DNA of 38,737 bases. It comes from Promethearchaeota archaeon. Lineage in GTDB: Archaea > Asgardarchaeota > Lokiarchaeia > Sigyniarchaeales > SOKP01. Every line of letters begins with the position of its first letter. Within the stretch, counting starts at the first letter, position 1. The notes beneath the pieces were generated by a model. It was not told the DNA's origin and ran no database searches. It saw nothing but the letters and a program-made list of their open reading frames with translations. Location: contig SDNY01000021.1 of the NCBI GenBank assembly GCA_004524535.1, positions 1 through 38,737 of the forward strand, given 5' to 3'. The position numbers and the translations under genes were made by a program. Positions 1 to 38,737 of the stretch are shown one piece after another.

Positions 1-135
1 CGTATATTTGGAATAGAGAGAATCCTTAATTATATACTGAAAAAAACACGACATAATTTAAGATGGTATAGAAACACTATAAAAAAGTTATTTAAGACGA
101 GAAAATTAAAAAATAGTAAGAATTGGAATAGTTAA
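1..135 (+). CDS. possible C-terminal end of a truncated gene
   Basis: Frame 1 is open from the window edge to a TAA at 133-135, 44 codons without a stop in very AT-rich DNA. The predicted peptide is basic, rich in Lys, Arg and Trp near its end (RWYRNTIKKLF). It would converge on the transporter gene that ends at 150 on the other strand. The open stretch could be chance, and no family is recognised. Confidence 0.3.
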   Translation, partial: RIFGIERILNYILKKTRHNLRWYRNTIKKLFKTRKLKNSKNWNS

Positions 136-149
136 AATTTCCTCAATTA

Positions 150-1553
150 TTAAAGTTTTAGTTCTTTCAATTTATTTTTAATAATTTGAACTTTTTCGGG
201 CTTAAGATCATAAATTTTCCACATACATAGGAATCCGATAAAATAAAAGAATGCAGGGACTGCAAACATACCAATAAGAATTCCCCACTGTGCTAGAGGT
301 GATTGATTAGTAGCTTTTGGATTGAAATGAGTAAGAATGTGCAATATTCCGAATGTTAAGGCCTGAATTACGATGGAAAGGCGTCCAAAAAATGTACGTA
401 AGCCATAATAAACACCTTCATCTCGTTTTTCCGTTTCAACTACAATTTCATCAATTACATCTGAAAAACATGGATAGAGTAGGGTCCAAGGTGCTCCCAT
501 AGAGATTCCAATCAAAATCATACCTACCATTATTCCATAGAAATCTGTAATAAACATTGCAATTGTCAGAAAAAGGGCTGTACCCCCAGTCCCACACATG
601 TATCCGATTCTATTCCCATATCTTCGAGCTACCATTATCCATATTGGAGCCGAAGCCACGCTTGCTAGGAGAAATACTAATAATAAAATTAATTCTTCTA
701 TTGGAGTAATTTTCGTAATATATTGCGCCCAATAGGGAATCGATGCAAGCAATAGTGCCATAACGGTCGTTTGTGCGAGATATGCAAAAAGATATGCCAT
801 GAAATTTTTTTGTTTAACAGCATATTTCAATATTTTAAGATAAGGTTCACGATCTTCTCTTTTTTCGATCCGAAAGGTACGATCTATCATTTGTCTATCT
901 TCGCGCATACCAGGTAACATAATTAAGACAGTAATGGCGCAAATAATTGTGATTATTAATGCAGTAATGAAATAAGATTCAATATTTGTCCCAGGGGGTC
1001 TTGTTGTAATGATTAGCAGAGGTATTATCATTCCTACACTCAATCCGAGTAAGGAGAAAAGAATTTGAAATCCAGCTACTTTAGTACGTTCCTTTTGTTC
1101 TCGAAATTTATCAGGAAAGATCGACTGCCAAGAAATCGTCATAAACGAAAATAGCGTATCGAATATGCAAAGAAACGCCAACATCCATAAAAAAATAATA
1201 AATTCATTGCTAGCTGGCGGAGTAAAAATAAATACAAAAAGTAATGAACATGGAATGGCCGTAATTATAAACCATGTGAATCTTTTTCCTTTAGCTTTCA
1301 TAAATTTTATGTTTCTATCAGAAAGGTGACCTGCGATTGGATCATTAATCATATTCCATAATCCATACATAACCACTGCAATAGTTATAAATATAATAGG
1401 TAAGAAGACTTCAGTCTCATAAAATTTAAACACCCATATACTTAAAGCAGTAGCTACAAAATCATTGAAAAAACTCCCAAGAGCGTATGAAAGATGAATT
1501 CCTGTAGAAGAGTTGTCTTCGATGGAAATATTACCCTCATGTATTTTACTCAT
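150..1553 (-). CDS. GPH-family (MelB-like) sugar:cation symporter
   Basis: A 467-residue polytopic membrane protein with about twelve hydrophobic segments. The motif WNMINDPIAGHLSDR (residues 66-80), after the second helix, is typical of the glycoside-pentoside-hexuronide:cation symporter family within MFS. The usual role is Na+- or H+-coupled uptake of a sugar, glycoside or uronate at the cytoplasmic membrane. It is the last gene of a probable minus-strand operon behind an amidohydrolase (47 bp gap) and an enolase-superfamily enzyme, so its substrate is probably what those enzymes act on. The ATG start lies behind a purine-rich stretch (AAAGTGGGAA). The substrate cannot be read from sequence. 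Confidence 0.85.
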   Translation of the reverse strand: MSKIHEGNISIEDNSSTGIHLSYALGSFFNDFVATALSIWVFKFYETEVFLPIIFITIAVVMYGLWNMINDPIAGHLSDRNIKFMKAKGKRFTWFIITAIPCSLLFVFIFTPPASNEFIIFLWMLAFLCIFDTLFSFMTISWQSIFPDKFREQKERTKVAGFQILFSLLGLSVGMIIPLLIITTRPPGTNIESYFITALIITIICAITVLIMLPGMREDRQMIDRTFRIEKREDREPYLKILKYAVKQKNFMAYLFAYLAQTTVMALLLASIPYWAQYITKITPIEELILLLVFLLASVASAPIWIMVARRYGNRIGYMCGTGGTALFLTIAMFITDFYGIMVGMILIGISMGAPWTLLYPCFSDVIDEIVVETEKRDEGVYYGLRTFFGRLSIVIQALTFGILHILTHFNPKATNQSPLAQWGILIGMFAVPAFFYFIGFLCMWKIYDLKPEKVQIIKNKLKELKL

Positions 1554-1600
1554 TTATATTATTCCCACTTTAATTTAATTCAATTTTTTTGAAATTTTAA

Positions 1601-3280
1601 TTAGTCCAATGGAAAAATCTGTTTACCACGATGATAAGTAGCGATTATTTTAAGTTCTCTCAATTTATCTATTGGTTGAGTCATAATATTATGGTCTAAT
1701 ATAACAAAATCTGCTAATTTTCCTTTTTCAAGACTTCCTTTTATGGTTTCTTGCCCGAGTGAATAGGCACCGTTATATGTGAACATCCTGAGAGCTTCAG
1801 AAATGGAAATAGACTGTTCGGGGACAAAACCATTTCTCGTAACACATGCTTGGAATGCATCCAATACACTTGGAGATTCGATTGGTGCATCAGAAGCTCC
1901 AGCTAAAATGATTCCTGAATCAATTATAGATCTAAAGGGATAGACATATTTGATTCTTTCAGGACCTAATCGTTCCTCGAGCCATGTATATTCGCTGTTA
2001 ATAAATGACGGTTGACTTACGAATATTAAACACAAATCTGCAGCATCTGCCAAAGTTTTTTCATTAATAAGAGATGCATGCTCAATCCGGCATCTTAATA
2101 ATTTATTTTTTTTATTCTCATTAATGACATCTCTGAACACATCTACTACTATTCTATTTGCTTGATCACCTATTGCATGGCAAGCTATTGGAAAACCTAG
2201 TTTATATGATTCATTAAATAATTCATAGAGCTTATCTTTCTCTAATATCATAAATCCCGTTTTTCCTTCGGGTGAATCCGTGAAAGGTTCAAACATATAT
2301 GATGTAGACGCTCCAAAACTACCATCAGCCCAGAGTTTTAGACCTCCAATAGTATATTTATCGTCCTCACCAAATAATTTAGAAAATGATCTTTTAACTT
2401 GATTTATTTTCTTAGGTTTGTAAGTTGCTAAATAAAAAACAAAGTCTTGCTCGATTACTCCTTCTTTAAGAATATATTTTATAAACGGCAATTCTACGCT
2501 TCCAATTTTTCCTGCAATTCCCGTTTCACCTATTTGAATAATAACGCCACAGGTAGTAATCCCAAATGTCGCTAATTCATAGGTGAATTTTTTAGCAGCT
2601 TCCATAAACCGTTCACTACTAGGAATAGCGATATTTTCTAAAGCATAAGATGTGGCTCCTTCTGTAAAAACACCTGTTGGATTTCCTTCCGCATCTAATT
2701 GGATTTCTCCCGAGTCTGGAGTGAATTCTTTAGCATTATCTTTAGTAATACCTATTTTTTCTAATGCAATTGAATTTACAGAACAGATATGCCCGTCATA
2801 TCTAAGGATAATAACTGGTCTATTGGGGCACATTTCATCTAATTTATATCTATCTGGAAAATAATGTTCGCCCGGATCTTCGAATCTTTGTTCCATTAGG
2901 TTGTATCCAAAAATCCATTCATTTTCTTCCCTGATGCTATCTTCGCTATTTAAAATTGCCTCTAATTCAGAATAGCCTTTTACAAGCACCAAATTGACCT
3001 GTGTTTTAAAATAGATTGCCATAACCGCGTGAAGGTGCGAATCAATAAAACCCGGAACTATGCATGCTCCATCCAAGTTTTTTTCTATTAACCTAATATT
3101 TTTATTTGAATCTCTTTTAAAATTTTCCTTAAAAGTATCAATTTCGTTTCGAACCTCGATTAATTCTCCAATAGCTATGATTTTATCCTTAAATATAGCC
3201 ATCGCTTCTGCCTTGGAATCATTTTTATCAACTGTTAAGATAGTGCAATTATAAAAAAGATTAATTATTAGATTATTCAT
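1601..3280 (-). CDS. amidohydrolase family 3 (YtcJ-like) metal-dependent hydrolase
   Basis: The protein shows the features of the amidohydrolase-3/YtcJ group: the N-terminal metal motif GFIDSHLHAV, a HAIGDQANR motif in the second half, and GASDAPIE near the C-terminus carrying the last metal-ligand Asp. Members hydrolyse amides, cyclic amides or related bonds with a divalent metal in the cytoplasm; most YtcJ-like proteins lack a known substrate. The frame is open from an ATG at 3295, but I prefer the ATG at 3280 (559 aa) because GAGTGG lies just upstream and the protein then begins as family members do (MNNLIINLF). The gap to the upstream enolase-superfamily gene is short, indicating co-transcription. 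Confidence 0.8.
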   Translation of the reverse strand: MNNLIINLFYNCTILTVDKNDSKAEAMAIFKDKIIAIGELIEVRNEIDTFKENFKRDSNKNIRLIEKNLDGACIVPGFIDSHLHAVMAIYFKTQVNLVLVKGYSELEAILNSEDSIREENEWIFGYNLMEQRFEDPGEHYFPDRYKLDEMCPNRPVIILRYDGHICSVNSIALEKIGITKDNAKEFTPDSGEIQLDAEGNPTGVFTEGATSYALENIAIPSSERFMEAAKKFTYELATFGITTCGVIIQIGETGIAGKIGSVELPFIKYILKEGVIEQDFVFYLATYKPKKINQVKRSFSKLFGEDDKYTIGGLKLWADGSFGASTSYMFEPFTDSPEGKTGFMILEKDKLYELFNESYKLGFPIACHAIGDQANRIVVDVFRDVINENKKNKLLRCRIEHASLINEKTLADAADLCLIFVSQPSFINSEYTWLEERLGPERIKYVYPFRSIIDSGIILAGASDAPIESPSVLDAFQACVTRNGFVPEQSISISEALRMFTYNGAYSLGQETIKGSLEKGKLADFVILDHNIMTQPIDKLRELKIIATYHRGKQIFPLD

Positions 3281-3310
3281 TTTGTAGCCACTCATCCACT
3301 TTTTTTGTTA

Positions 3311-4480
3311 TTATTTTAATGTTTCTGTTGAAGCGACTTTGTATTTGTCTAAGGCTCTCTCGTCAAGTTCTATTCCCCAGCCAGGACCAGAAGGAACTTT
3401 AGCCGTCCCTCCTTCATAATTTAGAGGTTTTGTAATGAGATCGTCCTCCATCATTTCGGTTCCAAAAAGTTCGGCGGCATAACTAAAGGAATGATATCTA
3501 GCTGTGGCTATATGGATATGCATAGCAGAAGCAATACCAAGTGGTTGATCGTGTATCACAGCGCCAAGGCCTCGTTGTTCAGCGTAATTTAATGCTCTTA
3601 AGGCGTTTGTGACTCCTCCTGGTCTTGTGGAATTTAATCCGAGGACCCCTACTGCTCCCATTTCTACTAATGTAATAAAATCTCGCAATGTAAAAAAATC
3701 TTCATGCGACATTAAAGGAGTAACCACGCGCTTTTGTACATAAGCTAAGCCAATATAATCGTTATTACGTACTGGTTGTTCAGCAAAATCAATACCAAAT
3801 GGGTCAATCGCTTTAATGGCGCGAATTGCTTCATTAGGATTAGGATACGCTTGATTATAATCAACGCGTAGATTTACTTTAGAACCTAAAGCCTTTCTTA
3901 TTATTTCACAAATTTCAATATCTTCTTCTATGCTATTTCCAAGTTTTAATCTAAAAGTCCGAAAACCTCGTTTGTAATAACTTTTAGCAATTCCTCTCAT
4001 TAACATAGGATCGGCAAGTGGTATAAGTGCTGCGAGCGGAATCTCATCTATAGTTTTTCCTCCTATAAGATCATACACAGGTCGCCCCAAAATTTTTCCC
4101 ATTAAATCGTAGCATGCCATATCTAAAAGTCCTTTAGCTACCTCATTTAATGCTACATTGATATTCATCTTATATCGTATCTTCTCAACATTGAAAGGGC
4201 TCTCCCCTATAACATATCTATGTAAGGCCTGCTTTATAACGCTAATAATTTGATCGGGTAATATACCTGACTCGGGTAACCAAACAAATGACTCTCCAAT
4301 CCCAACATTGCCATCATCTGCAATAAGCTTACAAATAACAAAATCTCCACCTAACCAAGGTTCTTCAGCTGGAATTGCCATTCCTAAACCCCCTTCAGTT
4401 TCTCCCAATGCATGTCTTACTGCTTCTTTGAATGGGACGTGTATTGGAGTCAATTCTATACTTATAATTTTAGGATTCAT
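3311..4480 (-). CDS. enolase-superfamily (mandelate racemase/muconate lactonizing) enzyme
   Basis: A 389-residue protein with the two-domain enolase-superfamily layout: capping domain about 1-130, then a barrel. The metal ligands are clear at D207 (RVDYNQAY), E234 (AEQP) and E260 (SHED). H310 (VIHDQP) and E337 (AAELFG) match the end of the barrel. Members abstract the alpha proton of a carboxylate substrate: racemases, cycloisomerases, and sugar-acid dehydratases such as galactonate or fuconate dehydratase. Two positions are atypical: the first Lys of KxK is Arg (R177-L-K179), and the second-base position in the strand before GGVT is Asn (N283) instead of Lys or Asp. With the transporter and amidohydrolase behind it, an acid-sugar dehydratase or epimerase is plausible but unproven. 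First gene of the operon. Confidence 0.85.
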   Translation of the reverse strand: MNPKIISIELTPIHVPFKEAVRHALGETEGGLGMAIPAEEPWLGGDFVICKLIADDGNVGIGESFVWLPESGILPDQIISVIKQALHRYVIGESPFNVEKIRYKMNINVALNEVAKGLLDMACYDLMGKILGRPVYDLIGGKTIDEIPLAALIPLADPMLMRGIAKSYYKRGFRTFRLKLGNSIEEDIEICEIIRKALGSKVNLRVDYNQAYPNPNEAIRAIKAIDPFGIDFAEQPVRNNDYIGLAYVQKRVVTPLMSHEDFFTLRDFITLVEMGAVGVLGLNSTRPGGVTNALRALNYAEQRGLGAVIHDQPLGIASAMHIHIATARYHSFSYAAELFGTEMMEDDLITKPLNYEGGTAKVPSGPGWGIELDERALDKYKVASTETLK

Positions 4481-4720
4481 TATTAAATTAACCTAAGGTT
4501 TTTTTTAAATTTATATCAATATTAAAAAATTGAATTTAATTAGTTATAATAATTTACTTTTTAATTAGAAATGATATGACCTAATTATTTTTTCATATCT
4601 CTCAATTTCTACATTTTAGTAAGTAAAAAAAGCAAATTTATATTTTTAACAAATCTTTTTATCTAATATGCTCTCATGATTTAAGAGGGTCTAGAGAACA
4701 AATAAGACACGGAAAAATTT
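4481..4720. promoter_or_regulatory. divergent intergenic region with inverted repeat
   Basis: This AT-rich spacer separates the minus-strand operon from the plus-strand GTPase. It contains an inverted repeat, GATATGA at 4573-4579 and TCATATC at 4593-4599, with a 13 bp spacer, which could be an operator. A TATA-like AATTTATATTTTT follows a purine stretch near 4636-4648, about 75 bp before the GTPase start. Function is inferred. Confidence 0.35.
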
Positions 4721-5320
4721 ATGATACCCCCTTCAAATAACCGTTATGTTTTTAAGATATGCATTTTAGGATCTGGAGGAATCGGGAAAACCTGCTATGC
4801 AAATAGGCTTTGCTTAAATAAATATGATGATAATACGAAATTGACTATTGGAATTGATTTTTATAGTTATGAACTTCCAATTATAATTAAGAACAAGGAT
4901 TCACTCGTCTCTGTTACAATCTGGGATTTTGGAGGGCAAGAACAATTTCAAATACTATTTCCTTCTTATATTAGTGGTGTGAGTGGTGTATTAATGGTCT
5001 TTTCTCTCATTAATATGCAAAGTTTAATCCGATTGGATTGGTGGTACGAACGACTTTTTAAAAATGTTGATAAAAATAAAGTTCCTCGAGTTGTGTTAGG
5101 GACTAAGTACGACTTAATTCAAACTGCATCTGAAATTAGATCTGAACTTGGTCCTGATAAAATTAATGATTTAGTAATTGATCAATTCTTATATAGACAT
5201 GATGAGAAGGATTTTTTCAGATGCTCTTCAAAAGAAAATTACAATATTTCCAAGAGTTTTAAAGTTCTCATAAAAAAAATATTGGATACTCAAAATATGG
5301 ATTATGATTGGATTCCTTAA
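4721..5320 (+). CDS. Ras-superfamily small GTPase
   Basis: A 199-residue protein with the small-GTPase motifs in order: P-loop GSGGIGKT (17-24), switch I Thr (T42, LTIGIDF), G3 WDFGGQEQF (68-76), G4 as TKYD (128-131, a variant of NKxD), and G5 SSKEN (169-173). It would bind and hydrolyse GTP as a molecular switch. It carries no C-terminal Cys prenylation signal and ends in DYDWIP, so membrane attachment, if any, is by another route. Such eukaryote-like Rab/Arf/Ras GTPases are abundant in Asgard archaea and are the main lineage clue here. The gene stands alone, divergent from the operon at 4480. Partner and pathway are unknown; the nearby longin/roadblock-like proteins are candidate partners by analogy only. 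Confidence 0.9.
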   Translation: MIPPSNNRYVFKICILGSGGIGKTCYANRLCLNKYDDNTKLTIGIDFYSYELPIIIKNKDSLVSVTIWDFGGQEQFQILFPSYISGVSGVLMVFSLINMQSLIRLDWWYERLFKNVDKNKVPRVVLGTKYDLIQTASEIRSELGPDKINDLVIDQFLYRHDEKDFFRCSSKENYNISKSFKVLIKKILDTQNMDYDWIP

Positions 5321-5467
5321 AGTGATTTGATTCATTTAAATTCATCAGTTACTATTTAACTTAATCATTTTACATCTTTTATCTATAAGTAAAAATAATT
5401 TAGTATAGAAAAAAGGAGATTTTTTTATATATTATTTTGAAATTAATGCCAAACTATTATAATATTT

Positions 5468-5863
5468 TTAAAGTGATAAAAATTCTTCTTTTGACATATA
5501 CTGTCTATGCTTCTGGTCTGCCCATAGTTTACGATAAAAGTAGAAATATTCATATAAATCGTATTTATTTGGGGAATATATTAATATTCCATTTTCGATT
5601 ATATCGATTTTTATATGTAGAGGTAATTCTGAAAAAATGCGTATATCATATTTTTTTTTCACTACATTAATATTCCCTACTATAAACGATAATAATTCAA
5701 AATTATCTTCATCCGGAGCGACGATGCAGATATCTACATCGCTCTTGATGGTCTCTTGATCTTTTGCTAAAGATCCATATAATAATATCCCAATAATCTT
5801 CCTTTTTTCTATTATATATAAGAAATCGTTGTAAATTTCCTTTATACGCTCTTTTGCAGCCAA
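5468..5863 (-). CDS. MntA-like nucleotidyltransferase antitoxin
   Basis: A 131-residue minimal nucleotidyltransferase with G30-S31 and D42/D44 in the GSx10DxD pattern (GSLAKDQ, then SDVDICIV). In HepT/MntA systems this protein neutralises the HEPN toxin by adding AMP to the Tyr of its RX4HXY motif. It overlaps the upstream HEPN gene by 22 bp, the usual arrangement for this module. The start is TTG at 5863, inside the HEPN reading frame, which implies translational coupling. A plus-strand frame over the same bases is antisense and discounted. Confidence 0.85.
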   Translation of the reverse strand: MAAKERIKEIYNDFLYIIEKRKIIGILLYGSLAKDQETIKSDVDICIVAPDEDNFELLSFIVGNINVVKKKYDIRIFSELPLHIKIDIIENGILIYSPNKYDLYEYFYFYRKLWADQKHRQYMSKEEFLSL

Positions 5864-6279
5864 CTATCAATAGCCTCTTTATATTTTTCTAGCTCTTCTA
5901 GATATTTTTGAATGCTTTTAAACGCAATTTCTTCATCAAGACTATTATAACTATGAACTATTCTATTTCTTAAACCATTTGCTTGTTTCAAATTATACGA
6001 TAAATCTTTAGAAATAATTCCTTTTTCTGCTAAAACATCGAGGTTAATATAATCATCTTTTGGAATTACTTTTAAATCCTTTATAATCATGGCTGTTAAA
6101 TCTGTTATTATTTCCAGTATAATTTGGTAAGCGTGATATATCGAAAATTGTTCTCTTAAAGTTAATTTAGTAATAAATTCTTTTTCATTTAAATCTTTAG
6201 TCCATTCTTTTAATTTTCCAATTAATTTTGCAAAATATTCTTCTTTTTCTTTATAACGTTGAACTCGTTCTTCATTCAT
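5842..6279 (-). CDS. HepT-like HEPN-domain toxin
   Basis: A 145-residue all-helical protein with the HEPN RNase motif RX4HXY at R104, H109 and Y111 (RNRIVHSY). HepT toxins are RNases that cleave or process RNA, inactivated when the partner nucleotidyltransferase AMPylates the Tyr. All three key residues are present, so the toxin looks intact. It is first in a two-gene minus-strand operon with the MntA-like protein. ATG start. Confidence in the family is high; the RNA target is unknown. Confidence 0.85.
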   Translation of the reverse strand: MNEERVQRYKEKEEYFAKLIGKLKEWTKDLNEKEFITKLTLREQFSIYHAYQIILEIITDLTAMIIKDLKVIPKDDYINLDVLAEKGIISKDLSYNLKQANGLRNRIVHSYNSLDEEIAFKSIQKYLEELEKYKEAIDSWLQKSV

Positions 6280-6344
6280 AATATCATAAATTATTATTTC
6301 TAATTATTTGAATTTTTCTTACTTTTTTACTTAATAATTATGAA

Positions 6345-6470
6345 AAGAGTAAGCTTGTTCGAATCTTGATAAGGCTTGAGGATAAAGTATATTCATTTAC
6401 GATCCCTCTAGATGGAAATCAAGTAGTGAGTGTCTCAAAAGATAATACTGTAAAAATTTAGGATTTATAA
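6345..6470 (+). pseudogene. remnant of a WD40-repeat protein (C-terminal blade)
   Basis: One plus-strand frame has no start codon but reads PLDGNQVVSVSKDNTVKI, then TAG at 6459-6461, then Asp-Leu and a second stop. This is a near-canonical WD40 blade (DGxxVVSxSxDxTVKIWDL) in which the Trp codon TGG has become TAG. The frame is open upstream for roughly forty codons without an initiator. I read it as the tail of a decayed beta-propeller gene; WD40 proteins are common in Asgard archaea. It lies between the HEPN toxin and the coiled-coil gene. Confidence 0.55.
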
Positions 6471-6514
6471 GAAGCAATAAAATAATTTTATTTTATTAAA
6501 TTCTTTTTTAGAAT

Positions 6515-7246
6515 TTATTCCAATAGTTCTTCTAATTCTCTATCAGAAAGAAATCCTTTATATTGCATTTTTTTTCTAATTTTTTCTAAAATATCTGTAG
6601 TTGAATGAGAAGCTTCTGTTTTTTTTTCTAAAGTTTCAAATTTTTCAGTTAAATCATTCAATTCATTAACCTTGGTTTTTAAATTACTTTTATAACTTTC
6701 AATTTCTTTCTCCTTCTCTTTTAGCTGGTGTGTCAAATTATTTGATTGTTCTGCCATTTTACTTAATTTTTTATCTTTTTCTTCTAACTCAGATTTTATA
6801 TTTTTTATGCCGCTCATTTCCTCTTCTTTCTTTTTTAATTCCTCTTTTAATCTTTTTATTTCATTATCCTCTTCTTTATTTTTTAATTCCTCTTTTAATC
6901 TCTTTATTTCATTCTCCCTTTCTTTAAGAGTTTTTTTCAATTTAGAAGCCTTTTCTGAAGAAGTATCCAACTTTATTATTTCATTAGAAACTTTTGTCTC
7001 AGATTCTCTTAATTTCTTTTTTAATTCTGCTATTTCATTTTCCCCTGAAGCATTTTTTTCGTTTAACTCATTTAAATTTTTTACTGTAGCTTTTAGTTTT
7101 TCTTTAGTTAAGATTAGTTCTTTTTTATTTTTATCTAAATCTTTAGCCAAATCGTTAACTTTCGTTCTAAACTCTAATAGAATTCTTCCCTCTACTTTTT
7201 GTGCTTTTTTAGGGGATTCCTTACATTTAACCCAATCAATACTAAT
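6515..7246 (-). CDS. coiled-coil protein, probable ATT (non-ATG) start
   Basis: The protein is almost entirely Lys/Glu/Leu heptad sequence with repeated blocks such as EIKRLKEELKNKEED and EIKRLKEELKKKEEE, so a long coiled coil covers most of its length. The last about 25 residues (KGFLSDRELEELLE) look like a short folded tail. The first conventional initiator in frame is TTG at 7150, but the frame stays open upstream to a TGA, with a strong GGTGA ribosome site at 7253-7257 followed six bases later by ATT at 7244-7246. Starting there gives 243 residues beginning (M)SIDWVKCKES. I infer ATT initiation or a mutated ATG. No function is recognised; a structural or scaffolding role is possible. Confidence 0.6.
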   Translation of the reverse strand: MSIDWVKCKESPKKAQKVEGRILLEFRTKVNDLAKDLDKNKKELILTKEKLKATVKNLNELNEKNASGENEIAELKKKLRESETKVSNEIIKLDTSSEKASKLKKTLKERENEIKRLKEELKNKEEDNEIKRLKEELKKKEEEMSGIKNIKSELEEKDKKLSKMAEQSNNLTHQLKEKEKEIESYKSNLKTKVNELNDLTEKFETLEKKTEASHSTTDILEKIRKKMQYKGFLSDRELEELLE

Positions 7247-7382
7247 TTTTCTTCACCTAATATCCTTAATCACAAATAAAATTAGAATAAGACAATATTA
7301 ATTGGTGATTTATTAAATATTATTTTTATCTTTTTTCAATAAACTAAATGAAACTACTTTTTTGATATTATAATCCATTATT

Positions 7383-8399
7383 TTAAAATGAAGTGCCTTC
7401 CAAGATTGGATTATTCTCTGATTTGTATTTAACTAAAGTTAAAGCGCCTCTTACACCAATTTCATCTCTATATTTTGTTATTTTTATTTTAGGGGGATGA
7501 TTTATTGTAAATTTAATTGGATCTTTCTCAAATTGTTCAATTAATGGGGGAATTATTTGCATTTCATCCTTTATCATAGCACCCCCAAAATATATAGTTG
7601 AAACATCGTAATAATTGTTAATCAATCCAATACCAACCTTACAATAAAATATGCACTCATCTACAATTTTTTTAGAAAGTATGTCTCCTTCTCTTGCTGC
7701 TTGAAATACTTCTTTAGCAGTAATTTTAGATTTGTTTCCATTTACTATACCTAGTAAAATATCTGCGTTTAACTCCCCATCGTTTAATGCGTTTAATGTT
7801 CTTAGTTTAACTCCTGTACCTGAACTATAGACTTCCCAGCATCCATATGCACCACAATTACATTGGATTGTGCTTTTTGGTTCAACTATTCCATGTCCAA
7901 TTTCAACCGCATTTCCCTCCTTTCCAAGTAATAAGTGACCATTACAAATAGCTCCTCCTCCAACTCCGGTTGATACTGTAATATAAACAAGATTCTCTTT
8001 TTCATCATCATCCGCTTCAAAATATTGGACTCCTAATACTGCTGCATTACAATCATTAATTAAATATATCGGAATTCCTGGGAATTTTTCTTCAATGGGC
8101 CCTTTTAAGGGTATGATTCTAAAGCCTAAGTTTGGATTGTTAAAACCTTCACCCTTAATAATATCAATAGGGCCTGCCATGGCTAACCCAATCCCGATAA
8201 TCTGTTCATTTTTAATATCATTTTCTGATAATAACGCAGATAACAGCTTAACCACAGAATTACTTATTGAGTATTTATTTTCCTTTAAGGTTTCTGTGAT
8301 TTTAATTTTAATGTTTTTATCTATTAAATCTGGTGTACATATCGCAACTCGAATCCAAGTGCCACCAATATCTACTCCTACGATGAATTTTTCATCCAT
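7383..8399 (-). CDS. ROK-family sugar kinase
   Basis: A 338-residue ROK protein with phosphate-binding DIGGT (10-14), catalytic D116 (INDCNAA), STGVGGG (143-149), and the ROK zinc site with H169 (EIGHG) and C180, C182, C187 (CNCGAYGCWE). No N-terminal DNA-binding domain is present, so this is a kinase and not a ROK repressor. It would phosphorylate a hexose or related sugar (glucose, fructose, N-acetylhexosamine) with ATP in the cytoplasm. It is followed on the same strand by no close gene and sits 75 bp downstream of the Fe-S oxidoreductase, so co-transcription with the GlcD/GlcF pair is possible. The substrate cannot be fixed from sequence. Confidence 0.88.
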   Translation of the reverse strand: MDEKFIVGVDIGGTWIRVAICTPDLIDKNIKIKITETLKENKYSISNSVVKLLSALLSENDIKNEQIIGIGLAMAGPIDIIKGEGFNNPNLGFRIIPLKGPIEEKFPGIPIYLINDCNAAVLGVQYFEADDDEKENLVYITVSTGVGGGAICNGHLLLGKEGNAVEIGHGIVEPKSTIQCNCGAYGCWEVYSSGTGVKLRTLNALNDGELNADILLGIVNGNKSKITAKEVFQAAREGDILSKKIVDECIFYCKVGIGLINNYYDVSTIYFGGAMIKDEMQIIPPLIEQFEKDPIKFTINHPPKIKITKYRDEIGVRGALTLVKYKSENNPILEGTSF

Positions 8400-8474
8400 T
8401 TTTAAATAATATTTCTTGTTTCTGATTATTGAGGTTAAATTTTTAGTAAAAGAAAAAAGAAATTTATAGTTTTA

Positions 8475-9731
8475 TTAATCTTCTAAAGCGTCTAAAAACA
8501 ATTCTACCAAATCTACCATTTTTATATCAGAATTGAGCGCATCAATGGCGTCAAATAAGTTCCTAAAACAAAAAGGACATGTACTTACTAAGATTTTTAC
8601 ACCAGTTTCCTTAGCATCCTCAACACGATTTTTAGCCATTTCAAGAGCTAAATCAGGAAAGCCCTTCTTTACACCGCCTCCTGCCCCGCAACACATGGCC
8701 CCTTCTCGATTTGTCTTCATTTCAACGAGATTGGAGATTTTATTAAGTATATTTCTTGGTACTTCATATAAGCCCATATGTCTTCCAATATGACATGGAT
8801 CATGATATGTTATATTAATATCCAATTTTTTTAATTTAAGGTTTTTTTGGGCAATAAGTTCGTTTAAAAACTCAACTGTGTGTAAAATCTCTATCCCTTC
8901 TAATTTATTTCCATAATCTTTTTTAAGAGTTCGATAACAACCAGCACAACTTGTGATAATTTTCTTTATTCCTCTCTCTTTAAATAATTTAGCGTTTTTT
9001 TCTGCCACTACTTCGAAAGCTTTCCTATCACCCGTCCGCATTGCTACACTTCCACAGCAAACCTCATTTTCTCCAAAGATAGAAAAATCTACGCCCAATT
9101 TGTGTAATATTTTAGCTGTAGCTATCGCAACATTATGAATTTGAGATGTTAATGCTGCTGTACATCCGACAAAATATAAGACTTCAGCATTTTCTTTACT
9201 AGCGTTTTTTATTTTAAAATCCAACTTTTCAGTCCATTCAGTCTTCTCTTTATTATCTCTGCCATAAGGATTTAATAATTCAACCATAGCTTTGTTCATA
9301 GGTATATGTGATTCTAATGCAAATCCTGCTTCTACCAAATCTGCTCTCAGTGCTTCATAAGTTCTAACATTTTCAGCCCAATTATGGTTAGCAAAATTAA
9401 TTTTTTCATTAAAAGAATTATGACAAAACTCCTCACATGCACCACATAAAGAACATTGAAATATGATCTCGCTCAGTTCTGGACTCAATTCTAAATCCCC
9501 CCATAATAATCCTTTTAAAATGAGGTTTTTCCCTCGTGCGAAGTATGGTTCGAATTTTGGGGTAACCTCAGTTTGATATACAGGGCATACATAATATATT
9601 CCTGCAAAAGGTGCTTGAGGCGTTCTACATTGACCACACTGCACACAGGCAAAAGCAGCTGATCTCAATTCTTCTAAATTCTTTAATTGTCCTTTATTTC
9701 CATTTTTTTGAATTTCTTTACTATCGCTCAT
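8475..9731 (-). CDS. GlcF/HdrD-like Fe-S oxidoreductase subunit (CCG domains)
   Basis: The N-terminus carries two cysteine clusters, CVQCGQC with a later YVCPVY, and CSLCGACEEFC, fitting two [4Fe-4S] centres. The first has its fourth Cys unusually far away. Two CCG domains follow: CCGSVAMRTG with SCAGCYRTL, and MCCGAGGG with STCPFCFRNL. This is the electron-transfer partner of flavin 2-hydroxyacid oxidoreductases (glycolate, lactate), passing electrons to a membrane or soluble carrier. The ATG at 9731 is chosen because GGTGA lies five bases upstream; the frame also opens at a TTG directly after the stop of the upstream gene. It follows the FAD subunit almost immediately, giving a two-gene enzyme. 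Confidence 0.88.
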   Translation of the reverse strand: MSDSKEIQKNGNKGQLKNLEELRSAAFACVQCGQCRTPQAPFAGIYYVCPVYQTEVTPKFEPYFARGKNLILKGLLWGDLELSPELSEIIFQCSLCGACEEFCHNSFNEKINFANHNWAENVRTYEALRADLVEAGFALESHIPMNKAMVELLNPYGRDNKEKTEWTEKLDFKIKNASKENAEVLYFVGCTAALTSQIHNVAIATAKILHKLGVDFSIFGENEVCCGSVAMRTGDRKAFEVVAEKNAKLFKERGIKKIITSCAGCYRTLKKDYGNKLEGIEILHTVEFLNELIAQKNLKLKKLDINITYHDPCHIGRHMGLYEVPRNILNKISNLVEMKTNREGAMCCGAGGGVKKGFPDLALEMAKNRVEDAKETGVKILVSTCPFCFRNLFDAIDALNSDIKMVDLVELFLDALED

Positions 9732-9743
9732 ATTAATCACCAA

Positions 9744-11261
9744 TTAGTATTTATCTCCTAAATAAAACTTCCCCGGGCTCAAAATTCCATTTGGATCAAG
9801 GGCTTTTTTAATTGTTATCATAAAATTGTAATATTCTTCTGTTAGTGCTCCAGAATCCACTAATGCCCTTCCAATGATCTCTCCCATCCAGTAATGGATT
9901 CCCCCTGTTTCCTTTATCTGAGCGATTATTAGATCTTTCCATATTTCATAATGTTTCTCTCTCAATTCTGGATCAGATTTCATAAATAATAAACCCCCTG
10001 TTATATCTAAATAAGTCGGATAAACGCCAAATACAATAAAGCTTGCACTCCCGCCCCCAGCTTCATTGAGTTTATTTACATTTCTTTTATTCCAATCATC
10101 ATATAATTTAATATAATCTGGCAATTGATAAGTTGGGCATTTTAGGCAAGAACCACAAGTACCTGCACTAGTTCCTGTCAATCCCCAATACGCATAAGCC
10201 CATTGCCATCTTCCTTCTTCTTCATAAAACCATTTTCCAAAATTACCTTCTTCTAAAGTATCTCCTAATTGCCTTAATTCAGCATCTTTAGCGATTTTTT
10301 CAATTCTTTCTACATTATGTTCTAGGTCTTTTTGTGTGTTTGCTACAGTTGTGTAATATAAAAGTCCACCTCTAACTTTAGCGTCTTTTAAAGGCCCAAA
10401 TATTCCTCCTCCTCCTCTCAATATTGTAACAAAAGTTGGAGGATAGTAATAAAAATCATGTAGTGGTAAATGATTTTGTTGCCATTGTATCATTACATCT
10501 GTAACTCTTTCTGAGGGTGTTTTATCTTTAGCTTTTTTAATCTCATATGTGTTAAATGCTGCATATTCCGGTAGTGGATATAAATGAAAAGATGCTTTTG
10601 TCTTTATACCGTGAATTCCAACATCTCCTAAAAATAATCCAGAATAATCAGGACCTAATCCAAATCTTGTAAATTGTTTCTCTGTAAAAGAATTAGCTTT
10701 TGCACCCGTATATATTATCTCTCCGGTGGGTAGAACTACTTCTAAACCAACACATTGTTCTGTAACTGCTCCATACATGGCAGCCCCTCCACCTCCAACA
10801 GAATTATTTGAAAGCCCTCCCCCAACTGTTGCTGAAAATCCAGAGGCAGGCCCAGTTGACCCCGTATAATATCCAATTCCAATATGTCTTAATTGTTCGC
10901 ATAATTCACTCCAAGATATTCCAACTTCAACTGTAACTACCTGATTTTTCTCATCAACATCTAAAATTTTATTCATTCGAGTTACATCTATTACAAGCCC
11001 CCCTTTACCAATTGGTTTTGCTCCCCCTGTTAAATCTGCTCCGCCACCTCTAGGTGTTATTATTATCTTATCTTGATTTGCTATTTTTAAGATTTCAGAT
11101 ACTTCTTCAGCGGTACTTGGACGAACAACTAAATCTGGAATACCTTGTAAAACTGTATCGCAATTCATTGAGTAAGAATAACATATTGGTTTTGAATCGG
11201 ACACATATTTAGTTCCTACAATATTTTCGATCTTCTCATAAACATTTTGAATTTCAGTCAT
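9744..11261 (-). CDS. GlcD-like FAD-linked 2-hydroxyacid oxidoreductase
   Basis: A 505-residue flavoprotein. The FAD-binding PCMH domain covers about residues 35-230 (PRGGGADLTGGA; then SGFSATVGGGLSNNS) and the FAD-oxidase C-terminal domain ends with LDPNGILSPGKF, a hallmark of GlcD and D-lactate dehydrogenases. It would oxidise a 2-hydroxy acid such as glycolate or lactate, passing electrons to the GlcF-like protein encoded just downstream. An extra cysteine motif, TCGSCLKCP, in the second half is not part of the usual GlcD pattern and may bind a metal or contact the Fe-S subunit. First gene of the operon; an inverted repeat around a TATA box lies in its promoter. Confidence 0.88.
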   Translation of the reverse strand: MTEIQNVYEKIENIVGTKYVSDSKPICYSYSMNCDTVLQGIPDLVVRPSTAEEVSEILKIANQDKIIITPRGGGADLTGGAKPIGKGGLVIDVTRMNKILDVDEKNQVVTVEVGISWSELCEQLRHIGIGYYTGSTGPASGFSATVGGGLSNNSVGGGGAAMYGAVTEQCVGLEVVLPTGEIIYTGAKANSFTEKQFTRFGLGPDYSGLFLGDVGIHGIKTKASFHLYPLPEYAAFNTYEIKKAKDKTPSERVTDVMIQWQQNHLPLHDFYYYPPTFVTILRGGGGIFGPLKDAKVRGGLLYYTTVANTQKDLEHNVERIEKIAKDAELRQLGDTLEEGNFGKWFYEEEGRWQWAYAYWGLTGTSAGTCGSCLKCPTYQLPDYIKLYDDWNKRNVNKLNEAGGGSASFIVFGVYPTYLDITGGLLFMKSDPELREKHYEIWKDLIIAQIKETGGIHYWMGEIIGRALVDSGALTEEYYNFMITIKKALDPNGILSPGKFYLGDKY

Positions 11262-11294
11262 AATATTATCTATTTTTAATTAATTTAAATGATC

Positions 11295-11332
11295 ATTTGA
11301 TGTATTCATATTTAAATAATTTCACATCAAAT
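11295..11332 (-). promoter_or_regulatory. TATA box framed by a 9-bp inverted repeat (candidate operator)
   Basis: ATTTGATGT (11295-11303) and ACATCAAAT (11324-11332) are a perfect inverted repeat flanking ATATTTAAATAA (11308-11319), a good archaeal TATA box for the minus-strand GlcD-like gene starting at 11261. A dimeric regulator bound here would block or recruit TBP/TFB. A separate perfect palindrome AAATGATCATTT lies at 11287-11298. The regulator is unknown; it could be the neighbouring kinase pathway or an Lrp-type protein. Confidence 0.5.
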
Positions 11333-11445
11333 TTTAATATTGAATTAATGAATTATTTTAAATATAAATTTTTAAGTTATATTGCGAAGAATTTAATTAT
11401 TTAACTATTATAGTTTTTAATTGTGTTCAAATAATTTGTGCCTAT

Positions 11446-11456
11446 TGTATAAAAGA
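11446..11456 (+). promoter_or_regulatory. TATA box of the histidine kinase gene
   Basis: TTGTATAAAAG lies about 27-37 bp before the kinase ATG at 11483. With the usual archaeal spacing of about 25 bp to the start site, the transcript would have a very short or no leader. This is a sequence match only. Confidence 0.4.
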
Positions 11457-11482
11457 TAAAAATCAATTGAGTATGATAAAGA

Positions 11483-14400
11483 ATGAAAAATAATAGAGAA
11501 TCCGAAAAACAATATAGAAACTTTCTAGAGAATCTGAATGACATCGCTTACGAAACAGACAAATTTGGCAATATAACTTATTGTAATAAGATTACAGAAG
11601 AAATAAGTGGTTTATCTATGGATAAAATAATAGGATATAATTTCTTACACTTGTTTTCAGAAGAAAATGGGAAGTTAGCATTAGAAAATTTTACTAAAAC
11701 TCTAAATGGAGAATCTCCTACATTTGAACTAACCTTTATCAATAGTGGAAAAATTTGTCAGTTTAGTAATAAACCATTGAAAAATGATAAAGAAGAAATT
11801 ATTGGTGTATCTGGTATTGCAAGAGACATCACCGAACGCAAGAAGGTGGAGCACGAATTAAAAATATATCAAGATCACCTTGAGGTATTAATAAATGAGA
11901 AGACTAAAGAATTAAAAAAATCAGAAGAAAATTATCGTATAATTACGGAAACAGCTAATGATTTAATCCGCATTCTTAACGATCAATTTAAAATCGAATA
12001 TGTTAATGAATTAACTCATTTAAGAATATTAGGATATTCAAAAGATGAAATGATTGGAAAGTTTGCTGGAATTTTTATGCATCCAGATGAGTATGAACAA
12101 ATTGGCAAATATGCATTTGAATTCCGAAAATATGGATCTTCTAGTCGTGAAGGAAGATTTAAGCATAAAAATGGAATTTGGATCTGGATGGATATTAAAA
12201 GTAAAAGGTATTTTGATAATGAAGGAAATTTGAAAGTATTAACGATTTCAAGAGAAATCACAGACCGTAAAAAAGCAGAACAAAAATTAAAAGAATCAGA
12301 AGAAAGATATCGTATAATTATGGAAACAGCTAATGATTTAATCCGTGTTCTTAACGATAAAGTTGAGATCGAATATATTAACGAATCAACTCATTTAAGA
12401 ATATTAGGATATTCAAAAGATGATTTGATTGGAAAATTCCCGGGAATTTTTATCCATCCAGATGATTATAAACACATGAGTAAATACGTAATTAAACTCC
12501 GAAAAGAAGGATACTACCAACGTGAAGTAAGATTTAAGCATAAAAATGGAACTTGGATCTGGATGGATATTAAAAGTAAAATGTATTTTGATAATGAAGG
12601 AAATTGGAAAGTATTAACGATTTCAAGAGAAATTACAGACCGTAAAAAAGCAGAACAAAAATTAAAAGAATCAGAAGAAAAATTTAAAGCACTTTTTAAA
12701 GGAGGGCCAGTTCCAACATATACATGGCAAGAAGTAGGAAATGATTTCAAATTAATTAATTATAATAATGCTGCGGAAAAATTTACTCTTGGAGATGTGA
12801 AAAAATATTTAGGATTAAAAGCTTCTGAGATGTATAAAGATCGACCTGAGATCTTAAAGGACTTGCATAGTTGTCTTGAAAAGAAAATCAATATTACTCG
12901 TGAGGTGAAATATTATATCAATATTTTAAAAGAAGAAAAAGATCTTTTAGCGAAATATAGTTATATCCCTCCAGACTTGGTATTAGTTCATACAGAGGAT
13001 ATTACAGAAAGAATAAATGCAGAGCAAAAATTAAGAGAATCTGAAGAGAATTATCGTAATATGATTAATAATTTAGATATTGGTTTCTATAAGGGTGAAT
13101 TTAAAGGAAAATTATTAATGCATAATCCTGTCTTAAATGAAATCCTTGGAATTGATCCTTCAAAAAATTTAATTGGCTCAGAGGCGTCTAAATTCTTTAT
13201 TAATCCCGAAGATCAAGAAATCTATTATGAACGATTAATCAATCAAGGATTCATTAAGAATTTTATTATTCAATTAAAAAAAGTAAATGGAGAAAAAATA
13301 AATGTAGAAATAAACGCTCATATGATTTATAATATTGAAGGGAAGCCAAAAGAAATTGAAGGTACAGCCGTGGACATCACCGAAAAATACAGATTAGAAC
13401 AAAAATTAAAGGATTCTGAAATAAAATATCGACATTTATTCGAAAGTTCTCCATACGTTATAGGATTATTAGATCTGAAAGGAAATTTAATAGATTGTAA
13501 CAATGCTGTAAATAAATTACTTTATTTACAATCTAAAGAAGATATAATTGGAAAAAATTTCAGAGAACTTTTTTCAGTAACAAATAAAAACAAACATCTT
13601 ATTCCGATATTCGAAAGAATTTCCAATATAATAAGCAATGGTGATAATACAGAGACGTTTGAATTTCTATTGAATAGGTCTATTGGAGATGTTATATGGC
13701 TAAGTTTAGATTGTTCTTTAATAAAAATAGAAAAAGAAACCCTAATACAAATCATAATCCAAGATATAACAGAACGTAAGAGTTTTGAACAAACTTTAAA
13801 AAGATCTGAAGAAAAATTTCGCTTTCTTTTTGAGAATACGCCTAGTTCTATACTTTTAATAAATCCTGAGGGGATAATTGTTGATTGTAATCCCGCAACT
13901 GAAAAAATAACTGGATATAAAAAACAAGAATTAATAGGCAGAAACTACAGAAATCTCTCTGCAATCGCGCCTAAATATATAGAAATAGCAGATTCTCTTT
14001 TCAGAGAATTCTTTGAAGGAAGAGAACTACATCGTTTAGATATACAACTCTACCATAAAGAAAATCGCTTGATATGGGTAAATTTACAATCATCACTTGT
14101 GAAAATCGGGGAAAAAAGATATTTGCAGTTACTTATGAATGATATTACTGAGCGTAAAAACGCCGAGGCTTTAGTAAAAGAAGAAATTAAAAAATTAAAA
14201 GAATTAGATCAAATTAGAAAAAATCTAATTATTAGAGTATCGCACGAGCTTAAAACCCCCTTAATTCCAGTATGTGGAGGGACTGAGCTTCTTTTAGATG
14301 AATATGAAGAAAAATTATTAGAAAAGGGAATTAGTGAGATAATAAGGATGATTGACAGGGGAGGTCGACGATTAAAATCGTTGATTAACAAATTACTTGA

Positions 14401-14905
14401 CTTATCTCGACTAGAATATGGTATGCTTTCATTGGAAAAACAAAAAAGCAATTTAAGCGAGATAATAAAAGAATGTTCCGCTGATATGACCTTTTTAATT
14501 AAAAATAGAGATATCACGCTTAATCTTGAGATTCCAGACAATTTTTATTTAGATATAGATGCGATGAGAATTAATCAAGTAATTACAAACCTTTTGTCGA
14601 ATGCCATTAAAAACACACCACCTCAAGGTAAAATATCCGTATTTTTAGAAAAAGATAATAATTGGGCAAAAATGACTGTAGCCGATACAGGAGTGGGTTT
14701 AACTAAGGAAGAGATGGCCATAATTTTCAATAGATTCAGTAAAATAGAAAGAAATGAAAAAGGACTTGAATATATAGATATTACAGGCTCGGGATTAGGC
14801 TTATTTATTTCAAAAGAAATTATAGATTTACATGGCGGCAAGATTTGGGTTGAATCTAAAGGGAGAGGATTAGGAAGCAATTTCATAATTGAACTACCTA
14901 TTTAA
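11483..14905 (+). CDS. multi-PAS sensor histidine kinase
   Basis: A 1140-residue soluble sensor kinase without obvious membrane segments. About seven PAS/PAC units run from residue 5 to 895, each closed by DITERK- or EITDRK-like sequence. A HisKA domain follows with phospho-acceptor H921 (RVSHELKTPL), then a HATPase domain with N box (NLLSNAIKN, about 1035), G1 (DTGVGL, about 1067) and G2 (GSGLGLFI, about 1102). It would sense a small ligand or redox state and autophosphorylate. No receiver domain or response regulator is encoded nearby, so the phospho-partner is elsewhere. PAS units 2 and 3 (residues 147-271, 272-396) are a tandem duplication. The next gene, 83 bp on, encodes a longin-like protein and may share the transcript. 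Confidence 0.9.
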   Translation: MKNNRESEKQYRNFLENLNDIAYETDKFGNITYCNKITEEISGLSMDKIIGYNFLHLFSEENGKLALENFTKTLNGESPTFELTFINSGKICQFSNKPLKNDKEEIIGVSGIARDITERKKVEHELKIYQDHLEVLINEKTKELKKSEENYRIITETANDLIRILNDQFKIEYVNELTHLRILGYSKDEMIGKFAGIFMHPDEYEQIGKYAFEFRKYGSSSREGRFKHKNGIWIWMDIKSKRYFDNEGNLKVLTISREITDRKKAEQKLKESEERYRIIMETANDLIRVLNDKVEIEYINESTHLRILGYSKDDLIGKFPGIFIHPDDYKHMSKYVIKLRKEGYYQREVRFKHKNGTWIWMDIKSKMYFDNEGNWKVLTISREITDRKKAEQKLKESEEKFKALFKGGPVPTYTWQEVGNDFKLINYNNAAEKFTLGDVKKYLGLKASEMYKDRPEILKDLHSCLEKKINITREVKYYINILKEEKDLLAKYSYIPPDLVLVHTEDITERINAEQKLRESEENYRNMINNLDIGFYKGEFKGKLLMHNPVLNEILGIDPSKNLIGSEASKFFINPEDQEIYYERLINQGFIKNFIIQLKKVNGEKINVEINAHMIYNIEGKPKEIEGTAVDITEKYRLEQKLKDSEIKYRHLFESSPYVIGLLDLKGNLIDCNNAVNKLLYLQSKEDIIGKNFRELFSVTNKNKHLIPIFERISNIISNGDNTETFEFLLNRSIGDVIWLSLDCSLIKIEKETLIQIIIQDITERKSFEQTLKRSEEKFRFLFENTPSSILLINPEGIIVDCNPATEKITGYKKQELIGRNYRNLSAIAPKYIEIADSLFREFFEGRELHRLDIQLYHKENRLIWVNLQSSLVKIGEKRYLQLLMNDITERKNAEALVKEEIKKLKELDQIRKNLIIRVSHELKTPLIPVCGGTELLLDEYEEKLLEKGISEIIRMIDRGGRRLKSLINKLLDLSRLEYGMLSLEKQKSNLSEIIKECSADMTFLIKNRDITLNLEIPDNFYLDIDAMRINQVITNLLSNAIKNTPPQGKISVFLEKDNNWAKMTVADTGVGLTKEEMAIIFNRFSKIERNEKGLEYIDITGSGLGLFISKEIIDLHGGKIWVESKGRGLGSNFIIELPI
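11921..12670 (+). repeat. 375-bp tandem duplication encoding PAS units 2 and 3
   Basis: Two adjacent units, 11921-12295 and 12296-12670, are exactly 375 bp (125 codons) each and both begin TCAGAAGAAA. By hand alignment about three quarters of the residues are identical. The last about 40 codons of each unit (from FKHKNG to AEQKLKE) are nearly identical, while the middle part that would form the ligand pocket differs most. Confidence 0.8.
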
Positions 14906-14988
14906 AAAAAATTACCAATAAAATAAACAAGTAAAATTAATAAAAGAGTAATATTTTAAAAATATCATAAATAAGAATATAATGAACT

Positions 14989-15378
14989 TTGCCGTCAATT
15001 ATTAAACAATTTTGGCTTTTTTCAAAGGATGGGCTTCCAATAGCGGAATTTAGTGGCGACGAGCAAACCTTAGATAAAACACTTATGGGGGGGATAGTGT
15101 CAGCCATTAAAACCTTTTCTCAACAACTTACAAGTAAGGGTTTACAAAGTTTAATGTTAGAAAACGATAAGCTAAGTTTCGGAAAGTCGCACGATGGTAA
15201 TGCTATTCTTGTTTTTAGAACTAGTTCTAAAATTAAAGATAAAAAGATACAAAAAGTATCTAAAAATATTGTTGAAATCTTCGAAGAATTATACGATGTC
15301 AATGATATTTTATCTTGGGATGGAGATGTCAGATATTTTAATGGATTTAAGGAGAAACTTCAAAAATTCCTCAAATAA
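14989..15378 (+). CDS. small longin/roadblock-like domain protein
   Basis: A 129-residue single-domain protein with an alternating pattern typical of longin or roadblock folds: strand (KQFWLFSKDGLPIAEF), helix (LMGGIVSAIKTFSQQL), strands (LQSLMLENDKLSFGK; GNAILVFRTS), a long helix, then WDGD and a C-terminal helix. The same pattern, including the GG-helix and WDGD, forms the C-terminus of the MFS protein at 16270. In eukaryotes and Asgard archaea these folds bind or regulate small GTPases at membranes. The start is TTG because the codon two before it is a stop (TGA at 14983-14985). It follows the histidine kinase by 83 bp. The fold assignment is inference from pattern. Confidence 0.55.
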   Translation: MPSIIKQFWLFSKDGLPIAEFSGDEQTLDKTLMGGIVSAIKTFSQQLTSKGLQSLMLENDKLSFGKSHDGNAILVFRTSSKIKDKKIQKVSKNIVEIFEELYDVNDILSWDGDVRYFNGFKEKLQKFLK

Positions 15379-15552
15379 TCAGAAAAAATAAATGAAACTA
15401 CTAAAGAATAACTGAAATTTTCTGAATATCCCTCATTCTAATAAAATTTAGTAAATCTAATAGATTTAAATACATAATTATCTTTGTATTGAGTTAATAA
15501 GAGAAATTAAAAATTAGAATTTTTTAAAAGAATAAACTAAACTTGATTAAGG

Positions 15553-16251
15553 TTATTTTCTTTTTTTCTTTCTCCTTGAAGGTATTACTACTTTTTGCTC
15601 TCGAACAAAACGTAATCGTTCGATACGATGTTGCATACTCGTTATAATCATTCCAATAAAAAGAAAGCATACAATGATTGTGATCCATTCCATAAGCGGA
15701 ATTATACAAAACCAGAGGATTAAATTAATGATAGTGGCAATAAAACCGAATATAGCAAGGTTTCTTGTGAATTTAAATTTATATAATGCATAGGAGGGTA
15801 AAAAAAAAGTTAAAACGGATATTGTAAATAAACTCATAGACCAAAAAATATGTATCTCCAAATAATCATCTGGAAATATTCCTATCATAATCATTGCCAA
15901 AGCTGTATAGAACCCAGCTGCTTGAGTTAACATTGTGAGTATTTTATTTTTTCTTCCACCGATCCACCATTCATAAAGACCGCCGAAGAATGGGAACATA
16001 GCAATACCTGATATTATACATCCCATATTAAAAAAGACGGAACCTTTTGGATTTTTTGAATACGAACCTAAATCAGAAACCCAGTTAATGAGAGGGTTAT
16101 ATGTCGTAGGGAAAAAAATTATCGATATGATAGTACAACTCCAAAATACAGTAATAACAAATATACCAGAAACGACACTGATTGGCCATTTTCTTGGAAT
16201 TGGGAACGATTTAAGCGTGTTTACAACTTTATCTACTTTTTCCGCTTTCAC
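15553..16251 (-). CDS. DUF998 family membrane protein
   Basis: A 232-residue protein with about six membrane helices and the DUF998 signature after the first helix, INWVSDLGSYSKNPKG followed by FFNMGCIISG. The C-terminus is strongly basic (RRKKKRK), so it probably faces the cytoplasm. The function of DUF998 proteins is not established. The start is GTG at 16251 with AGGAG nearby. The gene lies 18 bp behind the MFS/longin-like fusion and is probably co-transcribed with it. A second DUF998 gene is at 27682. Confidence 0.75.
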   Translation of the reverse strand: MKAEKVDKVVNTLKSFPIPRKWPISVVSGIFVITVFWSCTIISIIFFPTTYNPLINWVSDLGSYSKNPKGSVFFNMGCIISGIAMFPFFGGLYEWWIGGRKNKILTMLTQAAGFYTALAMIMIGIFPDDYLEIHIFWSMSLFTISVLTFFLPSYALYKFKFTRNLAIFGFIATIINLILWFCIIPLMEWITIIVCFLFIGMIITSMQHRIERLRFVREQKVVIPSRRKKKRK

Positions 16252-16269
16252 TAAATATATCTCCTATAA

Positions 16270-17922
16270 TTAATTTATCTCGAAACGGTTTTTAATCATT
16301 GTTTTTACTGGTAGAAATTTGTCTAGGTCTCCATCCCAGTGTTCAATTTGTTCCGAGAAAACATTTTGAATTTCCTCAGTTAAAGTTTTTAGTTTATTTC
16401 GGAGTATTTTAAGATCTTTAGATGAGATCAAAACAGAGGTAAATCCTTTTCCATATTCAAATAATAACTTTTTATCTTCATGGTCTATAACTTTCAATTT
16501 AGATTGTTGAGAATCTATCATTTCTTTTAACATTGTACTCACGCCAGAGATGCCTCCTGAAAACAAATTAGGATCAAATTCTTCTGTTTTTCTTTCTATT
16601 AAAGGATCTTTTTTCTCTCGCCATTTTAAAAAGGAAAAATCAGACATAACAATTCCTCCTTCAGCAATCACATATATATGTAAAATTTTTTTTTGCCATT
16701 CCATTTCTTCGGCAGGCGGGAGTGAATCTCTCATTGAAATAAATGGTATCATCGAGATTTCACTTAATCCAATAATTGTCATAACAACCAAAAGGTCGAT
16801 TTGTGCGAGGAATGCTGGTGTTGTAATTAGATATCCTACGAGAAATCCGACTGCTCCACCTAATCCCATTGAGCTCCACCCATAACCATTATACTGTCCC
16901 ATTTTACCCTCAGGAGCTAGATCACACCAAACCGTGCATTCTATAATAACATAATTAGCACATATTACGGAATAGATGGCTAAACTAATGACTATAAAAG
17001 TGAACATATTCCAAAATGCTAAGAATATCAAACAACAAGGGATTAATAAATTTGATAAGAAATAAACAGGTTTACGTCCATATTTATCCATGAGTTTCCC
17101 AAAGATTGGACTGAGCAGAAAATTTAAAGCTCCAACTGCGATGAAATCAAAATTGATCAGGCCTAAATTATAGGATTCTGCGGTTGCGAAATAATATCTA
17201 AGGTTTTCTAAATAGAATGATTTCATAGATTCATCGAATCTCATACTTGTACCTAATAGAAATACAATAATTCCTAAAAATGTTGAAAATACTAATGAGC
17301 TTATCCAGAAGATTATCATATTTTTTTTTATGTTATAATCTCTTGGAATTACGATTAATTGTTTCCATTCAAATTCTACTTTTCGAGACCGAACCAGAAG
17401 AAAGCTAATTAAACCAACTAGAATATTTGATATAGCCAATATCCAAAAATTTATATGCAAATCTAAAAAGGATATAAAGGCTGTTATCGCAACTATCCCC
17501 CACCCTATCCCTAGATAAACACCGGCATAAAAACCCCTTCTATTCATAGGGATGTTTGAACTCATATAATTAGCACCTGTAATGACATTCAACCCTGTCA
17601 ATGCAGCTGAAATCGATACCAAAACAAGAGTAAGAATAACATTTGTATAAGTGAAATTGAGTAATATCACTATGAATCCCCATACTATAAAAGAGAAACA
17701 TAAGAGCTCTTTTGTTTTTATACGATCCACGACTTTAAACAGCCCAAAAAGGATACATGATATACCAAATGGGGCCCAGAAAAACAGAGCAAATAAAATA
17801 GTCATATATGTTTCAAAATAATTGAGAAGAGGAACAAAACCAAAGGTTATTGTTGTCATCATTCCAACTGATACTAATAAAAATGAAAGAATAGTCTGGG
17901 ATATATTCCTTGAAGTTTCCAT
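16270..17922 (-). CDS. MFS transporter with C-terminal longin-like domain
   Basis: Residues 1-400 form a twelve-helix MFS transporter; the motif-A-like loop LMDKYGRKP is near 278-286. Residues about 410-550 are soluble and match the small protein at 14989 by pattern: strand (ILHIYVIAEGGI), insertion, GG-helix (LFSGGISGVSTMLKEMI), strands (KVIDHEDKKLLFEY; TSVLIS), long helix, WDGD (529-532) and a final helix. A longin- or roadblock-like cytoplasmic tail on a transporter suggests coupling of transport to a GTPase or another regulator. The substrate is unknown. The ATG has GAGGT upstream. It is first of two genes, with the DUF998 protein 18 bp downstream. The MFS call is firm; the tail fold is inferred. 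Confidence 0.75.
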   Translation of the reverse strand: METSRNISQTILSFLLVSVGMMTTITFGFVPLLNYFETYMTILFALFFWAPFGISCILFGLFKVVDRIKTKELLCFSFIVWGFIVILLNFTYTNVILTLVLVSISAALTGLNVITGANYMSSNIPMNRRGFYAGVYLGIGWGIVAITAFISFLDLHINFWILAISNILVGLISFLLVRSRKVEFEWKQLIVIPRDYNIKKNMIIFWISSLVFSTFLGIIVFLLGTSMRFDESMKSFYLENLRYYFATAESYNLGLINFDFIAVGALNFLLSPIFGKLMDKYGRKPVYFLSNLLIPCCLIFLAFWNMFTFIVISLAIYSVICANYVIIECTVWCDLAPEGKMGQYNGYGWSSMGLGGAVGFLVGYLITTPAFLAQIDLLVVMTIIGLSEISMIPFISMRDSLPPAEEMEWQKKILHIYVIAEGGIVMSDFSFLKWREKKDPLIERKTEEFDPNLFSGGISGVSTMLKEMIDSQQSKLKVIDHEDKKLLFEYGKGFTSVLISSKDLKILRNKLKTLTEEIQNVFSEQIEHWDGDLDKFLPVKTMIKNRFEIN

Positions 17923-18020
17923 CTTATACTTTACCTCATAAAAATAAGTCTTAGTTATTTAATGTATTTAATATATTTAAAAATAATTATATCCCCTAAA
18001 AATCATCATATCCATAGGGA

Positions 18021-19205
18021 TCATATTTTAAACGCAGAAAAGGGAAAATTCATAACCCTCCATATTGCGATATCCTCAAACCCTAAAACCTCTGCTTGAG
18101 TTTGTTCTCCATTACAAACCTCAATTAATTTTTTCCATAAAATTTGGGCTACATCATCCACACTTTTATTTTCTGTGATAATACTACTCGCATCCACATC
18201 AATATTGCATTTCATCCAATCACATGTTTTTGGATTCCCGCAGATCTTAATAACCGGTGAAACTGGATTGCCGGTAGGGCTCCCCCTTCCAGTAGTCATA
18301 ATAATTACTTGAGCTCCTGCTGCTGCTAATCCTGTCATGGATTCTACATCCAAACCAGGTTCAAACATTAACCATAATCCTTTTTTCTTTGGGGCTTCAG
18401 AATATTCTAAAACTCCTTGGATTGGTGCCTTTCCTGCTTTTGCTATTGTACCCAAAGATTTTTCCTCAATCGTTGTTAAACCTCCCGCAATATTTCCTGG
18501 AGTTGGTTGAACCCCTCGAAAATCTATGCCAATCTTCATCGTATTTTCAAGAAATGAATTCATAACAGAATGAATTTTATCTGCAATATTCTGATCCACT
18601 GCTCTTTTCATTAATAAATGTTCAGTACCAATCCATTCAGTAAACTCTGGAAGAATTGATGTCCCTCCAAGATTTACAATTTTATCTGAAACAATTCCAA
18701 CTGCAGGATTTGCAGTTATTCCTGAAATTGAATCAGATCCACCACATTCTAATCCTAAAATCAAGTTGGAAAAATCAAAAGGTTCTCTCTTTAGTTCTGA
18801 ACTCTCCTCTCGCATTTTTTTTCCAATTTCCACTCCTTTTTCAATAGCAGCTATTGTTCCACCTTTAATTTCTTGTACATCATAAAACTCTACTGGTTTT
18901 TTTGCTCTCTTTATTTGTCTTGCTAACTTCTTACTTGTAAGATTCTCACAGCCAAGTCCAACAACAACTACTCCAAATACATTTGGATTTGTTGCTAAAC
19001 CTGCCAAAGTTTTAATTGTATAATTGAAATCATGTCCAAATTGCCCACATCCAAGAGGATGAGTTATTGCAACAGAATTCTCAACTTTTTTCGCAATTTG
19101 TTGAGCAACGTGATTAACGCAAATAACACTGGGCAAGATAACAATTTTGTTTCTAATACCCACTTGTCCTTTTGGTCGTGGAAATCCCATAAATTCCTCA
19201 GTCAT
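18021..19205 (-). CDS. UxaA/GarD-family dehydratase, large subunit
   Basis: A 394-residue protein matching the C-terminal catalytic part of altronate/galactarate dehydratases: GFPRPKGQVGIRN at the start, HPLGCGQFG, GLGCEN, LECGGSDSISG, and RGSPTGNPVSPVIKICGNP near the end. Family enzymes are Fe2+-dependent lyases that dehydrate a sugar acid to a 2-keto-3-deoxy acid. The N-terminal SAF domain, fused in bacterial UxaA, is a separate gene here and overlaps this one by 8 bp. The same split is seen in (R)-sulfolactate sulfo-lyase (SuyA/SuyB), so that activity is an alternative. The ATG has TTGGAGAA upstream. The adjacent transporter and the IlvD-like dehydratase favour a sugar acid as substrate. 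Confidence 0.85.
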   Translation of the reverse strand: MTEEFMGFPRPKGQVGIRNKIVILPSVICVNHVAQQIAKKVENSVAITHPLGCGQFGHDFNYTIKTLAGLATNPNVFGVVVVGLGCENLTSKKLARQIKRAKKPVEFYDVQEIKGGTIAAIEKGVEIGKKMREESSELKREPFDFSNLILGLECGGSDSISGITANPAVGIVSDKIVNLGGTSILPEFTEWIGTEHLLMKRAVDQNIADKIHSVMNSFLENTMKIGIDFRGVQPTPGNIAGGLTTIEEKSLGTIAKAGKAPIQGVLEYSEAPKKKGLWLMFEPGLDVESMTGLAAAGAQVIIMTTGRGSPTGNPVSPVIKICGNPKTCDWMKCNIDVDASSIITENKSVDDVAQILWKKLIEVCNGEQTQAEVLGFEDIAIWRVMNFPFSAFKI

Positions 19206-19488
19206 TTTTTATCTTCTCCAAATAATGACTTTTTATATTATGTGTATGAATCCAGTCCCCTGCTTTTATATCTATTATCGCAATTCCAATTATTTCTCCA
19301 TACTTTTTTATTAAATCTCCTTTTTTAAGATCCTTTAAGGCGATTTTATGACCAATTTCAATATCTTCATTTAATTTAATACGATTACCATTTATTTCTA
19401 TTTCAGCATCTTTAGAAATTGTCGCTAAAGCAGTAGCGCAATTATCTTCACTGTTCATAATAATAAATTTATTTTTCAAATTAATCAC
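19198..19488 (-). CDS. UxaA/SuyA-like small subunit (SAF domain)
   Basis: A protein of about 93-96 residues equal to the N-terminal SAF domain of altronate dehydratase and to SuyA, with the conserved GHKIALKDLKKGD and KYGEIIGIA blocks and the closing HTHN. It pairs with the large subunit, which starts inside its last codons (8 bp overlap). The open frame begins at GTG (19488), but GTGATTAAT resembles the ribosome site plus spacer seen before the GlcF-like gene, so the TTG at 19479 (93 aa) may be the true start. The gene follows the MFS gene by 30 bp, making a transporter-small-large operon. Confidence 0.85.
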   Translation of the reverse strand: MINLKNKFIIMNSEDNCATALATISKDAEIEINGNRIKLNEDIEIGHKIALKDLKKGDLIKKYGEIIGIAIIDIKAGDWIHTHNIKSHYLEKIKND

Positions 19489-19518
19489 TATTTATTAAAA
19501 AATACATATTTATTTCAT

Positions 19519-20808
19519 TTATTTTACTTCGCTTAACTCTACTCCCTTGGTCTCTTTTAAGAATAAGTAGTTTATTGGTATTAGCACGAACAAAATGATT
19601 ACAAAAACAATAAATGTGGTAGCTAAACCGACAATTAATATAACTGCACTGCTTAATAATAATCCAAATGTTCCACCAATAGAGGCAAATACACTTCTTA
19701 ATCCTAATCCTGATCCTCTTCTCTCAGTGGGCAAAAGTTCTAGGGCTGAAAGTCTAAGCATTCCAAATAGACCCCAATAAGAAATATGAGTAGTAGCGTA
19801 TCCTATTTGAACTAGAATGAACGCATAGTTAGGATTTTGAGCTCCAAAAACCCATAGTATAACAGATGTAGGAAGGGATATTGACCATAGATAAATTAAA
19901 GGTTTCCTTCCCAATCGATCGGATAGTATGCCATTTGCTAAATATGCTATTATAACAGCAAAAACAGTCCATAGAAAAATGATTGATATTTGAATTTGGC
20001 TCAATGTAGCTAAGTCGGATACATATTTCTCGAAAAGGAGCATATAGACAGCAGTAAACCCGAAGATTAGGCTCATGATTAGGATGGCTGTGTAAGATTT
20101 ACGATTTTCTGTTTGAAAAATAGCTTTTATATCTTCTTTAAATGATTTTTTTTTCTTTAGAGTCCCATCTTCTTTCATTAACTGATATTTTGATGATTCT
20201 TTCAGAGTCAAAAGGATAAATATGCTTAATGGAACCCCTATAATTATAGGAAAAAGCATCATTGCCCTCCAATTCGAAGCTGTATCTGTTATAAAAATAG
20301 AACGCAAAATCACCATTATAAATGCACCAATTAATCCAGCCAATAAAATAATATTCGTGTAGAACGCGCGCTTCTTTTTATCGGACTCTTCATTGATATA
20401 AATTAACCATACATCTGAACGCTGAAAAAAACCGAGGAGGAGCGCTAATATTACATACATAATATAAGTCGTAGATAGTATTATTAAAAAACATGTGGCT
20501 CCCATACCTAAAACTGTAATGGCAAGCATTATTTTACGACCTAATTTATCTGTGAGATATTGACTAAAAAAGATCAAATATGCTCCAATAGAAGATATGC
20601 CTGCTCCTAGAGCCAGTATAGCATTCTGTTCGTTTTCAGTGTATTCACCTAAAAATTCTTTAGCGATTTGAGAAGGGATAGCACCTAGCACCACTGTACA
20701 GTAGGTATCTACTATTTGTACTAGCATTAATACAACAATTAAAAATATGAAGTAAGCTCTTGTTATTGAGATTTCTTTTGAAATATCAGTATTATTTTTT
20801 TCAGACAT
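19519..20808 (-). CDS. MFS transporter, probable sugar-acid uptake
   Basis: A 429-residue twelve-helix MFS protein with both inter-half signatures: TDKLGRKIM after helix 2 and LSDRLGRKPLIY at the matching place in the second half. The central cytoplasmic loop is Lys-rich (GTLKKKKSFKED). It leads an operon with the split UxaA-like dehydratase, so uptake of the dehydratase substrate is the simplest role. Upstream lies a 92-bp divergent promoter that originally served an IlvD-type gene. A TATA-like sequence sits only about 25-30 bp before its ATG on this strand, consistent with a leaderless transcript. Confidence 0.85.
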   Translation of the reverse strand: MSEKNNTDISKEISITRAYFIFLIVVLMLVQIVDTYCTVVLGAIPSQIAKEFLGEYTENEQNAILALGAGISSIGAYLIFFSQYLTDKLGRKIMLAITVLGMGATCFLIILSTTYIMYVILALLLGFFQRSDVWLIYINEESDKKKRAFYTNIILLAGLIGAFIMVILRSIFITDTASNWRAMMLFPIIIGVPLSIFILLTLKESSKYQLMKEDGTLKKKKSFKEDIKAIFQTENRKSYTAILIMSLIFGFTAVYMLLFEKYVSDLATLSQIQISIIFLWTVFAVIIAYLANGILSDRLGRKPLIYLWSISLPTSVILWVFGAQNPNYAFILVQIGYATTHISYWGLFGMLRLSALELLPTERRGSGLGLRSVFASIGGTFGLLLSSAVILIVGLATTFIVFVIILFVLIPINYLFLKETKGVELSEVK

Positions 20809-20900
20809 AATTGATATATCTACCTATTTAATATATAAATCTTGCATTAGGATTAATATTGCCTAATTAATTTTAATTTAAAATTATAAAGGAATTTAAT
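20809..20900. promoter_or_regulatory. divergent promoter, copy A
   Basis: These 92 bp separate the MFS start (minus) from a truncated IlvD start (plus). Aligned without gaps, 78 of 92 bases match the 92 bp before the intact IlvD-like gene (23444-23535). A TATA element (TTTAATATATAAAT, about 20827-20840) and the AAAGGA ribosome site are conserved in both. Confidence 0.6.
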
Positions 20901-20969
20901 ATGAGCGAAAAAGAAGTGAATTTAAAAAAGCGAAGCGATGAATTATTTGAAACAATTAAAAAACTTTAA
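20901..20969 (+). pseudogene. truncated 5' end of an IlvD-like dehydratase gene
   Basis: A 22-codon frame (MSEKEVNLKKRSDELFETIK, then K-L-stop) repeats the start of the IlvD-like gene at 23536. Over the first 61 bases only three differ (CGA/CGG, TTT/TTC, GAA/GAG), all synonymous. Homology stops in a run of A. The promoter and ribosome site are kept, so a short peptide could still be made. The silent differences suggest the copy diverged as a functional gene before it was cut. Confidence 0.8.
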
Positions 20970-21036
20970 AAAATAAATATTTATAGAACGACAATATTAT
21001 AACAAATGTAATCAAGTAAAACAATGATAATTAATT

Positions 21037-21927
21037 ATGTCAGAAAATTCATTTGATAAATTTAAATATGTATTAAAGGAAGATTTAAAATCTTATCTCA
21101 ATGGTTTAAATGATTTAGATTTCGGATTTTGTAATATTTTAAGTAATCGTATAATGACTAATTCACTAATCTTAAACTCTAAGATTAATGCACTATTGGG
21201 AGCAGTTTTAAAAGAAATAACTTACGAATTTAGATTTTATAAAGAAGATGTAAATTTAAAAAGAGGTTTAAGAAAACTGAAAAAAATCCTAAATAATTAC
21301 ATCTCTGATAAATATGATTTAGATGCAAAAATGATTATGGAAGATTATCAAGATTATTATAATGAATTTAGGGATTTAATAAAAGTTGAACGAGAAATCT
21401 ATAAAGACAATCCAGAGTTTTCTCAATTTTCAATTAATTTTTGTCTTGAATTCTATATTAAAGAATTAAACTTTAATGATACCCCAGTTAATTTAGATGT
21501 TCTAGTTTTTGGAGTTCTTAATGAACTTAATAGGGTTATTAAAAGTCATGGTTCAACTTCTAAACAGTTGATGCTAAAAATCATTCTAAATTCTTTTGGT
21601 AGAATGCATGAATACTTTAGAATCTATCTACAATATGAAGAAGAAAAAATAAAGAGATGGAAAGAATCATATGATAAATTTAAGAAAAACTTATTAGATA
21701 ATCTAGAAAGATTTAATGATGATAAAGATTATATAGAAAACAGTATTGATTTTTTATTTGAGATTTGTAAAGAATGGAGATATATGTTTATTAGAATGTT
21801 GGAGATTCCAAAAATTTCAACTTCTGTTGTAGAAAAACAAACTACGGTTCCGAAAAAGGTAAAGGAAGATTTAGATGAAATAGTTTCAGAATTAATAGAC
21901 TCAAAACTAGAAGATAAAAAAGAATGA
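21037..21927 (+). CDS. hypothetical helical protein, first gene of the cassette
   Basis: A 296-residue protein predicted almost entirely alpha-helical and charged, without a signal peptide or membrane segment. No family is recognised. It has its own promoter candidate (AAATAAATATTTATAG near 20970-20985), immediately after the IlvD truncation point. Its stop overlaps the next start by four bases (ATGA), so it is coupled to the 342-residue protein. Aromatic and charged residues are spread through the middle (YQDYYNEFRDL). With its partners it lies between two copies of the IlvD promoter region, so it probably arrived as a unit. Function unknown. Confidence 0.75.
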   Translation: MSENSFDKFKYVLKEDLKSYLNGLNDLDFGFCNILSNRIMTNSLILNSKINALLGAVLKEITYEFRFYKEDVNLKRGLRKLKKILNNYISDKYDLDAKMIMEDYQDYYNEFRDLIKVEREIYKDNPEFSQFSINFCLEFYIKELNFNDTPVNLDVLVFGVLNELNRVIKSHGSTSKQLMLKIILNSFGRMHEYFRIYLQYEEEKIKRWKESYDKFKKNLLDNLERFNDDKDYIENSIDFLFEICKEWRYMFIRMLEIPKISTSVVEKQTTVPKKVKEDLDEIVSELIDSKLEDKKE

Positions 21928-22952
21928 CTGAAAAGATAAAGAAATCTTTTGATTTTAAAAATATTTTAGTTGAGATCGAAAAATTTAATCCCCATTGTAC
22001 TCGAGAGGAAATTATCAAATCTATAGGGAGTCACATCACAGATATTTATTATACGAGAGTCAATGAGCTTGGATTAAAAGATAAGTTAGATCGGTTTGCC
22101 CGAAAAAAATTATTATTACAGAGAAGTAGACAAGCTAAAAAAGCTCAAGTATTGACGGACTCTAAAATAAAAAAGGATGAAATGATTTCAGAATATAAAG
22201 GGATTAAGTCAATACTAACAGGCTTATCAAAATCCTATGCTTATAACAATGCATATTTTGATACAAGAGAAATTGATAAATTTAGCGATTCTGACTCATC
22301 AGATTTCATGATTAATGGAGAGTCTGTAAATCTATTGAAGGATAAAGATGACTTACTACAAGCTAGTTTTAAACCCAAGTTAGAAGAAGATCTTAAAAAT
22401 ATTGACAGAGAGTCTAAAAGCAGTAATTCATTAATTAAAGAAGATATCGAATTATATGATCAAACAGTTGTAATTGAAGGATTAGAAACAGAACCACTTT
22501 TTCCACTTGAAGATGAAGATGTTTCCTTAATTGATAATTTTGATGAATCGTTCTTTTTCAATAATAGACAATATCAAACTTTAAAGGATGAAATTTATAA
22601 TTCAAGAAAACATATTTTAAGTTTAGGGGAAAATTGGAATGGAGAAGGGAGTAAAGCGTTTAACCTTGAAGTCTGGAGGTTTGCTTCAGATTTTTTAATT
22701 AATTTCTTTTACAAATTTAATTTAAGACATTCATTAAATCTAAAAGTTCCTAATATTTTACCAGTTGGAGATTTAAGTATTGACATTCATTGGAAAACTG
22801 AAGAAATGGAATTAACAATCAATTTTTCTGAAGAGTTCTTAAATTTACCCAGTTTTTATGGAAAGGATAATAAAAATAATGAAATCCAAGGAATTATTGA
22901 TATTGATAAAATTCATACTGTGATTTTTCCATGGTTAAAAAACTTCCGTTAA
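21924..22952 (+). CDS. hypothetical protein with GENWNGEGSKAF-type C-terminal domain
   Basis: A 342-residue protein in two parts: a charged, mostly helical and probably flexible region (1-210) and a compact C-terminal domain (about 215-342). The domain has NWNGEGSKA (237-245), a helix, LPVGDLSIDIHW (279-290) and a strand ELTINFSEE. From memory, a conserved family with an N-W-D/N-G-x-G-A motif followed by a P-x-G-x-I-x-x-E/D-W strand is widespread in bacteria next to a small partner like the next gene; I know no established function for it. The following gene starts 22 bp before this one ends, so the two are translationally coupled. Confidence 0.7.
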   Translation: MTEKIKKSFDFKNILVEIEKFNPHCTREEIIKSIGSHITDIYYTRVNELGLKDKLDRFARKKLLLQRSRQAKKAQVLTDSKIKKDEMISEYKGIKSILTGLSKSYAYNNAYFDTREIDKFSDSDSSDFMINGESVNLLKDKDDLLQASFKPKLEEDLKNIDRESKSSNSLIKEDIELYDQTVVIEGLETEPLFPLEDEDVSLIDNFDESFFFNNRQYQTLKDEIYNSRKHILSLGENWNGEGSKAFNLEVWRFASDFLINFFYKFNLRHSLNLKVPNILPVGDLSIDIHWKTEEMELTINFSEEFLNLPSFYGKDNKNNEIQGIIDIDKIHTVIFPWLKNFR

Positions 22953-23353
22953 AAGTCAAAAATCTTCCAAATATGGATTTTTTATTCAGAAATTTCAACC
23001 TTAAACTAATTGTTAAACCTAGGGGATACAATGCTCATGAAGTGCCAATAAATGCTTTTAGGGATGAAAATGGAGATGGAATATCTACCGCTTGGGAAAA
23101 ATACTGTAGTGCAAAAAAGTTAAGACGATTAGCAAGGGTACCTAAATTTAATGGAGTAATTAAAATGAATGCTGGAAACATTCGTAAGATTCCCTCCTTA
23201 GAGGTTGTCCATAATCCAACAATGAGAAATTAAGGTCATTCTCTAATAAAAGGATTACCTAATAATCGAGCAGAAAGATTAAAAATAAGAAGCAAATTAA
23301 AAAATATTGCTAAATGGGTAATACCTCTAAATATGGATTTGATTGAATCTTAA
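22931..23353 (+). pseudogene. small partner protein interrupted by an in-frame TAA
   Basis: The frame runs 140 codons from the ATG at 22931 to a TAA at 23351, with a single internal TAA at codon 101 (23231-23233). Before it lie DGISTAWEKYCSAKK and NAGNIRKIPSLEVVHNP; after it GHSLIKG, RLKIRSKLKNIAKWVIPL. The downstream part keeps conserved-looking sequence in the same frame, so this is a one-base nonsense change and not a frameshift. It may be a recent pseudogene, a shortened but functional protein of 100 residues, or readthrough. It overlaps the 342-residue gene by 22 bp. Family function unknown. Confidence 0.6.
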
Positions 23354-23443
23354 TATAAAATCTAATTAATAATTTGAACGATATTTCACAATTTTCTCGG
23401 TTTAATAATAGCCATTTATTAAATATGCTTTTTTTTCAACCAT

Positions 23444-23535
23444 AATTCATATATCTATTTATTTATTATATAAATATTACATTTGAAGTATTATTGTTTT
23501 ATTAATTTTAAATTAAAATTATAAAGGAATTTAAT
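23444..23535. promoter_or_regulatory. divergent promoter, copy B (serves the IlvD-like gene)
   Basis: This is the 92-bp homologue of 20809-20900. The TATA element TTTATTATATAAAT (23462-23475) and the AAAGGA ribosome site precede the IlvD ATG. On the other strand it still starts a minus-strand ATG (23441-23443) with MVEKK, resembling the MSEKN of the MFS gene, but that frame ends after 13 codons. Confidence 0.6.
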
Positions 23536-25206
23536 ATGAGCGAAAAAGAAGTGAATTTAAAAAAGCGGAGCGATGAATTATTCGAGACAATTAAAAAAAC
23601 ACCATTTGTATATGCCACCTTAGGGATTATTAGCGGGTTAGGTTTAGAAGAAAAAGAGATTTATAATAAACCTTTCATCGGAATTGTGAACACTTGGAAC
23701 GAAATCAATCCCGGGCATATGCATCTACGTTCTTTAGCCGAGGCTGTTAAGCTTGGTATTGCTGAGGCAGGGGGGATTCCACTTGAATTTAATACTATTG
23801 CACCTTGTGACGGATGGGGTAATGCAAATGTAGGCATGCGTTTTATACTTCCTCAGAGAGAAATAATTGCCGATTCTATTGAAGCCATGGTTGAGGCACA
23901 TCGACTTGATGCTATAGTTACTCTTTCGAGTTGCGATAAAATTAATCCCGCCGTTCTAATGGCCGCTGTAAGGTTAGATATTCCCACCATTTGCGTGCCG
24001 GGAGGACCAAATCTATTTAAAGTTGCATTTTCCCCTGAATATAAAGGAATAGATGTAAAATGCTACGATGATTTCAAACAAAAACCAAGATGTATCTCAT
24101 GTGCTACTCCAGGCGCGTGCGAATTTATGGGTACTGCGAATACAACTCAAGCCTTGATGGAAGTTTTTGGAATGACGCTCCCAAATGCAGCTACAACTCC
24201 TGCATTTACACGCATGAAATATATAATTGCAAAGAATTCGGGAAGAAAAATTATGGATTTACTTAAAAAAGGAATAACTCCTTCGCAGATAATGACTGAA
24301 AAGTCTTTAGAAAACGTTATGATTGCTGATGCTGCTATTGGAGGGTCCACAAATGCGACATTACATATTCCCGCAATAGCCCACGAAATGGGTTTGGATT
24401 TTGATATAGAAATTTTTAACGAGTATAGTAAAAAGATTCCTATGATTGTAAATGTGTCACCTTCAGGTGAATATGGGGTTGTAGATCTCTATAATGCTGG
24501 AGGAATTCCTGCTGTGTTAAATCGAATCAGGGATTATCTTAATTTAGATTGTATGACAGTTTCAGAAAAACCAATTGGTAAGCTAATTCGAAGAACTAAA
24601 GGTTTAGACGATAAGGTTATTAGGCCATTGGAAAACCCTGTGTATCCTGAAGGCGGAACCGTGATATTAAAAGGTAATTTAGCTCCTAAGTGTGCAGTTG
24701 TAAAACAATCTGCTGTTACTAATAGGAATATGTTGCAATTTGAGGGGCCTGCTAAAGTTTTTGATTCTGAAACTGACGCAATCAATGCTTTTGCTAAGCG
24801 AGAAATAAAAAATGGATCTGTTATTGTTGTTCGCTATGAAGGTCCAAAAGGAGGGCCCGGAATGCCTGAATTAGTTGGTTTAACAACCAATTTAATGTTG
24901 AGAAATGATATGAATGAGGTTGCCTTAATAACGGATGGTCGCTTTTCAGGAGCTACCCAAGGTCCTTGCATAGGACATCTATGCCCTGAAGCGTATGTGG
25001 GAGGACCGATAGCAGTTGTTCAAGATGGTGATATTATAAAAATTGACATACCTAATAGAACCCTTAATTTTGATGTATCCGATGATGAAATTAAGGAACG
25101 GTTTAAAAATTGGAAGCCATTTGAAAGAGATATTAAAAGTAGAGTATTATTAAAATATAGAAAATTGGTTACAGATTCATCTAAAGGCGCAATTTTAGAA
25201 TTTTAA
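23536..25206 (+). CDS. IlvD/Edd-family dehydratase (dihydroxy-acid or sugar-acid)
   Basis: A 556-residue Fe-S dehydratase with family blocks SSCDKINPAVLMAA (C133), CATPGACEFMGTANT (C189, C195), GGSTNATLH, and TDGRFSGATQGPCIGH. Members dehydrate 2,3-dihydroxy acids: DHAD for branched-chain amino acids, 6-phosphogluconate dehydratase, or sugar-acid dehydratases such as xylonate and gluconate. At the place where DHAD has its first cluster Cys (NPCN), this protein has Gly60 (NPGHMHL), and a Cys occurs later in APCDGWG (C91), marking a less studied subgroup. Its original divergent neighbour was a UxaA-like operon with a transporter, so a sugar-acid substrate is favoured over valine/isoleucine synthesis. 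The start is supported by AAAGGA. Confidence 0.85.
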   Translation: MSEKEVNLKKRSDELFETIKKTPFVYATLGIISGLGLEEKEIYNKPFIGIVNTWNEINPGHMHLRSLAEAVKLGIAEAGGIPLEFNTIAPCDGWGNANVGMRFILPQREIIADSIEAMVEAHRLDAIVTLSSCDKINPAVLMAAVRLDIPTICVPGGPNLFKVAFSPEYKGIDVKCYDDFKQKPRCISCATPGACEFMGTANTTQALMEVFGMTLPNAATTPAFTRMKYIIAKNSGRKIMDLLKKGITPSQIMTEKSLENVMIADAAIGGSTNATLHIPAIAHEMGLDFDIEIFNEYSKKIPMIVNVSPSGEYGVVDLYNAGGIPAVLNRIRDYLNLDCMTVSEKPIGKLIRRTKGLDDKVIRPLENPVYPEGGTVILKGNLAPKCAVVKQSAVTNRNMLQFEGPAKVFDSETDAINAFAKREIKNGSVIVVRYEGPKGGPGMPELVGLTTNLMLRNDMNEVALITDGRFSGATQGPCIGHLCPEAYVGGPIAVVQDGDIIKIDIPNRTLNFDVSDDEIKERFKNWKPFERDIKSRVLLKYRKLVTDSSKGAILEF

Positions 25207-25275
25207 ATATAAATTATTTTTAAAAAAATAGTAAAAAATAAAGAAAATATAAAAAAAAGACCTAAAAAATAAGGA
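25207..25275. terminator. convergent A/T-rich terminator region
   Basis: Between the convergent stops of the IlvD-like gene and Hsp20 lie runs of A (eight A at about 25251-25258, giving a T-run on the minus strand) and TTTTTAAAAAAA, suited to archaeal T-tract termination in both directions. Confidence 0.4.
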
Positions 25276-25878
25276 TTATTTAACTTCTATTTTTTTAGTT
25301 TCCTTTTCTTCGAGTTCTCTCTTTGGTAAATCGAGTTTCAAAACTCCCTTCTCTAATGTAGCGTCAATTTTATCCTCGTCGATATTTTCAGGCAATTTAA
25401 AGGTTCTATAGTAGCTTGAACTACTGTATTCTTTTCTTACATAACCATCTGTCTTATCTTCATGCTCCTCCTTTTTCTCACCTTTAATTTCTAAACTTCC
25501 GTCGTGAATTTTAATCTCTAAATCACCTTTATCTAATCCGGGTAATTCAGCGGTCAAGTGATATCCCTCATCATCTTCGGTTACATTAGACAATGGTGTT
25601 CTAAAGAAACTATCTTCGTCGTCAAAAAGTTTCAAACTAAAAGGCTCAAATTCCCAACTAAAAGGGCTCCAAAACATATCACCAAACCATCTGGTTATAT
25701 CGTTAAAAAATCTGTCAGTACCTCTGAACAATGATAATGGTCGATATTTTCGTCTTAATTCGATTTTTCCTTCTTTTTGTTCCTCTTTAGGAGTTTCTTC
25801 TGTTTTTTTCTCTTCCTTATTTTCAGTATGTTCTTTTTCTTTTATTTCAACTGTTTTTTCTTCTTTTACATCTGACAT
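25276..25878 (-). CDS. Hsp20/alpha-crystallin small heat-shock protein
   Basis: A 200-residue small heat-shock protein. The N-terminal about 50 residues are highly charged (KEEKKTEETPKEEQK), followed by an aromatic stretch (RWFGDMFWSPFSWEF), the alpha-crystallin domain with VTEDDEGYHLTAELPGL and the terminal-strand motif KGVLKLDLPK, and an IEV tail of the IXI/V type. It would be an ATP-independent holdase forming oligomers. The start at 25878 is chosen for its GGAGGT ribosome site seven bases upstream; an upstream in-frame start would read through the operator. It has its own promoter with a clear palindrome. Confidence 0.92.
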   Translation of the reverse strand: MSDVKEEKTVEIKEKEHTENKEEKKTEETPKEEQKEGKIELRRKYRPLSLFRGTDRFFNDITRWFGDMFWSPFSWEFEPFSLKLFDDEDSFFRTPLSNVTEDDEGYHLTAELPGLDKGDLEIKIHDGSLEIKGEKKEEHEDKTDGYVRKEYSSSSYYRTFKLPENIDEDKIDATLEKGVLKLDLPKRELEEKETKKIEVK

Positions 25879-25914
25879 AAAATTTACCTCCATAATTGTA
25901 TTTTTTTGTTTGAA

Positions 25915-25972
25915 TGTCAACCATCGGTTGACAATCCTCAATTAACACATACAAAACTACCTATTTAAATGC
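25915..25972 (-). promoter_or_regulatory. Hsp20 promoter: TATA box and 8-bp palindromic operator
   Basis: TGTCAACC (25915-25922), ATC, GGTTGACA (25926-25933) is a perfect inverted repeat of 8-bp arms. On the minus strand a TATA box (ATTTAAATAG) lies at about 25961-25970, so transcription would begin near 25940 and the palindrome covers the start of the transcript. This is the position expected for a heat-shock repressor site (compare Phr and HSR1 in other archaea); the bases are not those of the known sites as I remember them. Confidence 0.6.
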
Positions 25973-26276
25973 TTTGTTTTTTGAAATTAAACCTTAGGCG
26001 GCTTGAAGTTATCAAAATTAAGATATAAAAAGTAATAGACTTTTGAAATATTTAATATTATAATCAAAAAACACTATTTATATATGCAAAAAGGGATGAT
26101 TTAGATAGAATTAATCTATGCTATAAGCATAATCTTCCATATTAATCGAATCAAATGAAGAGAATATAAGGAGATAAGACCAGAAATCATTCACATATGC
26201 TTCTAAGCTGGTAAATAACGCCCCCAGTAAAACCTACTTAACTGAAATAAAAGGGATAATTTAATATTTTTGTACT
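25973..26276. other. gene-free spacer with a GC-rich islet
   Basis: About 300 AT-rich bases with no plausible reading frame. A short GC-richer islet at about 26205-26236 (CTGGTAAATAACGCCCCCAG) stands out. Its reverse complement shares TATTTACCAG with the islets at 27481 and 30149. Nothing else was recognised. Confidence 0.35.
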
Positions 26277-26290
26277 AATATATAAATAAT
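26277..26290 (+). promoter_or_regulatory. TATA box of the 69-residue gene
   Basis: AATATATAAATAAT lies 30-43 bp before the ATG at 26320, the spacing for a short-leader or leaderless archaeal transcript. Confidence 0.4.
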
Positions 26291-26319
26291 ATAAATACGA
26301 AAAGAATAAAGTGTATTTA

Positions 26320-26529
26320 ATGAAGACTCAAGAAAAAATTCAAAAATTTGAAGATGTTCAGGAACCAGACAATTTCTATATCATGTCTACAAATGATGAT
26401 CTTGTCTTAAAATCAAAAGAAGCGGCGGAACTTTTATTGAAAGATTTAGAAAATGTAGAATATAATGAAAAATTGGCTGATTTTTATTCAAATTTAAATA
26501 ATGAAATAATAGTTTTTACAAAAAAATAA
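26320..26529 (+). CDS. small hypothetical protein
   Basis: A 69-residue acidic protein (MKTQEKIQKFEDVQEPDNFY at the start), with a helix around KEAAELLLKDLENVE and a short hydrophobic strand at the end (EIIVFTKK). No family is recognised. The ATG at 26320 is preferred over the in-frame GTG at 26311 because the TATA box is 30 bp away. It stands alone between Hsp20 and the GNAT pair and converges on the latter. Confidence 0.5.
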   Translation: MKTQEKIQKFEDVQEPDNFYIMSTNDDLVLKSKEAAELLLKDLENVEYNEKLADFYSNLNNEIIVFTKK

Positions 26530-26574
26530 AATCTAATTGAGTAAATTTTAATTTTTAATCATGGCAATATTAAT

Positions 26575-27075
26575 TTAGATTAATAGATCAAGACCTAAAA
26601 TAAAGAAACCCTTACTTTGATGTAATAATTCAAAACCAAAAGATAATAAATATTTCATGATTGGATCTTCTTTTTTAACTTCTACAACTAAAAGACGGCA
26701 CCCAATAAAATCCTTTATATAATGACATCTCCCTCGTGCAAATAAAATCAGATCTCTTCCGAGATTATTCCCTCTATAATCATCGGCAATGGCAATTCTT
26801 CCTATTAATGCCGCAGGAACCTTTTGAATTCCAAATTTCTTCCCTTCTGCCAATCTTAACATATAATTAGATAGTGTTATGAAACCAACAACGGCTTTGT
26901 CTTTTCTGTTATAATAAAGGTATACTTTAGAAATAAGATTTTTTTCATTATACCTTGCTTTTTCGAGGAAGAATTCGTTTAATTCTTCACTTTCGCAATG
27001 AAACTTGCTTAGCTCGATATCATCCTTAAGCTCTATAATAATTAGGTTTTTTCTTATTGGATCTGACACTTTCAA
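26575..27075 (-). CDS. GNAT acetyltransferase, TacT-like toxin candidate
   Basis: A 166-residue GNAT protein with the layout of TacT/AtaT-type toxins: an N-terminal FHCESEELNEFFLEKA segment, strand VVGFITLSNYML, IGRIAIADDYRGNNLG as the acetyl-CoA pyrophosphate loop, and a final FGFELL. In the loop the second Gly of the usual Q/RxxGxG is Asn (RGNNLG). TacT-type toxins acetylate aminoacyl-tRNA and stop translation; other GNATs with this layout have unknown targets. The start is TTG, 7 bp after the stop of a 69-residue protein of antitoxin-like size. The toxin role is inferred from layout and neighbour. Confidence 0.7.
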   Translation of the reverse strand: MKVSDPIRKNLIIIELKDDIELSKFHCESEELNEFFLEKARYNEKNLISKVYLYYNRKDKAVVGFITLSNYMLRLAEGKKFGIQKVPAALIGRIAIADDYRGNNLGRDLILFARGRCHYIKDFIGCRLLVVEVKKEDPIMKYLLSFGFELLHQSKGFFILGLDLLI

Positions 27076-27082
27076 TCAAAAA

Positions 27083-27292
27083 TTAAGTATGCTTTTTATG
27101 TATTATATCCTCATAAAATTTCAAAGCTTCTTCAGAAAAAATTTTAGCTTTTTCATTTGGCCCTCGTTTCATTAATTCTATGAGATTTTCTGATTCCTCA
27201 TCAGTTAAGGTTATATCTGTAAATTCTGAAGCACTTAGGCAAAAATCTATATCTTCTTTTCTAACTTTCCTATCTTTAGTTTTTTCAACCAT
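27083..27292 (-). CDS. putative antitoxin of the GNAT pair
   Basis: A 69-residue charged protein (MVEKTKDRKVRKEDIDFC at the start; then DITLTDEESENLIELM). The second half resembles the toxin-binding tail of DUF1778-like antitoxins, but no ribbon-helix-helix is obvious at the N-terminus. The ATG at 27292 has GGAG six bases upstream, favoured over an in-frame TTG at 27307. It is followed 7 bp later by the GNAT gene, the usual antitoxin-toxin order. Assignment rests mainly on context. Confidence 0.55.
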   Translation of the reverse strand: MVEKTKDRKVRKEDIDFCLSASEFTDITLTDEESENLIELMKRGPNEKAKIFSEEALKFYEDIIHKKHT

Positions 27293-27681
27293 AAAATTCT
27301 CCAACAAGATAATTTACTTCTTTCTAAACAAAATATAGTAATTATTCCTTAAATCCTTTTTTATGATAACACCTTTAATTTGTATATTATCTTTATATTT
27401 TTCCCATCTATTTTTCCGATTGTTGGATTATCTGGATTTTGATTTAAATATCCATTGAATTATTTGTCTAGATCATTATATGGCACGTACACAGAACGCC
27501 GCTGATAACTATTTTGCCAGGCCCCTTATCTACTTAATATAATATTTTCAAATCATATTATTTGATATATTGGTCGTTTTGTTTGATGACTTCCCTAAAA
27601 TATGTCTCAATTGATTTCAATTCATCAATCGTTAAATAACCCGAACCATTTACCACTCGATTTTATATTGAATATAACGAT
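27293..27681. other. gene-free spacer with islet and micro-ORF
   Basis: About 390 bases without a convincing gene. A GC-rich islet at 27481-27526 (including TATTTTGCCAGGCCCC) stands out against the AT-rich background. On the minus strand, 27558-27656 is a 32-codon frame from GTG reading VNGSGYLTIDELKSIETYF, reminiscent of an EF-hand loop; it has no ribosome site and may be a remnant. Confidence 0.35.
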
Positions 27682-28350
27682 TCAATTCTTTACTCTATTT
27701 TTATAAATATTGAAAATTATCAATGCCACATAACCGAGTGCTGTTGAAACTGAAATCCATTCGAGTAATGGGGAATTAACCATAGATACCGTCAGAAGAA
27801 CGAATAAAAAATTGATGCCAGCGGCACTCCAACCGTAAATTGCGATAGGTTTCATAAAATCTTTATGAAACATTAAAGCAAGATTTGCCCCAACCAAAAC
27901 CCATAGATTAAACCAAAAAAAAAGACCAGACCAAATCATATGTGGGATTGAAAAATCTTGAGAAAACACACCAAGCATAATTAAGGCAAATGCAGAAAAA
28001 CATCCTAATATTTGAACTCCAATCACTGCGATTTTATGATAAATCTCTTCTCTATAAAATTTGTACATGCCGATATAAAATGGAAACAACGCACTTCCCG
28101 TTAAAATACAACCAAGATTATATAAAAAAGCGCCATTGGGATTATAACTTGAGGTTCCCAAATCGCTTAACCAATTATTCACAGGACTAAAGGGGGAAGG
28201 ATAGAACGCAAGTGAAATAAATGTAAAAGTATAGAAAAATCCGATTACTAAAATGCCTGGTATTACATGTATCAGCCATTTATTTAATTTCAATAAATTT
28301 ATTATTGAACTTGTTAATTTTTTTATAAAAAAATTAAATTTACTAATCAC
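27682..28350 (-). CDS. DUF998 family membrane protein (second copy)
   Basis: A 222-residue paralogue of the protein at 15553, with about six membrane helices and the signature NNWLSDLGTSSYNPNG followed by LYNLGCILTG. Similar length and helix layout suggest a shared, still unknown membrane function. The frame starts at GTG (28350); no better start was found. The 138-residue membrane protein gene lies 64 bp upstream on the same strand. Confidence 0.75.
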   Translation of the reverse strand: MISKFNFFIKKLTSSIINLLKLNKWLIHVIPGILVIGFFYTFTFISLAFYPSPFSPVNNWLSDLGTSSYNPNGAFLYNLGCILTGSALFPFYIGMYKFYREEIYHKIAVIGVQILGCFSAFALIMLGVFSQDFSIPHMIWSGLFFWFNLWVLVGANLALMFHKDFMKPIAIYGWSAAGINFLFVLLTVSMVNSPLLEWISVSTALGYVALIIFNIYKNRVKN

Positions 28351-28414
28351 TATGTAAAGATAATTAATTTTAAGGTATAAAATTTATGAATTGCAAATTT
28401 AAGATAAATTCTAT

Positions 28415-28831
28415 TTAAAAAAATTCCTTGTAAGATATTGCTAAAGCGATTATCCCAAGAATTAAAAAAGCAACAAAATAAAAATAGTTCATACTAAAAC
28501 CTAAAACTGGAAAAGTTAGAATTAATAATGAGCTAAACATAATACAAACACTTATTAGGAAATAAATCCAAGCCCACTTTTCCTTTTTATAGAATCCAAA
28601 GAATAAAATAAATAAATTTGCGATTGATATCGTTATAACATAAATTCCCATTAATCGAATAAAAGCTTCTATTAATATCATTAATTCAGAATCATATGCT
28701 TTCACATTACTTTCAGTTTTGCCGGTAAAAGCTACGTGATATGGCAAAAATGTGCCAGAGATTGCATAGATAAGCCCAAGTACAAAACTAAATAGAATAA
28801 TTATAAAAATCAGGATTATAGCAATATTCAA
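28415..28831 (-). CDS. small four-helix membrane protein, hypothetical
   Basis: A 138-residue protein with four hydrophobic segments (about 1-28, 52-78, 85-108, 113-135) and a short extracytoplasmic or cytoplasmic loop containing TGKTESNVKAYDSE. No family is recognised. The first accepted start is TTG (28831) without a clear ribosome site; an AGTGAT element further upstream precedes an in-frame ATA, so the true N-terminus may be a few codons longer. It precedes the DUF998 gene on the same strand. Confidence 0.55.
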   Translation of the reverse strand: MNIAIILIFIIILFSFVLGLIYAISGTFLPYHVAFTGKTESNVKAYDSELMILIEAFIRLMGIYVITISIANLFILFFGFYKKEKWAWIYFLISVCIMFSSLLILTFPVLGFSMNYFYFVAFLILGIIALAISYKEFF

Positions 28832-28954
28832 TCTTTTAGAATCTGTTAGTATTTTATATCACTTTTTTTTTATTAAAATGAATTTAATTAAGATTTATTT
28901 TAAGAATATATAAAACTTTAATTTCTTAAATAAAGATAAATTTTTAATCGTATT

Positions 28955-30148
28955 ATGGATGCTCGGGAGAGACTTCTTTTAGCTTTAAATCACGAAGAAC
29001 CTGATAGGGTACCGTCATTTGAGATTGAAATTGATAATATCGATGTATGCCAACACTTTAATGAAGAATATGTTTATACTGGGATCTCTAAAAGCATTGA
29101 CGATTTGTATAATCTAAGCAATGGAAATATAGAACAGCTAACAAAAACAGTTCTTGGTGCAACAGAATCACGATCCTTTCTAAAAAATATTTATAAAAAG
29201 CAATTTGGACTTTATGATAAAATTGGTATTGATCTATTCGCTTGTCCTTTAACTGGATATATTATGATGCCCTCTAAAATAGATAAAACATCATTTATAG
29301 ATGAATACGGAAGAATATTTGATCTCAAAGCAAATCCTGCAGATGGTTTAGAGTTATTTTATTATAGAGATGGCTTATGTAAGACTTTTGAAGATTATCA
29401 TGAACTCCCAAAACCAGATCCAGATAATCCAAGAAGAAAAAAATACTTCATGGCAATGAAAAAGGTCGAAAAAGAATATAATGGTAGAGTGTACGGGGCT
29501 CCCGCGCTATGGAGTACATTTGAAGCAACTTGGCAAACTTTTGGCTTTACGGAATTCTCTAAATTGCTCACTCGGCCTAAGCAAATGAAAGAAGTCTTTG
29601 ACGAGAAGGGCAAATTTTTAGTAGAGGTTTTGAAAAGATTTATTGAATGGGGCGAAGAGAGCATTGTATTTGTCTTTGATGATTTTGGCTATAAAACAGG
29701 GTTGATGATAAGTCCAAAAGATTATAATAAATATGTTATTCCTTGGTTAAATCAGCTCTGCAAAATAGCTCACAAGGCGGGCCTTAAAGTTGCTTTACAT
29801 AGTTGTGGCGAAATATCAAAAATTCTCGACGATCTTATAAAAGCAGGAATAGATGGACTTCATCCTATAGAGCCAACCACGGCGAATCCTAATTATAATA
29901 TTTTTAATTTGAAAGAAAAATATGGAGATAAGATTACGCTTATTGGGAATGTATCACCTCAAGATCTCGCGGATAAAGATCCTGACTATATAATGGAATA
30001 TACAAAACGATTAATTGAAGAGATTGGTCCCGGAGGGGGCTTTATTCTAAGTTCTGGTCATAGTATTAATCCCGCAGTAAAATTAGAAAACTTTCTTGCA
30101 ATGCATGAGACATTGAAAAAATACGGTAATTATCCAATCGAGATTTAA
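28955..30148 (+). CDS. URO-D family methyltransferase (MtaA/MtbA-like)
   Basis: A 397-residue barrel protein of the uroporphyrinogen decarboxylase superfamily: MDARERLLLALNHEEPDRVP at the N-terminus, the zinc motif H282-S-C284-G, IGNVSPQ, and a C-terminal GGFILSSGHSI. In archaea most such proteins are cobalamin-dependent methyltransferases moving methyl groups between corrinoid proteins and a thiol or another acceptor, not heme enzymes. No corrinoid protein is encoded next to it. It has its own promoter (AATATATAAAAC near 28904-28915). The last 12 codons are duplicated at 31218-31253. The acceptor is unknown. Confidence 0.8.
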   Translation: MDARERLLLALNHEEPDRVPSFEIEIDNIDVCQHFNEEYVYTGISKSIDDLYNLSNGNIEQLTKTVLGATESRSFLKNIYKKQFGLYDKIGIDLFACPLTGYIMMPSKIDKTSFIDEYGRIFDLKANPADGLELFYYRDGLCKTFEDYHELPKPDPDNPRRKKYFMAMKKVEKEYNGRVYGAPALWSTFEATWQTFGFTEFSKLLTRPKQMKEVFDEKGKFLVEVLKRFIEWGEESIVFVFDDFGYKTGLMISPKDYNKYVIPWLNQLCKIAHKAGLKVALHSCGEISKILDDLIKAGIDGLHPIEPTTANPNYNIFNLKEKYGDKITLIGNVSPQDLADKDPDYIMEYTKRLIEEIGPGGGFILSSGHSINPAVKLENFLAMHETLKKYGNYPIEI

Positions 30149-30240
30149 AGGCGCTGGTAAAATATCGTTCGGCTCTGCTCCATACAAACATCTGTTCGAT
30201 CCGTATGTCGATGGGGCCTGTTAATCATTTTTTTTGACAC
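30149..30240. other. GC-rich insert-like islet with T-tract
   Basis: About 90 bases directly after the methyltransferase stop are clearly richer in GC than the surroundings and end in eight T (30228-30235), which may terminate transcription. The duplicated methyltransferase tail at 31218 lacks this segment while weak similarity seems to resume after it, suggesting a short insertion. The termini AGGCGC and GGGGCCT are roughly inverted. The reverse strand carries a short ATG frame (MINRPHRHTDRTDVC and on). A TTCGATC box resembles a tRNA T-loop, but no tRNA folds. Confidence 0.35.
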
Positions 30241-30370
30241 CAATAATGCAACTGAAATTTAAATGGAAATCATCGTTTGGAAAATCTAATTGAAAAAATA
30301 AAATAGTAAGTTTTTAATAATTATTTTTGTATTACATTTATGACATTTAAAAATAAAATGTGTATATTTT

Positions 30371-30646
30371 ATGGGAATTTTAAATGATCTTGGTGTAGAT
30401 GAAAATCGTCTAACTGGAATTGTAAAGAAACATGATGAAAGTATGAAGTGGATGTACGAAAATATGGAGAATCTTCAAAAATCATACGCGAGTAAATTTA
30501 TAGCGATTTATAACAAAAAAATTGTAGGATCAGATGCAAAAAAGACAGAATTATTCAATACATTAAAGCAAAAGTATACGGATGATGAATTAGAAGAAAT
30601 TTATATTGATTTTATAAATCCTAAGGGGTATATTCTAATCCTTTAA
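30371..30646 (+). CDS. DUF5678-like small protein
   Basis: A 91-residue protein whose second half (YASKFIAIYNKKIVGSD, then TLKQKYTDDELEEIYIDFI) follows the DUF5678 pattern: a helix, two strands with a conserved K-Y/F-I/V-A-I-x-N, and a helix before a final strand. It precedes the retropepsin-like gene by 10 bp. Pairing of a DUF5678 protein with a DTG protease-like protein recurs in prokaryotes as I remember it; no function is established. ATG start. Confidence 0.6.
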   Translation: MGILNDLGVDENRLTGIVKKHDESMKWMYENMENLQKSYASKFIAIYNKKIVGSDAKKTELFNTLKQKYTDDELEEIYIDFINPKGYILIL

Positions 30647-30656
30647 ATCTCAATTT

Positions 30657-31091
30657 TTGGAAAAAATGCAGTTCGAAGCTAGAATAACCCCTGATGGTGC
30701 TTTTATTCCCGCATTAATTACATGTAATGAATTTTCATTATTTAGACATATATATTTTTTAATAGATACGGGTTCTGCGATTTCAGCTTTGAGTAGTAAA
30801 GACCTTGGAGGAGATATAGATTATTCTAGTTTTGATAAGAAATCAGAAGCTGCAATTGGAATAGGAGGATCATTAGAATGTTATTTAATTCATGAAGTTA
30901 AATTATTTCTGTTTACCGCAGAAGAAAATTGGATAGAATTAACTAGATTTGATTCCATGTGTTTATTGCCACCTTCTATCGATCTCTTAACTAAAACTCG
31001 CATATACCTTCCTTCAATTATAGGAAGAGATATTTTGGGTACTATTTTAGATCTATATTATTTGAAGGATAAGATATATTTGGAAATTTAA
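30657..31091 (+). CDS. retropepsin-like aspartic protease
   Basis: A 144-residue protein with a single catalytic motif FLIDTGSAISAL (D37-T38-G39) and the later hydrophobic-GRD block SIIGRDILG, the two hallmarks of clan AA retropepsin-like proteases. With only one DTG it would work as a homodimer. The frame opens at TTG (30657), but ATG at 30666 (MQFEARITPDGAF) is an equally likely start. It is coupled to the DUF5678-like gene. The substrate is unknown; proteolytic activity should be considered possible, not shown. Confidence 0.7.
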   Translation: MEKMQFEARITPDGAFIPALITCNEFSLFRHIYFLIDTGSAISALSSKDLGGDIDYSSFDKKSEAAIGIGGSLECYLIHEVKLFLFTAEENWIELTRFDSMCLLPPSIDLLTKTRIYLPSIIGRDILGTILDLYYLKDKIYLEI

Positions 31092-31217
31092 TTTAACAGT
31101 TAATAACTTTTTCTAATTAAAACTTATTAATTCCAGAAACAAATTTAAACAATCCATTAATTTTTTAAATCAGTGTATTAAAAATCACGGGAAAAAGTAT
31201 TTACAATCATTTTTTAT

Positions 31218-31253
31218 CTGAAAAAACATAGTAATTATCCAATCAAGATTTAA
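31218..31253 (+). pseudogene. duplicated 3' tail of the methyltransferase gene
   Basis: These 12 codons read LKKHSNYPIKI-stop, against LKKYGNYPIEI-stop at the end of the methyltransferase gene (30113-30148); 31 of 36 bases match. Between the two copies lie the GC-rich islet and the DUF5678/protease pair. I read this as the last piece of a paralogous or duplicated methyltransferase gene. Confidence 0.6.
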
Positions 31254-31321
31254 ATTACTAATCTAAAACTATAAATAGAATTCATCGTGAAAAAACAATA
31301 TAACGTATAAGATATAGTAAA

Positions 31322-32470
31322 ATGTCTGAAACTAAATTAAAAAAGTCCAAAAGATTAAGAGGTTTTGCCGCAACTTTAGGAAATAGACTTGAATTAGTTA
31401 AAGAAATGGATGAATTTAAGGAGTTTTCTAAGGATATTAGCATTAAATTATTGATGAACCCATTAGATGGAAAATATGCTGCGTTAATAACTATCGATAA
31501 AGGAACATTGAACATTGAAGGAATCCGCAATGATGACCCAAGTAATTTAAAGAAGAAGAAACTGGGTTGGAATGGTAAAATGGCAATGAAATTGCAACTC
31601 TTTCTGGAACTTGCTTCAGGAAAGATATCGCAGGGTAAATTATTGGGAATGGTTGCTATAGGGAAAATTAAGGTTAGAGGTCTTGTTTATTTCGTTATTC
31701 TTCAAAAATTATTCTCCTTTTTACCTGATAGTGAGGAGTCAAAGCCAAAATATCTTGAAAATAGAACTAAACCATTTATTGCTGCTAAATTATTCTTTTT
31801 CTCTGGGCTCCTTCACATAGCTATTGGCATTTTAGCCTTCGGGCTAGTAAGTGTACCTTTAACTGCTTTTCTCTTTGCATTTTTTGTTATTTGGCTTTCT
31901 ATTTGGTTTAATAGATTAGTAAAAGCCAATGTAATGAATGATACGGAAATATTAATATCTATAACTATAATCACTATATTAAACTCTATGAATTATTTGA
32001 TATTCATACTCGAGGGAGTTACAGAGGGACGATTTTTTTTGAATATACTTATGTACATTGTGTTAAGTCTCAATCTAATAAATTTCTTAATATTTTTTAG
32101 CACAAAATCTAAGTTAAATAGTATGGATATGGATGAGAAACTAAATTATTTCTCTATTTTATTAATGAGAGGTTTAGGAATGAATTTCTTTTTTAGATTT
32201 CTAGATTTTATTCGAGCACCAGATCCTCATTATTTAATAGCAATTTTTTGCATTATATTAGGTACATGTATTATAATATATGGAAATAAGGTAATGAATA
32301 AAGAGGATAGGAAAGTTCAGATTATAGCTTTAATATTGCTATGCCTTTCAATAATATATTCGTTATTAATATATATGTTTATTGTGCTAGCTTTGTGTAT
32401 GCTTTTTAACATAGTGTTATTCAGTGTAGTGGTTTTGATTCGATTTTATTATATAATAAAGAAATTTTAA
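31322..32470 (+). CDS. SCP2-like domain fused to a multi-helix membrane protein
   Basis: A 382-residue protein. Residues 1-120 are soluble, with alternating strands and the pattern of a sterol-carrier (SCP2-like) domain: KYAALITIDKGTLNIEG, a helix with LFLELASGKISQGK, then IGKIKVRG. Residues about 140-382 contain about eight membrane helices. SCP2 domains bind lipids or acyl chains, so a lipid-handling role at the membrane is a reasonable inference. No known family joins the two parts that I can name. It starts at ATG, and the Fe-S protein gene follows after 17 bp, so the two are probably co-transcribed. Confidence 0.6.
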   Translation: MSETKLKKSKRLRGFAATLGNRLELVKEMDEFKEFSKDISIKLLMNPLDGKYAALITIDKGTLNIEGIRNDDPSNLKKKKLGWNGKMAMKLQLFLELASGKISQGKLLGMVAIGKIKVRGLVYFVILQKLFSFLPDSEESKPKYLENRTKPFIAAKLFFFSGLLHIAIGILAFGLVSVPLTAFLFAFFVIWLSIWFNRLVKANVMNDTEILISITIITILNSMNYLIFILEGVTEGRFFLNILMYIVLSLNLINFLIFFSTKSKLNSMDMDEKLNYFSILLMRGLGMNFFFRFLDFIRAPDPHYLIAIFCIILGTCIIIYGNKVMNKEDRKVQIIALILLCLSIIYSLLIYMFIVLALCMLFNIVLFSVVVLIRFYYIIKKF

Positions 32471-32487
32471 CTTAAAAACAATAAAGA

Positions 32488-33624
32488 ATGGATTTAAAAG
32501 AATTAAAGGGAGCAGTAAAAAAAATAGTTCATAATTCGGGAGCTAAATTGGTTGGTGTTGGCAGTAGAGAACGCCTTAAGGAAGCACCCCCCTCAGGCAA
32601 TATGGATTATTGTCTTCCCGGCGCACAAAGTTGTATCATTTTTGCTTATCCTAATCCAATAGAAGCCCTTGAAAGTTATTTTTCTAAGAAAGAAAGGATG
32701 AGCCTTAAAAAAGTACTCCATGATTCATATACAAATGCATGGAAAGCGGCACAAAATATAGCAGAATTAATTGAAAAAAATACAGAGTATACTACATTTC
32801 CCGTCATTCCAAATTTAAAATACAGAAAAGAAGACAAAAAAGCATTTTCTAATGTTTTTAAAGCGGATATAGCATATCCAGATTTTTCTCTACGATATGG
32901 AGCTGTAGCAGCGGGATTGGGTCATATAGGATGGTCGGGAAATTTAGTAACAAAAGAATATGGTGGATCATTATTTTTAGGAGGTGTTCTAACTACAGCA
33001 CCACTTGAACCAGACCCGATGGCAGAGGAAAATTATTGTAATAAGTGTAAAATATGTATAAAAGCTTGTACTTCTGGTTATCCTTCTATGGATGAGGAAG
33101 AAAATACACAAGAAGTAATAATTGGAGGACAAAAAGAGATTTATTCTAAGCGGGGGACATATACAAAATGTGGGATAAGCTGTGCTGGCTTAGCAGGATT
33201 ATCTGAGGATGGAACCTGGACAATATGGTCGCCTAATCATATCTGTTTAAAAAAAATATCAAGTGAAGATTGGCAGGATCTTAAAGTTAGGCAAAAAATA
33301 ATAGTTGAAATTTTGAATAATCCATCAGAAAATATACAAAAAGTGAATAAAGAGCTTCTAAAATCATTTGCACTTGCGGCGAAACGTGAAAATATGGCTT
33401 TATTATCCTTAGAGCAACGTGAGTTCCCCCGTTGTGGTAATTGTGCTTTTATTTGCGTATCTTCTCCTTCTAAGAGAGCCGAACTATATAAAATGTTAAC
33501 AAGTAGTGGGAAAGTATATATAGATGACGAAGGAAAAGAATATGTTAAGAAGATAGATGAGAATGGTAATGAAATAACGTATTATCCCCCGACTTTGGAA
33601 GAATATTTCAGTAAAAAAAAATAA
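32488..33624 (+). CDS. QueG-like 4Fe-4S protein
   Basis: A 378-residue protein resembling epoxyqueuosine reductase and reductive-dehalogenase-type proteins: a central GLGHIGWSGNLVTKEYG block and one full [4Fe-4S] motif C184-x2-C187-x2-C190-x3-C194 (CNKCKICIKAC). Further cysteines occur in TKCGISCAG and RCGNCAFICV, which do not form a standard second cluster. The C-terminal part (YIDDEGKEYVKK, then YYPPTLEEYF) is outside QueG. Related archaeal proteins often sit near methyltransferase genes, so corrinoid activation or reduction is a possibility. Queuosine synthesis seems unlikely given the different second cluster. Confidence 0.65.
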   Translation: MDLKELKGAVKKIVHNSGAKLVGVGSRERLKEAPPSGNMDYCLPGAQSCIIFAYPNPIEALESYFSKKERMSLKKVLHDSYTNAWKAAQNIAELIEKNTEYTTFPVIPNLKYRKEDKKAFSNVFKADIAYPDFSLRYGAVAAGLGHIGWSGNLVTKEYGGSLFLGGVLTTAPLEPDPMAEENYCNKCKICIKACTSGYPSMDEEENTQEVIIGGQKEIYSKRGTYTKCGISCAGLAGLSEDGTWTIWSPNHICLKKISSEDWQDLKVRQKIIVEILNNPSENIQKVNKELLKSFALAAKRENMALLSLEQREFPRCGNCAFICVSSPSKRAELYKMLTSSGKVYIDDEGKEYVKKIDENGNEITYYPPTLEEYFSKKK

Positions 33625-33658
33625 AATAATTAGAACAAATTGTTCATTTTTCTGTTTT

Positions 33659-35182
33659 TTAAATTTCTAAAATGCCGTCCCATGCTTTACGTTCTTTATC
33701 TAAGAGTGCATTTTCAACTTTCCATTCAGTTCCAAGGACCATTGTCGCTCTCTTCTTAGTATCATAAGCTGGCCACTCGGGAATGTCTTTATGGTTAGGA
33801 TTTCCAGTATGAGCAAACGCAATCCAAGTATCCATCATCTTTTCACTGAGTAAATCCGCATCTGGACCTTTACCAAAAAAAAGATCAGCTTTAGGTACAT
33901 CAAGTGTACCAAAGGCAAAAGGAATTTCCATGGCATGGCAAGAACCTAATTTTCCTTTAAATGCTGGTGAAGGCCATGTAAAAAAATAATTGTATACATT
34001 TGAGTTATGGATCTGATGAGCTTCTGCAAAACGAATTTCTGGGATACGAAATACAAAATCAGTACCAATAGCATCAAAAATTTCAATAGGATTAGTAGAA
34101 GCTACATCTTTCATAGTGTCTTTATATACTTCAAGAATCTGCAAACTCTTAGTGTCATCGATATCCATTCTGCTTAAGAGAGCAGATATCAATCTAGGAA
34201 AAGTTTCTTCTTTTATTTCTTTAAATCTAGGATCTAATATCGTCCATAGTTTATATTCATCTTTATTACTTCCTATTAATAAATCAATATTTTTACCTGC
34301 TCCCTTTCTTAGTGCTTCTAATGGATGTGTGGGAAGTACATCTCCATCAATACGGGGGCGAAAATCCATTATTTCATTTGTGCCCTCCTTTTCTAACTTA
34401 GCTAAAACCTTATCTTGAGCGGCAATTATTTTTTCGGGCGGAATCTTTCGAAGCGCATCGATATCTCCTTCCTTAATATCCAATTCACGAAATAAATTCT
34501 CAGTGCTTTTTCTTGCTGGTTTTGGCATAAGCATTGGCGCACTTTGAGAAATAACACGGTGGAAAAGTCCATTCGCAGCTGGCATAGCCATTAGAGTTAT
34601 AACTGAAATCCCTCCAGCCGACTCACCAAAGGTTAAAATATTATTTGGATCACCACCAAAGATTTCAATATTATCACGAATCCATTTAAGTGCAGCAATT
34701 TGATCTAACATCCCGATATTAGCAGTTACACCAGCAGCATTTAAAAAACCTAAAGCACCTAATCGATAATTAATAGTAACTACCACAACATTACCACGTC
34801 GGGTTAAATTTGAACCGTCGTAAATAGGGAACGCTCCACCCCCAGTAATGTAACCTCCCCCATGAATCCATACCATTACTGGACGTCTAGCATTATCAAT
34901 ATTAGGAGTCCATATATTTAGTGTTAAACAATCTGTTTCGCTTTGCCATCCTGGTTTTCCAAATAAGGCGTCAAGAGGAGAAAACCCTTGATATACATAG
35001 GGGCCATGTTTAGTAGCATCATGTACATTACTCCAAGCCTCTCTCTCAGCTGGTGGGCTAAAACGTAACCGCCCTACTGGCGAGGCTGCATATGGTATAC
35101 CCTTAAAGATTTGTATACCATTGTTAATATAGCCTTGAACTTTACCAGATTTAGTTTCAATAATATCAGTTTTTTCGTGCAT
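33659..35182 (-). CDS. type-B carboxylesterase (PnbA-like)
   Basis: A 507-residue alpha/beta hydrolase with the type-B carboxylesterase triad: S188 in GESAGG, E309 in SNKDEY, H416 in SCHAMEIPF, plus the oxyanion motif HGGGYITGGG. It hydrolyses carboxylic esters; the natural substrate is unknown. No signal peptide is seen, so it is cytoplasmic. It is the downstream member of a tandem pair with the gene at 35300; both begin with a similar KTDIIE-KSGK segment. Type-B esterases are mainly bacterial and eukaryotic, so acquisition by transfer followed by duplication is plausible. Confidence 0.9.
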   Translation of the reverse strand: MHEKTDIIETKSGKVQGYINNGIQIFKGIPYAASPVGRLRFSPPAEREAWSNVHDATKHGPYVYQGFSPLDALFGKPGWQSETDCLTLNIWTPNIDNARRPVMVWIHGGGYITGGGAFPIYDGSNLTRRGNVVVVTINYRLGALGFLNAAGVTANIGMLDQIAALKWIRDNIEIFGGDPNNILTFGESAGGISVITLMAMPAANGLFHRVISQSAPMLMPKPARKSTENLFRELDIKEGDIDALRKIPPEKIIAAQDKVLAKLEKEGTNEIMDFRPRIDGDVLPTHPLEALRKGAGKNIDLLIGSNKDEYKLWTILDPRFKEIKEETFPRLISALLSRMDIDDTKSLQILEVYKDTMKDVASTNPIEIFDAIGTDFVFRIPEIRFAEAHQIHNSNVYNYFFTWPSPAFKGKLGSCHAMEIPFAFGTLDVPKADLFFGKGPDADLLSEKMMDTWIAFAHTGNPNHKDIPEWPAYDTKKRATMVLGTEWKVENALLDKERKAWDGILEI

Positions 35183-35267
35183 AATATTATTTATTAACCA
35201 CTATTTATTAAATAGAGATAAATAGAAAAAGTTGAAAAACAATTCTAAAATCACAAATCAGGGAATT

Positions 35268-35289
35268 AAAAAAAAAGATAAAAAAAAAA
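35268..35289 (-). terminator. T-tract terminator of the upstream esterase
   Basis: Directly after the stop of the esterase at 35300, the minus strand has two T runs (ten at 35280-35289 and nine at 35268-35276), a strong archaeal-type terminator. It implies the second esterase has its own promoter. Confidence 0.5.
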
Positions 35290-35299
35290 TAACTCAATT

Positions 35300-36817
35300 T
35301 TAGACTTCTAAAAGTCCATCCCAAGCAGCTCTTTCTTTATCAAAGAGTGCATTTTCAACTCTACATTCTTCTGCTAAGATCATTGTTGCTCGTTTTTCAG
35401 CGTCATATGCAGGCCATTCGGGGAGTCCATCATGGTTGGGATTGCCAGTTTTTGCAAATGCAATCCAAGCATCCATAATTTTTTCGGATAATTCACGAGG
35501 AGCCCCTTTAACAAAATCTTTTAGAACTGGATTATTAAGAGTTCCAAATACAAATGGAAGCTCCAATGCATGACATGCACCTAATCTGCCATTTAGTCCA
35601 GGAGATTTCCAATCAAATAAATAATTATATGTGTTAGGTTGGTGTGGTCTCTGAGCCTCAAGCAGGCGGATTGTAGATATACGGAATGCATAATCATTTA
35701 CAAGGGCGGTAAAAAGATCTGTTGGTTCATTTGAGTATTTTCCCTCTCTTGCTTCTTTATAGACATCAATGATTTTAGCGCTTCTCTCTGAAGGGATTCC
35801 TGCCATTCCTAAAAATCCGACTAAGAGTTTTACAACGTCACCATCTTCTATTAAGTTTTTCAACTGTTCTTGTTCAGAAAATAGTTTAAACTCATCCATA
35901 TTAGACCCAATCATAAAATCTATATCAGCACAGTCTCCATCTCTAAAAGCTTGCAATGGATGCTTAGGCCAAATATTACCATCAATCATAGGTCTTAATG
36001 CCATAATATTCGTGGGATCAGCTTCAAATACCGCATTTTGAGCGTCAATGATTTTTTCGGGAGGAATTTTAAGGAGATCTTCGAAAGTCCCTTTTCTTAA
36101 ACCTAATTTACGCATCATCTTCTTAGTAGTTTTGTCATCTATTTCAGGGGGAATAGTTGGGGCACTCTGACCAATAACCCTTCGAAATAATCCTTTTGCG
36201 TCTGTCATTGAGCATAAGGAAACTACAGAATACCCTCCTGCAGATTCACCAAAGATTGTTACATTATCAGGATCACCACCAAATTTAGAAATATTTTCAT
36301 TGACCCATTTCAATGCGGCTATTTGGTCAAGAGATCCTACATTAAGAGTCTTTTTTCCTTTAAAATTAAGGTACCCAAAAGAGCCTAACCTATAGTTAAT
36401 CGTGACTATTACAATGTTACCACGCTTAGCTAAAGCAGATCCATCATATATTGGATTAGCACCTGTTCCGGTAATGAAGGCGCCACCATGTATCCAAACC
36501 ATAACAGGACGTTTTCCATCATCAGTTGCGGGAGTCCAAATATTTAAATTTAAGCAATCTTCATCTTCTGGGCCATCTTTACCAAGAAATTCTTCGAGTT
36601 GTGTGTATCCTTGCCATGCAACATTCCCATATTTAGTTGTTTCGAGCACATCATCCCATGGTTTCTTAGCAACGGGGGGGAGAAACCTTAATTCTCCAAT
36701 TGGAGGTTCTGCAAATGGTATATTCTTAAATATCTCTAATCCATCTTCTTTGTAGCCTTGAATCTTTCCAGATTTAATTTCAATAATATCAGTTTTTTCA
36801 ATAATTTCTGTTTTCAT
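35300..36817 (-). CDS. type-B carboxylesterase (PnbA-like), tandem paralogue
   Basis: A 505-residue paralogue of the gene at 33659, with triad S192 (GESAGG), E309 (SNMDEF), H416 (ACHALELPF) and oxyanion motif HGGAFITGTG. Glu and His fall at the same residue numbers in both copies, and the C-terminal block (AFAKTGNPNH or AFAHTGNPNH, then PEWPAYD) is shared. It is separated from the copy by 117 bp including a terminator, and divergent from the thiolase gene with a 58-bp shared promoter. The sequences have diverged well, so they may differ in substrate. Confidence 0.9.
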   Translation of the reverse strand: MKTEIIEKTDIIEIKSGKIQGYKEDGLEIFKNIPFAEPPIGELRFLPPVAKKPWDDVLETTKYGNVAWQGYTQLEEFLGKDGPEDEDCLNLNIWTPATDDGKRPVMVWIHGGAFITGTGANPIYDGSALAKRGNIVIVTINYRLGSFGYLNFKGKKTLNVGSLDQIAALKWVNENISKFGGDPDNVTIFGESAGGYSVVSLCSMTDAKGLFRRVIGQSAPTIPPEIDDKTTKKMMRKLGLRKGTFEDLLKIPPEKIIDAQNAVFEADPTNIMALRPMIDGNIWPKHPLQAFRDGDCADIDFMIGSNMDEFKLFSEQEQLKNLIEDGDVVKLLVGFLGMAGIPSERSAKIIDVYKEAREGKYSNEPTDLFTALVNDYAFRISTIRLLEAQRPHQPNTYNYLFDWKSPGLNGRLGACHALELPFVFGTLNNPVLKDFVKGAPRELSEKIMDAWIAFAKTGNPNHDGLPEWPAYDAEKRATMILAEECRVENALFDKERAAWDGLLEV

Positions 36818-36875
36818 AATATTATTGTATTAATCACCATTATTAAATCAAGATAAATTGAAAAGGTTGAAAAAC

Positions 36876-38120
36876 ATGAGTGATAAAGTTTATGTATTTG
36901 GCGTGGGAATGATTAAGTTTGGCAAATATCTTGAAAAAGATATTAAGCAACTAACGGGAGAAGCACTTGAGTCACTCCTAAAGGACTGTGACTTAAATTC
37001 GAAGCAAATAGAGGCCGCCTGGTTCAGCAACTCCGGCTGGGGAATGAGTGAAGATTTTCAGCATTGTATACGGGGGCAAGTAGCACTTACTGCCAATGGC
37101 ATTGATAAAATACCTATAACAAATGTGGAGAATGCTTGCGCTGGCGGGAGTACCGCTTTTCAAGGAGCTTGGATGTCAATAAAAGCGGGAGTTTTTGATT
37201 GTGCCCTAGCTATCGGTGTTGAAAAACTATATTTTGAGGATCGATCTAGGGTAATGGAAGGTTTTCTCGCAGGGACAGATGTGGTAAAAACTCGTAAACT
37301 TATAGAGCAATTAAAAAAAATGGCTGAAAAACGAAAGGCGATGATGGCAAAAAAACAGGGAACTGAAGTAAAAGGAAAAAAAGGTCATTCGGCGTTTATG
37401 GACCTTTATGCAGCAGCGGCCCGCGTGCATATGAAAAAATATGGCTTAACACAAAGACAATTGGCTATTGTAGCCGCGAAAAACCATAATAATTCAACTC
37501 TAAATCCTCTTGCCCAATACACTTTTCCTATGACAGTAGAGCAAGTAATGGAAGATTATGAAGTTTCTTATCCCCTGACTAGGTCTATGTGCGCTCCAAT
37601 CGGAGATGGTGCTGCGGCAGCTATTTTATGCTCAGAGAAGTTTTTAAACCAACATCCAAATTCAAGAAAAATCTTAATACGAGCATCGGTTTTGCAATCT
37701 GGTTCTTGGAACAAAAATGATATTGCCGCACGTGCTGCCAAAATCGCCTATGAAATGGCCGATCTTGAGCCTAAAGATATAAATGTGGCAGAAGTTCACG
37801 ATGCTACCGCGTTTGGAGAGGTAAACCAAGTCGAGCAAATGGGGTTTTGCCCCATTGGGAAGGGAGGGGAATTTGCAGAGAGCGGAGCCACAGCTCTTGA
37901 TGGAAAAATCCCAATTAACCCGAGTGGAGGATTACTTTCCCGTGGACATCCGATTGGAGCCAGTGGTTTGGCACAAATTTATGAATTGGTCACTCAATTA
38001 CGCGGAGAAGCTGGTAAAAGGCAGGTTAATCAACCAAAAATTGCCTTAGCTGAGAATGGAGGCGGTAATATAGGCCCTGGAGAAGCTGCCATGTGTGTAC
38101 ATATTTTAGAGAAGTTATGA
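36876..38120 (+). CDS. thiolase-family acyl-CoA enzyme (SCP-x type)
   Basis: A 414-residue thiolase-fold protein with nucleophile C88 (NACAGGS), H308 (HDATAFGE) and H358 (RGHPIGASG). The usual C-terminal Cys of biosynthetic thiolases (C-x-G-G-G) is Asn here (ENGGGN), as in lipid-transfer/SCP-x-type archaeal homologues. In archaea such proteins often work with a DUF35 (OB-fold) partner, which is not seen here. A Lys-rich segment (about 138-170, LKKMAEKRKAMMAKK) interrupts the loop after the nucleophile domain. It would catalyse acyl-CoA condensation or cleavage in lipid or mevalonate metabolism. The ATG at 36876, behind AAAAGGT, is chosen over an in-frame TTG at 36858. Confidence 0.85.
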   Translation: MSDKVYVFGVGMIKFGKYLEKDIKQLTGEALESLLKDCDLNSKQIEAAWFSNSGWGMSEDFQHCIRGQVALTANGIDKIPITNVENACAGGSTAFQGAWMSIKAGVFDCALAIGVEKLYFEDRSRVMEGFLAGTDVVKTRKLIEQLKKMAEKRKAMMAKKQGTEVKGKKGHSAFMDLYAAAARVHMKKYGLTQRQLAIVAAKNHNNSTLNPLAQYTFPMTVEQVMEDYEVSYPLTRSMCAPIGDGAAAAILCSEKFLNQHPNSRKILIRASVLQSGSWNKNDIAARAAKIAYEMADLEPKDINVAEVHDATAFGEVNQVEQMGFCPIGKGGEFAESGATALDGKIPINPSGGLLSRGHPIGASGLAQIYELVTQLRGEAGKRQVNQPKIALAENGGGNIGPGEAAMCVHILEKL

Positions 38121-38140
38121 TTTATGTTTAAAAATAATCC

Positions 38141-38175
38141 TTTTTTATAATATCTAAAAATATTAAAAAAAAAAA
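38141..38175. terminator. bidirectional T-tract terminator
   Basis: Between convergent genes, six T (38141-38146) follow the thiolase stop and eleven A (38165-38175, T on the minus strand) follow the Lrp stop. Confidence 0.45.
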
Positions 38176-38185
38176 GTAGAGTTTT

Positions 38186-38689
38186 TTAATCCTTTTCCTC
38201 TAAAATTAAACAATTTTTACAATCACAATGAAATTCAAAGTTAATAGGAACAATATAATCAGTCAAAACGTCCGTTATAACATTAATTATGATTTTTTTA
38301 ACTTCAGCCATACTTCTAAAGTGAAAATTAACAATTTTCTCTATATCTTTAAGTGTAAAGCTCGTTATAAGTAAGCTCACATTATAATCTCCACTAGTTC
38401 GAAAGGCATTAAGCATAAATGGACAAGTTTTAGCGATTTTATAAATCTTTTCGGGTGATTTAGTCTGAATTTCAACTCTGGCAAAGTACATATCAGCAGT
38501 TTTTAAGTTTATACCCGCTTGAAATTGCAATACTCCTATTTCCTCAAGTTTGCGGATTCTCATACCCACTGTGGGCTGAGATCGGTTTACTTTTTTAGCT
38601 ATTTGAGTATGAGTAAGACTAGGTTGGTCTTGAATTAAATTAATAATTTGCTTATCAATCTCATCTATCTTTAATACTTCGGACATCAT
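38186..38689 (-). CDS. Lrp/AsnC-family transcriptional regulator
   Basis: A 167-residue regulator with an N-terminal winged HTH (IDEIDKQIINLIQ, then QIAKKVNRSQPTVGMRIRKL) and a C-terminal ligand-binding/oligomerisation domain (about 70-145). The C-terminus has an extra HCDCKNC motif (after INFEF), which could bind a metal or form disulfides and is not part of standard Lrp. It is likely a local or global regulator responding to an amino acid or other metabolite; targets could include the neighbouring thiolase. A TATA box (TATATATAA on the minus strand, about 38721-38729) lies 32-40 bp upstream, and GTGAT serves as ribosome site. Confidence 0.88.
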   Translation of the reverse strand: MMSEVLKIDEIDKQIINLIQDQPSLTHTQIAKKVNRSQPTVGMRIRKLEEIGVLQFQAGINLKTADMYFARVEIQTKSPEKIYKIAKTCPFMLNAFRTSGDYNVSLLITSFTLKDIEKIVNFHFRSMAEVKKIIINVITDVLTDYIVPINFEFHCDCKNCLILEEKD

Positions 38690-38737
38690 TCTTTTAAATC
38701 ACTTTTCATTTGATATTATTTTATATATAGATATATC

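Follow-up and report, generated by a model that had tools for sequence, protein, structure and literature searches.

Insertion with long target duplication was reportedly described by Nobusato et al. in 2000 and Furuta et al. in 2010. It has been named in Helicobacter pylori for restriction-modification genes (PMC1643837, PMC3031569, PMC3874152). How small defence operons that carry no recombinase move is an old open question, mostly studied with bacterial restriction-modification genes. The locus described here belongs to the Loki archaea, relatives of the ancestors of eukaryotes, and lies on a contig stretch of 38,737 nucleotides (the whole of which is referred to as the window). It consists of a three-gene operon between an MFS transporter gene and an ilvD-type gene, with a copy of one long direct repeat on either side. 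Our preferred reading, to which we assign a probability of about 0.8, is that a mobile three-gene operon, which encodes no recombinase, was inserted in the divergent promoter of MFS and ilvD, and that about 169 bp of the target was duplicated.

The repeat and the operon in the window

The two copies of the direct repeat occupy 20795-20963 and 23430-23598. They are 169 bp long and identical at 150 of 169 positions (89%), and the pair stands far beyond chance in a self-BLAST of the window (E about 1e-58). The repeat comprises 14 bp of the 5' end of MFS, a 92-bp divergent spacer, and the first 21 codons (63 bp) of ilvD, with T7 and A6 runs at both repeat ends. A preliminary description of this DNA had recognized the duplicated spacer and ilvD start and had placed the break points in A/T runs; both observations are borne out, the repeat being 14 bp longer because the first MFS codons had been missed. 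Its difference counts also hold: the copies match at 78 of 92 spacer positions (14 differences), and the three differences in the 63 bp of ilvD are, on codon reading, all silent (CGA/CGG, TTT/TTC, and GAA/GAG). The divergence between the copies is uneven, with 7 private changes in 60 bp vs. 1 in 63 bp (p = 0.03), so that gene conversion or a donor copy that had already diverged is possible at this site. As to a widespread dispersed element, the host genome (a 3.66-Mb bin in which the window is contig C61) has just one further match to the repeat, a weak one of 73% over 98 bp, and this interpretation was rejected.

On the left, the MFS gene (19519-20808, reverse strand, ATG at 20808) retains its start and spacer, and the left copy continues through the spacer (20809-20900) into ilvD codons (20901-20963) that now form part of a dead 24-codon ORF. 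On the right, the repeat is joined to a complete gene for an ilvD/edd-family dehydratase (23536-25206, forward strand), whose promoter side and start are likewise intact, and it holds a relic MFS start (MVEKK..., ATG at 23443). Elsewhere in the window, a stretch within a PAS-histidine kinase gene is duplicated in tandem (11892-12683).

The unique DNA between the copies (20964-23429, forward strand) is 2466 bp long and has a G+C content of 26%, vs. 31% for the window. It contains three co-directional genes, referred to here as P1 (21037-21927), P2 (21924-22952), and P3 (22931-23233). These had been taken for three unrelated genes, a claim that is refuted by their arrangement as one operon, in which P1 and P2 overlap by ATGA and P2 and P3 by 22 nt, and whose gene order is retained at the locus L004 of another Lokiarchaeal genus. 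P1 (296 aa) is predicted to be all-helical (pLDDT 80), has no match in Pfam, NCBIfam or PADLOC, nor in PDB when its predicted fold is compared, and, among 228 Asgard genomes, occurs in 7, which all belong to one order. P2 consists of an N-terminal adaptor (P2N), common to the PIN-carrying cassette of genome G017 discussed below, and a C-terminal domain (P2C) with a weak match to the PADLOC candidate PDC-M32A (E = 0.001). P3 has 100 aa in the window and 145 aa in L004, being cut by a nonsense codon (TAA at 23231-23233) where L004 reads TAT, which suggests that the operon may be decaying in the window. We found no relatives of P1 in viral contigs and phages, no relatives of P2 and P3 in plasmids, and no restriction-modification domain in any of the three proteins. 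Nor was a recognised toxin domain seen in P1-P3; the corresponding slot in relatives is occupied by PIN or HEPN.

Cassette-free sites and further inserts

Window positions 20962-23371 share 84% DNA identity with L004 7932-10334 (genome G020), where the neighbours of the cassette are unrelated to MFS and ilvD. The operon is therefore found in two genera, and four congeners of the L004 genome lack it at that locus. In G020 the empty site is clear, and a long flanking repeat was looked for and not found; upstream of the cassette lies a long imperfect palindrome (L004 7375-7458). Within the window's genus, G004 has the spacer and ilvD without the cassette, the left repeat copy being matched there by one stretch of 86% identity, and a kelch gene replaces MFS. 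In G001, MFS and ilvD are directly divergent without the cassette, the arrangement that the preliminary description had suggested looking for, at only about 75% identity. Since another genus has an 84% identical operon at a locus unrelated to this one and the ilvD site of close relatives is free of it, we consider the window operon to have been inserted. The window's own empty site is represented by G004, which has lost MFS, and by the divergent G001, neither of them a very close relative. The gene adjoining ilvD in G004 is a 1705-aa kelch-repeat gene (L040 11277-16394); kelch gene repeats in contig C7 of the same genome were considered as an insertion and rejected, as they are paralogue promoters.

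A second case comes from G017, in which a cassette of P1, P2, and a PIN gene (PF01850), with a P1 43% identical to that of the window, lies between two copies of a 143-bp direct repeat unlike the window repeat in sequence. This repeat corresponds to the 3' end of an AbiEii-type gene and the sequence downstream of it. At the same locus, the sister genome G026 (98-99% identical) has TnpB, a single 143-bp copy, and then the AbiEii gene, and both G017 copies are nearly identical to this single copy, which fits simple copying. We read this locus, which has no relation to ilvD, as a clean target-duplicating insertion. Its direction rests on distribution, because precise excision through the repeats would mimic an empty site; excision through the direct repeats of the window may likewise be possible. 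The window and G017 have unique parts of equal length (2466 bp); as their gene contents differ, we take this as coincidence. Of the two origins offered in the preliminary description, entry of a cassette stands, restated through G017 and G026 as a target-duplicating insertion, while interruption of a tandem-duplicated locus found no support. The idea of a copied gene start as a fixed "restoring end" of the element is also unsupported, since the repeat sequence changes from site to site.

Scanning 1.35 Mb against itself revealed further cases; three of these, an orphan gene, a ShosTA-like pair and a membrane gene, lie within the genus and bear the same signature. On contig C65 of genome G000, one orphan 171-aa gene is flanked by a 158-168 bp repeat that includes the 3' end of an acyl-CoA dehydrogenase gene and is single-copy in G003 and G004 (empty sites). 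Copy 1 is nearer to G003 and copy 2 nearer to G004. The left flank is 97.5% identical to G003 and 91% to G004, and the adjacent acyl-CoA dehydrogenase stretch is 92% identical to both, which share 95% with each other. The two alleles and the change of ancestry across the insert fit imported flanking DNA, and suggest that DNA on one side may have arrived with the insert; a later recombination event running to where homology ends would leave the same pattern. On contig C18 of G000, a ShosA/ShosT-like pair (L144 3114-4836; E = 4e-72 and 2e-5, respectively) is flanked by a repeat of 199 bp derived from msrA. In G004, msrA is intact and has no such pair beside it, but this empty site is not clean, owing to a further partial copy 6 kb away. 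Near a PIN-like gene on L144, sequences of 59-70 bp (1403-1461 and 2221-2289) have matches at numerous sites in the genomes of this genus and are possibly the ends of a small mobile element. The remaining cases are a 345-aa membrane gene on contig C27 of G004, with an 86-96 bp repeat that is single-copy in the window, and, as a candidate, an LmuB-like SMC ATPase operon of G033 (L069 9754-14112) with a 315-bp, 92% direct repeat.

Long duplications do not accompany every indel, an idea that was rejected on about twelve other large indels that distinguish G000 from G004 (counted outside the window locus), whose overlap is at most 19 bp. With most large indels lacking a long overlap, the long-duplication events form a subset of insertions. 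A HepT-like/nucleotidyltransferase (HEPN/MNT) pair at window 5344-6477 is missing from the corresponding place in G004, and the overlap there is no more than a short A/T stretch. No such repeats were found in 280 kb of distant Asgard controls, a sample too limited in size, and too different in lineage, to serve for estimating a rate. That defence genes are enriched among the inserts is an impression from few cases.

Routes of insertion and alternative readings

We propose that the operon, moving horizontally, would have entered the divergent promoter shared by the MFS and ilvD-type genes, and that about 169 bp of target would have been duplicated on insertion, one copy lying with MFS and the other with ilvD. 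As one repeat copy stays with each gene, both keep a promoter and a start. The window insert has no transposase, integrase or terminal inverted repeats, and the inserts compared share neither an end motif nor an attachment core, their repeats being unrelated between sites. For an element without a recombinase and without conserved ends, the likely route would be capture of DNA through illegitimate end joining or through homologous recombination on one side, by which the target stretch is either copied or imported.

Copying would follow if staggered nicks or a break with long overhangs were filled in during capture of foreign DNA, giving a true target duplication. The clean G017/G026 case, the variable repeat lengths (about 90 to 200 bp), and the breakpoints at A/T runs all favour this sub-mechanism, but fill-in alone does not explain the two different alleles at the C65 insert; we place it somewhat short of an even chance. 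Import is only a little better than a one-in-three prospect: a linear donor fragment carrying the cassette and its own spacer and ilvD start would have recombined within ilvD on the right and formed an illegitimate joint on the left, making copy 2 the donor allele. This would account for the unevenly diverged copies of the window and for the alleles and ancestry change at C65, and bacteria are known to carry out homology-facilitated illegitimate recombination (PMC3240628). However, it requires a donor with the cassette already beside ilvD, of which none was found, and it sits poorly with the G017 copies, which are both nearly identical to that of G026.

Other readings are far less probable than target duplication. 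As the window contig comes from a bin of 198 contigs and its repeat copies resemble two alleles, the locus might be an assembly chimera of two strain haplotypes in one metagenome bin; this is improbable, since the joints between cassette and repeat overlap by short A/T only, with no long common word, and the same anatomy recurs in the separate genome G017. Slightly less credible than a chimera is a site-specific integrative element with an attachment site that duplicates the end of a gene: the repeats do include gene ends, as in islands that restore their target gene, but the 2.4-kb inserts lack an integrase, the repeats are unrelated between sites, and ends are not shared. Least probable is the remnant of a full MFS-ilvD tandem duplication later overwritten by the cassette, which would explain the doubled start region but not why the duplicated gene bodies leave no trace or why the same pattern is found at unrelated sites.

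The cassette family and known systems

The pair formed by P1 and P2N has a changing third partner, either P2C-P3 or PIN (PF01850), and a P1 relative elsewhere occurs with a different second gene and HEPN (PF05168). The family to which this carrier belongs, with PIN, HEPN or P3 in the partner position, is uncharacterised. Its toxin-type partners are interchangeable, and the operon genes overlap and are co-directional, as in toxin-antitoxin systems; this suggests a module of toxin-antitoxin or defence type, and the window operon is probably a toxin-antitoxin or anti-virus module. The P2C-P3 pair also occurs on contig C2 of G000 and in G042, with a TIGR04255 gene in place of P1-P2N; these loci share the PDC-M32A-like domain and P3 with the window and differ in their upstream gene. 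A broader proposal, which we regard as tentative and rather doubtful, is that Lokiarchaea recurrently capture small defence or toxin-antitoxin operons without recombinases and with target duplications of 90-300 bp, and that P1-P2N represents an antitoxin-like carrier of a new kind, on which toxins can be exchanged.

In the open literature we found no Asgard or toxin-antitoxin-like case of insertion with long target duplication, a result that points only weakly to absence. From the present sequences, such insertion looks like a transposase-free route of gene acquisition in these archaea. With close pairs of Asgard genomes that differ by an insert, the movement of such operons can be tested directly in archaea, and the insert with two alleles provides a means of distinguishing target copying from donor import.

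ShosTA, listed as commoner in Asgard archaea than in other prokaryotes (PMC11291487), resembles the cargo of the C18 insert and differs from that of the window. The transposed genes of Arabidopsis (PMC2869330) are similarly flanked by direct repeats that are single in a sister species and may derive from the end of a neighbouring gene; they differ in belonging to a eukaryote, in their many cargo types, and in the circle reintegration proposed for them. The closest likeness is to insertion with long target duplication, in which gene units are bounded by long, variable duplications around 100 bp in size, as comparison of insert-bearing with insert-free genomes has shown (PMC3874152, PMC3031569, PMC1643837). 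Here too, repeats of about 100 bp or more surround a gene unit, their length and sequence vary between events (169, 143, 158-168, and 199 bp), and for the related cases insert-free relatives carry a single copy (G026, G003, and G004). The difference lies in the cargo, which in the known cases is typically, but not necessarily, restriction-modification genes, and in Lokiarchaeia includes a toxin-antitoxin-like operon, a ShosTA pair, and others.
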